A DNA stretch of 64,000 nt, from the NCBI RefSeq assembly GCF_001625215.2, contig NC_030389.2:37871454-37935453 (forward strand), written 5' to 3'. Positions 1 to 64,000 of this stretch are shown here, in pieces (the first letter of the stretch is position 1; each line of letters begins with the position of its first letter). The notes below the pieces were generated by a model, which was not told the origin of the DNA, did no database searches, and saw nothing but the letters and a program-made list of their open reading frames with translations. This DNA is from Daucus carota subsp. sativus (taxonomy: Eukaryota > Streptophyta > Magnoliopsida > Apiales > Apiaceae). The position numbers and the translations under genes are program-made.

Positions 1-565
1 CACATCAAGATCTAATGACTATCTATATAGGTAAAGAAGCAAGCCAGACATCAAATCTCAGACGTAGCTCAAACTTAAGCAGCTTAGTTTACCAAAAATT
101 CCGCAAAAAAGCCTGGTTCAAGTTAGAATTGATACAAAAGCATTATTTACAAAAGAATAATTTCTGAAAAGGACCTACACTAGGCAACAAAAACTAGCAA
201 CCGGAAGCTACTACTGGAGGTTTCGGAACATATATATATCCGATATATAACCAAAAATAATTAAAATATGTTTATACAGGTCAAATTAGCTACAAAAACC
301 TTCAAAATCAACATTACGGAACCATTATCTATAATTTATCATTAGCAGCCACAGCATATACAATACTAATTCCAATCAGATCAGCAAATTGTTAAGGCAA
401 AATCAACCACAACTATTATAAAATCACAAAAAATCGAAAACATATCATAACAAAGTAACAAACTAAAGCAATTAAAACACGCGCACACACACACAACAAA
501 CACAGAAGAAACACAAAAAAATAAATCAAACACATATATATACATGATTAAATATATAACGAGAA
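1..565. other. gene-free flank
   Basis: No open frame with coding character or splice structure is seen here. The DNA is AT-rich and lies downstream of the minus-strand acidic-protein gene, so its upper end is probably that gene's 3' UTR. Confidence 0.5.
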
Positions 566-793
566 TTAATTCACCTCTTCGTCGTCGTCGTCGTCTTCAT
601 CATCCTCGCTTTCTTCTTCGTCATCATCTTCATCCTCATCTTCGTCGTCGTCGTCGTCGTCGGCTACATCTTCTTCAACTTCGGCATCATCTTGACCGTC
701 CAATTCTTCAACTTCAACGTCATCCTGACCGTCCAACTCTTCAGCTTCAGTTTTGTGTTCTAGAACTTCCTTCTCGTTGTCGCTTACAGCCAT
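566..793 (-). CDS. small highly acidic protein, 75 aa
   Basis: The ORF starts at an ATG (791-793) and ends at TAA. After a short mixed N-terminus (MAVSDNEKEVLEHK) the protein is nearly all Asp and Glu. An 11-residue unit, EELDGQDDVEV then EELDGQDDAEV, occurs twice in tandem, and the C-terminal half is a run of D/E. No membrane segment, signal peptide or known fold is visible. Acidic tails of this type occur in histone-binding and nucleolar proteins (prothymosin-like, nucleoplasmin-like), so a chromatin or RNP role is possible but not shown. A continuous ATG-to-stop frame in a 5'-clean context supports a real gene. The antisense frame (Arg/Leu/His-rich) is a shadow of the GAY repeats. Confidence 0.6.
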   Translation of the reverse strand: MAVSDNEKEVLEHKTEAEELDGQDDVEVEELDGQDDAEVEEDVADDDDDDEDEDEDDDEEESEDDEDDDDDEEVN

Positions 794-2698
794 TGTAATT
801 TGCGAATTTGATTCAATATTTTGAATTGCAATTGGGAGAAGAGAGGCGAGATTTTTATCGAGAGAGAAGCTCTCCGTTTGAGAGAATAGTTCCGTTGAAG
901 TTTGATCTCAGCCGTTGATGATGAGGATCGATGACGTGTACAAAATCTAACGGTTAATATTGGACACCCAGCGTTAGTTGTTGTGTTTTTAGGTGCTTGC
1001 GGCGCTTGGGTGTTGTTTTAAATTTTCACTTGTGGTCTTGTGAGTCACATGCTAGTCACGTGAGGGTATCTAGGGTTATAATTTTCTTCTTTTTACATTT
1101 TCTAGAGATTTCTCCTGTTAGCGAAAATCAAATACAGTACACTATTTGTGTTGTAAAAAGTGGGAATCGGACTTAATCGGTGAATTCATAGAACAATGAT
1201 TAATCGGAGATTAATTGAATTGTTCGGGGATTGATCGGTGATCAATTGGATATTTAATCAGTTTGGTGAGCTATGGAACAGGGATTAATCGTGATTAATC
1301 ACCGATTTAACAGAGATAAGTACTATGGTACTATTATATTAAATAACAGTGGGTCGCGCTCAAGAGGTTGAACCACTAAGGTTCTGTTTGTATCTAAATC
1401 TAAATACATATTTTTTTATCGTTGCGTGTGTTCAAAAATAATTTTAAAATATAATACATAAATAAGACATTTTTTTTCGTGTAATATTACACATAAGTTA
1501 ATGGTTCTGAGGGTTCTAATTTTTGGAGTCAGTTCACAGAATATGACTTCTTCAAAATGGACCCAAAACTTAGATTGCAGCAAAAACGTGGTGTAAATAA
1601 CTGGTCTAAAATCATTTCCTCATAGACAAAGGATCAAAATAGAAAACAAATCCAAAATATCATAATGACTCTACATTATCCATCCAAGTTGAGTAACATG
1701 GTAATATTATACTTAAACAAGCAATCCCATAGTGGTCGAGCGTGACACCTGAATAAAAATATAAAGCAAGTTCTACAAGAATTTAACAACTAGCAAACCA
1801 TCAGCATTAACAATATGTGCTGGGCGATCATCTGGCAATACTGGTCAGATTTCTGCAGATGGCGTGGAGCTGATTTTTCGTCGATTTTCCGGTGGTCTGA
1901 GCTTGACATATCAGCCTGGACAAGATATGGTTTCAGGTGGTGGTCTGATTTGTCGATAGTTGATGATGTTTTATGGACTTTGATCTGGGGGGTGGAGTCG
2001 ATAGCGTTGTTTGCCATGCTTTGTTGCTTCTTTATTTCTTGCGGTTGTACCATGTAATTCATATATTTGTGTAGAAATTTTCTGTCTTCCTCGACGGAGT
2101 TGTTGATTAACAATTAACGATGTTTGTGTACATATGCAGCTGCGTGACATGAAAGCTTCATAAAAATTTATATTCATGTCATTGAGGTACAGGTGAATCC
2201 AGTGAGAACAATGATAACAGTTGTAAAATTTTGCAGTTATTTTTCTTAATGGTGTATTGTTTTGCAGCTGAACAATAATTTTCTCAGTGTTCTCATGCTA
2301 AAACGTGTTCTTCATAAAGCATGACCCATGTGGTACATCTGATACTAGGGAAATTATATTGTTAATTTGTTATGCAACAACGAAAATAAGTAACCAACGA
2401 TACTGCAAAATGAATATTGTTACTAACATGTTTCAGACTTCAAATATTGTAAAAATCAGAGAAGTTCATAAAACTCTGGTTGAAGAGTTCACCTAAGTAT
2501 CTTACTAAGCCAAGGAACTAACAAATAAACTAAATACAATTATTTTAACTAAATAAGCTTGCATAGAATTGAAGGGATATTAGTTCAGATTATCTTACTT
2601 TCATAATAAAATCTTGATGATCTAAGTGTGAATAACGGACTCTTTCACACTAAAGCAAAGTCGGGTCATAACTTAACTAAAACCATGTTTCTAGCCAG
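794..2698. other. upstream flank, no gene seen
   Basis: About 794-1100 would be the 5' UTR and promoter of the acidic-protein gene. Around 1165-1310 there are several copies of an ATTAATCG/CGATTAAT-type motif in both orientations. Short frames at 1790-2177 occur on both strands and lack coding character. I see no other gene. Confidence 0.4.
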
Positions 2699-2930
2699 GG
2701 TTGCATATGTCACTGATGATGCTGGAAAACGAATTGTTGTTAGAAGATCATTACAAGTATAATACAGTTATTGAACGAACTCTGAGGGATGCGTGTGTGA
2801 GTTAATAGTGGTGGTCTATCTGATCAGGCATAAAAAAACTTTACCAAGTCCCTCTTGGAGAACTGACTCTGCCTGTTGTTGTTGAAGTATCTCAAGTTCC
2901 CTTAAACCAGCAATGCTGCAAGACAGAAGA
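2699..2930 (+). other. exon-like fragments of an unidentified gene
   Basis: A 58-base block at 2699-2756 is bounded by CCAG and GTATAA and reads VAYVTDDAGKRIVVRRSLQ without a stop. A second open block at about 2840-2910 reads YQVPLGELTLPVVVEVSQVP, and its last part resembles DNA near 13715-13740. These could be remnants of a plus-strand gene broken up by transposons, but the reading phases do not join cleanly and I do not recognise the protein. Confidence 0.25.
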
Positions 2931-3232
2931 ATGCTAAAGGCAACGACGATAGAAACATTTACCCCACGGCTCAGTTCAATACATTAACGACTAATAACAA
3001 ATCAGACTATCATAGCGTGTGGATTGTTCCTTTATTTGCAAAAATATATTGTTTTACATTCAATTTGGCTCTCAGATGTTCAAGTGAAGTTCGTGCCTGA
3101 TCAGGTAAAACTGTAAAAGATATATTTCTATTTTGGACGCGTTTTTATCTATGTATTTCATAAGCAGAACATCCTAGCTTGTGGGATCAAGGAGCCAATG
3201 CTTATAGTTTCTTAATGTATTCCTTCTGGATC

Positions 3233-3235
<3 letters not shown>

Positions 3236-3313
<78 letters not shown>
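3236..3313. repeat. (TA)n microsatellite, left
   Basis: An uninterrupted AT/TA dinucleotide tract of about 78 bases. It borders the left side of the 3314-6193 block; a second TA tract borders the right side. Confidence 0.97.
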
Positions 3314-3316
<3 letters not shown>

Positions 3317-3778
3317 TTGAGATCTATGGGATACTCTTTAAATTGAAGGATTGGAGTCCCTAAGCACTACCGTTGGATTGTAATCATATCCTGCGGCTGA
3401 GATTCATTAAACCAAAATACAGTTGAGCTTTTTTTTAAATATGTTTAAACTGCAAATCCGTGCACGTATAGTGAGAAGTCTCGTGCGCATACATCGTTGA
3501 ATAACATATCCCGCATCCTCCGTTCAAGCAATCTCCATTGTCGTTACAATGATGCCGGAATTTTGCTTTGCACAACCAGCGGTGCAGAACTTTTGAATCT
3601 CAATTGACATTTTGAAACTGCAATCGAATGCGACGATGAGCTCGATATGGCGAATAATTTGTTACTATGTGCTTCAATTGAACTGTATGTTGTATAGTTG
3701 AGCAGTGGGTTGACGGAATTTGAGTTTTCCTATGGTTGTGATCGATGGGTTCTTTAGTTTTCGTTATGGCTCTTTGAA

Positions 3779-4227
3779 ATTTTTTTTGTGCTTCATAAAC
3801 AATGAAACTCTTTGTTTGTTTTGCACATGACATTGCTATGATTCAACTGTTTTTGGGTCTTTAAAAATGTCTTATGCTAATTGGGGAATTCTTATCCTGC
3901 AATTGTTATTTTTTGTTTCATAAGGGCGGGATTATTTTTTTGTGCTTCGTAAACAATGAAACTTTGTGTTTGTTCTACACTTGATATTGCAAGGATGTTT
4001 ACTGATTTTGGTCTTTGAAAATGAGACTTGCTAATTGGTCAATGTTTGTCCTGCATATATTCTTTTTGTTACGAAGCTGCAGAATGAAGTATTTTTTGGG
4101 GCTTCGTAAACAATTGAAATATGTGTTTGATCTGCACTTGACTTTGCAAGATATATACTAATTTTGTGTCTTTTAGAATTACCATTTCTAATTAGTGTAT
4201 GCGTATTGTATTAGGACGATGCAGAAC
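3779..4227. repeat. three tandem imperfect repeats of about 150 bp
   Basis: Three successive units begin near 3779, 3936 and 4090. Each starts with a T-rich run followed by 'gtgcttcataaacaatgaaa' or a variant. Each continues with a 'gtttgttctgcacttgacattgcaag'-like segment, then a 'ggtctttgaaaatg..ttgctaattgg' segment, and ends in a TCCTGCA or GATGCAGAA motif. They lie just upstream of the four-exon gene and could be promoter or intron sequence. Confidence 0.7.
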
Positions 4228-4346
4228 TTTTTGTTGAAATTTGGGTATGCGGTGTTTGCTTTGTAGCGTGTTGTAATCGTAGTATGTGATTATGTCCTGC
4301 ATTTCTTTTTACTTGGTTTGTAATTGAATGTGAAGATTCAGTGATA

Positions 4347-5314
4347 ATGATCTTGATTTTGGTATGTGGTACATTGCTTAAGAAAAAAGTTAGAAGAAAA
4401 GTGATTGTCGATTATCCAGGTGAGGGGTCAACACCAAGGCCTAGATTGGACATACGTAGGGAAATGATGGACGCAGATAGTATGCTGATGAGCGATTCTC
4501 TCGAAGAGGATGATGAATTTGAGACTCCTCGAGAGCATTTCGACAGCTCCGGTAAAAAAACTGCACAGCAACCTGAGAGAAATTCTAGAGGCTCTAGGTC
4601 TAGTGGCAAACATTTGGGAATAGAGGTCATTTATATTGCAGTACGCATTGTCATTTACTTTCTCTTAATATGTACACAACCAAGCTATTATGTTGAACGG
4701 TGGAGGACGTTGTTCTGGATGGTCTTTCGATGTGTTGTCAAAATATAACTTGCAGGTCACAAGTGGTAGATGGAGGATTGCGGCGCTTAATAAACATGAC
4801 AAACCAAGAGTAGGTTCAGGGGCGTCTAATATAACAGAGGTAATATGATTATTGAAAAGATTAGGTTGTTTTGTGTGTTCTGCATAATTGCGGTATAAAG
4901 TTGATCATTCAAGACCAACCCCATCAACTTATTAAACGAGATGACTTTTAAGGGAACTTTCTTCGGCAACTACAAGCCTCGCAATGACATTCTGGGTGTA
5001 GTGGAGAAATATATGAACAAGGTACAATATGCATTATTTGACTGCTGCAGTCCTGCAGATTATATATGATGCTTGTTGGTTGTCAATGTTCTTTCTCATT
5101 CAAAATTCACTTGATCCATAAGTTGTGAATCTGATTTCTACTATACTAAAAAGAATGCCATATTTTCATAATACAGGAGATGGTGGTGGAGAAATTCAGC
5201 ACACATAAAGTGAACTTGTCGGATATCAACAAAGCATTCGACTACATGATAAGGGGGAAAGCGCAGCGTCATCGACATAGGTGCTTAGGCAAAGCCAATA
5301 TTTTGGAAGCCTAA
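4347..5314 (+). CDS. unidentified four-exon gene, about 200 aa
   Basis: Four open exons join in phase 0 with canonical GT-AG borders: up to 4625, then 4756-4839, 4914-5021 and 5177-5314 (TAA). The first exon is hydrophilic and acidic ([34 protein letters not shown]). The next read [20 protein letters not shown], then [20 protein letters not shown], then [20 protein letters not shown] with a basic tail. Four in-phase exons are unlikely by chance. The start is uncertain: the ATG at 4347 is possible, but the exon may instead begin at an acceptor near 4380, with further exons upstream. I do not recognise the family. It lies inside the TA-bounded insertion, so it may be a transposon-encoded or captured gene. 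Confidence 0.5.
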
Positions 5315-6191
5315 GTTTTCTGCAATCAGTGAAACATATACGAATAAGAATTTATCAAATACGTGTTGTAGATAAATAAAATATTTGTCTAGGAGTTGTC
5401 ACTTCATATTGAGTATTGGCTTTTTAACATTGATTATGTTGCGGAGTTTTGTTGTTTTGTTTACCCCATTTTTGAATGCATCTTCTTGCTTTTCATCTCA
5501 CTGGCATGTTTAGTTTCTAGTTTGGTTTTATCGATACAAGTATGAAAAATTGAGAAGAAAAATATAAATCGATTCAAAAAATCGAAGTGCTGAGCAATAA
5601 CATGACCCTGCAGTATACCAGCAACTGTAACGATTTCATTTTATTTCAGAAAAAAATGAAGTAGAAGATGCTAATATCGGTTTTAGATCTTATGCAACAA
5701 CTTTGAGATAAACACAAAAGCCATGCTGCATTGTTTAAGATACGTCGTCTGTGCAGAACAAAAAACAAACACATCAGTAACCTTGAACAAGTCCCGCATA
5801 CAATTATTTGATGTATCAATATCTTGTGAAACTTTTTCAATGTAACCGAAACACTAAAAAGATCTGTCCGTCAATGTTTGTCACGAATGAAGAAGATAAA
5901 ATATTAAAGAAATCGGCGGCTCAAAATCTGTCCAGAAGATTGAGTGCAGAACAAATCAAGCACATGCATGGATCGTGGCAGTTAATCAGTAACTGAAATC
6001 CTATAATCATGTAGTTGTGTAACTGCATATTAATTATGATTCTATATGTATAAATGAATTACATGATTTTATTGAATATTAAAATTAAAAAACTGTCAAA
6101 CAAATGCTAGCCCTTAGATTAAAATAGAATGGATGGTAGATCTTGTGTACTCCAATACTCCAACTAATTAGTGTACTCCAAATAACTTTTG

Positions 6192-6193
<2 letters not shown>

Positions 6194-6239
<46 letters not shown>
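6194..6239. repeat. (TA)n microsatellite, right
   Basis: A pure AT/TA tract of about 46 bases at the right edge of the 3314-6193 block. Confidence 0.97.
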
Positions 6240-6243
<4 letters not shown>

Positions 6244-6513
6244 TTTTGTTGCATAATTTTGTGGTGAAAAAAGTTGGTGCATATTACTTAGTTGAAGATC
6301 TCAGGTAGATATAGAGTATTAAAATTCAGGAAAAGAAAACTCAAGCCTCAAAATATCAAACCACATAAATCTCTTGTAAAATAATTATTAGGAATATTTT
6401 TAGAGTAAAGTGCAAGATGTGTACCTAAAGTTACACCTTTGTACACTTTGTGTATCTCAGTTTTCGAATATAACAAAGTGTGTACTTAGAGTTTCAAGAT
6501 TCGTGCATTGTGT

Positions 6514-8016
6514 AGGAATGGCTCTTCCAAGAAGCCTTATTCTGTTTGTGGTGAAATATTGTTCTAAAACCCCGCAAGTGAGAAATCCTCTCTCCCTCCC
6601 TCTTCTCTCAATTTCTCTGATGAAAACTATGATATGTATAGTCATCAACGCATCACTAGAAATGGTGTCCGAGTCAACGGAGGTTATGAGTCCGAATGCT
6701 CACAGCTGTCAAAGCTCATATCTACAGAAATACAATTAAAAACAAGAAAAACAGGTGCGATCTTTCCAATATATAAAATTTCATGATTATGGTTGTGTGA
6801 TTATTTATGAATTCACGGTATATATTATTATAGTTTGGCTCATCACTCATTTTTCATGATTAAGTATATTGATGTAATGTGCTTGAATCTTTTAGTGTAT
6901 GAGTTGTTTTGTATCCTCTTTTGTCATTTTTTATTCTGTTTTGTCTGAATTGGAGGAGATTGGGTATATGTAACCATTTTTATATTATATGATTAGTTAC
7001 TTTTTGATTCTCGATTCTTTTCGATTCTTAGTTTTCGCTAGTGTCCATGATGAATGTTTGTAGTTTTCCGGTTCTTGCACGGTGACGACGGAGGTGGTGT
7101 AGTGGCGACCTAATTAGCGGGTGTTTTGATATTAGATTATTCTGATTGACTTAGTTTGTTGCATTATTTTAGTTTAGATTTGAAAATTTGGCTTTATTTG
7201 ATTTTAATAGTAGTAAATGTTAATCTTAATTTCAGTTTTGTAAATGGCAAGTTGACTCTTTTAATTTATTTGGTTTTGAAATTTGAATTTTCTCTTCATG
7301 CTTTAATTTCAACTTTTATGTATTCATTAGAAGATTAATTAAAATATTCGGATTTTGAATCTGGTAAATGAATGCATTTAAATCTATTTGCACCATTTAT
7401 GGGTGATTTGAATTTTGAATCTTGTAAATGAATGCATTTAAATTTATGTACCATATATGGGTGGCCATGATTGATGGCGTAAATTCTTGGCCTAGTAGGG
7501 GCAATTTGGTGCCACTTTGTTGGCTTATTTATTATATTTAACTTGTTATCTAAAATTTAAATATCATTTTGAATATCAAAGTTATATTTTTATATTTATA
7601 TTTTAGTTCTTATTAATTATTTAATTATATTCTTAGTAATTATTCAGCTTGTTATATATCTAGCCAAAGGGTCTCCCTTTGGTTAGATATATTTTGTTTT
7701 TATATTTATCTTCTATTTTTGACAGATTATTTTATATTTATTATTTCATCCAACTACTTTTTTTGACGAACTATACTATTTTAATAATTAATTTATAATT
7801 ACTTTTCATGTTATTAATGGATTGTTTTTGTTTCAGGTAGCATGATCATACAAGATGGGACGTTTCTCTTTTCGGACATTAAGTATTATTGTCTAAACTT
7901 CCGGAGACATTTTCATGTCTTTCGGTTAGATAATAAGCTTTTTGAATGAAAGAAACTCCTCGGAGTATTGTTGTATCTCGTTGCGGGAAAGTGCATTTCA
8001 GTCAAAAAAAAAAAAA
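6514..8016 (+). mobile_element. poly(A)-tailed retroposon nested in the MULE
   Basis: The 17-bp sequence AGATTCGTGCATTGTGT occurs at 6497-6513 and again at 8017-8033. The 1503 bp between the copies ends in a run of 13 A (8004-8016). A long target duplication plus a poly(A) tail marks target-primed reverse transcription, as by LINE machinery. Removing the insert restores continuity of the MULE's left inverted repeat. No reverse transcriptase is encoded, so it is a non-autonomous element or a retrotransposed transcript. Related 3'-end sequence lies at about 29160-29340. A local direct duplication of about 55 bp is at 7345-7460. Confidence 0.85.
7655..7691 (+). other. 17-bp stem RNA hairpin in the retroposon
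   Basis: TATATCTAGCCAAAGGG at 7655-7671 pairs with CCCTTTGGTTAGATATA at 7675-7691 across a TCT loop. The one non-Watson-Crick position is a G-U pair in RNA. It could be a structural element of the retroposon transcript. Confidence 0.6.
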
Positions 8017-8119
8017 AGATTCGTGCATTGTGTGTATTTCCGAGCACCCAAACAAGCAAGCAAAGCAAAATCAAGGTTTTTTTTTTTATTATAAATATTT
8101 AAAAACTAAATTTTATTCA

Positions 8120-8660
8120 GATTTTTCTTTTACACAATTTGTATAATTATTTTTTATAAGAATTCTAAAAATGCGTGTTAAATATGCCCCACAATATAAA
8201 TAATTAGAGTGACGGAGGAAATAGTAATTAATTATGTATATCATATTTTTGGATCCTGATTTCTAAGTACAAACATTTATTTCATAAAAATTTTCAAATA
8301 TTAATTTTTTTGTAAAATTTATGATAATAAATAATAATGTATATAAATACCTATTATATTTATGAAATAATTAGCCAAAAAATTTATTGAATAAAAAATG
8401 TTTTTAACGTAATTTGTGAAATTATTTTTATAGGAGTTTTAAAATGCATGTTAAATCTCGTCTACCAAGATAAATAATTGGGGGAACATTGGGAGTAATA
8501 ATTATATATATTATACTTGTGGATACCAGTTACTAATTACAAATATGTATTCCATAAAAAAATTCCAAACATTAATTATTTTGTGAAATGTATGATAATA
8601 ATTTATATAAATATCTATTATATTAATGAGAGAATTTTGAAAAAATAATATTGAATACAC
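8120..8660. repeat. internal direct duplication of the MULE
   Basis: About 8120-8390 and 8400-8660 are imperfect tandem copies. Both contain 'gcgtgttaaat' or 'gcatgttaaat', then 'taaataatt', then 'ttactaattacaaa', then 'ttatataaat' and 'ctattatatt' in the same order. Confidence 0.6.
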
Positions 8661-9641
8661 TGAAATCTAATCATTTTTACACTAATTTATTAATTAAATA
8701 TATTATTAAAGAAGATTATATTTTAAATTATAATTTATTTGTCAAGTTAGGTCGTCAAAGATATAAGTAAATAGATTTTATATTATTTGATGATTTTTTT
8801 ATTTTCAGAACTCTAAAAAAAAAAATTATTAAAAAATTCTATAAAATAAATATATACCATTTTCCTGTTCTAATATAATATACTCCTTGTGTCCTCATTT
8901 GTATACATTTTTTATTCACTGCTTGGCATATACTTTAATTTTTATACGTTTTTTATTCACTACTCGACACGTACTTTAATGTTTCCATAAAATATAATAC
9001 CGTCACCCTAATTGTTTATATAGTGGGACAGCTTTAACTGGTATAGGATTATTATAAAAAAAAATAATTTTACAAATTGTGTCAAAGAAAAATCTGAACA
9101 AAATTTAGTTTTTAAATATTTATAAAAACGAAGAAGAAAACCTTGATTTTGCTTTGCTTACTTGGTTGATAGAGCAGATGCAGTGATGCAGTACATGCCA
9201 CATGGACACGCCTTTAGTCAGGTAATTGTCACTGTTGCCCCTCACCACTAACTCTGTTAAAAAAATTTAACGGAAATACACACAATGTATGAATCTTGAA
9301 ACTAGAGGTACACACTTTGCTATATTCAAAAACTGAGGTACACGAAGTGCATAAAGGTGTAACTTCAGGTACACATCTTACACTTTAGTCATATTTTTAT
9401 CATCATGTTTCCTTTTTTATATAGTTAGAAATGTACATAATTGTTCTGCATGACATGCTTTCAAGTTTGAAGGAAGTATCAGAAGAATTCACCAAGTCAT
9501 TTTTGCAGCATTATATATACGCGAGGTATCGATCTGGGTGCTAGTGCTACAATAGCAGCCTTCTATCAGACATATGACAACTGACTCTGGCCAACAGCAG
9601 TAAGCAAAAGCTAAAATACCGGAATTATGCCATCAACTGTA

Positions 9642-9803
9642 CTTTTTTTTTTTTTTTTTTGACAATGCAGGCTTATATGCCTTACAATTTAGTATCTGTT
9701 CTAATAATTCTCGGGGTGAGCCAGAGTCGAACCCGGGTGCCCCGGGTCAACAGAGGATAAATCCACCACTGAACTATCCACCACTGGGATATCTCTCGTT
9801 ATT
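9642..9803 (-). mobile_element. tRNA-derived SINE
   Basis: On the minus strand the unit begins near 9803 with a tRNA-like head. GATAGTTCAGTGGTGGAT serves as an A-box-like segment and GGGTTCGACTC as a B box. A unique body follows, ending in a 20-base A run (T run at 9642-9661). The head resembles a tRNA, but no cloverleaf can be completed, and the A tail supports a SINE. A degraded relative lies at about 25610-25690. I could not define a clear target duplication. Confidence 0.75.
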
Positions 9804-9889
9804 AGTCCTTTTTTTTTTATAGGCAGCTAGTCGAGAACAGTCAAATGTTAGTAGGCGGAATAAAATTATTGAACGAGAGATATCCTAGA

Positions 9890-11672
9890 ATGATTGATTT
9901 CTACATCAGTTATAGCGTAACGGGACTAATAACGCTAGTTTAGTGTGAATAGCAGATAGTCAAGTCGGTATAGTTCAGAAAAGTCAAATTAGTTTGTCAT
10001 AACAGACTCTCCCGCCATGTACAGAGTGGCAGTACTATATAGTTTAGCATCTTTCTTTCATTTCATTACATTCACATTATCTGTAAATCTCTCTTTTGTG
10101 CAATGAAAGGAATTACTTTCGGAAAATAACATGGTATCAGAACTCACTAACTCATCAACGGCGAATCTTTACGAAGCTCATTTCAGGTGTTAATTTTCTT
10201 CCCAATCGCATTGCTATCGTTAACTACTTAACTCTTCATTTTTGTGCAATAATATCAGTCGAATTAGTGTTCTTGTGCTTGTTTCTTGATTGTTTCTCGA
10301 TGAATTTGATTATTCGCACGGCTTGCGTTGATCTTTAGCATCATTTTCTCAGAATTGTGATTGTTTATGTATTTGTCTATTTTTGACCAACGCACATCAT
10401 CTGTTTGATATTTTGTCTCACTAATCTGTTCATCATTTTTCTAGCTGATTCATCAAATTGGCACACCTTAAACTTCCTGAATTTCTGCTTAATTGTTGGA
10501 TTCTTTTATCTCCAAACCGTAGCTTTCTATTTTTTTTACAAATTCTTTGACTCTGCAAATTTTCTTGCGGTCACTAGTATATTTTCTAGGTGTCTATTGT
10601 ATTCATCTCTCGTATGCATCTACAAATCTACTTGTTTTTGTTAAGTTCAGTGGATTTGGATATCATAACTGAAAATGGTCTATGATGCTCGCTCTCTCAG
10701 CAGGAAACAAATAAGGTTTTGTGAATGGAACCCTTCGGTTCCTGCAATGACCTCTGTTGAGTCAAATGCCGGGAGAGATGGAAATATGGAATGACCTGAT
10801 CATTTCTTGGTTCCTTTTTAACCTGGAAGAACACATTGTCCAGGAAAAAATTTCATTAGGTTCCTTATATAAGTATTTGATAAAAATATATGATAGGAGT
10901 ATTACTTTGTCGTTTTGGGCACACACTTTTATCATATGGATATGTTTGCTATGCGTCCACCTAGAAAGTCAGATGCTAGAGCTACTGCTGGCGTGTTTGT
11001 GGGCTCAAAAGGTTATAATGAATTTCAACAATAATACTATTGTAATCTCTAGAGATGTTCATTTCTATGAGACTCAATTCCCTTACAAAATTCTTTCTCA
11101 CACACACCAAAGTGACCAAATCCCATCTCAGTTCCTTGCATCATTTTTACACCTTTTGTTCCTCGAACACAGATTATGAGGATTCCTCCACTGTTTTTGT
11201 TGATTCATCTTCCAGCCGTACAAGTTTTCATAATGATCATGACTGTAGTACTTATAGTAGATTTATCCACTCTGCCAACTAGACAATCTACTGGAAATAA
11301 GTAGGGCACAACCATCATACTCATAGTTGGCTGATGTTTTCACCAAGACACTTCCTGCCTTGAATCAACAAGACCCAACTTGAGAGGGGTTATTCGAAGT
11401 AATGCCTGTAGTACAAGTGTTGGTAATAACACTAGTCTAGTGTAAATAGCAGATAGTCAAGTATATATAGTTTAGAAAAGTCAAACAGGGAAAGTCAAAT
11501 TTTTTTTTTTTGCTAACTGGGAAAGTCAAATTAGTTTGTTATAACAGACTTTTCCCCCATTTACACAGTAGCAGTAGTAAATATTTAGCATCCTCATTTC
11601 ATTCTGTAACATTCGCATTATCTGTATCTCTCTCTCTCTTGCAATGAAAGGAATTACTTTCAGAAAATACCA
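9890..11672 (+). mobile_element. decayed Ty1/copia retrotransposon
   Basis: An LTR-like segment ends at 10131 (GGAAAATAACA) and is followed at once by TGGTATCAG (10132), the initiator-tRNA-Met primer site of copia elements. Fragments of the pol product follow. Near 10965-11085 there is integrase C-terminal sequence (SKGYNEFQ, ISRDVHFYETQFPY in mixed frames). The RNase H tail (QLADVFTKTLP) is near 11325. A second LTR runs about 11390-11672, beginning after a short purine tract. Most of pol is missing and the frames are broken. The LTRs share 'cactagt..agtgtaaatagcagatagtcaagt' and 'aggaattactttc'. Confidence 0.75.
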
Positions 11673-12218
11673 ATAATGAACTGGTGGAAGATTTTTGTAA
11701 GAGGGAAATGCATATGATTTCGGTGAAGTACTGCAGGTGAATCGTGAATTCAGATATCATTATTGGACAGTGCACGACCTAAACTTTTAGTTGCAGTCAG
11801 TTCAAGATTTTTTTCCATGAGAAGCCTTGTTTAAGGAGCAATCTGACATGGTGACCTGATATACATACATGATTTTCAGAGTATAAGTATGTTTAGTTGT
11901 TTTGCTTCATCGTCGCTTATTTTAAATATTTGGCACTTTATGATGCGGTGAATTTGTCGTAATACTAACTTTAAGGATGTCTAATTACGCTATTAGGCGT
12001 GTTATGTGCTGCTGCTCTTTAACTTGCTGAATTCACTCTATGTTTTACAGAGTCTGAAGAGATGTGGTTCATCCAAACTCCTTGTTATATTTTAGCACAA
12101 CCATTGGACATGCTCTTAGCACAAGATATCAAATAGAACACTATTGTAGTGGTGAATTTTAATTTCTGTTCTATAATGTAGATATAAAACAAGATATAGC
12201 ACATTATACAAAGTACTC

Positions 12219-12550
12219 TTGAGTCTTGTCACTTTGCATTGTGACAACCAATCAGCTATTTACATAGCAAAAAAACCCATGTTTTCCATGATCGTGCAAA
12301 GCATATTAAAGTTGATTGCCTTTTCACTTGAGGCAAAGTGTTGTGTCAATCAGCTATTTACATATCAAAAAACCTTGTTTTCCATGATCGTGCAAAGCAC
12401 ATCAAAGTTGATTGCCTTTTTACTCGAGACAAAGTGTCGGAAGGCCCTCTACTGCTTACTTATTTTCCTACTCAACATCAGTTGGCTGATGTTTTCACCA
12501 TGACAGTTCCATCTCCTCAATTGGTACCAAAGTTGGGTCTTGTTGATTGA

Positions 12551-12583
<33 letters not shown>

Positions 12584-12821
12584 GTTATTGGAAGTAATAC
12601 CAGTAGCATATGTGTTAGTAATAACACTAGTCTCCTGTAGATAGCAGATAGTCAAGTAGCTATAGTTTAGAGAAGTCAAATCGGGAAAGTCAAATTATTT
12701 TGTTCTAGCAGAACTTCCCGCCATGTACAGATAGTTTAGCATCTTCATTTCATTCCGTGACATTTACATTATCTGTAAATCTTTCTCTTTTCCAATGAAA
12801 AATTACTTTCGGAATATAACA
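12219..12821 (+). mobile_element. copia RNase H tail and third LTR
   Basis: 12240-12550 encodes the end of a copia RNase H domain: CDNQSAIYI, NPVFHDRAKHIKVDC, TYFPTQHQLADVF and KLGLVD followed by a stop. About 100 bp of it (the AIYI..DRAKHIK part) is duplicated in tandem, starting at 12250 and 12349, which breaks the frame. A poly(G) tract takes the place of the polypurine tract, then the LTR runs 12583-12821 (TGTTATTGG to ATATAACA, 239 bp). Confidence 0.75.
12553..12582 (+). repeat. homopolymer of 30 G
   Basis: Thirty consecutive G lie between the copia stop codon and the LTR, exactly where the polypurine tract is expected. It may be an expanded polypurine tract, and its length may not be assembled accurately. 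Confidence 0.9.
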
Positions 12822-13315
12822 GTAGAAATCACTTAGCTGCTGCACATTCCATCATAGTGTTTATTCTGTAAATGTTTCGTGGGCCTCATGGCTATTTCGT
12901 GCTCTACAATCAAAAGAAATAATGAGCTAGTGGAAGTTTTTTGTAAGAGGGAAATGCATATGATATTGGTAAATTACTTCTGCAGGTGAAACGTAAATTC
13001 AGATATTATTATTGGACAGTGCATGACCTAAACTTTTAGTTGCAGTCGGTTCAAGATTTTTTCTTATTTGAGAAGCCTTGTTTAAGGAGCAATCTCACGG
13101 GGTGACCTGATATACAGTACATGATTTTCAGGGTATAAGTATGTTTAGTTATTTTGCTTCTATCATCAGTGCTTATTTTGAATATTTGGCATTTTATGAT
13201 GTGCGGGAATCTTCAAAATACTGACTTTAAGGATGTCTTGTTATGCTATTTGGCTTGTTAGGTGCTGCTGCTCTATAACTAGCTGAATTCACTCTATGTT
13301 TTGTGTAGAGCGCAT

Positions 13316-14524
13316 TTGTCTTAGGTTTAAGCCATTTTCGACTTCAAACTGAAAAATGTTTGTTTGTGTAATAAGTCAGGAGTCGGCTTAAAATTAGAAA
13401 TAAGCTGAAAAAAACTGATTTAGAATAGAAGTTGGTTGGATACACTTTTTTAAACTGAGCACTTATCACAATTAAGTCACTCTAAGCTATAAGTTATAAT
13501 TTTAAGTCTGCCCAAAGGGGCTCTGTTTGTAAGAAGAGATGCAGTTGATCCCAACTCCTCGTAATATTTTAGCAATGGTGTCTAAAGAAGCCAAACGTTG
13601 CGTGTTTTTTTTAAGACCACATCTCGATATGGGTAATTTTCTAGAGGAACATTCTGTCGTCGAAGAAATGAATTAAATAAGAGTAAAGTGATGGGTGCCA
13701 GGTCCTGAGGACCACTCTGTTCATGGTGGAAGAATCTCAAGTTCCTAAAACCCTTGAATGCCGTGACCCAAAAGCATGGTGGACTCAGCTGGAGGCAACG
13801 AGCAGAGTTCCCTAGTGAGGGATCAAGGAACCAACGTTAATTGTTTCTCTTTGGATACTTTGTGTATCAGTACAGGTCAAATGTATTGTTATATGCTTTT
13901 TATGGTGAAAGTTATTCTATTACAAAACAGAAAATACCAAAAGAGACCAGTACTGTAATAAGTCTAATATATCTATAGTTGTGCTGACTGTATCCCCACG
14001 TGATAAAAAGATTCGTTACGTTAATAATTAAATATTGATTGTTTAAATCAGAGTAAGTCCATGATTGTATCTAAACTTACATTAAGGCAAGTATACTTTA
14101 AGATTAGAATCTTATTACTTTTATTAACTTTTACAAATCCTGAAATTGCAGTTAATATTGATATGGCATTAGGTGTACGACAGACCCTATTCTGAGTTGA
14201 TATTGACATCTCATAAAGTCTATATATATACACAATATACAATCAGTCCGAATGCAGATGAATACAGATTTTCTTTTACAGGCCTTGGATAGCAGGAAAG
14301 GTGAAAGAGCAAGCTATAAGTCGGTACCAAGTGCACAAGACTCTCGCACGAGCATTCGGGTAAAAGAATGATAGTACTATTGCATCAAAATTTACAGATC
14401 CCTTGTCAAAATGCGAATGGAGGTAAATGGATCTTTCTAATATGTACTCTACTATTTACTGTTCTCTGTCAGATATGTGTATATATCTTTATACATATGC
14501 TTCTTCCAATTCATGTGAATAGAG
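13316..14524 (+). other. intergenic, with one possible terminal exon
   Basis: Mostly non-coding. At 14282-14371 an open block follows a strong acceptor (pyrimidine run, then TTTTACAG). It reads ALDSRKGERASYKSVPSAQD and on to a TGA, which would make a terminal exon of a plus-strand gene. A block at 13725-13800 (VEESQVPKTLECRDPKAWW) resembles DNA near 2890. I cannot name the gene; these may be debris of one gene broken by the transposons to the left. Confidence 0.25.
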
Positions 14525-16523
14525 ATGTATTATTATGCACATTTGCAGATAATGTTGTCAATCCTTGTGGTCCTAAATATTGCCCAAATCATGAATGCCC
14601 AAAATTTCGACTTAGTTGTAGCACAAGATGGATCGGGAAGTTTTACTCAAATCTCTGAAGCTGTTGCTGCTGCACCGATTAATAGTTTGCGGAAGTTCTA
14701 CATTAAAATTAATGCAGGCACGTATAATGAGCGTGTTCAAGTAGGATATGACAAGAAGAACCTTGCTTTTATAGGAGATGGTATGGATTCGACAATTATA
14801 ACCTTCGGCAGGTCTACCGAAGCCGGTTATATCCTCACCGATACTGCCACAGCAGGTATACATCTCCGTCATAGTATTACTCTTTTTGTTCACTTTACCT
14901 TGATGTGATCTACAATGTATAAGCAAATGGTAAATATGTGTTGCTATAACATTCATTCTTGCATATACTAAGTGTATATAGGGGTTTTGGTTCATGGTAA
15001 ATGAGCTCAGTTAACGGGATTCGGAACTTGAATCCCATTTATTGGTGTGTAGATTAGAAATTTAGTTGCTTGGAATGGGAATGGGAATGGGAATGGGGGT
15101 TAATGAGAATGAGAGTGATATGAAATCCAAAAGTGTAGTTAAGAAATGAGTTACACATCTTATGGGGATGATGTTCCCATTCCAATCATCTACATTCCTA
15201 ATCCATACACTAAGAAGTGTAGTAAAGATATGAGTTATACATCTAATGGGGATGATTTCCCATTCCAATCATCTACATTTCTGATCCATACACTAACACA
15301 TGAGATAAAGGTTCTGATTCCGGTTAACCGGGCTCATTAACCATGTACTAGTCAAAGAGACTTAAAGAGTTTCTGCTAGTGTTATCAGCGCAAATCGAGA
15401 GGTAGAAACTAGTCATGCAAATTGAGAGGTAGAAACTAGTCATGTACGACTAAAAGTAGTTTTTGCTACTGAGGTTAGAAGAACTCGACAGCAGCAGTGG
15501 CTGCTAATACCAGTAGACTGTGACAATTAGAAGTTCTTGCAAAGAATATAAGCAGGAAGAAAGTTTATTAGTCCTTTATCACTGATATCAGCTACTAATA
15601 TAAGAAAAAATAAGCTGTATTAGCTACTACCACAGTGAATTGTACTATTCCTTTCCTCCTAATAGTTTTTTCCTTAATAAGTTCCTCCTAATTGTTTAAC
15701 AGTGAATTCTATAAAATAATCTGCAGATATATTAGGGGACGGATTCATAGCAATGGGTATAACCTTTATAAATTCCGCTGGATCAAGCAATGAGCAAGCC
15801 GTGGCGTTGAGAAGCACTTCCCACTTTTCTGCGTTTTATCAGTGTAGATTTGAGGGGTTCCAGGACACACTTTTTGTTGGAAACGGCACTCAATTTTACA
15901 GAAGTTGTGAAATCTATGGAAGCGTTGATTTTATATTCGGTGATGCTGCAGTAGTTTTCCAAAATTGTGACATATATGTTCGCGAGCCTCCTCCAGGTAA
16001 AGCTTGTTATGTGACAGCACAAGCAAGAGATAGCAAAAAGAAGAATACAGGCACTGTATTACACAACTGCACAATCACAACGGATAATAACAATAGGCCT
16101 GTCTTCGGAACAAAGGTCTACCTTGGCAGGCCATGGAGATCATATTCAACCGTGGTTGTAATGCAATCATATTTAGATGATATAATTGATCCTCAGGGAT
16201 GGCTTCCATGGGAAAATACTGATACTGGTCTTGATACTCTATATTATGGTGAATATCAGAATCGAGGTCCAGGTGCTGTTACTAATCAGAGGGTTACTTG
16301 GAAAGGATTTAGAGTTATGGATTTCTCAGATGCTAAGAAATTTACTGTGAGGAATTTTTTACAAGGAGAAGAATGGTTACCCCTCATAAACATCCCATTT
16401 TCACCAGACCTCAGTCAGTGGCGATCCCAGGATACATCCATCTATTATAGTTCAGAAGGAGCTCAAATACACTGGATTGGATATTTTTTAGCTGTAGTAA
16501 TCATTATTGTTGTTTACGGATAA
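14525..16523 (+). CDS. pectinesterase (pectin methylesterase), secreted
   Basis: Demethylates cell-wall homogalacturonan. Exon 1 is 14525-14855 and exon 2 is 15727-16523 (GT-AG; the split codon gives Asp111); total 375 aa. A hydrophobic leader (MLSILVVLNIAQIMNA from a second in-frame ATG at 14552) suggests secretion; either ATG may start. Catalytic-site residues are present: Gln134 (EQAVAL), Gln156-Asp157 (FQDTL), Asp178 (VDFIFG) and Arg245 (LGRPW). Two signature changes are seen: the usual GNA after DFIF is GDA, and the His of the HQAVAL motif is Glu. There is no N-terminal inhibitor (PMEI) pro-domain. The C-terminus adds a hydrophobic stretch (WIGYFLAVVIIIVVY) after a small-residue region, like a GPI-anchor signal. 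The intron holds a MITE. Probably functional, although an upstream exon cannot be excluded. Confidence 0.87.
14993..15344. mobile_element. MITE in the pectinesterase intron
   Basis: CATGGTAAATGAGCTCAG at the left and the complement of the right end, CATGGTTAATGAGCCCGG, open inverted repeats that match over about 70 bp. The interior carries a 'gggaat' microsatellite (15076-15102). It also has two tandem 83-bp units (15134-15213 and 15217-15296), each running from GTGTAGT to CCATACACTAA. I could not define the target duplication, so the superfamily is unassigned. Confidence 0.7.
15385..15445. repeat. short tandem repeat, about 29 bp twice
   Basis: The phrase 'gagaggtagaaactagtcat' appears twice, preceded by GCAAATC and GCAAATT, inside the pectinesterase intron. 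Confidence 0.7.
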
Positions 16524-16748
16524 ACAAATTGATATCTGAACAAAGATTCATTGATTCTATCTTATAACATGTAGTTTCTTATGGCTAAGACCCAATCATC
16601 CAGTACAAAATTTAACATGATAGCAGGACAGTAACTGATTTCGAAAGTCTGTCAAAATTGAATATATACATTTGACATCAAACACTCCTGACAATCACAA
16701 AACAAAATACAGAAATGGAAAATCTCAGTACACTGGTACTATGTGACA

Positions 16749-17036
16749 CTACATTGGTAGTACTCTAGTGCTGGAGCCATTTTTGCTGAAAAATCGAGAA
16801 ATTCTTCCCACAATCTTCTTCACAAACTTCGCGAAAGAGCTGAAGCCAACAAACCTTTTTCGGCTTTTAGCACGTTCATCATCTACATTGCTCAGAGTGT
16901 GGAACGACCTTGTATGATACTTTCTCTTCTTGCTTCTGGTTAACAAATACGGGGGAGGATGTTTTTCATACTCTTCTAGATTAATAGTAAAATTACGACA
17001 ATCTGCACCAGCCATTGCTAAAGCTTCTAGTGACAT
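16749..17036 (-). CDS. small plant protein of unknown function, 95 aa
   Basis: An intact single-exon ORF from ATG (17034-17036). The N-terminus MSLEALAMAGADC followed by NFTINLEEYE and PPPYLL looks like a short conserved motif of small plant proteins of unknown function; this is recalled, not searched. The middle is basic (RSKKRKYHTR, KSRKRF). A lysine-rich amphipathic segment near the end (FAKFVKKIVGRISRFFSK) could contact membranes or nucleic acid. No signal peptide. It is convergent with the pectinesterase: the two stops are about 225 bp apart. A TATA-like GCTATATATTC (minus strand) lies about 110 bp upstream of the ATG. Confidence 0.6.
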   Translation of the reverse strand: MSLEALAMAGADCRNFTINLEEYEKHPPPYLLTRSKKRKYHTRSFHTLSNVDDERAKSRKRFVGFSSFAKFVKKIVGRISRFFSKNGSSTRVLPM

Positions 17037-18081
17037 TACTGGAATGCAGTTGCAAAATAATCTTAGTAGTAAACAAGAAAATCTTGAACTGATAACACTG
17101 TCTATGATGTGTAAAAATGACTAGCTTTTTATACGGTATGAGTGAATATATAGCATCAGTGTCTATCTAGAATGAAAATTTTAAACTGCAGCTAGGTAGT
17201 TAGTAGTTATGATCCTGTTTAGTTGGATAATTTTTTTTATTTGTTTCCCCAGATTACAGGAGAAATTCATGGGGATATAATTATCTGTCTATCAATTTTG
17301 GGATCACTTTTTCAAAGTTTTAGCAACAGGAAGACTCCAGAAATAGCTGGACTTCGGGCCCTTGAGATTTCTTCAACTTTCCTAACCTACTCGTAACAAA
17401 TTTATATTTGTGGTAGTTTTACAAAGATTTTTCTTTTGTTTTGCAATTTGTAGTCATAAATAAAATAAATGCAATGAAGTGAAATATTATAAATAAATGC
17501 TTTTTAAGTTTAGAAAAATTATAAAAATTCCATCTAGAAATTTTCAAAAAATAGTTATCTAACATATTTCAGATTAGTATTATCCATAATTTCCAATCAT
17601 TCAGAAAATATTATTTATAATTAACGAATAATTCTATACCTATTATAAACGAGTAAATATAAATTATGGATCATCCTTACATATACTTTTGAGTAAAAAT
17701 GATGGCTTATATTTAAGTAGGTGATTTTGAATCTATAGTATATTAATTATATATTATTTTTCTTTTAACACAAATGGTGATCCAGACTTGCTAGACAGTA
17801 GACACCTGACTTATAGTTCCCTACATGATCTAATGCAGCTTAAAAACATCACTGTTTAATAAATGCAGAGGAGCTAGTAATACATGGCGAAACATCTGCA
17901 TCCATGACGCGGCAGAAATACAGAACTGACCAGGAAAACTGTACAGAAACTCGAGGGAAAGCATTTGTCCAACTGAAGATTTACCTGTCAAGCAGAATAT
18001 ACAACTTGAAAAAGTATAACAAGAAAGAATACAATGCTGAAGAGCATGGAAAATGTGCTTCCACTTGAAGATAATCCTGAT
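17037..18081. other. intergenic region and displaced gene tail
   Basis: 17037-17200 is the promoter side of the 95-aa gene. 17200-17800 is AT-rich with no gene seen. On the minus strand, 18073 down to about 17995 still holds the former C-terminal coding segment and stop of the neighbouring gene, now cut off by the MITE at 18082-18285. Confidence 0.55.
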
Positions 18082-18285
18082 CAGGGGCGGATTTAGGAAG
18101 AGGCACGAGGGGACACGTGCCCCCACTAAATTTTTTTTTTACATTTTTTCACCATTCTAAATTTTACAAAATTATAGAAGTGCCCCCCCCCCCCCCCCCA
18201 AAAAAAAAAAAATTGAAAATATATAAGTGTTTTCCGAAAATTTGCTTGGTGCCCCCCTAAGATTTTGTGTCTAGATCCGCCCCTG
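18082..18285. mobile_element. hAT-type MITE, 204 bp
   Basis: The terminal inverted repeats are CAGGGGCGGAT and ATCCGCCCCTG. The 8-bp sequence ATCCTGAT flanks both sides (18074-18081 and 18286-18293). An 8-bp duplication with CAGGG-type ends is diagnostic of hAT. Inside are an 18-base C run and a 13-base A run (18182-18212). It sits in the coding region of the minus-strand gene. Confidence 0.92.
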
Positions 18286-18736
18286 ATCCTGATGCTGCTG
18301 CCTTGGCAGCTTTCAGTTTCTTCAGCGCCTTCATACGTTCTTTCCTTGCCTTCTTCAGTATTGCTAGTTCCGCAATCTCTTTCACTAACTTGTGGTCAGA
18401 AGCATACAAAATTAAGCCTTGAGGTGGCCGAGGAGGTTTAGAAGACTTTTTAGCACTAGATACTTTACGTTTCTCCTTCCCTACTTGGCTCTCTGCAACA
18501 TTGGCAGCCTCTTCGCCCTCTGTCTTCACGTCTAAAGGTGATTTCACTTTCTCTGCAGAAGCCGCGTTGGTATCTGACAGACACAATCCTACTTCAACCT
18601 TAATCGTTCTCTCAGCATTATCAAAACCTTTACAAAATAAGAAAGTTCTTGCTAATGTGGCACCTGAAATAGTGTCCGTTCCTCTCAATCCTTCACTAAG
18701 AATCACACCAGCCTCAAGATCAATCTCTTTTTCCAT
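18257..18736 (-). CDS. plant protein with transposon-derived C-terminus
   Basis: The real start is the ATG at 18734-18736 (MEKEIDLEAGVILSEG); the frame extends a little further upstream but without an ATG. The middle is Ser/Lys-rich (KKSSKPPRPPQG). A charged helical segment follows (LVKEIAELAILKKARKERMKALKKLKAAKAA). The last codons, for GADLDTKS and the stop, lie inside the hAT MITE. Beyond the MITE the same frame would continue through a Ser-rich linker into about 20 hydrophobic residues (FSIVFFLVILFQVVY) and a stop near 17995. The ancestral protein therefore looks tail-anchored, and this allele has lost the anchor. I recall plant proteins with this layout but cannot name the family. About 159 aa as it stands. 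Confidence 0.7.
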   Translation of the reverse strand: MEKEIDLEAGVILSEGLRGTDTISGATLARTFLFCKGFDNAERTIKVEVGLCLSDTNAASAEKVKSPLDVKTEGEEAANVAESQVGKEKRKVSSAKKSSKPPRPPQGLILYASDHKLVKEIAELAILKKARKERMKALKKLKAAKAAASGSGADLDTKS

Positions 18737-20416
18737 TCTATAACCTCCTTCAAACAAAATCCTTCAATTCTTCGCAACTCAAAACAATACTTAGATCAAA
18801 CCAAGATAGTACCATGCATCTCTAGTGCCTCTCTACACAAAATCCATCATGCTCTTGACAGTATCACCTACAAATCGAAAAATCTTCTATATGACTCCCT
18901 CCAAAGACTAATATGATCCTAACCTCAGCTGCAGAAGATCAGAGTATCTTCTCGGATTCCTCTGGTTAAAAATCTCAGCAGCTCAAACAATGATCAGTAC
19001 CCTAGACTATAAGATATGAGTTAGCTAGTGCTACAATATACTAAATTTGATCATCATCACTCACTCAAATACTAGCTTCTTTTCCAAAAAAAGTTGAGTG
19101 AAAGAAAAAGTTGAGCTGAAATGTGAAATGAGTAGAGTAATCAAAGGCGGCAGGGATGATTATTGGCAACAAAGGAGCACAACTAAGCAAATTATAAAGA
19201 ATGAAAACAAGAAAATTAACACACACTACTTTAAGCACAAAAGTACTTGTTCTCCATTACAGACTAATAGGTGCACCACTATACATCACAATGATTATAT
19301 ATCACATCTTTATAGTCAAAAGAGTGTCTGCACCAACTTAATATTTTCCATCAGAATTTAGAAATTTAAGTAAAATAATTAAATAATAGTTACTAATAAG
19401 TAAACAACATCATAGGATACTAAACCAGTGACAATAGTCAAATATGACCATTTTTCAGACAAACAAATTTGAAGGTAGATTAAAGACAGGGGTAGCATAT
19501 TTGCTAATGCATAGCACGATCTGCATCAATAAAAAATGTGCATTGAATTTTGGTAGCTAAATTCTCTTTTTATTTATTAAGCTTTTTTGACAACATTAAG
19601 TGGGAGACCACGTATATATATTATCATATAATAATCATTTACTTGTTGCCGTTGATCAACCACTTAAATATTTTAATAGCAGTATACTTTATTCTAATTT
19701 TTCTTTTTAACTTGTAATATACACGTAGATGTCGTCAACTAGGCTACCGTTCTGGAGGTCCTTATACTAAATTTATATTGTGATCCTTTAAATGTCAAAA
19801 AGTAATACAACAGTAATTTATAATATATTACGTATAAATTGTACGAGTAAAGTTTAATATTAATAGTTTGTTTAAAATATTTTTTTTTCCTTCTAAGAAC
19901 AACTCCATACTCGCACAATTTATACATAATATATTATGTATAAATTGTATAAATTTATAAATTGTACATAATACATAATATATTATGTATAAATTGTACG
20001 AGTAAAGTTTAATATTAATAGTTTAAACCCTTTAAGGTCGCTATGACATTACTCATGATTCGTGCTACAAATTGAAGCAAACTAAGGGCAAATCCGAGTT
20101 AAGACGCGTAATATCTACCTCAGTTTCTTGGATACATATTATTGGGCTCTAAAACCATTCCAGTCCAACTACTCAACCATTCTATACTGTCCCGGCTCAT
20201 CTACCATTCTAGCCCATATCACCAATACTGGCCCACTATTAAAGAGAGGACTTATTTATTCGTTATCCTACTTGAGCAAACTGCAAACCAGTACATGCTC
20301 AAAAATCCAAATATTTACAGTGATGATAATATCTGGTCGTTTGAATAAAAGGCTTAGCTGCTCATTGTTGGTTCTGTACAATTGACTACCGGACATTTTT
20401 GTCGCATCAAACAGAA
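18737..20416. other. intergenic, AT-rich, local repeats
   Basis: No gene seen. At 19824-19867 and 19977-20024 the phrase 'ataaattgtacgagtaaag' plus 'tttaatattaatagttt' is directly repeated, with palindromic 'tataatatattatgtata' stretches between. 20100-20416 is the 3' side of the GPN1 gene. Confidence 0.5.
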
Positions 20417-23400
20417 TTATGTGCAAAAACTTGCAACTGCTTCGTCATCTTCTTCACCATCACCATCCCGCTCAGTGAATCCTTCATCGTCAGAATACCT
20501 TCCAAAAAATTTGTCGTCTCCCTCTACACATTCTTTAACAGTCATTACCATACTATTCGCTTCTCTGTCCTTCAAGCTTGTGCTCAATGCCACTGTTTCT
20601 TTCTTCGTCTTCTCCATTTCTTTCCTTAGCTTATACATGTACTCTTTGCAGCGTTCGACAACCAGCCATGGTCTCTCGATCCGTCCCTGGTCGAGGTCAG
20701 ACCTAGAATAATAGAAATGGCAAGTGAAACCCTTTCTTTCACATACAAAAATTACGATTCAATGTACAAAGGAATTAGGAGGAAATAGTTGAAAAGCTGA
20801 CTAATGATACAGCTTATACCTGTAAATTTTGAGGTATTCATTTGCACTTGTGTTGATGGCCTCAAAGAATTCTACCATGCCAGCTCCAGAAACTGCAGAG
20901 ACTCCAACAGCACGTAAATTCTCAGAGAACTCCTCTAGAAAAAGGGAGAGATTTTGGGTCAGGTTAGGAGTGTAAATGTTATCTGAGGCCAGTGCAGCAT
21001 GGAACACCCCAATATCTGTCATCCACTGTATTCACACAAGGCCAATAGCACATTTAAGTAGACTACGAAATACAACATGTTCAATCTGCAAATTTATACC
21101 AGAATAAGGGTACAAATTTCTCAAAAACAACGGGGCAATACAACATGCTCAATCTGCATATTTATACCAGAAAAAGGGTACAAATTCCTCAAACAACAGG
21201 GCAACAGCCCAACCCCCTCTCCTGCCAAGATATAAAAGGAAAAAATATAGCACAAACATAGTTTTAATCTGCAGATGAAACTTGAACCAATAAAGGTTGA
21301 AATCCCTGAAACCACACAGTGCAGATAGTGAAGCCATCCATTGATAGTCTAGTGAACATCTTAACCAACAAGTGTTTCTTGCAATAAATAGCAATGCTTG
21401 AAGTCAAACTTGGAGTTCTAGTCAAGTAATAGCACTTTAAGCTACATAACTAGTGAGAATTTTGTTTATTTAGCAAAATTTAAACACAAGCACTCTTATT
21501 TGTAAGATCTCATTTAACTTCAAGTGTCGAACATCGACTTAAAACTGCTTAAATTGTGGCTTTTTTGTGAATAGAGAGATTAGAAAAGTCGTTTATAAAG
21601 AAGGTAAATCAAACGTGTACCTCACCAATACTCCAAAAAGTTTGAAAACTGTGTTTTTAATTACATATATTCCCCCATTTTATGTTTGCTTTTGAAAAGA
21701 TTAAACATGTGCCTTTAAGTTATCTGAGAGAAAGTAAAACTGTAAAAGTACAAACTGCAAGAGTCAATTCTTTCCAGACATTCTGGAGAAGATATTACAT
21801 ATAATTATGTTGACATTGCTTACTAGTTACTACATTAAGAATTACTTACCAAAGTATCATTACAAATTTCACTATTCCAGTTAGCCCTCCTCTCAGCAAT
21901 AATTGTTATAGAAATAATGTTAAAATAAATTACAGGCTTTCTTTTTCAACAACATCTAATTAATAAAGAACAGTAAGGCATATACTATAAGATTACTTCT
22001 ATTATCTCAACAACCAGAAACTTTGTTGCATTCTCTTCTGGCCTTGTTCACTTATGGCAATATCTAAAAGTAAATTTTTATTAAAATCCTTGATGACATA
22101 GGGAGGATTGATTTAGAATATATTTTGCTAAAGATCTCGGTGTAAATGGTAAAGAAATGGCCAATGACTAATCATGTCGAATCGAAGTATCTGAATTATC
22201 TTCCATGTCATGCAACAACAATTGGGTAAGAAAAAATAGAAAATTACGAAAATTCAACAAACTGCAATCATAAAACAGTATAAAAAATTGCTAAAGAATG
22301 TCAATAAATGCAAAATTACAAATATACCTGAAAAGCAAATTGATGTTGTGCCACATCAGTCTTGTTGAAGGCAAGTACCAACGGCAGTTGTGCCTTGTTA
22401 AGGATGCTGCCAGCATATAGCATATTATTCATAAATGTGGTTGGAACTTGCAAGCAAGGTGTGTCAGCTACATATGTGATCACAGTAGGAAAATTTGAAG
22501 CAAACGCTTCCGTTATCATGGTTCCGGAAGCAGACAAAGTGAACATGTCAATTTGACCAGGAGTGTCAACCAGAACATAATCTAGCTGATCTGCGCGGTT
22601 CTGTATTGCAGATATGACCTGAAATGTAATATTATCAAGCTTATCAAGATAGCAGATGCAAAGTTCAAGTGTTAGCCTTATACAGTCCTCTCTGGCTCTC
22701 TGCAATCTAATACCAATATGGAAAATATTATGGAAGATAGACTTGGTTTTCTTTTTAAACAGTGAACTGTGAAAAACCCAGTCCCTTGGGGTAAATCCAA
22801 TGGTGTACTATATCCTGTTCTATATCTTTATTATAGAACAAAAACAAAAATTCACCACTCCAGTGGTATTCTATATCTTGTGCTAATATTGAACAATGCT
22901 ATAGTTTGTGCTAAATATGGAAGAAAAGATAGACGGAGCTATAATTTCCACCTTATAAATGCATCTCTACACAATTTTCAAATGTACAGCTTCACATGGT
23001 CTAGAATTCCAGAGCTAGGCACACAGAAGATGCAAAATATAACCACACAAATTCTACAACACCACCAACAAAAAGATTACCTGATCAAACTTTGTGGCAA
23101 ACAAGTTAAATGATGTTAAGATGGCACCATTAGCTCGAATATCGCATTGCTTCATCACATCCTTGTACTGAATAGTATCTCGTATATCAATATTAGCACC
23201 AAATGGCAGGTTCATAACAGCAGGGTCAAGATTGATAACATAACTACTAATGTTAGAAGCTTGTGTATAGCAAACCATCTGTCGAAGAAAAGTAGTTTTT
23301 CCACTTCCTAAACAAGATTCCAATTATCATTTACATATCTTTTCAACAAAGAAAAATACTGCAAGTGGTTCATGGTAAAGTACATACCTTCCATTCCTAC

Positions 23401-24188
23401 AAGAAAGATAATAACAGGTTTATTCTTGAATGAACTTGATCTTGATTCATCGATAATCAACTTCCCCATCGACTCGGTAATATCATCATTCTGTTTACCA
23501 CAAAACCGTATCAACAAACATCAGCACGAAAATTATCACAAAAACAAAAAACACACATAATCATTTTTTCCTTATTTCATGTTAGGTATAGTCATGTTCA
23601 ACTCCTAAGCAATTTAACCAACAAAAATTACCAGCCTTCCAGCATTTTTTAATGTACAAAACACAAATCAAGCCTATTCTCAAGTTCTTTACAGTTTTTT
23701 AATATCTGTGCATTCGAGCAAACGATACGGTGGTAACAATAAAACACACCAAAACGATAAACATTACAACAAATGAAAGTGTGCATCAAAATCACAGTAT
23801 TTTAAAAATCTTAACGCAGTTAGTGTCTTTTACGAACACGAGAAGTAGTTTCGTATGTGCAAACCAATAAACCAACTCCAATTCCCACTCGAGGCAAATG
23901 CCAAGTCCTACATCAACACCAACATCTGAGAGGTTGTTTATACACATCAATTTAACATTCCAGAAAAACAAATTCAGTACAAATATCAACGCGACATGTA
24001 CAATTTACATAGTTTGTACGCTAAAATGGTCTTAATTCGAACACGAGCCCTAACAGCCTGTGTATAAAGCATCCATATATACATGTGTACATACTAGGTT
24101 AAAATGAAACTAAACTCACTGTAATGGAATCATCTGTGTCCATCTGCCCATCATCTTCCGGTGTTCTGGAATTCGTATCAATGTCCAT
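20417..24188 (-). CDS. GPN1: GPN-loop GTPase 1 (GPN1/QQT2-like)
   Basis: GPN1 is a dimeric GTPase needed for RNA polymerase II assembly and nuclear import; Arabidopsis QQT2 is required in embryos. Six exons (high to low): 24188-24120, 23490-23388, 23307-23081, 22618-22328, 21025-20820 and 20702-20417. All borders are GT-AG and phases match, giving 393 aa, the usual family length. G1 is GMEGSGKT (55-62), G3 is DTPGQ (151-155) and G4 is NKTD (218-221). The GPN1-specific block [20 protein letters not shown] is at 83-102. The C-terminus is acidic ([12 protein letters not shown]). The odd point is the signature GPN tripeptide, expected in LGPNGG: here it reads IRANGA, with RAN at 115-117. The frame is otherwise intact and looks expressed. 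It is either a divergent paralog or a GPN1 with an altered loop. Confidence 0.9.
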
Positions 24189-24583
24189 CTTCTACAAAAT
24201 AATTACCCAATTAAAATGTATTAGCACTTTGAAACAGAAAAAAAATATCAGATAAAAAAGATCATAAACATATACCAAGTGTTGTTTTTTTAGGTTAATT
24301 ATAATTGGGTCGCTAGGGTTTGGGTTTCAACGGCTTCTTCTGATTCCTTTAGATTTCCTCAATTTCCTAGTTCTGCAGTAACATTCCAACCCGACTGTCT
24401 TGTTCGAGTTAATAGTATTGACCCGAATTCGGGTCCGAAATCATGCACGACCCGAAACCCGATCCAATTTACAACCCGATTTAACGAGACAAAACTCGAG
24501 AGTGGCCCGAAAATCTCTGATGGACCGAAATGGGTCCGAAATGACTTTCATTTCTAAGAACATCAATTTTCACTTTTATTCAA
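24189..24583. other. GPN1 upstream region
   Basis: Holds the 5' UTR and promoter of the GPN1 gene. From 24380 to 24540 there are many ACCCGA / CCCGAAA motifs in both orientations, a repeat-like block that I cannot assign to a class. Confidence 0.4.
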
Positions 24584-25571
24584 CTAGTTGAGAAACCGCG
24601 CGTTGCGGCGGTCTATAAAAATTATATTAATGATTCAATATTACTATTTGTAGAATGTAACAATCTTTATTTTTTAATACTACATGAACAATCTTCACTT
24701 AAAAGTTGCTTGAATGGAGCAAACAGATAATACATGAATAATATTTTTCCGTGAACAAAGTAAATCATATAAAAATTAACAACAACAAACATGTCCGATG
24801 AACAAAACAAATATTATAAAAGAATAACCAACAAACATATATCACTAATAGTTGATTTATTGATATCATCCATTCATATTATGTCAAGACTATATTCTTA
24901 TCCCGTATTTGGATTTGTCGACTCCTACATAGCGGTCTACAACTACCTTTACTTGCAACAACCTTTACCTTTTTAATATCATATAAACAACTTTGGATTT
25001 GTCGACTCCCACATAGCGGTCTACAACTACCTTTGCTTGCAACAACCTTTACTTTTTTTAATATCATATAAACAGTTTTCGCTTATCGTTGCAGAAGAAC
25101 AGCACCACCGAGTTAGAAATCGAGTAAGAGAACTATCACCAGAGAGAGGTATGGTTGTGGTATTGAGAGAGAAGGTTGTGTTTAGATGATCCAAAATCTT
25201 ACAACATATAGGGGTATTTATAGGTGCAGAGAAACTTGTGTGCTACTCTTTCCCATAATTAAATAATCTGAAACAAAATCAGATTAAAACTTTCAAGAAT
25301 CAGATTCTGAAAATTGCTTCTAATATATCCAAAATTAAAAAAAGCAGTTCTAATAATCAATTTCAGATTAAAACTTTCAAGCTACTATATTGCATAAATA
25401 ATCTGAAACAAATCAGATTCTGAAACTTGCTTCTATTATATCTGAAACTAAAAAAATAGTTCTTTTGATATTTTTCATCCAAAAATTCCAAAAAATTAGA
25501 AAAATAGAACGAAGCGATGTGAGAGGCGACACCTACACGCCCCTCGCTTCTCCTTTATATAAGTATATTGA
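24584..25571 (-). mobile_element. non-autonomous Helitron, 988 bp
   Basis: Read on the minus strand, it begins TCAATATACTTATATAAAGG and ends CTAG. A GC-rich hairpin (ACCGC..GCGGT) lies 7 bases before the CTAG. It sits between A and T of the host with no target duplication, as Helitrons do. The interior includes two direct units of about 90 bp (near 24900-24990 and 24990-25077) that share 'tttggatttgtcgactcc' and 'catagcggtctacaactacc'. No Rep/helicase is encoded. Confidence 0.8.
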
Positions 25572-26285
25572 TTTTAAATGGCTTTAGCTTGAGCACGATT
25601 GGATAGCCCAAGTGATGGGTTTATCCTCTGTTGTCCCGGAACACCCTGGCTCAGCCCGAGAATATTTAACATAGCCTGGTACCCCGAAATTGCCACAAGG
25701 ATCGGCCTCCATTTCATTTTTCTCTCACTAATATAATCATATCATAATTTTTTTTCTATAAAATTATGGAGAAATTTATAAAAGCATTAATATTTCGAAG
25801 ATTTTTTATAAAGTAAGACCAAAATTGTATACAAATTTTTTTGGCTGGCAAAAAAGTTGTTCAAAATAACTTTTAAATATTTCAAAAAATTTAAAAATAC
25901 AGTCAAATTTTTTTATTCGAAACAAATAGTCACTCTCATATCCTGGCTAAAATTTATGTCTAAATTGTACATGTAAAAGACATCGTAAAAGATAGTGTTT
26001 CGATGAAACTGACTATAATGATTGTCTATATCTTAAAATTGATATGTTATTTAATAAATATATTATTTTAATATAATAATATATGATATGACATTACAGA
26101 TATCTCGAATTTCGAGTTTTGTACCATTTACGTAGTCAAAATTTATACTCCCTCCGCACCAACCATTTCTTCGCGATTTAGAAACGTTCTCAACAGTTTG
26201 TGTAACCATAAATCTTATTGTATTCATTGAGAGCTGTTGACTTTGTATACCATCCTGTTGTAAATAAAACATCATCCAATCTTTA
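25572..26285. other. intergenic with SINE and Stowaway remnants
   Basis: 25610-25690 (GGTTTATCCTCTGTTG, GGCTCAGCCCGAGAAT) is a degraded plus-strand relative of the SINE at 9642-9803, with the B-box region deleted. A single Stowaway-like end (CTCCCTCCGCACCAACC) is at 26152. The rest is AT-rich with no gene seen. Confidence 0.5.
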
Positions 26286-26667
26286 GAGCATCTCCAAGAG
26301 GCTCTTCATTTAGGCTCCTAACTTGAGATTTGAGGAGGGAGAGGAAAAATGTTGCTCCAAGAGACTCTTAAGTGGCTCTTAAATCTTAAGAGCCTCTTGT
26401 TTCTCTCTCCTCTCTCCTCAAAGTTAAGAGCCACCACATGACTCCTAACTTATTTTTTTACAATAAAAAAATCTTTCCCTCCAATCCACCTCCATCTTTC
26501 ACTCTCTTTTGTAGTAGTGGAGCCCAATATATGAATAAAATATGAAATAGAGAAGAGATGTAGAGAGTATTGTTGGAGTTTACACTCTTAACTTTGTTCT
26601 AAATTGCTAAGAGCCACATTTTTTATATTATATTTAAGAGTCAACAAGGAGGCTCTTGGAGATGCTC
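26286..26667. mobile_element. Tourist-like (PIF/Harbinger) MITE, 382 bp
   Basis: The inverted ends GAGCATCTCCAAGAGGCTCTT and AAGGAGGCTCTTGGAGATGCTC are flanked by TTA on both sides (26283-26285 and 26668-26670). A 3-bp TTA/TAA duplication with GAGCA-type ends is typical of PIF/Harbinger MITEs. Confidence 0.85.
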
Positions 26668-26670
26668 TTA

Positions 26671-26860
26671 GAGCATCTTCAAGAGGTTCTCTAAACAAGC
26701 TCTTAACTTCAAATTTAAAGAGGCAAGGCAAAAATGAGAGCTCCAATGAATTCTAAAATCTTTTTAAAAAATTAAGAGCTCATCATCTCTCCTCTCTTAT
26801 AAATAGTATCTAGTAACTTTTGGAGCATCTCGAATGGTGCTCTTAAATCTTTCTTTAAAA
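26671..26860. mobile_element. partial copies of the same Tourist family
   Basis: Directly after the shared TTA another GAGCATCTTCAAGAGG end begins. A further GGAGCATCTCGAATGGTGCTC end occurs at 26820-26845 in the same orientation. These are truncated or nested relatives of the MITE at 26286. Confidence 0.6.
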
Positions 26861-29159
26861 AATAATATAATATACGGGTCTTAGTAAGCTAATAAATTGA
26901 ATATTGTAACAACTCCAACCTTACCTTTTGTACTTGCTCTTTGCTCATATCTACTTCTATATATTAAATGGCAACCAAGAGCAAAAACAGCAAAAAAATA
27001 GTGGTGAAATATTCATTATACCCATATATTAGTTGTAATTACAAAATTACCAAGTGGTTCATTTATTATGCTTGAAAATTAAGTATTAATAATTAATACA
27101 TTCGCATAATAAATATCAATTTAATTACAGTTATCATTTATTTATGACCACTCATTACAAAGAAATTAAAATATTAAATGCAGATGTAGTTAGTTAATTT
27201 AAATAAAATTAATTAATGTGAATTCAACTTGTGACATATAAATGAACTCCTATGTAGACTTTACCATCATAATTATTAAATTAAGATTTCTTAATTCTCA
27301 TTTATAAGAAAACAAATATAATTTTTTTACATGTGCCAATACGTCAAATTATTTTCGATTTAACTTTCTATGAAAAGTATTAAGCTACTGATTTCTTGCG
27401 ACAGTCTTACGATTATATTACACATTTGCACAATCCTGCAAATACACTATGATATGATTTTAAATAAACGAGCAAAGAATAGTACGTAATCAAAGAAGTA
27501 AAAATACTTCAGAAATGAAGAAACTAACCAGCACAAAAGGTAGTACAACCATATTTATTAGTTTGGAATTTTTACATTAATTATTGACATTAAATTTTAT
27601 AACAAATAGTAGATTTGTTACATCTTGTGTTTAAAGGGTGGGAGTACAGAAATGTTTTTCTAGACATATATCTTGTGATCCAAAGACTGTGATCTTTGTG
27701 TTTAATGAAATTCCAACACTCTAGTGACAAGTCAATTAACTGCTCTAACTAAGAAAAGAGAATTTACAATGACTCTCAAATTAAAATCTCTAGAAACACA
27801 TCTCAAATGAGGGAACATCAATAAAAACTAAAATAACAAAATAACAATATCTAAAAACGGAGAAAAGAAACTTTTGACTCGAGTTATGTCGAGATTTATA
27901 TGAGGTAGGCTCAAAACCGAGTTATCATCTAGCTAATATATCCAACTCGGAGCGCGGGTACTCGGTCGAGTTACCGATCAAATTAGTCAAATTTTAGTCA
28001 ATATAACCGTTGACTATTAAATAAATAATCACATAAAAATTATTAATAAATAAATCAATTAAATATCGATAAACTCGCATGATAAGGTAACAACAAAGTA
28101 TTTAATAATCGACCGACCTGTTATATGTCAACCGTTATTATAATAGTATCGACTTGAGTGATCCAAAATATATATGGATATAATTGTATGTTTACAATTT
28201 TTATAAAAGGTATAAGTTGGTTACACAAAAAAGAAGGGTATGGGTTGGTGAAGGATTAGTGGGTTAGTATTAACCGTTTATGAATTGAATTATGATTTGA
28301 GTTAAAGATTTCAGAATTGGGGTTAGGTAAGATTCTGATTTAGCTAAATTTAAGATGATTATATATACATGGTCATATTTTGTCTATTATGTGGTTCAAA
28401 CTTGGGTATTATTTGAGAGCGAATACTTGAGTATGTTAGGCTTGATTATCATAATTTGATTGACTGTATTATTGATACGAATTTGATTAATAGTATAGAT
28501 TGGATGTGAGTTTTCCGCGACATATACTTTTGTGTTTATGCCATACATCAGAATTCGAATTTCATATTTGTTATCCCTAATACGACCGACTGATAATCAG
28601 TGTATCACTAATCGATAATTGATTGATAATTAGTAAAACACGCTGACGAGTAAGATATATAAATATGCAGAGATTTACTAGAAAAAGAGGGGGAGAAGAA
28701 AGAGAGATGGAGGAAAAGATAACAAGTATTAACAAGTATTTTAGTTTATTTTCACTGTATGACTGCCTCATATAAGTATGTTTTATATAATATGTTTGTC
28801 AGTGTTCGATCTTATCTCTTTTTATCGTAGCACATGAACATATTAAATCAATTTTGATTATCATGTTATTTCATGAGTTTGTTTATATGATTCACTCAAA
28901 CCGCACCTATTACATTTATCGTGTATATACACATTTGGTTATGTTTTGATGAATACCACACTAAAAAATTGTAGTATAAACCTCTTTCATGTGGGAATTT
29001 TACTGTGACAATTCGAGTTATATGAAAATTTATTAGTTATTTCAAATCAGTTGTCATGGATATTATTAGTTTATTGTATGTTATAATTGGTATTATTTTT
29101 TTTCATAACATATACTTTTTCTACTTAAATTATCATTCTTATGTTCTCTTTGCTTACTT
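26861..29159. other. AT-rich intergenic DNA
   Basis: No gene, RNA gene or bounded element is recognised. Several 'actcgag/ctcgagt' motifs occur around 27870-28000. Short frames (for example 28577-28771) have no coding character. Confidence 0.5.
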
Positions 29160-29340
29160 TGATTTTCAAGATCATGCAAGGAGACTTTATGGGTTTTCTT
29201 ATTCAGACTTTAAAATCTTATCGTCTAAATGTCCGCATATATTTTTGTGTATTTTTCGGTTAGATGATAAATTCTGTTGGAGGAAAGAAACCCCTATGCA
29301 GCTATTGTATCTATGATACAATTCATCTACAAGCACCTAG
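29160..29340 (+). mobile_element. 3'-end relative of the 6.5-8.0 kb retroposon
   Basis: 'tttcggttagatgataa' and 'gaaagaaacccc..gcagctattgtatct' match in order the segment at 7918-7980 just before that retroposon's poly(A). The copy lacks a clear A tail, and its 5' limit is not defined. Confidence 0.5.
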
Positions 29341-29370
29341 ATCCTGACAAATAAAATAAAATAAATAGTA

Positions 29371-29595
29371 CTCCCTCCGTCCCAGCCATTTATATACGTT
29401 CACTGTTTGCACGTATTTCGAAACTCTTATAAAAAATAGTTCTATAGTAATATTTTTTCAAAATTTTCTTTCCCTGAATAAAATTTTAAATATCAAACAT
29501 TCAGAAAAAAAATTAAAAAAATATTATGAGTTATACTTTAAACGAGTCTTAAAACGTGTGTATACAGTTGAATGTGTATGGATGGAGACATGGAG
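29371..29595. mobile_element. Stowaway-like MITE
   Basis: Starts CTCCCTCCGTCCC after TA and ends GGATGGAGACATGGAG before TA. This is the Tc1/mariner-type Stowaway signature, with a mutated right end. Confidence 0.75.
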
Positions 29596-30282
29596 TAATA
29601 ATGGACACATAAACAAACTAATAAAAATAGAGTACTTATTAAATAACACGATTAACTTATCCAGATTTTTTAATTTCAAAAAAAAAAAACTTATTTTCAA
29701 AAAAAAAAAAACTTATTCAAGTTTTTGACTATTTAAGTTTTCTGTTTCGAGAATTTCAATATTTCATCACTCACGCTCACTCTCATATCAAAGATAAACG
29801 CGCATACCCATCCGAAAATATGTCAAACTGGATAATTCGAATTTCAATACACCGATTTACTGTCTTTTTTCAGCTTAGCCAATTCCCCGGCATTAACTTC
29901 GGGTCCCACCACTCCTCTGGGTTCACCTTTTGTTACACTCATTTTCTTTATTCTACTTTACCACGTATTTTACCGTATATATCAAAATAAATTTTATAAT
30001 ACATTATAGTTTTTTTATATATACTTCAAATTTTAAATTTTAAAAAAAAGTTTTAATATAATTTATAAATTATATTTTATAAAAATTTTAAAATATGCGT
30101 GAAGTCCATGGTTTAAAGAACGAAGAGCATGGACGGAGTAACGTATATTTACACCAAAAAACCGCACACACAAACTGACACCCAAACGCTCCCTAATACA
30201 CACCATACTACAACAGTCCTGCACTCGTACTACCAGTCTACCACTCCTACACATTTCCACTCCAGTCCTCACCGTTTCACAC

Positions 30283-30286
<4 letters not shown>
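29596..30286. other. upstream region of the exonuclease gene
   Basis: AT-rich with A-runs at 29680-29712. From about 30125 the base composition turns C-rich, suggesting 5' UTR leading to the (TC)n tract and the ATG at 30338. No separate gene is seen. Confidence 0.4.

Positions 30287-30316
<30 letters not shown>
30287..30316 (+). repeat. (TC)15 tract in the 5' UTR
   Basis: A pure TC dinucleotide tract 22 bases upstream of the exonuclease ATG. Such CT-rich leaders are common in plant 5' UTRs. Confidence 0.9.
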
Positions 30317-30318
<2 letters not shown>

Positions 30319-30337
30319 GCACACACTACTCCTCAAA

Positions 30338-33300
30338 ATGCGTAACGTCAGAATCAAACCTACTTTCGCCGACCGCCGCTACCGCCGCCGTACCTTCACC
30401 GTCAAATGCCATGACCGCGTCATCCTCACCACAGTCACCTCCACTCCCGCCGTCGTCCGCTCCTGGCTCCACCGCGTCATCTCGTCCTTCATTCACCACT
30501 TCCGCGCTCGCCGCCTCGTTGTCGGCCTCGGCGTGCAGTGGCGCGAAGACTGCTCCCAGGCCGCGACGCTCCAGCTCTGCGTCGGCCGCTTCTGCCTCAT
30601 TTTCCAGCTCCTTTACGCTCGCAACGTACCACGCTCTCTCCGCCGCTTCTTATCCAACCCTAACATCACTTTTGTCGGCGTCGGGAACAGTCGCGATCGC
30701 GGTATGTTGTCGCGATCGCGCCACGAGATCGACGTCGATCAGCTCGTCGATGCGCGCTACGTGGCGGCGGAGAGGAGAAACATCAGTGTGCGAGTCTCGA
30801 TGGAGAGATTGGCGGAGATGATATTAGGAATGTCCGGATTGGATAAGCCTGAGGAGATTGGGAGGAGTAACTGGAATGTTAGTTTGTTGAGTCATAAGCA
30901 AGTTGTTTATGCTTGTGTTGATGCTTTTGTTTCGTTTTGTTTAGGCAGAGATCTTGATGCTTGGGACTGGAATAGGTATATCACATCCCTTTTCATTTCT
31001 CGTTATCTATATGCAAATATCTGTTGTCTGTTTTTCGATGTGTAATTGCCTTGGGTTAGGGTTTTACAAATGTAACTTATTGTTTTGGTGTTTATATCTA
31101 ATTTGTTGCTGAAAATTATATGTTAATGTGTTGCGTACGTGTTTATTGTAGATGCTTTTCGGTATAAGTTTTATGGAATATTTGAGATGATTACAATTGA
31201 TGTTTGATGATAATAATAGATGTGTGATTAGTGGAGTTGTTTAATTAGAGTTAAAGAATATTAGTTACATTTTGGCTCCAGAATCTGATTTAACGTATTT
31301 GTTTCCAAAGGACTGTGCTGTTGTTTACTGTCTTCTGTTGTGCTGCTTTTACTGTGTCTTTGTGTATGTTAAATTTTTGGATTTGTTGTGCTACTGAATT
31401 AGGATAATTATGGTTTAAGTAGTGTGATATAAGGAATGTAATTTGTGAACATGAAGAATGATTGGTGTGGATGCAGAATCGGAAACGTAATACGTGATAC
31501 GTAATGCCTCATGTTTGTCCTTTTCCATGCACCTTTTGCTGCTTATAAAACTACTTATTTTGTCTTCAAATATGCACCAAGAATGTAGTACGTGTCTTTA
31601 AGTTCTTACCTTTCTTTTGCAAAACAAGACTCTGTTTGACTGGCTTTCCTTTAATTTCGTGCTATGTGTATCTGGCATCAAGAAAATGTAATGGGATTTT
31701 AATCTTGCTGTAGTTGGTTTCTCATCTACAAAGTCATGATGTCACTACCACTTCTTCTCAATAAATTATATTTGTATATAATTTCAGATGTGTGACCTGG
31801 TCGTTACTTGTTAACAGGGGTGTGGAGTTTTTATGAATTACTTGTATATATCTTACTTGCAAGCTCTTAGTTATAGCTAATATTCTTGATGGGTAATTTA
31901 AAGACAAATGTGAACATGAGGATAGCATGCAAGTTGATTTCCAATTTTCATAAAAAATTTCTGGTCCAAATACCATAGCAAAATTTATATGTAGAGCATG
32001 TTGAGTTAGTATTTATGTAATTATAAATTATAACTAATATGCTAGACAAGCAAATTTTATAACTATTATGTACTTGTGAAAAGCATTATTCAAAACTGGA
32101 ATTTTGTTTTCCGTTTGTCTAGTAGTAAGCTTTTGTAGTTAATCCCATTGATAATGAAGCCGAAATTACCTATAATAAACTACTTTGCTCTAAACAAGTT
32201 GTCTTATCTCCCCTATCCTCGGTAGATTTTCAAGCATCTTAACAGAGAACTTGTAATTTCTATTTATGAACCCTAGAGTCTAACAATCTTTCTTACTGCT
32301 GACTGTCTGGCTTGTGGAGCCCAACTTTTTTCTTGCAGCTTATAAACTTTGACAATAGTTACTCTTCTTCTCTTCTTTCTTTTTGCACTTATGGAGGTGA
32401 ATTGTGAGTGTGGTGGTATCAATTTTTTAACTCTGTTCTCCTTGGCAGTTGGTATTTTGATCATAGATACAAGGAAACGGGTACGCTGCCACGAACCGCG
32501 ATCTAGATCGTTCGTACCCGATACGGTCGGAAACGCGAACGGAAACGTTCAGGGTCGCGACCCAAATCGCCGGAAGTGACGACCCGCAAGAACACACTTC
32601 ATTCTTGTTTTGAACAATAGATCCATGTCTATGTCATATGATAAGTAATTTATTTTATCAATAAATGTGTACTTTTATTTGTTATTCAATATCTTTTTCT
32701 TTATAAAAAATTATAAATGTATAAATTATCAACTAAAATTGTATATTATAATGGAATTTATATATATGATTATAGAATTCTTTTTAAAAGGACCAATCGT
32801 ACCCATACGTTCCATCGTACCTATACGTTCCATCATACCAGATTCACTAAAACTAATGTTCCACGTACCCGATTTCGTTCCCCGTTTCGAATCGAACCCA
32901 GTCCTATGTAACTATGATTTTGATAGTGTTGGCTTTAGGTCAATTAAACAAAACATGGAGTAGCTTTGTACTTGAGAAAAATATATATATTTCATACTGT
33001 TGGGTATGAATTTTGGTGAAGATATATTGCCATATATTCTATTGTTAGTAACTAGCCAGCTAGTGCTGTGAGCTCTTCTCTTTTTATGGATTGTCGTAAT
33101 TATTTTAAAGTTAACCTAATTATGCCTGAGATCCTGATTTCACATGCATTATGTTGCTACATTTTAAATGCCTGATACCTACACGAGGTTCCATAGTTTG
33201 TTCTTCGCAATGCTAATCGTATTGTATTACTGTTACGTAACCCTGTTTTGATGAAATTGTATGCTTAACTTGGAAACATTAGTTGAAGCTTACAAGTTGA

Positions 33301-33508
33301 ATGTGGCAATTAAGACTATTTGTATCATTTTTCCAGGAACATAAATGAAGTAGCATTTGCTGGCCACTCCATTTGTTTGATCGAAACTGCTGCTCCTGCT
33401 CAATTAGACCCAATCCCAGAGTATTCTTCGGATGATGAGATTGCAGCAGTGGAGTATGAAGATGATCAGTATCACTATGATGAAGACTGTGGCTCTTATT
33501 TTATATAA
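30338..33508 (+). CDS. 3'-5' exonuclease-fold protein (WRN-exo-like)
   Basis: A member of the plant RNase H-like / Werner-exonuclease-like family. Exon 1 is 30338-30975 and exon 2 is 33337-33508, with GT-AG borders and a split Arg codon; 269 aa. Domain blocks: RRLVVGLGVQWRED (59-71), TLQLCVGRFCLIFQLLYARN, ITFVGVGNSRDRGML, DVDQLVDARYVAAE, GMSGLDKPEEIGRSNWNVSL and KQVVYACVDAFVSF. The tail is acidic (EYSSDDEIAAVEYEDDQYHYDED). In active WRN-type enzymes the first block carries Asp-x-Glu; here the aligned positions are Gly65 and Gln67. I recall a whole plant subgroup with GLGVQW, so loss of catalysis may be ancestral. The 2.36-kb intron has a CG-rich repeat block at about 32475-32910. Exon 1 is far richer in GC than its surroundings. 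Confidence 0.85.
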
Positions 33509-34022
33509 CTCGCAGATTTTCATATTATATATATAAGTAACAATATGTCGAAGTATTATAACTCTACTAGGCAGGTATGACTACCCTTTTTGGTTCTAAA
33601 GGCTATGGAAGCATCTTCATAGCAAGGGTCTAAGGAATGCACTTTTTGATGTAAATAATGAAAACGTTCAATGGTAATGCTTACAGTTTCCACTGGGTGC
33701 TATAGATTTAGAATTGAACCCATACCTATTGTCAAATTAATACTGTTCCTAAATATTTAGTTTAATTCGGCATTTCAGTAGTTGCGTTTTTTTTTTTTGT
33801 TTCTGCATTTCTGTATTTTGGTTCAGGCATTACAGGGAAATAGTCTAGTAAAATTCGCATTATTCAAATATAGTACAACATACTAATCTAAATAGTTGTC
33901 GACGGGCCTGAGATGAAGCATAACGGCACACTACCTGGCTGGCTAAATAATATCATCACTGAGTCATTATGAAACCTTCATCTAACGCCATTTTGCTAAA
34001 CATGACTAGTTAATCGGTTCAA
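33509..34022. other. convergent 3' flanks
   Basis: Lies between the stops of the exonuclease (+) and the peroxidase (-). It presumably contains both 3' UTRs. Nothing else is seen. Confidence 0.5.
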
Positions 34023-35351
<1,329 letters not shown>

Positions 35352-35418
35352 ATTGTGACAGCTTCTTTAACAAAACTACAAGTCTACAAGTGTATTGTAA
35401 TAAAACATCTGTGTACAA

Positions 35419-35428
35419 TCTTATATAG
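35419..35428 (-). promoter_or_regulatory. TATA box of the peroxidase gene
   Basis: TCTATATAAG on the minus strand, about 70 bp before the peroxidase ATG, a position that fits a short 5' UTR. Confidence 0.6.
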
Positions 35429-35650
35429 AGAACAAGATTCTGGGTAGTTCAGAGAAAGATGGGGTCTGCAAATGTACCAAAAGGAGTGGTTAATAGAAGA
35501 ACTATTCATGGCTTAGAATAAGTCAGTCAGTTGTAAAACAAAATACATGACATGCAGGCTCCAACAATTTTACCAAATGCCATGTGCATTTACCTGCCTT
35601 CTGCAAATGTAACTGTAAATACTTCTCTTGAGTCTTGAATACCACCATAG

Positions 35651-36766
35651 TGTTGGAAAAAAAATAACAGTGAATATCACAGCAACAATGTATAGAGCAG
35701 TTATATTATATAAGCAAGAACAGGCAAACAAAATCACAACTATATAGCATGCACGAAGATCATATACACAATTAATCAGCGACTGATAAATAACAAGAAA
35801 AGACAGGAAAGGCGTACCTTACACCGACGCTCGAAAAAGAGCACTGAACAGCTAAGTCACCTAGCCCTTAGACCGTCGCTCGAAAAAGAGCACTGAACAG
35901 CTGAGTCACCTAGCCCTTCGATGAAGACTAGGCTGTTCTTGAAGTGATTATTGCCCCAGTCCGCTGTGATGGGTGTCGCAATATCGCTCCCAGGATAAAA
36001 CAGCACAGACCGAACCGCTCACAGACACGGAAACGATCAACAACGACTAGCACCTCAATTCGCCCAAAAAATCTATGCAACTCATATACGTTTGCAAGAT
36101 AGGCACTTAGAGATCCTACTTAGAAAATTCTCAATTTGCCCAAAAAAAATCTTTGCAACTAATTCACGTTTGCAAGATAGGCACTAAGAGAATTCTCCCT
36201 TAAAAAAATCTCAAGTGTACTTCTCTTTATATAGGGACAAGTAGTTGCTCTCTTACTATTTTACTCGATGTGGGATCAAGTCACAAAATAGTAAAACAAA
36301 ACAAAACAGGTTTTGTTCATTATTTATATTGTTCAGATTACTTAATATTAATATTATATAATATATTCAGAGTCTAATTATTTAAAATAATCCCGACTCA
36401 ATATATTTAATATTAATAATAAAATAATCAATATAAATAAACTTGTAAAAGATACAGAAGTTTTTACTAGCACTAGGCCACACAAGCATTCCACTTGTAT
36501 TAGTAGTTGTAAACACACTAATACAAGATGCTATATAAACTCCATAATTTTCTTTTACAAAATCAATGTGGGACTAAAACCACATAACCCATTTCAACTG
36601 AGCAACTTTGCCTCAATATATTTATGGATTTCACTAAGAAAATATCTTAGATCCAAATACGAAAGTTTAAGTCCTCATAGCAAGGAACAACCTCCAACTA
36701 TTAGTTTCCGGAAATTACATCAAGAACATATATAAAATATGACTCAAACTTTTCCATTTTCTAACA
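35651..36766 (-). repeat. 3' LTR of the copia element
   Basis: 1116 bp, bounded by TG..CA. It contains a TATA-like TATATAAAGAG (minus strand) near 36224-36234 and two internal 'cgctcgaaaaagagcactgaac' direct repeats about 60 bp apart. As the LTR nearest the peroxidase, its promoter reads toward that gene. Confidence 0.95.
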
Positions 36767-37293
36767 ATCCCCCACAAATCCATAATAGAATTGCATATCA
36801 GATTTCATCATGACTTGTTTTTTCAGAGTCGGTACCCTTCCGGGTTTGAACCCTCCTAAGTCCTCTACTTCGATGGCTACTGGATATAGATGGAATGTTT
36901 CACCTTGAATCTTTATCCATTGGGTGTAACCACACTCCATAGACGACGACAAGTCAAAGGCTATGGTGCCAATCTACGGCTTTGAGACATTAATGGTCGT
37001 GTCTCGATCCTGTTCGTCGAATGCTTCAAGGAATAACCCTTTCCTCTAATTGAGACCACACAATTACATTCGCTTAGCTGGGCATCTCCTAGAGATGTAC
37101 TGCTACCATCTCGTCTAATGACTTGACCCCATTCAGAGTTTTAAAAACTCTTGCTATACTTGCAGTGTCAGTACCTTTTAGGTTTGCAGGGGATAGACTC
37201 AGATGCATGTGTATCTACATTGTAGTTAAAGGTACTACCGATCCACCCTTACAGCTTGTTTACCACATTGAATACACTTTGAGGGATCTCCTC

Positions 37294-40200
37294 TCAGATG
37301 TATTGGGTTCCCGCTGTAGATGAATCATGATGGGTTATCAGTCCCATCCCCAACCTTGACTTAAGGACAACAGCATGCTCAAGCCCTTTAGTCAGTGGAT
37401 CAGCTATGTTATCTTGAGTTCCAATGAACTCAATAGCAATAGTCCGATCAGACACCAAACCCCTTATAGACTTAAGTCTAACTTGGATGTGTCTCTTTGT
37501 TTTAGCATTATACTTGACACTTCTGATCTTGTCGATAGTTGTACGGCTATCACAATGAACAGAAATTGCCGGTAGCGGACGACTTACTACAGGTAACACA
37601 GACATGAGTCCATGTAACCATTCAGCCTCCATACCCGTGGCATCCAATGCACACAACTCGGCCTCAAACGTAGACCGAGTTACTATAGTCTGTCTAGTCG
37701 ACTTCCAGGATACTGCTCCACCCGCAAGGGTAAACAGATATCCAGTCACTCCATTGGAACCAGACTTCTTAGCTATCCAACTTGCATCACTATATCCCTC
37801 AAGCACACTCGGATATCTCCTGTAGTGCAACCCAAGATATATGGTGCCTTTCAGATATCTAAGTACTCTATCTAGAGCATCCCAATGAGTTCTGTTTGGA
37901 CAGCTTGTATATCTTGCTAACTTAGACACAGAATATGATATATCTGGTCTAGTACCATTAGCAAGATATTGCAAACTTCCAATAATCTGAGAATATCTTA
38001 ACTGAGACACAGGTACACCTGAAGCATTCTTGATAAGAGCAACTTTAGGATCATATGGTGTACTAGCAATTCTACAATTTGAATAACCATACTTCTCAAG
38101 AATAGATTTCTCTATATAATGAGATTGTGACAAGGTTATTCCCTCAGTTGACTGAGTCAACTTGAGTCCAAGAATCACACTCGCCTCATCCATATCCTTC
38201 ATTTCAAAGTGCGCCTTCAAGAAATTCTTTGTCTCGTTAATAATCTCAATATTGGTTCCAAACAGTAGTATATCATCCACATACAAGCACAACACAATAT
38301 GTTCACTTCTTTTAACCTTATAGTAGACACACTTGTCATTATCATTAACTATAAAATCCGAAGTCAAGACAGTGTCATCAAACTTCTTGTGCCAGTCTCT
38401 AGGTGCTTGTTTCAGGCCATAGACAGTCTTGACTAACTTACATACTTTCCTCTCATTGCCAGATGCAACAAATCCCTCAGGCTGATCCATATAAATCTCT
38501 TCTTCAAGATCACCATGAAGAAAAGCTGTCTTTACATCCATTTGATGGATGATAAGACCATGTACGGAAGCCAATGCGACAAGCATTCGGATTGTTGTCA
38601 ATCTTGCAACAAGAGAGTATGTATCAAAGTAGTCAATACCTTCTCTTTGCTTAAAACCCTTAGCTACCAATCTAGCCTTATACTTATCTATTGAGCCATC
38701 TGGTTTCATCTTCCTTTTGAAGACCCACTTACATCCTATAGTAGTACACCCACGAGGGAGGTCAACCAACTCCCATGTTCCGTTAGAAACAATAGAGTCA
38801 ATTTCACTCTTCACAGCGCCTTTCCAATGCCTAGACTCCGAAGAATCCATAGCTTGTCGGAAAGTTAAAGGTTCGTCCTCGACATTGTAAGTGACAAAAT
38901 CACTTCCAAAATCCTTAACTACCTTTGCACGCTTACTCCTTCTAGGTTACTCTACTTCATTAGGAGTAGAGCTACAAGCAGGATCTGCCCCCACATTTGT
39001 CATCTTTTCTACATGATTGGGAATAGAACTAGATGTGTGAGTAGGATCATCATTAGAAGAACTTTGAGGTATACCAGTCTTCATAGGGAACACATCCTCA
39101 AAGAATGTTGCATCACGAAACTCAACTATCGTGTTTGCCACTATACCATCTATGTCAGATTTTAATACTAAAAATCTCATAGCTGTAGTGGTTTCGAGAT
39201 AGCCCAGAAAGATACAATTAACAGTTTTCGGCCCTAGTTTCTTTCTCTTCTGTTCAGGGACAAGTACCTTAGCAAGGCACCCCCACACACGAAGATACTT
39301 TAGACTAGTTTTCTTGCCTTTCCATAATTCGTAAGGTGTCTTGTCCATATGTTTCAGAGGGACTCTATTCAGAATATGGCAAGCCGTATTCAGAGCCTCC
39401 CCCCACATGTACTTAGGCAACCCCGAATTAATCAACATACTGTTAATCATATCTTTAAAAGTTCTGTTCTTTCGTTCTGCCACCCCATTAGACTCACGTG
39501 TATATGGTGGAGTCACCTCATGAATTATACCATTGCTCTTGCAAAATTCATTAAAGGTGTTTCCCGTATATTCACCACCTCTATCAGATCTCAAATGTTT
39601 AAGTACTTTTCCAGTTTGTGTTTCAACTTCGGTTTTAAATCTAATGAATTTTACAAGTGCTTCATCTTTATGTTTAAGCAAATAAACATAACAATATCTA
39701 CTACAATCATCTATAAAGGTAATGAAATATCTACAGTGTTCCTTAGTCAACACACCACCAAATTCACATATGTCCGAGTGCACTAAATCTAACAAGTCAG
39801 AATCCCTAACCACACTATGAAAAGGTTTTCTTGTTAGTTTAGCTGTCACACATACTTGACATTTAGTTTTCTTATCAATGGCATGCTTTGGAATCAACTC
39901 TAAGTTCATCATATTCTTTAGAGCACCAAAATTTAAATGACCAAGCCTAGAATGCCACAAATCGGATGAGTCAATATTATTAACAGAAGGAGAATCAATA
40001 TCATTAATAAAACCGCCTGAAACAGGCTCCACATTTATTAAAAACAAGCCGTCTGACAAGTAGCCCTTGCCAAAAAACACACCAGTCTGAGTAATAACTA
40101 CTTTATTACACTTTAAAGAAAGTTCAAAGCCATTTTTAACTAAACAACTTCCACTAATAATATTTCTACGAATCTCGGGAACATGATGCACTCTAGTAAG

Positions 40201-41382
40201 GGATAGAACACGCCCTGAAGCAAACTTCAGGTCCACGTTTCCTATTCCACGAACTTGAGCCGCACTAGCATTTTCCATCGTCACTGTCATCCCATGAGCC
40301 TGTTGATAAGATACAAACAGAGTAATATCAGCACAAATGTGCACATTAGCTCCCGTATCAATCAACCACTCATTAGACAGATAAGTGGAAAATAGTTCAG
40401 GGTTGTACTTAACATACCAGTCATTGGTTTCAGAAGCAACAGCCTCACCAACAACCATGTTAAGCACAGGCCCATCAGTGGTTCCAAGCACAATATTTGC
40501 TTGTGCTACCACCTCAGCTTTCTTTGCTTTCTTTACAGGACAGTCCTTACTCCAATGACCAACCTGTCCACAAGACCAACATGGTTTGTTGGCCTTTGAT
40601 TTCTTAGCCTTGCCCTTGTCAGTTTTGGGCTTAGTGTTCACCTTCTTAGCGATAGACTTTCTTTTCTGTCCCACAGTCACTACATTGACCTTCGAGCTAC
40701 CAGATTCAGTTGGCATCACATGTCCCTGTTTGGACTTGTGCTGCTCTTGCACAGAGATGTCCAGCATCAGGTTAGTCCAAGTGATCTCTCCCTTCTGCCT
40801 TTTCAGGGAGAGTGCAAACTCTTCCCAAGACTTAGGGAGTTTTTCAATCACAGACATAACCAAAAACTTTTCAGGAAGGTCCATTCCGGACTCCTTCAAA
40901 GCATGCACCAACGTCTCGAACTCATGCACCTGCTCAGTCATTGATTTTGTATCCACCAGTTTGAAGTCCAGGAACTTAGCCACAGAATACTTTTCCAACC
41001 CTTGCGAGTCAGTATTGTATGTCTGATCAAGTTTCTCCCACAAGGTCTTAGCAGTGTAGGAGTCAGATGAATAAACATCGAACAGAGTGTTCGTTAAGGC
41101 TGCTAGTATAGCAGCCCTAGCCACCCCATCCTTTTCCTCCCACATAGCATAGGCCACAACTGGTTTCTCATACTGTAACACCGGCCACAGACCCTTAACC
41201 GTAAGCCACAGTTTCATCTTTTTCTGCCAGCGAGAAAAGGAAACTCCCCCACCAAATTTATCGGGAATACCCGATAAATCGATAGGCTGTGGGAAACGAT
41301 ACGTAGTCCAGTCGATGTTACCAGTAACACCAGACCCAGAACCAGTAGCACCAACAACCGAATCACCAATTTCGTTAACCAT
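37294..41382 (-). CDS. copia gag-pol, one in-frame stop
   Basis: One reading frame of 1362 codons, split by a TAA at 38947-38949. The ATG is at 41380-41382. Upstream part (811 aa): a copia-type Gag, a zinc knuckle CWSCGQVGHWSKDC (near residue 270), protease WLIDTGAN (near 336), integrase His/Cys region (HSRLGH to CQVC, near 475-510), and catalytic D/D/E in HSDIC, SDRGGEY and ESNGVAE. Downstream part: reverse transcriptase (GCKWVFKRK, YVDDILLFG) and RNase H (DASWIAKKSGSNG), ending at 37294. The frame is unchanged across the stop, so this is a point nonsense change or a recoding site, not an indel. An ATG at 38848-38850 lies 32 codons downstream. Confidence 0.93.
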
Positions 41383-41422
41383 CTTGCTTACTACGCAATA
41401 TAACCATTAATCACTTCAAGAT

Positions 41423-42538
41423 TGTTGGAAAAAAAATAACAGTGAATATCACAGCAACAATGTATAGAGCAGTTATATTATATAAGCAAGAACAGGCAAA
41501 CAAAATCACAACTATATAGCATGCACGAAGATCATATACACAATTAATCAGCGACTGATAAATAACAAGAAAAGACAGGAAAGGCGTACCTTACACCGAC
41601 GCTCGAAAAAGAGCACTGAACAGCTAAGTCACCTAGCCCTTAGACCGTCGCTCGAAAAAGAGCACTGAACAGCTGAGTCACCTAGCCCTTCGATGAAGAC
41701 TAGGCTGTTCTTGAAGTGATTATTGCCCCAGTCCGCTGTGATGGGTGTCGCAATATCGCTCCCAGGATAAAACAGCACAGACCGAACCGCTCACAGACAC
41801 GGAAACGATCAACAACGACTAGCACCTCAATTCGCCCAAAAAATCTATGCAACTCATATACGTTTGCAAGATAGGCACTTAGAGATCCTACTTAGAAAAT
41901 TCTCAATTTGCCCAAAAAAAATCTTTGCAACTAATTCACGTTTGCAAGATAGGCACTAAGAGAATTCTCCCTTAAAAAAATCTCAAGTGTACTTCTCTTT
42001 ATATAGGGACAAGTAGTTGCTCTCTTACTATTTTACTCGATGTGGGATCAAGTCACAAAATAGTAAAACAAAACAAAACAGGTTTTGTTCATTATTTATA
42101 TTGTTCAGATTACTTAATATTAATATTATATAATATATTCAGAGTCTAATTATTTAAAATAATCCCGACTCAATATATTTAATATTAATAATAAAATAAT
42201 CAATATAAATAAACTTGTAAAAGATACAGAAGTTTTTACTAGCACTAGGCCACACAAGCATTCCACTTGTATTAGTAGTTGTAAACACACTAATACAAGA
42301 TGCTATATAAACTCCATAATTTTCTTTTACAAAATCAATGTGGGACTAAAACCACATAACCCATTTCAACTGAGCAACTTTGCCTCAATATATTTATGGA
42401 TTTCACTAAGAAAATATCTTAGATCCAAATACGAAAGTTTAAGTCCTCATAGCAAGGAACAACCTCCAACTATTAGTTTCCGGAAATTACATCAAGAACA
42501 TATATAAAATATGACTCAAACTTTTCCATTTTCTAACA
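41423..42538 (-). repeat. 5' LTR of the copia element
   Basis: The same 1116 bp as at 35651-36766, with no difference seen in the stretches I compared. Its low end (41423) lies 40 bp from the gag ATG. Confidence 0.95.
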
Positions 42539-42543
42539 CATAG

Positions 42544-42899
42544 TCCATACAAGCAATTGTTACAATGATACTAGGAAGAACAGTTCAACTTGTCACAGAA
42601 GTGCGCGTCTTAAAAGCGATCTTGATTTATGAGTCTATATTGTCCAACAAAAAAAAAAATCAAACTACTCTGATGTACGTATATGATTGTGAGCTATCTT
42701 GATTTATGATTGAGATTATGCGGTCTCAATTCCAATTTATGTGCACGTGTAAATCAAGATATATTACGAGCTATTTGCAGAAAATTTTAAATATTAAAAT
42801 TTTTTGGAAGGTGTTCAAAAATGAATATATAAATTTTATGTTCATAACAAATAATATTATATCAATGTGAAGTAATTATGACTTGTAATTAGTATCTAA
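42544..42899. other. intergenic DNA
   Basis: AT-rich, no gene seen. The first part would have been the distal upstream DNA of the peroxidase before the copia insertion. Confidence 0.5.
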
Positions 42900-43275
42900 G
42901 AGCAAGTCCAAGAGTGCCTCAAATTGATGTCCTAACTTAAAATTTAGGGCATTTGATAAAAAAGGCTGCTCCAACAATGTCCTAGTGATGCCTTATATCA
43001 CTAGGACAACTCCTTCAAGCCCTATTTTTGGGGCACTCTCTCTCCTTGCCCTATCTCATATTTTATAATAAATTCTTATCAACACTCTCCTTCTCTCTTT
43101 ACTTTATATTATGTTTTAATGATAAAAGTGAACTTTTAATAATAAAATATTAAACATATAGAGAAAATAAGGCACATTGTTGGAGTTGAAGTTAGTTGAA
43201 TATGTCCTAAACTACTAGGACATAATTTTTTATATTATATTTAGGGCTTGAACTAGGACACTGTTGGACTTGCTC
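42900..43275. mobile_element. PIF/Harbinger MITE, 376 bp
   Basis: The left end GAGCAAGTCCAAGAGTGCC and the complement of the right end, GAGCAAGTCCAACAGTGTCC, are flanked by TAA (42897-42899 and 43276-43278). The termini match the left end of the transposase-bearing element at 61841, so this is its likely non-autonomous relative. The interior has no coding potential. Confidence 0.9.
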
Positions 43276-43289
43276 TAAGTAGATAACTA

Positions 43290-43585
43290 CTCCCTCCGTC
43301 CCATCCAATTGTTTACATTGGGTTTGGGCACGGAGGTTAAGAAATATGTATAAAGTAGTGAAAAATAGGAAGAAAAGTGGGTGAAGTGGTGGGACCCATC
43401 GATTTTTAATATATAAAAGAGAGATAGTGGAGTAAAAGTAATGTGAAAAGGAAGGAAAAGTGATAAAGTGGTGGGACTCATTAACTATTTTGGGAATAAC
43501 TATTTTGGGAAAGTTTTGTAATGTAAAGAAATGGATGGGACGTCCAAAAGAGGTAACTGTAAAGAATCTCGTGGGACGGAGGGAG
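43290..43585. mobile_element. Stowaway MITE
   Basis: CTCCCTCCGTCCCATCC at the left, GGGACGGAGGGAG at the right, flanked by TA on both sides. It lies 15 bp from the Harbinger MITE. A close relative lies at 47299-47560 (shared 'ggttaagaaatatgtataaa'). Confidence 0.88.
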
Positions 43586-43659
43586 TAATATACTGTAGTA
43601 TGCTTTTACTTTGCTTGATGGGATGAGAATGATCGATATTCTTATACTTTCATATTATA

Positions 43660-43962
43660 CTCCCTCCGTCTCAATTTATAGGTCCACTTTGGAAAAAAAA
43701 TTTGTCCCAAAATACTTGTCCCTCTCTTCTTTCAATACAAATTTATCTACATATTAATTGTGACTTTTTTGAAACTCAACACTATTCTCATTTCTTAATG
43801 CACTAAATCCCTATATTTATTGTGATTTTTTTGAAACTCGACTATATTCTCATTTATCAATGCACTAATTAATGATACATGGGATAAGATTCTATCTAAC
43901 CAACTTTTTTCTTAATATGCGTGTTTATTCCAAAATGGACCTATAAATTGAGACGGAGGGAG
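43660..43962. mobile_element. Stowaway MITE with long ends
   Basis: The inverted ends CTCCCTCCGTCTCAATTTAT..ATAAATTGAGACGGAGGGAG pair for over 30 bp and are flanked by TA. The interior has two direct units containing 'tgactttttttgaaactc'-like sequence. Confidence 0.88.
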
Positions 43963-44177
43963 TATTATATATAGTATTTTACCTCCCTATTTTCATTCTA
44001 ATTAATTCATGAATTGAAAAATTTTATAACGTTATTGCTAACAAATCAAATAACAAAAGAGCTCAAACGACGAGATCCTTTTCTAATTAATGCGAACTAA
44101 GATTATATCAGTATCTAATCAGAACTAATAGCATACCAGTTACAAAAATCAAGGGAACTAAATTTTGGCTCAGTTTT

Positions 44178-47100
44178 CTACTTCTTCTCTGATTGCATTT
44201 GGGATGACACCATGTCTTGCAGAAGCCCCTGATCTCTAAACAATGACGAAGGAGAAAAAGACAATTCATTTTCTTCAAGAACATGAGTAGGAGCATCTAA
44301 AGGACTGTAACTAGTAGCTCTCGAGTTCGAAAAAGATGCTGGACTAATTGTATAGGGTTGTTGCTGCAGCTGGAGTAGATGCTGAATGCTCTGCTGCTGG
44401 AGTCTTTGCTGAGTGCTCAAAGCATCACCGCGGAGAGAGTAAGGTTCGGGTGAGATTCCCATGGCACCGGGGTGTGCTACCGGGCATAAATGGTTGTGGT
44501 TGCCTTCATATGTGGTGACAACAATTGAAGGGTCAGTTGATGATCTTTCAACCCTCTTCAGGACACCGCAGGTTGTACTGGTGCAACGATAGTAGCTCCT
44601 GAACAAGTTAATTACCATACAAGATTAAAATTGTACGTCAAGTTAATTATACAAGATTAAAATTGTAATTGAAATTAATTACTGGAACATATGAGGTGAA
44701 ATATTAATACAGTGCATGCAAGAGTGAAAATATGTAATTGTACTGTATATAAAAGAGAGTAAATTGCAGAGCAATGGTCTGGTTTTATTACTTTTTGTAT
44801 TTTAGTATCAGAAATTATAGAAGTTGTAATATAATGACAATATATTATTTTAATATATCAAAAAGGTGGCTAACAACCAATTTTTCTAAAAAAGATTAGT
44901 TGTTTTCTTGAAACATAAAAATAATTCCAGAATATTTTGTTATAAATTTAAAATTACACTCGTTTAATCTAACAACCATCACCGCGTGTTCATATCTAGT
45001 GTGGTCATCAGTCTACTCCGGCCTGTTTGAACTCGATTTCAAAATTAACTGGTAGTTGATGTTCAATTTTTAAAAGAACGCACGGCTCGTATTCAGATTA
45101 GAATTTCAAAACTTTTGGCTTGATCGATGCAACATAGCATTAAGTATATTACTGAAATTCTTACTATACCAAACATATATACTCCCTCCATCCCATTTTA
45201 AGTGTCCACTTTGCAAATTTCACACATCTTAAGAAACAATTAATGTAATGCTTTTATTATTATCTTCACACACCTATTCACCTTGGTTTTTATAAATATT
45301 AATTACGTTGCACCAATCCTAGTGTGAATTTGACATTTATTCATATTGGAATTAGTTGGTTGTATTTAATACTATATTGGAACTAGTAAAAAATTGCATG
45401 GGTTAAAGAGTATGACACATATTTTGGGAATTTTTTTTTTGGCAAAGTGGACACTTAAAATGGGATGGAGGGAGTATCAAGTAGGGTTTGTCTGGTGTAT
45501 AAATGCTAAGCATTAAAATCCATAAATTTGAAAAATTTTGATTGGCGTGGTGCTTGTAAGGGTCTGTTTGGGACTGCTGTTAAAAATAGCTGTGCTGTCA
45601 GAAAAAGTGCTGGTAAAATAAGTGTTGTTGTAGAAATCAAATAACTGTTTGGTAATTTTTTTGATATTTACTTATTTTGAGTTATAATATAAAAAAAAAT
45701 GATTTTGGTGACATTTTATAATGAAATTCTATAATAGCATTCTGCAAAAGCGGAAAAACAACTTTTTCCAAAAGCATCGTAGGACTTACTTTTTCTAACA
45801 GCAGCTTTTCAGCTAAAAGCTGCTGTTCGGAAAAACTGCTTTTAAATTTACCAAACAGTTTTTCACCTGCTTTTCAGCAAAAAGCTGTTGTTGCTGTCTG
45901 CAACAGCAACCCCAAACAGTACCTAAATGCAGGAGGTCCATCATTATTAGAGAGGCTAATCCAATCAAAACTCTCCAAATTCATTAATTTTAGTGCTTAG
46001 TACGTGTTCATGAGCACACAATAGAAAAACCATATTAAATATATCTCAGATTTTACCAGTGGATTAATAATCAAGTGAGTCATCAAAGTGAACTCGATAT
46101 ATCAAGTTAGTCACCGAACTCAAAACGATCTCAAATTGGTCACTCAAGTCAGTTATATGTATCTGTAAATATGAATTCAAGGAGTAAAGATATTATTTAT
46201 AGAGGTTTACACATTATTTTTGAATGTTACCACAACTAAATACAAGGTTATGACTTCTAGTATTTATGAAAATATATTTAGATTTTATCAAATTGATTTA
46301 CTATTTATTTTTAATTATATAGTTATTTTTTTTGTTTTAATTAAAAATATATAGTAAATAACTTCATAAAATCTAAATATATTATACCATAAATACTAGA
46401 AGTCATAATCTTATACATTCAAGAATAATGTGTAAACCTCTATAAATAATATACTTACTCCTTCAACTCATATTTACAGATACATATAACTGACTTGAGT
46501 GACCAATTTAAGATCGTTTTGAGTTCGGTGACCAACTTGATAATTTTAGCCCACTTTAATGACTCACTCGAATATTAACCCTTTTACCAGTATAATTGGA
46601 AGTTCGACTCAATTACTAAAAAAGACTTTTGGCTTGATTGATTGGACATGTTTTTTTTAGAAAAAATCAACGAGCCTAGTTAATCTTTGGACTTGTAATT
46701 TCAAATTTGAAAATAAAGTATCCAAATAATTTGAACTTGACTCAATTATTATAATGAAATGGAAATATAAAACTTCTCATGACTAATTCAGACATATAAT
46801 GAAATGAATAAATATCGAACTTCACATGGTTAATTAATTCGACTCACTTGTCCATAATAGATTTCATGATAAAATCATTTCTCTATAGATATATCAATCC
46901 CCAATTTTGAAATGCTCCATATATATTTAGTAAATATAAAATATAAATAAATAATCCACATTACTTTAACATATACTTTAATAGATAAAAATGCATAGAT
47001 CTATGGATTATAGTGAGTAAAATACCTTGGAAAAGGACTATTTTTCACCGCTTTTTGGCCATATTTCCTCCATCTATACCCGTCATCCAAATGATCAATA

Positions 47101-47989
47101 TCAGTCCTTGTCATAAACGCGACACGCGGCTCCCTTTGCTTCTTTGCGATCTTCTTCTCCGCCTTTAGCCTGAAAACTCCAAATAATTAGTCAAAATTAC
47201 CTACTAAACAATTTGTCTCAGTACTATTTCACTACTACTACAAAACATTATTAAACAATAACAGCTGTGACCAGATCATGCAACTACAATACCAAATACT
47301 CCCTCCGTTCCGCTCAATTCTTTAGATTGGATTTGGGCTACAGAGGTTAAGAAATATGTATAAAATAGTGGAAAAAAAAATGGGTGAAGTTGCGGACATT
47401 CTGATTTTTAATATATAAAAGAAAGATAATGGAGTAAAAATAATGTGAAAAAGAAATTAGTGGGACCCATTAACTATTTTAGAAAAATTTTGTAATGTAA
47501 GAAAATGGGTGCGACAGCCAAATAAGGAAACTGTAAAAAATCTGGTGGGATGGAGGAAGTACAATATAAATTAATAACGTCGAGAAAAAAACGGTATGAA
47601 ATTGAATGGGGGTATACATCATCGAGAAATTCCGAATTTTCCTTCGTATCTCATGCAACACTGTTACATTCTGTTTGAAGAAATTCTTACATTTTTTTGG
47701 GCTTGCCACCCTGAGTGCTTCTTTTGCTCTGCTGATCATCTTTGACAGCATCATTGGATGAAGTACAAATAGACGAGGAGTTGGGTGTCTCTGCATCGTT
47801 AACAACCTCGGATGTTTCAACTGGCTGTTGTGGTTCTTGCACTGAAGGAACCTGAATCAGATCATATATAGAACTAGGCTGATTCAACATGTCTTCACTA
47901 CCCAACATGTCTAACAGCCTCTTCTCACCATCCGAAAGGCTCGCGAAAGAAAACCCCGAATCATCGAAAAATGCCGATGAGTTTTTCAT
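44178..47989 (-). CDS. WRKY transcription factor, group IIc
   Basis: A nuclear regulator that binds W-box (TTGAC) promoters, usually in stress or development. Three exons (high to low): 47989-47691, 47169-47026 and 44598-44178, with GT-AG borders and matching phases; 287 aa. The WRKYGQK heptad is at 133-139. The zinc finger is C153-x4-C158-x23-H182-x-H184, the group II C2H2 form. Intron 2 is at the conserved PR|SYYRC position of this group. [12 protein letters not shown] before the heptad points to subgroup IIc (WRKY48/57/28-like), though the finger differs ([16 protein letters not shown]). The C-terminus is Gln-rich ([18 protein letters not shown]). The 2.4-kb second intron and the first intron carry four MITEs. 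The frame is intact, so it is probably functional. Confidence 0.93.
45182..45474. mobile_element. Stowaway MITE in WRKY intron 2
   Basis: CTCCCTCCATCCCATTTTAA pairs with TTAAAATGGGATGGAGGGAG; TA lies on both sides. Confidence 0.88.
45560..45923. mobile_element. Tourist MITE in WRKY intron 2
   Basis: Left GGGTCTGTTTGGGACTGCTG, right CAGCAACCCCAAACAGTACC, flanked by TAA (45557-45559 and 45924-45926). Subterminal 'aaaagctgctgtt' copies form further inverted repeats. PIF/Harbinger type. Confidence 0.85.
46061..46581. mobile_element. foldback Mutator-like MITE in WRKY intron 2
   Basis: Left GGATTAATAATCAAGTGAG and complement of the right GGGTTAATATTCGAGTGAG begin inverted repeats of about 240 bp, so nearly the whole 521-bp unit is a hairpin. 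TTTTACCAGT (10 bp) flanks both sides (46051-46060 and 46582-46591). The duplication length and long repeats fit Mutator-like elements. Confidence 0.83.
47299..47560. mobile_element. Stowaway MITE in WRKY intron 1
   Basis: Starts CTCCCTCCGTTCCGCTC and ends GGTGGGATGGAGGAAG, flanked by TA. Its interior is homologous to the copy at 43290-43585. Confidence 0.8.
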
Positions 47990-48633
47990 TGTAAAATCAA
48001 AAAATTAGAAATTAGAAATTAGAAATTTCACTTCTGTGATTATATTTTGCGAGTTAGCTTACGGGAGAAGAGAAGAGAGTGTTGTGTGATGGGGTGTGGT
48101 TCATAAGGAGTGAAATATTGAGATGGGAAAGGAATAAAATTATTGTATTTTGGTCTTGGATAACAGGTTGGCTAGAGGGGTTTCCCACTCAATTTATTGA
48201 CCGGCAAATCCCGGTGGACATGTGTCAACAACATGAGGGTGGGACCCAGATAAGCTGTTTGAGGGGAGTTTAGCTTATTGACTACGAATGTGAAGCACTG
48301 ACTGATCCAGATTTAAGTCAAAACTGAGTTAAAATTTATCAACCTTGATTCAAACCGGGGCAGAGCTGATTTTTAGTAGTTAAAAATTATTTTATATATG
48401 CACAAATTAATAGTTTATTATAATATATTATTGATGATGTCACAACACAATTTAATTGTTTTTGAATATATAATAGGATAATTTATTAAACTAATATTCA
48501 AATGTCGCAAAAGTTACCCCTAATCTTTTTTCTTTTAATGATGTAATTTAAATGATTAAAATATACTCATATTTCCGTCTCTCTCAATTCTGTGAGTTTA
48601 ATTCTCTTTTATTTTTTCATGTTTTTCTATTTA
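47990..48633. other. WRKY upstream region
   Basis: 5' UTR and promoter side of the WRKY gene. A 9-bp unit (TTAGAAATT / TAGAAATTA) is repeated three times just upstream of the ATG (48004-48030). No other gene is seen. Confidence 0.4.
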
Positions 48634-49468
48634 GGGGTGTTTGGCTACCACTTAAAAACCCGACATCTGTATTTATAAGTTATAAGCATTTATTCGTATC
48701 GTTTGAGTAAAAAGACAAAAAATACTTATAAAAAGCTAAAAATACTAGTTTTGTTTCATGCCTTCTATTTATTTCCCAAACACTTTAATCACTTATAAGT
48801 CTTAATTTGCTTTTAACTTTTATTTCATTTTTCTATTTTAAACAAGAAGCAATTATTTTAAAGTCACTCAAACGGTCTTATAGTGTTTGTATTTGAAATT
48901 TTCAAAAGACAAAGTTATTCATATGCAGCAACGACTTTTAACATATTCCAAAATATTTATATAAAATTTATCCGAATTTCCGGTTGTTCAGAAGATTCAA
49001 AATTTTCAAGTGCGATTTAACAAAGTTGATGTGCATAGTTGTGCACCGACTACAGTAGGTGGCAAAGACCGAGTCGTGTAGTTTGAGACAGAGTTTAATA
49101 TTTACGCGTCTTTCTTGACCTCAAACCTTTACGGCTTTACTATGTGAACACACTCCGCTTTCACTTGACAAAAGCGTGCATGGACTGATCTCACTTTATG
49201 TTAAATTGTGCTTATGCCTTTTTATATTATTTACACGTGGGTGAGTTTAAAATAAATGATTTTTGTTTTAAATAAAGATGAAAGTAAACTTAGAAGTAAG
49301 TTAAGACTTATAAGTGATTAAAGTGTTTGAGAAAGAAGTAGAAGTCCTAAAATAAAAATTAGCATTCCTATATTTTTATAAGCATGACTTTTTACAAAAA
49401 TAGTATGAATAAATGCATTTAACTTATAAACTCAGAAGTTGGGCTTTTAAGTGGTAAACAAACACCAT
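48634..49468. mobile_element. MITE-like element with about 200-bp inverted repeats
   Basis: The left 'gggtgtttggctaccactta' and the complement of the right 'ggtgtttgtttaccactta' begin repeats that keep matching through 'atttataagtta', 'catttattc' and 'aaacactttaatcacttata'. The flanks (TTA left, TAA right) do not form a clean duplication, so the edges are approximate. Probably PIF/Harbinger or hAT-derived. Confidence 0.65.
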
Positions 49469-50039
49469 CATAATTTGTTTTTCTTTCAAAATTAATACGC
49501 CTATAGAATTTGTTCCTTGTTGTACAAGAATGGTCAGTCGTTCACTCGTTCCCATGCTCTATTGTCTAGCTTTGAGATCAAACACTACTGAAATTACGAA
49601 GAAATATTTTATATGAAACTGATTATTCGAACTTCATAATTATTATACGCATAGAACTATAGGCGTGAGCGTGTGTTATGTATACGTATAATCCGCGTAA
49701 AAGCAATACCGCGTTTTAGCAAATCAATAAAATGAAAGTGCCACTTTTATTTAATCCGCCGTTTGTTTTTTTCAGTTTTTCCCTTTAAAACATTTTAAAC
49801 GAAAACGAGATTGAGACTTGTGTTTGAAGATAGTCATTAGTCAACAGTGAGTTTTTTGAATTCATATACGACTTCTCACTGGCATATACTCTATGATATA
49901 TCACAAAACAAACTCGAAGCTTCTCTTGACTTGAATTCATAGGCTCACAGCACAAGTCAATTTACTACAGTGTAAAAGAAATGCAAAAGCTGGAGCATAT
50001 TTCAGAACAAATCTCTCGTTAACATATGAAACGGAAATT

Positions 50040-50222
50040 TGTAAAAGCTGTTTAAGTGAGTTAAAACTAATAAGTTATCAAAATCTCGGTCGGAGAAATA
50101 AGTAGAAGTCATGAAAGAAAATATAACATTCTCACATTTTTTTTAGTACTTCTTGACTTATAATTGTTTTTAACTTATAAATCCAAAAGTTGAATTTATA
50201 CGTGGTGGCCAAACACTCCTAT
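50040..50222. mobile_element. single end of the same MITE family
   Basis: Contains 'gagaaataagtagaagtc', 'cttataaatccaaaagttg' and, at its right, GTGGTGGCCAAACACTCCTA, matching the right arm of the element at 48634-49468. The other arm is missing. Confidence 0.5.
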
Positions 50223-50485
50223 AATATATTTTTAGAAATTTTTCAACGTAAATTGCCTTTTACTTATCAAGATAACGCACCTCTTCTCCTCTCTTACTCT
50301 AGTCATGGTACACAGTGAATAAGCAGTCCTTTTTCTTGTTTTATCACGTTACTTTGTCATCGGTTAGCTAGAGATATTTATCCTTGCAAAGCAGTCTTTG
50401 CTAATTCACACGAGATTTCCGGTTCCTATACTATTCGGGTCAGAACCTAATTTTAGGTTGACTACTCGCTATCTCGAAAATGCTA

Positions 50486-50742
50486 CTCCTTCCGTTACAA
50501 AATAGTTGTCACATTTCTATTTTTGTTGGTCAAATTGACTAAGTTTTGACCGAAGATTATAAGCAATCACTCGTTATTTCAAAAAACTGAAAATTACATC
50601 TTAAAGTAGATTAAAAGTATTTCCGATGGCATATTTTTTTTTATTTTGTCAATTGATAAAATATTAATAAATCTCAGTCAAACTTTAGTCAATTTGATCG
50701 GCACAAAATCAAATGTGGTAACTATTTTGGGACGGAGGGAGC
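50486..50742. mobile_element. Stowaway MITE
   Basis: CTCCTTCCGTTACAAAATAG at the left and CTATTTTGGGACGGAGGGAG at the right, with TA beyond each end. Subterminal 'gtcaaattgacta..ttgac' repeats are seen. Confidence 0.8.
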
Positions 50743-52945
50743 ATAATTTTAACTTTGGCGCAAAAGTATTGGCTTTGGAGTAATATGTTACGAAAAATGT
50801 TATGAAAAACTTAAGTGGAACATGTCCTAGCTGGAATGTTGTCAATGCAAATTAAAATGTCGTAAATGCAATTAGCTTGCTGGACAAGTACCAAACAATT
50901 TGAGAATTAGAGGCACATCTTACTCCTAGAGATTCTGATGAATGCTACAAGTCCCATTCATTTTTAACCAGTGATCCTCAAACAAACAAGGGTTAATAGA
51001 GAAGAGAGCACAACAGTTAGAGTTCTCGGCCACTTTGTTGAGTTGAATCAAGAGTGGAACTGAAACGAAGGAACACACAACACTGCATCCAAAGTTAAGG
51101 TTAAAGATAAGACAGGAGGTCCCTTGTGTTGTTGGAGCAACTTGAACATAAGAAACGGATTGATGAAAACACATGAACAGAATATTGTACGAAGCTGAAA
51201 GAATTTTTAGTATGATCAGTAGCACAAGTGTCAACAGGAAATGGTTACTTGGACCGGCTGGAAGTGTATTGTAGTAAGGCATATGTTTGATTATATGAGC
51301 TGAAGCTAGAGAAAGATCAAATACCACAAGCATACATAAAAAACCAAAAAGACTCTCTCCGAAGCCGAAATAGCTGAACAAGTAGGCCGCTCAAAGACAT
51401 ATCTAGCTGAGTTCGTTATGTGTTAGAAAGAAGCTGAAGCTGAGGCCCAAAAAAAGCTAGGTTTCGTAGCTTTTTTTTTTTCTGGACTTTTTTTTATTTT
51501 TATTGAGTGCTTCAAACCATTTGCCAAACAGACGTCAAAAAAGAGGAAGTGAGCTTCTACGCTTTTAAGCTCGGAAGTTCTATTCCCAAACACCCACTAA
51601 TACAGTAATACCATTAAAAGCATTATTACTAGGATCACGGACTCTATCTTGTGTTTTATACTCGATCTCAATTGCCATGACCCGACTCATGACAGCGAGG
51701 TCTAAAACCTTGTTATAACTTATAATTGTTGAAATTTTTCGCAAGCAATATGCAGCAGAACCAGGCAAAACAAGAAAGAAAGCATCTGGTAACATTACAT
51801 CTTCTCTACAGTTTCTTATAGTCGCAAAAGAGGGCAAAAAAATCATTATCTGGCAGAGGAGAGAACGCTATCATCTGGCATTTCATGGGGGTGTGGAAAT
51901 TATTTAGCCTCCCATAAGAAATTGTGCGAGTTTTGCACTTCTATCCTATTCTGCTTGTTCCAGAGATCCAAATTACAAACACATTTCGCTACATTCTTTT
52001 TATCACATGATGCATCTCAAAGACAGTTTAATAATTTGAATCAGGCGCCTTCATTAAGACTTGTAATAGCTTTGTAAATCCAATTGGGTGGATCTGTTAC
52101 CTTGAGTGAATCTAGTATTAAGATTTGTCACAACAGTAAAGACATTCTCAGCAGAAATTGCACTAAATATCCCAGATATCACATTTCTGTAGGGGGTTCA
52201 TTGTTTATAAGTTAAAGAATCGGGCGCTAGTAGGCAGGAGCCGTGACTTTCTGACAATGTCATCAACAAAACATGACTTATTCTAAGCAGCGTAATTTAT
52301 AATCGAAATGTGTTGCTCATTGGAGGATGAGAATGCGGCTGAATATTAATTTGGGTGTTCTAGCATTTTCCTGTAAAAAAAAACCAGGACGTCTCATTTC
52401 AATTTGCCGCTCCTGTGATCAACGTGACAGAGTATGTCTCTAATACTCAGTTTAATTTTCGAATTTATGCACTTATGTTAACACCAGACTTCTGGCAAGA
52501 AAAAATTATCAACTTTTTGATTTGCCGCTCCTTGAAGTTTTCCAGAATTAAGTATTGTGTTAATTTTATTTACGAATTACGATAGAAGGCACAAAAAATG
52601 CATTGTAAAGACATGAATAATGCTAGAGGTCCAAAAAGATTTATCAAGCTAAAGGTATGATCTTGTTGTTAAGATTGAACTATTAAACAAGCTGTATTAT
52701 TCGTTTAACAATGGACAGTCTATTAATTGAGTAATATATACATATATTATGGCAAATATATATATATATATACACACACATACATACAATCAACCAAGAA
52801 TAATAAAAGCAAAGCAGGACTAATGATGTTGCACCTATAACAAACCTCTTATAAAATATGATCAATTTTTTGTGACATTTTTATGAACAGACTAATAGCC
52901 AATAATAAAGAAAAAAAATTAATACACTTAACGGTTTGTCGGAGT
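50743..52945. other. intergenic, no confident gene
   Basis: A hydrophobic minus-strand frame at 50926-51381 is the longest open stretch but lacks a proper start and a recognisable domain. A short (TA)n/(CA)n tract lies at 52754-52788. Nothing else is recognised. Confidence 0.4.
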
Positions 52946-53551
52946 TCAGCCAGAGCTGGAGCCTGAGCCTGAGCCCGAGAGCAAATCAGCCAGAGCAGCC
53001 ATGGCACGGACTTGCATCTCCAACGCGGCAATATAATCCGTCGCTTCTTCTAGAACAACCGGAAGCGAATGTTTCTTGCAACCAGGCACTAGCCTGCCAA
53101 GAACTCGGCCTTTTCTCTGCACAGCCTGTAAATTTTTTGATTTCATTTTTAATACACTCACATTCGGCTTCTTTGTTGACCCGCTACATCCTGTCACCGC
53201 AACTCTATGTTTTTTAGACTTCTTCAGAAATTTAAGCTTGAGACGTTTGGTGAGTATAGCTCGGCTCCACCTGGTTTTTCCTTTAGCGGTGGCTGCTAGA
53301 ACTCTGTCTGCTGCGTCGTGTACGATTTTTCCAGGGCGAGAATTAGGAGATGATCCTGGTTGAATGTTCTGTAGAGCATGTAGGAGTTTGGAGGAGTAGT
53401 TTTGTTGTTGAACTTCGGATTTCCATTCGATTTGGCTTTGGTTTTGAGATTGTGGCTTTATTTGTTCGAATTGCCTTTTCCTGCTCTTTTTCCTTGTAGA
53501 TACTTGAAGTCTAGCGCAGTTTTTCACTGGACTCGGGTTCATCGTAGCCAT
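52946..53551 (-). CDS. atypical bHLH, AIF/bHLH147-150 type
   Basis: A non-canonical bHLH regulator; in Arabidopsis this group (AIFs, bHLH147-150) dimerises with other HLH proteins and modulates brassinosteroid and growth signalling. The single coding exon starts at the ATG 53549-53551 (MATMNPSPVK); the frame is open slightly further upstream without an ATG. 201 aa. A Ser/Gln/Lys-rich N-terminus precedes RWSRAILTKRLKLKFLKK, which resembles the family's basic / first-helix region. The second helix is LEEATDYIAALEMQVRAMAA followed by LADLL. The tail is a Gly-Ser repeat (SGSGSGSSSG). The expected E-box-contacting His-Glu-Arg pattern is absent, as is normal for this group. A probable 5'-UTR intron (acceptor TTTGCAG at about 53570, donor near 53941) separates it from the TATA box at 54045. 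Confidence 0.88.
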   Translation of the reverse strand: MATMNPSPVKNCARLQVSTRKKSRKRQFEQIKPQSQNQSQIEWKSEVQQQNYSSKLLHALQNIQPGSSPNSRPGKIVHDAADRVLAATAKGKTRWSRAILTKRLKLKFLKKSKKHRVAVTGCSGSTKKPNVSVLKMKSKNLQAVQRKGRVLGRLVPGCKKHSLPVVLEEATDYIAALEMQVRAMAALADLLSGSGSGSSSG

Positions 53552-54044
53552 CAGCACTTGGCTGATCGTATCTGCAAAGATCGGATCATCGGAAAGTGAT
53601 TAGTTGAACAGAAATTATTAGAGAGTGGGAACAGAAATAAATCGATGAAAACAACATAAAAACTAGCAGAAGAAGTAATCAAACAAAACTAACGTACAAG
53701 TTACAATTTTAATCTGAGGAATAAACTAGCTAGTTATGCATGTGTGATATTCATCGAGGTTTACCGAGATTTATTTTTTAAGACGAAAAACGGATAAATT
53801 TCGATGAACCTCGATGAACTTTCGGTATTAATGTGAATTTGAAGAATAAGACCTGGTAATTATTGAGTTGAACATGCAAACGAAGTAAGATTCATATATA
53901 TGAGATATGCAAGAGCACAAGTTGTAGAATATAGAAGAGTACCTACTGATGTGAATTGTGTTATAGAGAAGGTTGGTTATGACTATGAGCCAAGAGTGTG
54001 AGAGAAATGCTATAGCAGAAAGTAGCACTTCTGTTGTGTTCCTC

Positions 54045-54053
54045 TTTATATAA
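54045..54053 (-). promoter_or_regulatory. TATA box of the bHLH gene
   Basis: TTTATATAAAG (minus strand) near 54045-54055, about 500 bp from the ATG. This fits a leader with one intron. Confidence 0.5.
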
Positions 54054-54061
54054 ACACACAT

Positions 54062-57000
54062 TAGTGGACTTGGTTATATATTAGGAATGGTCAGTTAATC
54101 TGGATTATCTATTTACAAAATTTAAGTGTATTTAGTTTTTAAAAAATATATTTGAATATTATTTAATCTTATCTGAAAACTGTATTATCCATAAAGTATT
54201 CTAGAATTGTTCAAGATTTATCATGATATTTAAGAATTGATGGATTTATTTTCTAAATTGTTGAAATGATGAATTTGAAAAGATTAATTACTGGATTTGA
54301 TGTTTTAAAACATCTCTTCAAAATCAACAAAATTCTAAAAGAATGGTATTTAAATTTCAGTTAAAACTTATGAATTATTTTTAATCATTTGAACATTAAG
54401 TACCCACCTTTTCGGTCATTTCTTTGCCAGGAGAGTATTACATAAACAATTTTATTCTCTTCTATCTCATTTTTGTAATATCTTTTGTCTGGGTCAGCCA
54501 TGTAATTTAAGTTTGAAATGGGACTTTTGTGCTTGTATTAAATAAAACAAATATACCATATATCAGTTATTTTTCTTAATCATGTTGACCAAAATCTCCA
54601 ATATTTATCAAGTAAGCTTATCTTTTGAAATTTTTATAGATATGAAAAATGAATCCATAAATACGACAAGCATAGTTCATGAAAATAACATGGAAAATAT
54701 TATGTTTCTTAAGGGATTTAATTAATATCCTCACATGTCAAGCAAATTAAAATATAACAAAATAACAAGATAAACGGACGTAATTAAGGAGTTATATTTT
54801 TGCCAAATATACTCCAACACAAACTATAGTTTGTAGAGAAATCAATTATGCCGGGCGCTAATGAGTTCATAAACAAAAGAACGATGTCCATAGATGCTAT
54901 ACTTAGTAGCTCGAAAAGAAAGAAAGAAAAGGAGAAAAAGTAAACAAAATGCACATGGGTGATCAACCTACTAATTGATGCTTTAAGTATATTTAGCTTC
55001 AAAGTAATGTCAAGTGGGGGTGTCTATTATTCCACTATTTGGTTGAGTAAAGTATCCACATTTGCTTAAACAACTCCTCTTATAAAGCCTTGTGATACGT
55101 ACCCCAATTGTCTACCTCAGTTTTGATTTAATTCCTTTCAAATGATGCTGCCTCTTAAATTTTATATTGTGGAATTTAATCCGATTGAGTTCAATCAGTC
55201 AGTTTTTCTGGTTATACTATTTCTATGCTGCATAATTGAGTGAAGAATTTCGGTGGTGATGCATCATGCATGTTCATCTCCGTCATTTCTATTTTCAGTG
55301 ATTTTTTTATATATCAGATTTGCACTCTACTTTCATAATTTGCACTATTATAAACAAGAATAATGCTAAACATGATAAAAAAACTAATAAAACATGGTAT
55401 TAATGTCATCATTCATCTTAATATGACATCCCTGGCGGGGACCTCATTCATCTTAATATATCACTAAAGCTCGGACAGTATTCCAAGGAGACCAGACAAG
55501 TTTAAAAACCAATATTTGATCTCACCCCATCTAGTAGCCCCAGCTCGACATTATTTTCGGGACTCACGAACTTCCTCAAGCTCTTAAATTCATTGATTTA
55601 TGTTTAATAATTTATTTTTAAGTAAGAATCTAGTAATATAATCATCATCTAATTTTAATTTCTCTCATTTAAATGAAAACAAAAGGCAAACTTAAAGTTG
55701 GTGATTTGCTCCATCTATTCTTTCTTGAGTTGTCGGTTTCTGCTAATTGACTACTGGTTTTTGGGACCCTATAAAAGTTTCTTGTTTTTACATACCGTGC
55801 TATAATTATTAAGTTGTGATGATCATGCACAAATTTATGTATACCAATATGTTTATGCATGTTACTTTCTCTTCTGCTTTGTTTTATGTTTTGTAAGGTC
55901 TTCATCTCCGCTAATTTGAGGCGTGGATAATCATGCTCCACAATTCCAGCTCTGTATATTATGTCCATACAAACTCACTAGCTAGGTTTGACATTACAAT
56001 TAGTGTCTCGCTACTTATAGTTAGCTAAACTAGTTTAAACTAAGCACAATATTATGTATACAATGCATTAAGAAAGGATTAGCTTTTGATTTTTGATTAT
56101 GTGATGCTCACCAAATTCCTAAATTTGACTAGCTGAAAGCAACAAGTTAGTGAAATATAAGTGGGAGGTGACAGCCTGAGTGATATGCTTAAGAGTAATT
56201 GACAGCATGCCTACATGATTGTGATTTTCCTTAATCATGTTACATTACAAGTTAACACGGTGCTAATTTGCTTTTCTCCTAGATTTTTTACACATATAGA
56301 TTTGGTTAATTGTGATTGTGCACCAGACTTCTGCTCAGCACTATTCATCTTGCCTTTTTCTGGTTACTAAGTTGCATATAACTAGTACTCTTAGAAATAG
56401 GTCGGATCGGATCCGGGACCAGAGTGAGCCCGGTTCCTGCTTACTATTCTAAAATACAAAAAATTAATATAGAACTTTGAAAATAATTAGAATTGGTCTT
56501 ATATTAAAATTTTGGTTCTGCCTCTGATTAGAAATGATCCGATTTAAATTAAGTTTTTCATACAGAGTGCAGAAACATATTTAATAGAGATTACTATGCA
56601 AGAAGAAAATGACAACAGAAATTCTATACTATAACTGTTCTTTTCACCAGACAACAAGATCCAAGGTCACAAGGACCAGCAATGTTACAATTTTCAACCT
56701 TGTTAAGTTCTTTAGGATATTACATTATCTTCATCAGCCATTTGCTGTTGCCCAGGATAAGATTTAAGTAATCAGGAAGTAGGTCCAAATATCCTTAGAC
56801 TTTTCGATACAAAGACCAGAAATAGCTTGACAGCGAGAACGATCAACATTATATTAAAGTTTATTTGAAGCTAATCTCCTTGTTAGGCTCAACTAATCCT
56901 GAAACTTTTTTGTAGACGGCATGTTCTTTTCTTGATGGTTACATCTTAATCTCTAGTCACCTTTAGTCACTTCATTTTCCAAGCTAGGCTATGCAAAAGA

Positions 57001-57087
57001 AAGGCCTTGAGGACAAACCAGGTCGACTTCGCGCAGAAACGACATCTTTGAACCATCAGCTATCAATTTCGTGTGGTGGTCTGTCAA
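54062..57087. other. 3-kb gene-free stretch
   Basis: AT-rich. Short frames at 54784-55002 and 55669-55968 show no domain or splice logic. No bounded transposon or RNA gene is recognised. The proximal part may be bHLH promoter DNA. Confidence 0.5.
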
Positions 57088-57570
57088 TTCTGGAGAAGAT
57101 TTAGCAATAAAAGAATAATTGTTATTAAGTATGAATCAGTCTAAGAGTGCAATAGTTGATTGAAGGTAAGAACAACCAACAAATTAGTACAAACTGCATT
57201 CATTAAAATTTTGAAATGCATCTCTTCCCCCGTGCGGTAGTAGGCAATGCCGAAGCAAGTAAATCGTCATGTAAAGCACCGTGAAGCGTATGCCAAAAGT
57301 CAAACGATTTATAAAACAAACAGAGGGAGCGGCGGATTGTAGTAGCCAGTCTTTCAAAGGTATGGTCATTGTGCCAAGGTGTACCAACTTAAGGATAGAC
57401 ACCAACCAACCAGTAGCTAATGTTTGTTAGCAATTTAGCATTTAGAATGTTATCCAGATCAAGATGGCTCCTAGTTAGCCACACCTAAACCATCACTTGG
57501 AAGTTTGATCCCATTTAATTTATAGGATATCCTCGAATTATATTACTAACACTACTAGCTTCTATAATTA
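57088..57570. repeat. dispersed repeat, copy A
   Basis: About 480 bp, highly similar to 61395-61840 in the same orientation (shared 'gagaagatttagcaata', 'gagtgcaatagttgattgaa', 'gggagcggcggattgtagta', 'tttataggatatcctcgaat'). Its sequence continues past 57570 as TTAACCACTCC with no element, so it holds the unoccupied form of the Harbinger insertion site. The type of repeat is unknown. Confidence 0.8.
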
Positions 57571-57887
57571 ACCACTCCTAACGTGGGAGCTAATCAAACT
57601 TTAAGTGATCCCAATATATATAGAGCATATTACGGTATCCGTTGTAATATTGTAGGTTATTCCACGTTAATAAGTCATTTCGAGTTCCGAATTAAGTGGG
57701 TCTTATTTTTATGTTAGGAAGTTTACGTTTGGAGTATATTCTTATTTATGTGGATTTTTCACGTAATATTAAAATTATAATGATTCGGGCCTCGGGGTGA
57801 ATGAGTTATAAGAATTCAAAATTAATTCCTCTAAGTGGAAATTTAAAATTCAAAAAATTTTACCACGCTGAAATAATTTATTGGCTT
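57571..57887. other. flank between repeat A and the copia LTR
   Basis: No gene. 'atcaaactttaagtgatccc' (57596-57615) forms an inverted repeat with 'atcacttggaagtttgatccc' (57492-57512), a small hairpin-like structure at the edge of copy A. Confidence 0.5.
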
Positions 57888-58120
57888 TGTAACACCCCAG
57901 TCCCACATCAAGAAAAGTGGAGACCTTACTTCAGTTTATAAGCATAAATACTACTACTAATTGCACCAACAAATCATTATCTTTTGGGGGCTTGTGGTGG
58001 GTTTGTGGATTACCTAAGTTATTGCAGTTGAGCCAGTTTATTTGGCTTATTTTCGGATTCGGAGTTCGGGACTTGACTTGATTTTTGAAAAAGACTCGGA
58101 ATTTGACCCGGGTTGTCTCA
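57888..58120 (+). repeat. 5' LTR of a truncated copia element
   Basis: Starts TGTAACACCCCAG and ends GTTGTCTCA (TG..CA, 233 bp). It is followed two bases later by the primer site. No matching 3' LTR is found in the window. Confidence 0.75.
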
Positions 58121-58122
58121 TA

Positions 58123-58134
58123 TGGTATCAGAGC
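58123..58134 (+). other. primer-binding site (tRNA-iMet)
   Basis: TGGTATCAGAGC, the exact complement of the plant initiator-tRNA-Met 3' end used by copia elements, lies 2 bp after the LTR. Confidence 0.9.
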
Positions 58135-58177
58135 GAGGTTGCTCTTGATACTCAAATCTGTTTGTTGCTTATTCGAT

Positions 58178-58912
58178 ATGTACTCATACGCTTCCGCTCT
58201 GAGATCTAGTTCTCAAACACAGCCTTCAACAATGGTGAACAATCAAGTGATTGACATCAATGATCCTTACTTTCTCAGTTCTGCAGATCATCCAGGACTT
58301 GCTCTTGTCACAGAAGTTCTCACAAATCAGAATTATCATCAATGGAGCAGATCAGTCAAAATTGCTCTCTCTGCAAAGTTAAAGCTATGGTTTATTGACG
58401 ACACACAAACTAGACATGCAGAAACATCTCCAAATATTGCTCTGTGGAAGAGAAGCAATGATTTGGTGATTTCATGGCTTCTAAATTCAATTTCAACTGA
58501 GATACGGAGGAGTGTAGTATATCTCAACACTGCAAAACAGATCTGGGATGATCTTGAAGCTAGGTACTCACAGAGCAATGTTCCACGACTGTTTCACCTC
58601 AAGAAAGATCTGGTATCTCTTATACAAGGTACGAAATCAATCACAACCTATTTCACAATGTTTCGAAGCCTCATAGATGAGCTTGATAACCTAGTACCAA
58701 TTCCTAAATGTATCTGTGCAAACTGCAATTGTACTTGTGGCAATGGTCATAAACTTGAGCATTATGAGAAAATTAACAAGTTAAGCCAATTTCTGATGGG
58801 ATTGAGTGACCAGTTTACCAATGTTAGAGGTCAGATTCTTCTCATGAATCCATTACCTGATATCTGTCATGCTTATTCCATGAACATAAATTCTGGCAGT
58901 AGCAAAAGTTGA
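58178..58912 (+). pseudogene. copia Gag, truncated
   Basis: Frame open from ATG 58178 (alternatively 58232, MVNNQVIDINDPYFL). A copia Gag N-terminal block (HPGLALVTEVLTNQNYHQWS) is followed by a UBN2-type Gag body (AKQIWDDLEARYSQSNVPRL, ITTYFTMFRSLIDELDN). A Cys cluster, CICANCNCTCGNGH, lies where such Gags carry an extra metal-binding insert. It runs to about PLPDICHAYSM, where family members continue into a zinc knuckle and pol. Here a stop follows within a dozen codons and unrelated DNA (a PPR fragment) begins. The element is cut off at its 3' side. Confidence 0.8.
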
Positions 58913-58929
58913 ACACTAATTTTGCATTG

Positions 58930-59205
58930 TAGAGCTCACCCAGTTACACAGTAATTAGTGCATTCTGAACACGAATATCTGTATCCACCAAAGTTTTTAC
59001 AGCAAGTCCATGAGACCATTGTCCCTCAAGCAGCAACTCAACATTCTCGCAAGCTGATATTACGCTTACTAAAGTAATGAAATCATGAAAGGCTTGGGAT
59101 TCTCTCCTCATTAGGTTAAATTTTTTTAAAGAATCCAAGTAATAATCATTCTGTGTGCAACCTACAATGACAGCATTCCAAGAAGCTATATCCATTATAG
59201 CATAA
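58930..59205 (-). pseudogene. PPR protein fragment
   Basis: About 83 residues: DIASWNAVIVGCTQNDYYLD, then LVSVISACENVELLLEGQWS, HGLAVKTLVDTDIRVQNALI. These are the hallmarks of P/L/S-type pentatricopeptide repeats, normally part of 500-900-aa organelle RNA-binding proteins. Only about two repeats remain, with no start or remaining arrays. It abuts the truncated copia Gag and is in the opposite orientation. Confidence 0.75.
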
Positions 59206-59271
59206 AACCTTCACACCAAAGAAAAACATGTTTTCAAGTCCCCACATTTTATATACATGAACATGAGGGAA

Positions 59272-60167
59272 CTAATGACAAGCATATTGTTTAGGAAACT
59301 CAGTTTTATCAAGTACTGCTTCAATCTCATTTTGGGTCAGGAATGTCTTCAAAATTAGTAAACAACAATAATGATGATTAGCAAAAAGTTTATTAATCCA
59401 CTACTTTAGCAATAAATGAAAATAATCTAGTAATTTATTAATAAATGAAAGTCAAAAGTATTTTTTAACTTACATTTGCCCTCGTCCTCGACAAGCGATT
59501 GAAATTATCATTGCAATGATTGTAGCAATTAATGCAATAACGAACTAATGCGCAAAAGCTCTTATCGTTGTACTTCTTAAAATTGTACTTTGACTTCAAT
59601 GAGTGTGATTAACATAACATTTCCTGAAATAAATTTTGACAAACACTAACATCGATCTGTAAGCTCCAATCCAAACCAGGATTCTTCTGTTCGACATGGG
59701 TATCGATTTCTCGTGCACAGAGAACATCTTGTTTTATCAAGTTGTTAGTGTTCTTTATAATTGCAGTTTTTTCCTCACTCGGCCAAAAAAATGGTTGGTT
59801 AAATAACCAATAAACCGGGATATAGTCCCTGGAAAAAAAAATCTCACTTCAAGCCAATGTAAAAGAGATCTAATTAAGTAAAAGTAACCAAATGCAATTA
59901 TAAAATACTTACAATTTATCATCAGTTACGAATTGGAATATGAATTTTAAATCCTGAGAAAGATGGTAAGAATCGTCAAATTCCAATTCTGGGAAAGGAA
60001 GGGTAAGAACCTCCGACACAAGACCAATCAGATTCGACAAAGCATGTTTTTCAGTCACTTCTTTATCCATAGAAGGAGGGAGCTTTCCTTCTCCCTTTGC
60101 ACTAACAAAGAACTCACCACCTCTTTCATCCAATGAACTTAAATAGATCATTCCATGAATGAGATCC
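59272..60167 (-). pseudogene. KEN-nuclease-like (IRE1 C-terminus) gene fragment
   Basis: Four blocks join in phase with splice signals (high to low): 60167-59913, 59828-59651, 59593-59474 and 59346-59272 (TAG). The translation includes HLSQDLKFIFQFVTDDKLDY, IPVYWLFNQPFFWPSEEKTA, SKYNFKKYNDKSFCALVRYC, INCYNHCNDNFN and EIEAVLDKTEFPKQYACH. This resembles the end of a kinase lobe followed by the KEN domain of IRE1/RNase L (HP-FW-E, then a DL-R--RN---HY motif, then FPK). In IRE1 the RNase needs Arg-Asn and His of that motif; here Asn and His are kept but the Arg position is Ile. No kinase domain is visible upstream, so it is a fragment, or a member of a degenerate plant family. About 209 codons. 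Confidence 0.45.
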
Positions 60168-60303
60168 CTAAAACATAATAAATATGGTCAAACTTACGTA
60201 AAAATTCAATTATAGTTCAAATAAAGATATGTAGAAATTCCTACAAAGTTCTACTATATGGAGCTAATTAAAACAAATATATGATAATATAACTACTAAT
60301 TAA

Positions 60304-60960
60304 CTTTGTAACACCTCCCATCTTAAATTAAGATGAGAAATTACCTAAAAATCCAAAAACTGCAAACAGAGCACTAATATCCAATAAACATGAGTAAATA
60401 GAATCACTAAACAATAAAAATATTAATAACACTAAAGGTCTATAAATCTTAATCACTGTAACTGAGGGTAGCTCTCTATCACACAGTCCCGGATCCCCCT
60501 AAGTACCTACTAGAAGAAGAATACGGCATGAGCCAAATACCCAGTGAGAATATTTACAAAACAAGAAATATTTAAAATATTTTGACCATCATATAAAACA
60601 ATAATTTTTAAAATAAACAGGCTGAAGCAACGAGTGGTTAGGATATTTCATACCGAGCTCAGAACAAATACAAATACACATATCATAGAGTACCTAATGC
60701 GTGCAACAAACCGGATAACGTGTACGGCATACACAACGTCACCGCCAAATCACAAATTAAATCAAACTGAACTGGGTGCACCCACGTATCCTGAACAAAT
60801 AATCAAAATGGCCAAAGCTCCTCCCAAGAGCTAACAGAAGGATACGCCATGACAAATTACACTGTCACAGAAGTGTCATGTCAATGGTGCCGCAAAGACA
60901 TGGTTGTAGTACCACTACAGCTGGTTAACTCGGTATACCCTATATCTCTCTAAGGGTCCA
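60304..60960. mobile_element. possible LTR fragment
   Basis: Starts TGTAACACCTCCCATC, an opening common to plant LTR elements, and runs through non-coding, moderately repetitive-looking DNA. No partner LTR, primer site or pol sequence is found, so this is tentative. Confidence 0.3.
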
Positions 60961-61394
60961 AACAAAACATATAATTTTCACAGTTTTAAAAATCACTTGA
61001 TACATATATTTCAAATAAACTGAACAAATCATATTTTGTAAAATCTTTGAAAACCGCATGACAAGTATTTTGAATATCTTAAAATAGATTTTAAAGTAAT
61101 TTTCAGAAGTCATGAAACGAATCGAAAACAGTTTAGCATGAGTAGCGATGAATAAAAAGGACAAAATCCGCACGAATCAAAAATAGTTTCTTTCTAAGAG
61201 GAATAGCTGAATAAAATTGAAACAGAAGTAAAACAGATTCTTTTATATTTTGGAATAGAACCGAAAAAGATTTTCAAAATAGATTGTGAGATAATTTGAG
61301 AAATCAAATCAGTCAAATAAATATTCGCGGAAGGAACAGAGTAATGATAAAACGAATATAACAAGTTGTAAGATGAATATCGCTGAATTAAACA
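60961..61394. other. AT-rich intergenic DNA
   Basis: No gene seen; only short AT-rich frames. Confidence 0.4.
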
Positions 61395-61840
61395 GGGAGA
61401 AGATTTAGCAATATAAGAATAATTGTTATTAAGTATGAATAAGTCTTAGAGTGCAATAGTTGATTGAAGGTAAGAAGAACCATACAAATTAGTACAAACT
61501 GCATTCATTGAAATTTTGAAATGCATCTCTTCCCCGTGCAGTAAAGCACCGTGAAATGTGTGCCAAAAATCAAACGACTTATAAAACAAAACAGAGGGAG
61601 CGGCGGATTGTAGTAGCCCGTCTTTCAAATACAGTTGGTATGGTCATTGTGCCAAAGTACTAACTTAAGGATAGACACTAACCAACCAGTAGCTAATGTT
61701 TGTTAGCATTTAGAATGTTGTCTAGATCAAGATGGCTCCCAGCTAGCCACACCTAAACCATCACTTAGATGTTTGATCCCATTAAATTTATAGGATATCC
61801 TCGAATTATATATTCCTACCACTACCAGCTTCTATAATTA
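61395..61840. repeat. dispersed repeat, copy B (interrupted)
   Basis: The second copy of the 57088-57570 repeat, same orientation, about 4.3 kb away. It stops at TCTATAATTA (61831-61840), where the Harbinger element begins; copy A continues there with ACCACTCC. The rest of this copy should lie beyond the element's other end, outside the window. Confidence 0.8.
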
Positions 61841-64000
61841 GGAGCAAGTCCAACAGTGTCTTAGCTCATTCCCTAAAATTATTATAAAATAAGGAATCCT
61901 AGTGAATTAGGGAACCAATTTTTGAGGTGAACTCCAACAGTAATTCCTATTCACATTCCCTATTATTAAAATAATAATAAATTTGAGTCTACCTTTTCAT
62001 TTGAATTTCAATTGTGGACATAAACACTTCTATGAACAAACACTTCTACTGCCGGCATATCAACGTCTCTATTTCAACGGGCTTTTATTTGAACAGGTTA
62101 AAATTTGTGGCTTCTGTATATACAATTCCTGTGTGTGTCTAATTAGAATCAAACTTTCAATTTCTTTGATATTCCTGATGGATCCCCATGATATTGTAAT
62201 GTATTTACTAAACGAAGAAGAGGAGGAGGAGGAGGAAACAGCCGCTGTTCTAGCCATGTATGCAAACGCAAATCACTTGATGCAGAATCCAAGTCGTCAT
62301 GTCGGGTCAGTTCTCAATCATCGAACTATTAATCGTGATAGAGCATTTGGTCATCAATGTATTTATAGAGATTATTTTAGTGACAATCCTACATATCCTG
62401 ATCATATCTTTCGTAGAAGATTTCGTATGAGGAAAAGTTTGTTCTTGCGAATTCAAACAGCTATTGAGTCTCACGATTCATATTTTGTGCAAAAGTTTAA
62501 TGCCGTCGGAGTACCCGGACTATCATCTCTCCAAAAAATAACTGCTGCGATGAGAATTATTGCATACGGTATATCTGCAGATGGTGTGGATGATTACATT
62601 CGAATTGCTAAAAGCACTGCCATAGAAAGTGTTAGAAAATTTGTTGTAGCAATTGTTCAAATATTTGGTGAGCAATATTTAAGAAGCCCAAATGATGTCG
62701 ATATTCAGCGATTAATGAAAGTGGCTGAGCAAAGAGGATTTCCAGGGATGTTAGGTAGCATAGATTGTATGCATTGGAGGTGGAAGAACTGCCCAACTAC
62801 TTGGCATGGGGTTTTTTCAGGCCGTTATCACGAGCCAACTATCATTCTTGAAGCCATAGCTTCACACGATCTCTGGATATGGCACGCTTATTTTGGATTA
62901 CCGGGATCACTGAACGATATAAATGTGTTGGATCGATCCAATTTATTTTCAGAATGGGCAGAAGGACGAGCACCTAAAGTTAAATATACAATCAATGGCC
63001 ATACGTATGATATGGGATATTATCTAGCCGATGGCATTTATCCCCCCTACCCGACTTTTGTGAAGACAATTTCTGCTCCTCAAGGAAATAAGCGAAAGCA
63101 TTTTGCTCAAATGCAAGAGTCGGCTAGAAAAGACGTAGAACGAGCTTTCGGAGTGCTTCAAGCTAGATTTGCTATAGTGCGTGGCCCGGCTCGTTTTTGG
63201 GACATTGAAACACTAAAATATATCATGTTAGCATGCATTGTTATGCATAATATGATTATTGAAGATGAAAGGGATATGCAAAATATAGATTATGATTACG
63301 AGACATATGATGAAACACCGTCTATTCAAATATCCCGTGAACGCACAAGTACAATCGAAGAATTTATGCAATTTCATCATCGAATTAGAGATAAAAATGC
63401 TCATATTCAGCTTCAAAATGACCTTGTAGAGCATCTATGGCAAAAATTTGGTGGTTAGTTAAAGCATTCTGTAGGTAAAAGATGCTTCTGTTAACTTTTT
63501 ATTGTCTAAAGTTAATTGTTTATAGCTTCTGTTCACAGTCTTCATGTTTTGTTATGGTCCCTGCAACTGAATGGTATCTGGAGTTTTGGTATAATCACAG
63601 TCTTTATGCTCACTGTTAAGCTGCTTGATTAGTAATAAGTATGATATAGGATTCTAATAAGCTGTTGTACTAACAACTTGAGGTTCTGAATATGAAATTT
63701 GACTTGCTTAACTATGATTGCAGATGACATAGCAAATTTAGTACATCAGACCTTTGGTTTTATGATCCTTGCAGATTACTGATTTATTAACTTAATGTTT
63801 GTCATTGTTTTAGTTTCAGGGTACGAAAGAAATAAAGCTGATCTCTGGTTTATTGGAATTGCGGCTCTGGAATGAGTTTATGAGAATCGTAGCTAGCTGG
63901 GAAGATATTGTCAATGTTTTTTTTAATGTTTTCTAGATATTGTCAATTGGTTGGTAATTTGAGTTTCTCCTTGGACTACACTAGATGGCATCAAACTTGT
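61841..64000 (+). mobile_element. PIF/Harbinger transposon, left part
   Basis: The left terminus GGAGCAAGTCCAACAGTGTC follows TTA (61838-61840), the target triplet of this superfamily. A long intact transposase ORF follows at 62178-63458. The right terminus and the usual second (Myb-like) ORF are not seen before the window ends. 63459-64000 has no coding sequence I can support. Confidence 0.85.
62178..63458 (+). CDS. PIF/Harbinger transposase (DDE_Tnp_4, HARBI1/ALP1-like)
   Basis: The DDE nuclease that cuts and inserts the element at TTA/TAA sites, usually together with a separate Myb-like DNA-binding protein. The start is the ATG at 62178 (MDPHDIVMYLLN); the frame is open upstream without a proper ATG. 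426 aa, close to the family norm. An acidic stretch (E8) near the N-terminus is followed by YRDYFSDNPTYPDHIFRRRF and an HTH-like region. The catalytic triad is Asp196 (GSIDCMHW), Asp247 (SLNDINVLD) and Glu321 (ARKDVERAFGVL). Further family blocks are present: YHEPTIILEAIASHDLWIWH, YLADGIYPPYPTFVKTI and LACIVMHNMIIEDE. No stop or frameshift, so it is likely active or recently active. Confidence 0.93.
   Translation: MDPHDIVMYLLNEEEEEEEETAAVLAMYANANHLMQNPSRHVGSVLNHRTINRDRAFGHQCIYRDYFSDNPTYPDHIFRRRFRMRKSLFLRIQTAIESHDSYFVQKFNAVGVPGLSSLQKITAAMRIIAYGISADGVDDYIRIAKSTAIESVRKFVVAIVQIFGEQYLRSPNDVDIQRLMKVAEQRGFPGMLGSIDCMHWRWKNCPTTWHGVFSGRYHEPTIILEAIASHDLWIWHAYFGLPGSLNDINVLDRSNLFSEWAEGRAPKVKYTINGHTYDMGYYLADGIYPPYPTFVKTISAPQGNKRKHFAQMQESARKDVERAFGVLQARFAIVRGPARFWDIETLKYIMLACIVMHNMIIEDERDMQNIDYDYETYDETPSIQISRERTSTIEEFMQFHHRIRDKNAHIQLQNDLVEHLWQKFGG

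Follow-up and report, generated by a model that had tools for sequence, protein, structure and literature searches.

Can the insertion of a MITE into a coding frame turn a membrane-attached protein into a soluble one, or does it simply break the gene? The question is raised by a small plant gene on the minus strand of the window (the whole stretch of 64,000 nucleotides that was analysed), for which a sequence-only reading had proposed that a hAT-type MITE supplied a new C-terminus and converted a tail-anchored protein into a soluble one. The open reading frames place the ATG of this gene at 18736, and the frame is open down to 18286. The coding body from the ATG to the MITE (18286..18736, minus strand) therefore comprises 150 codons and one base; both the open frame and five paralogs elsewhere in the genome support it, and it holds an N-terminal part and the basic helix-like motif SKPPRPPQGLILYASDHKLVKEIAELAILKKARKERMKALKKLKAAKA. 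We consider it probable that the MITE entered the Ser-rich linker of the gene, that the product ends 8 codons into the element without the hydrophobic segment encoded beyond it, and that the anchor was lost from a redundant, decaying copy. Most likely, the gene is a redundant one and the allele seen here has lost its anchor.

The MITE occupies 18082..18285 (minus strand, 204 bp) and is delimited by its terminal inverted repeats, its target site duplication and its copies elsewhere in the genome. In gene-sense orientation the two termini read CAGGGGCGGATCTAG and CTAAATCCGCCCCTG. The element is flanked by ATCCTGAT on both sides, nearer the gene start at 18286..18293 and beyond the MITE at 18074..18081, and the two copies are identical at 8/8 positions, which bears out the 8-bp duplication described earlier. 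An 8-bp target site duplication is a defining trait of hAT-type elements, and we take CAGGGGCGG to be a hAT-like terminus. A search of the genome (441,086,747 bases, 11 contigs) returned at least 41 scored matches of the family, the window copy included; this is a lower bound because only 41 were scored out of 595 candidates. Thirty of the 41, again with the window copy, were fetched and the other 11 were left out. The flanking duplications match at 8/8 positions in 22 of the 30 copies and at 7/8 or better in 28, although the scan let each end slide up to 8 bases and is thus biased toward matches. Twenty-nine of the 30 copies are 184-191 bp long. The exact 15-base terminus of the MITE occurs 260 times in the genome, whereas its reversed control does not occur at all, and the three sense frames of the element hold stops and low-complexity runs, i.e., no transposase frame. 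The target site duplication, the termini common to the family, and the short, uniform, multi-copy form without a transposase frame identify the element as a hAT-type MITE. A chance repeat is ruled out by the genome copies, the flanking duplications and the terminus count.

Compared with the consensus of the 29 other copies, the window MITE differs at 7 of 186 aligned bases. All of the 18 gap columns in this comparison come from an expanded T/G run, which in gene sense (window 18183-18212) reads T13 G17 as opposed to T4 G7 in the family consensus and accounts for the extra length of the window copy. Alternatively, the long run could be a matter of sequencing or assembly.

Domains for hAT dimerisation are common in the genome, with at least 150 matches out of 525 candidates, and no autonomous partner carrying the termini of the MITE was found among 100 of the 260 terminus places. 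One convergent pair of termini at a spacing of 1-10 kb was noticed by eye among the 100 places listed (L048, G000:C2:58064112-58069497). Its termini lie 5.4 kb apart and an inner frame resembles an ABC transporter by eye; the pair was rejected as an autonomous partner, having unlike flanks without a target site duplication and no transposase frame recognised by eye. Five other frames read into MITE copies, two of which were run against Pfam. At L008 (G000:C7:36095669-36095856), the frame that enters the element ends QGRI-stop inside it, and its translation corresponds to the beginning of a legume lectin domain (PF00139, E 1.1e-14, profile 2-83 of 250); this is likely a second coding insertion of the family among the 30 copies examined. 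At L004 (G000:C1:44566497-44566682), a 94-codon frame enters the element and has the look of a glycosyl-hydrolase end by eye, with no Pfam match at 0.001.

The host frame crosses the duplication nearer the gene start, passes through one codon that spans the junction of gene and MITE, and then reads 8 codons fully inside the element, GADLDTKS, before the stop TAG at 18259-18257. The frame translation thus gives a MITE-encoded C-terminus at 18257..18285 (minus strand), as the sequence-only reading had stated. The predicted present-day product is 159 residues long, and the basic motif of the family is kept. If translated, it would lack the hydrophobic segment, and the best 19-residue mean hydropathy of the present-day frame is 0.77. 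The present-day protein matches no Pfam family at E 1. Among the six aligned members of its family, the window gene being represented by its empty-site protein (see below), that protein had no Pfam match, and six Pfam families were matched weakly, each by 1-3 members (best E 0.0083). A PDB profile search gave one match, at E 0.59. The protein family is one without a Pfam model or a solved-structure match.

To reconstruct the empty site, the MITE and one copy of the duplication were removed in silico. The frame then runs on as AASGLSSSGSTFSMLFSIVFFLVILFQVVYSA / ASGLSSSGSTFSMLFSIVFFLVILFQVVYSA to a TGA at 17990-17988. This stranded former coding tail (17988..18073, minus strand) contains a Ser-rich linker and a hydrophobic segment of about 20 residues (about 17997-18056), which raises the best 19-residue mean hydropathy to 2.49, and the empty-site protein ends 5 residues past the VILFQ of the segment. 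The linker, the hydrophobic residues and the stop beyond the MITE were therefore read correctly. That the same frame resumes past the MITE is true relative to the empty site and fails in the present gene, where the MITE and one duplication amount to 212 bp, a length not divisible by 3, so that the tail is shifted out of frame in addition to lying behind the MITE stop. A genome search with the downstream flank (17780-18081) matched its own locus and no second copy. The window tail has kept its open frame and matches the paralog L039 best (82% identity over 22 residues), followed by 56% with L038 and 52% with L041, both over 25 residues. This open state is uninformative, since a simulated neutral tail stays open in 87% of runs at 0.06 changes per base. 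The insertion is presumably young relative to the gene.

It is also evident from the paralogs that the segment was there before the MITE. Of the seven hits in a protein search of the genome, one was the gene itself and five were paralogs (E 1.5e-32 to 4.5e-11); the seventh, L015 at E 0.70, looked unrelated by eye and was left out of the paralog counts. All five paralogs have PPRPP with the basic motif, the Ser-rich linker and the hydrophobic segment; the segment lies at the equivalent place, with a best 19-residue mean hydropathy of 2.37-2.65. Because linker and segment are kept in 5/5 paralogs, the segment counts as ancestral and was severed by the insertion, in agreement with the earlier claim. 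Relatives without the hydrophobic tail, which would speak against that claim, were sought among these five same-genome paralogs, and 0/5 lack it; an ortholog scan of prokaryote contigs found none. The segment presumably serves as a membrane anchor. The paralogs on C7 and C8 have common surroundings, on one side in the listed hits. When the 64-kb window was compared with about 27 kb around these two paralogs, only the gene itself and hits near 43.2-47.6 kb were found. The window gene is a diverged copy outside the surroundings common to the paralogs, perhaps moved to its present place or left over from an older duplication.

We then consider whether the lost segment was a tail anchor. Tail-anchored proteins have a single hydrophobic segment close to the C-terminus and are inserted into the membrane post-translationally. 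The description as tail-anchored is only partly borne out: it would suit the empty-site protein of the window gene, which ends 5 residues after VILFQ, and is doubtful for the family, in which 4/5 paralogs have an intron and a further coding exon. By eye, a GT directly follows the segment in 5/5 paralogs (CAAG/GT in four and CATG/GT in one), and past an AG, exon 2 continues the frame in 4/5 (GVSSRSS...GSPES and similar). In the two complete paralogs, the stretch after the segment is 65 and 67 residues long and is closed by exon 3; in two others it has at least 47 residues, and in the remaining one it looks short by eye. All exon limits were drawn by eye, guided by the sequence and by how similar the paralogs are. 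As an intron and a coding exon follow in 4/5 paralogs, the ancestral family protein was most likely single-pass and carried further C-terminal residues past the segment. In four of the five (L038, L039, L040 and L041), the frame read without splicing stops 4 to 6 codons past the segment, again by eye, so an unspliced paralog transcript would give a form that looks tail-anchored. The empty-site end of the window gene, VVYSA, resembles this unspliced form.

At the place of the paralogs' intron-1 donor (18003..18005, minus strand), the window reads CAAGTT when compared by eye. A donor-like CAG/GTAAAT lies just past the former stop (17979..17987, minus strand) and has the highest donor score in 17700-18736 under a rough matrix. 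A tblastn search of window 8001-18000 with the four known post-segment peptides gave nothing better than E 0.26. In the control of 12 directed paralog pairs, six were detected at about 1e-4 or better (best 6e-13), four at 0.005-0.074, and two gave nothing at 0.1; a diverged exon 2 could thus have been missed, or the exon could lie beyond the 10 kb. Exon 2 was probably lost or never received by the window gene. With no exon detected in the 10 kb downstream and the donor altered, the gene may have become tail-anchor-like: its downstream exon or exons would have been lost or never carried before the insertion, and the protein would have ended just past the segment.

The strongest rival to this account, to which we give somewhat less than an even chance, is a null allele or young pseudogene from which little or no protein is made and nothing soluble is gained, the proposed causes being the MITE stop, the long 3′ untranslated sequence that it leaves, and relaxation that began earlier. 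A codon branch model, run on six sequences and one assumed tree with 137 of 146 columns free of gaps, is consistent with such relaxation. Over the whole body, omega on the window branch is 0.64 versus 0.25 elsewhere (LRT 4.70), and this value is not separable from 1 (LRT 0.87), so decay of the gene may already have set in. The body was split into the N-terminal part and the basic motif after the whole-body result was seen, and the p values, about 0.03 from the LRTs with one degree of freedom, are uncorrected. On the window branch, the N-terminal part (88 columns) has an omega of 1.21 (LRT 5.89 versus the value of the other branches), and the basic motif (49 columns) has an omega of 0.21, for which omega = 1 is worse by LRT 4.47. 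The N-terminal part is relaxed and the basic motif constrained on this branch. A null allele also accords with the altered donor and the missing match to a downstream exon, with the five segment-bearing paralogs that could cover the function, and with the position of the first listed poly(A)-like motif past the new stop, ATTAAA at 17860, about 400 bases on.

What speaks against a null allele is the state of the 150 upstream codons, which are all open. In simulations of neutral substitution over 150 codons, 5% of runs remained stop-free at 0.2 changes per base and 2% at 0.3; the simulations contain substitutions only, without indels, and the fitted neutral distance of the window branch is 0.25. 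Since an open frame is rare in neutral runs and the omega of the motif is 0.21, the gene was under constraint over much of its history. This constraint mostly reflects the time before the insertion and says little about the time since, and it weighs against a null allele to that extent. A change into a soluble protein is plausible, and loss of expression is no less likely. Under the preferred account, the redundant copy would have lost its membrane attachment and would be heading for decay, rather than serving as a new soluble protein under selection. Should the truncated protein be absent, the locus represents one more MITE breaking a redundant gene; if it is made, the locus is a natural experiment in which the motif has been split from the segment, with five paralogs as controls in the same genome.

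It seems unlikely to us that the product is a soluble or nuclear derivative put to a new use, its freed basic motif competing with or regulating the anchored paralogs. This reading draws on the constrained motif, and the basic stretch KKARKERMKALKKLKAAKAA could act as a localisation signal. The constraint is not datable to the time after the insertion, however, and the N-terminal part is relaxed. We likewise put a low probability on the proposal that the MITE made an expressed soluble derivative whose conserved motif would still work on the partners of the anchored paralogs. If that derivative is real, a transposon changed the address of a protein in one step. According to the part of PMC8227079 available to us, carrot hAT-like MITEs exceed the other MITE groups both in their relative frequency within coding regions and UTRs and in how often they are co-transcribed, which would favor such a derivative.

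It is also improbable that some transcripts keep the segment through cryptic splicing that drops the MITE together with some upstream codons. Pairing every GT upstream of the MITE stop with every AG as far as the old stop, for introns of at least 60 bases, gave 17 GT-AG pairs that would restore the tail frame, each of them losing upstream protein. The cheapest joins the donor AAC/GTATGA at 18336 to an acceptor CAG ending at 18077 and would give 162 residues. This donor scores about 0, with no G before the GT (rough matrix), and the better-scoring donors at 18708 and 18663 remove most of the protein. Excerpts of PMC8227079 point both ways: among carrot genes with hAT-like MITEs and variable MITE coverage, 5/40 random picks had differential exon use, but intronic hAT-like MITEs in carrot are often retained in transcripts. 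GT-AG removal of exactly the MITE is excluded, since 18336 is the last GT before the MITE stop, and stop read-through is excluded as well, since the 212-bp insert shifts the frame and leaves the segment out of reach.

No earlier report of the window gene was found in the literature searched, so far as the sources were available in part, which is no proof of absence. The carrot hAT-like MITEs, stated in the same portion of PMC8227079 to contribute to new splice variants, are similar to the window element in being short elements with terminal inverted repeats, 8-bp duplications and many copies, here in a gene. The window family and gene are not named in that portion, and the window element differs from those described there in ending a protein and cutting off a hydrophobic segment. 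Protein truncation by a MITE is an already known kind of event, judging from the section of a review (PMC12595863) that describes the Mutator MITE FaSt in apricot ParMDO, where it leads to a truncated protein and is linked to self-compatibility. The two cases are alike in that a MITE in a gene truncates the protein, but the transposon superfamily and the gene are different.

Elsewhere in the window, a frame at 15720-16523 (plus strand) resembles, by eye, the final exon of a pectinesterase, with a hydrophobic stretch just before its stop.
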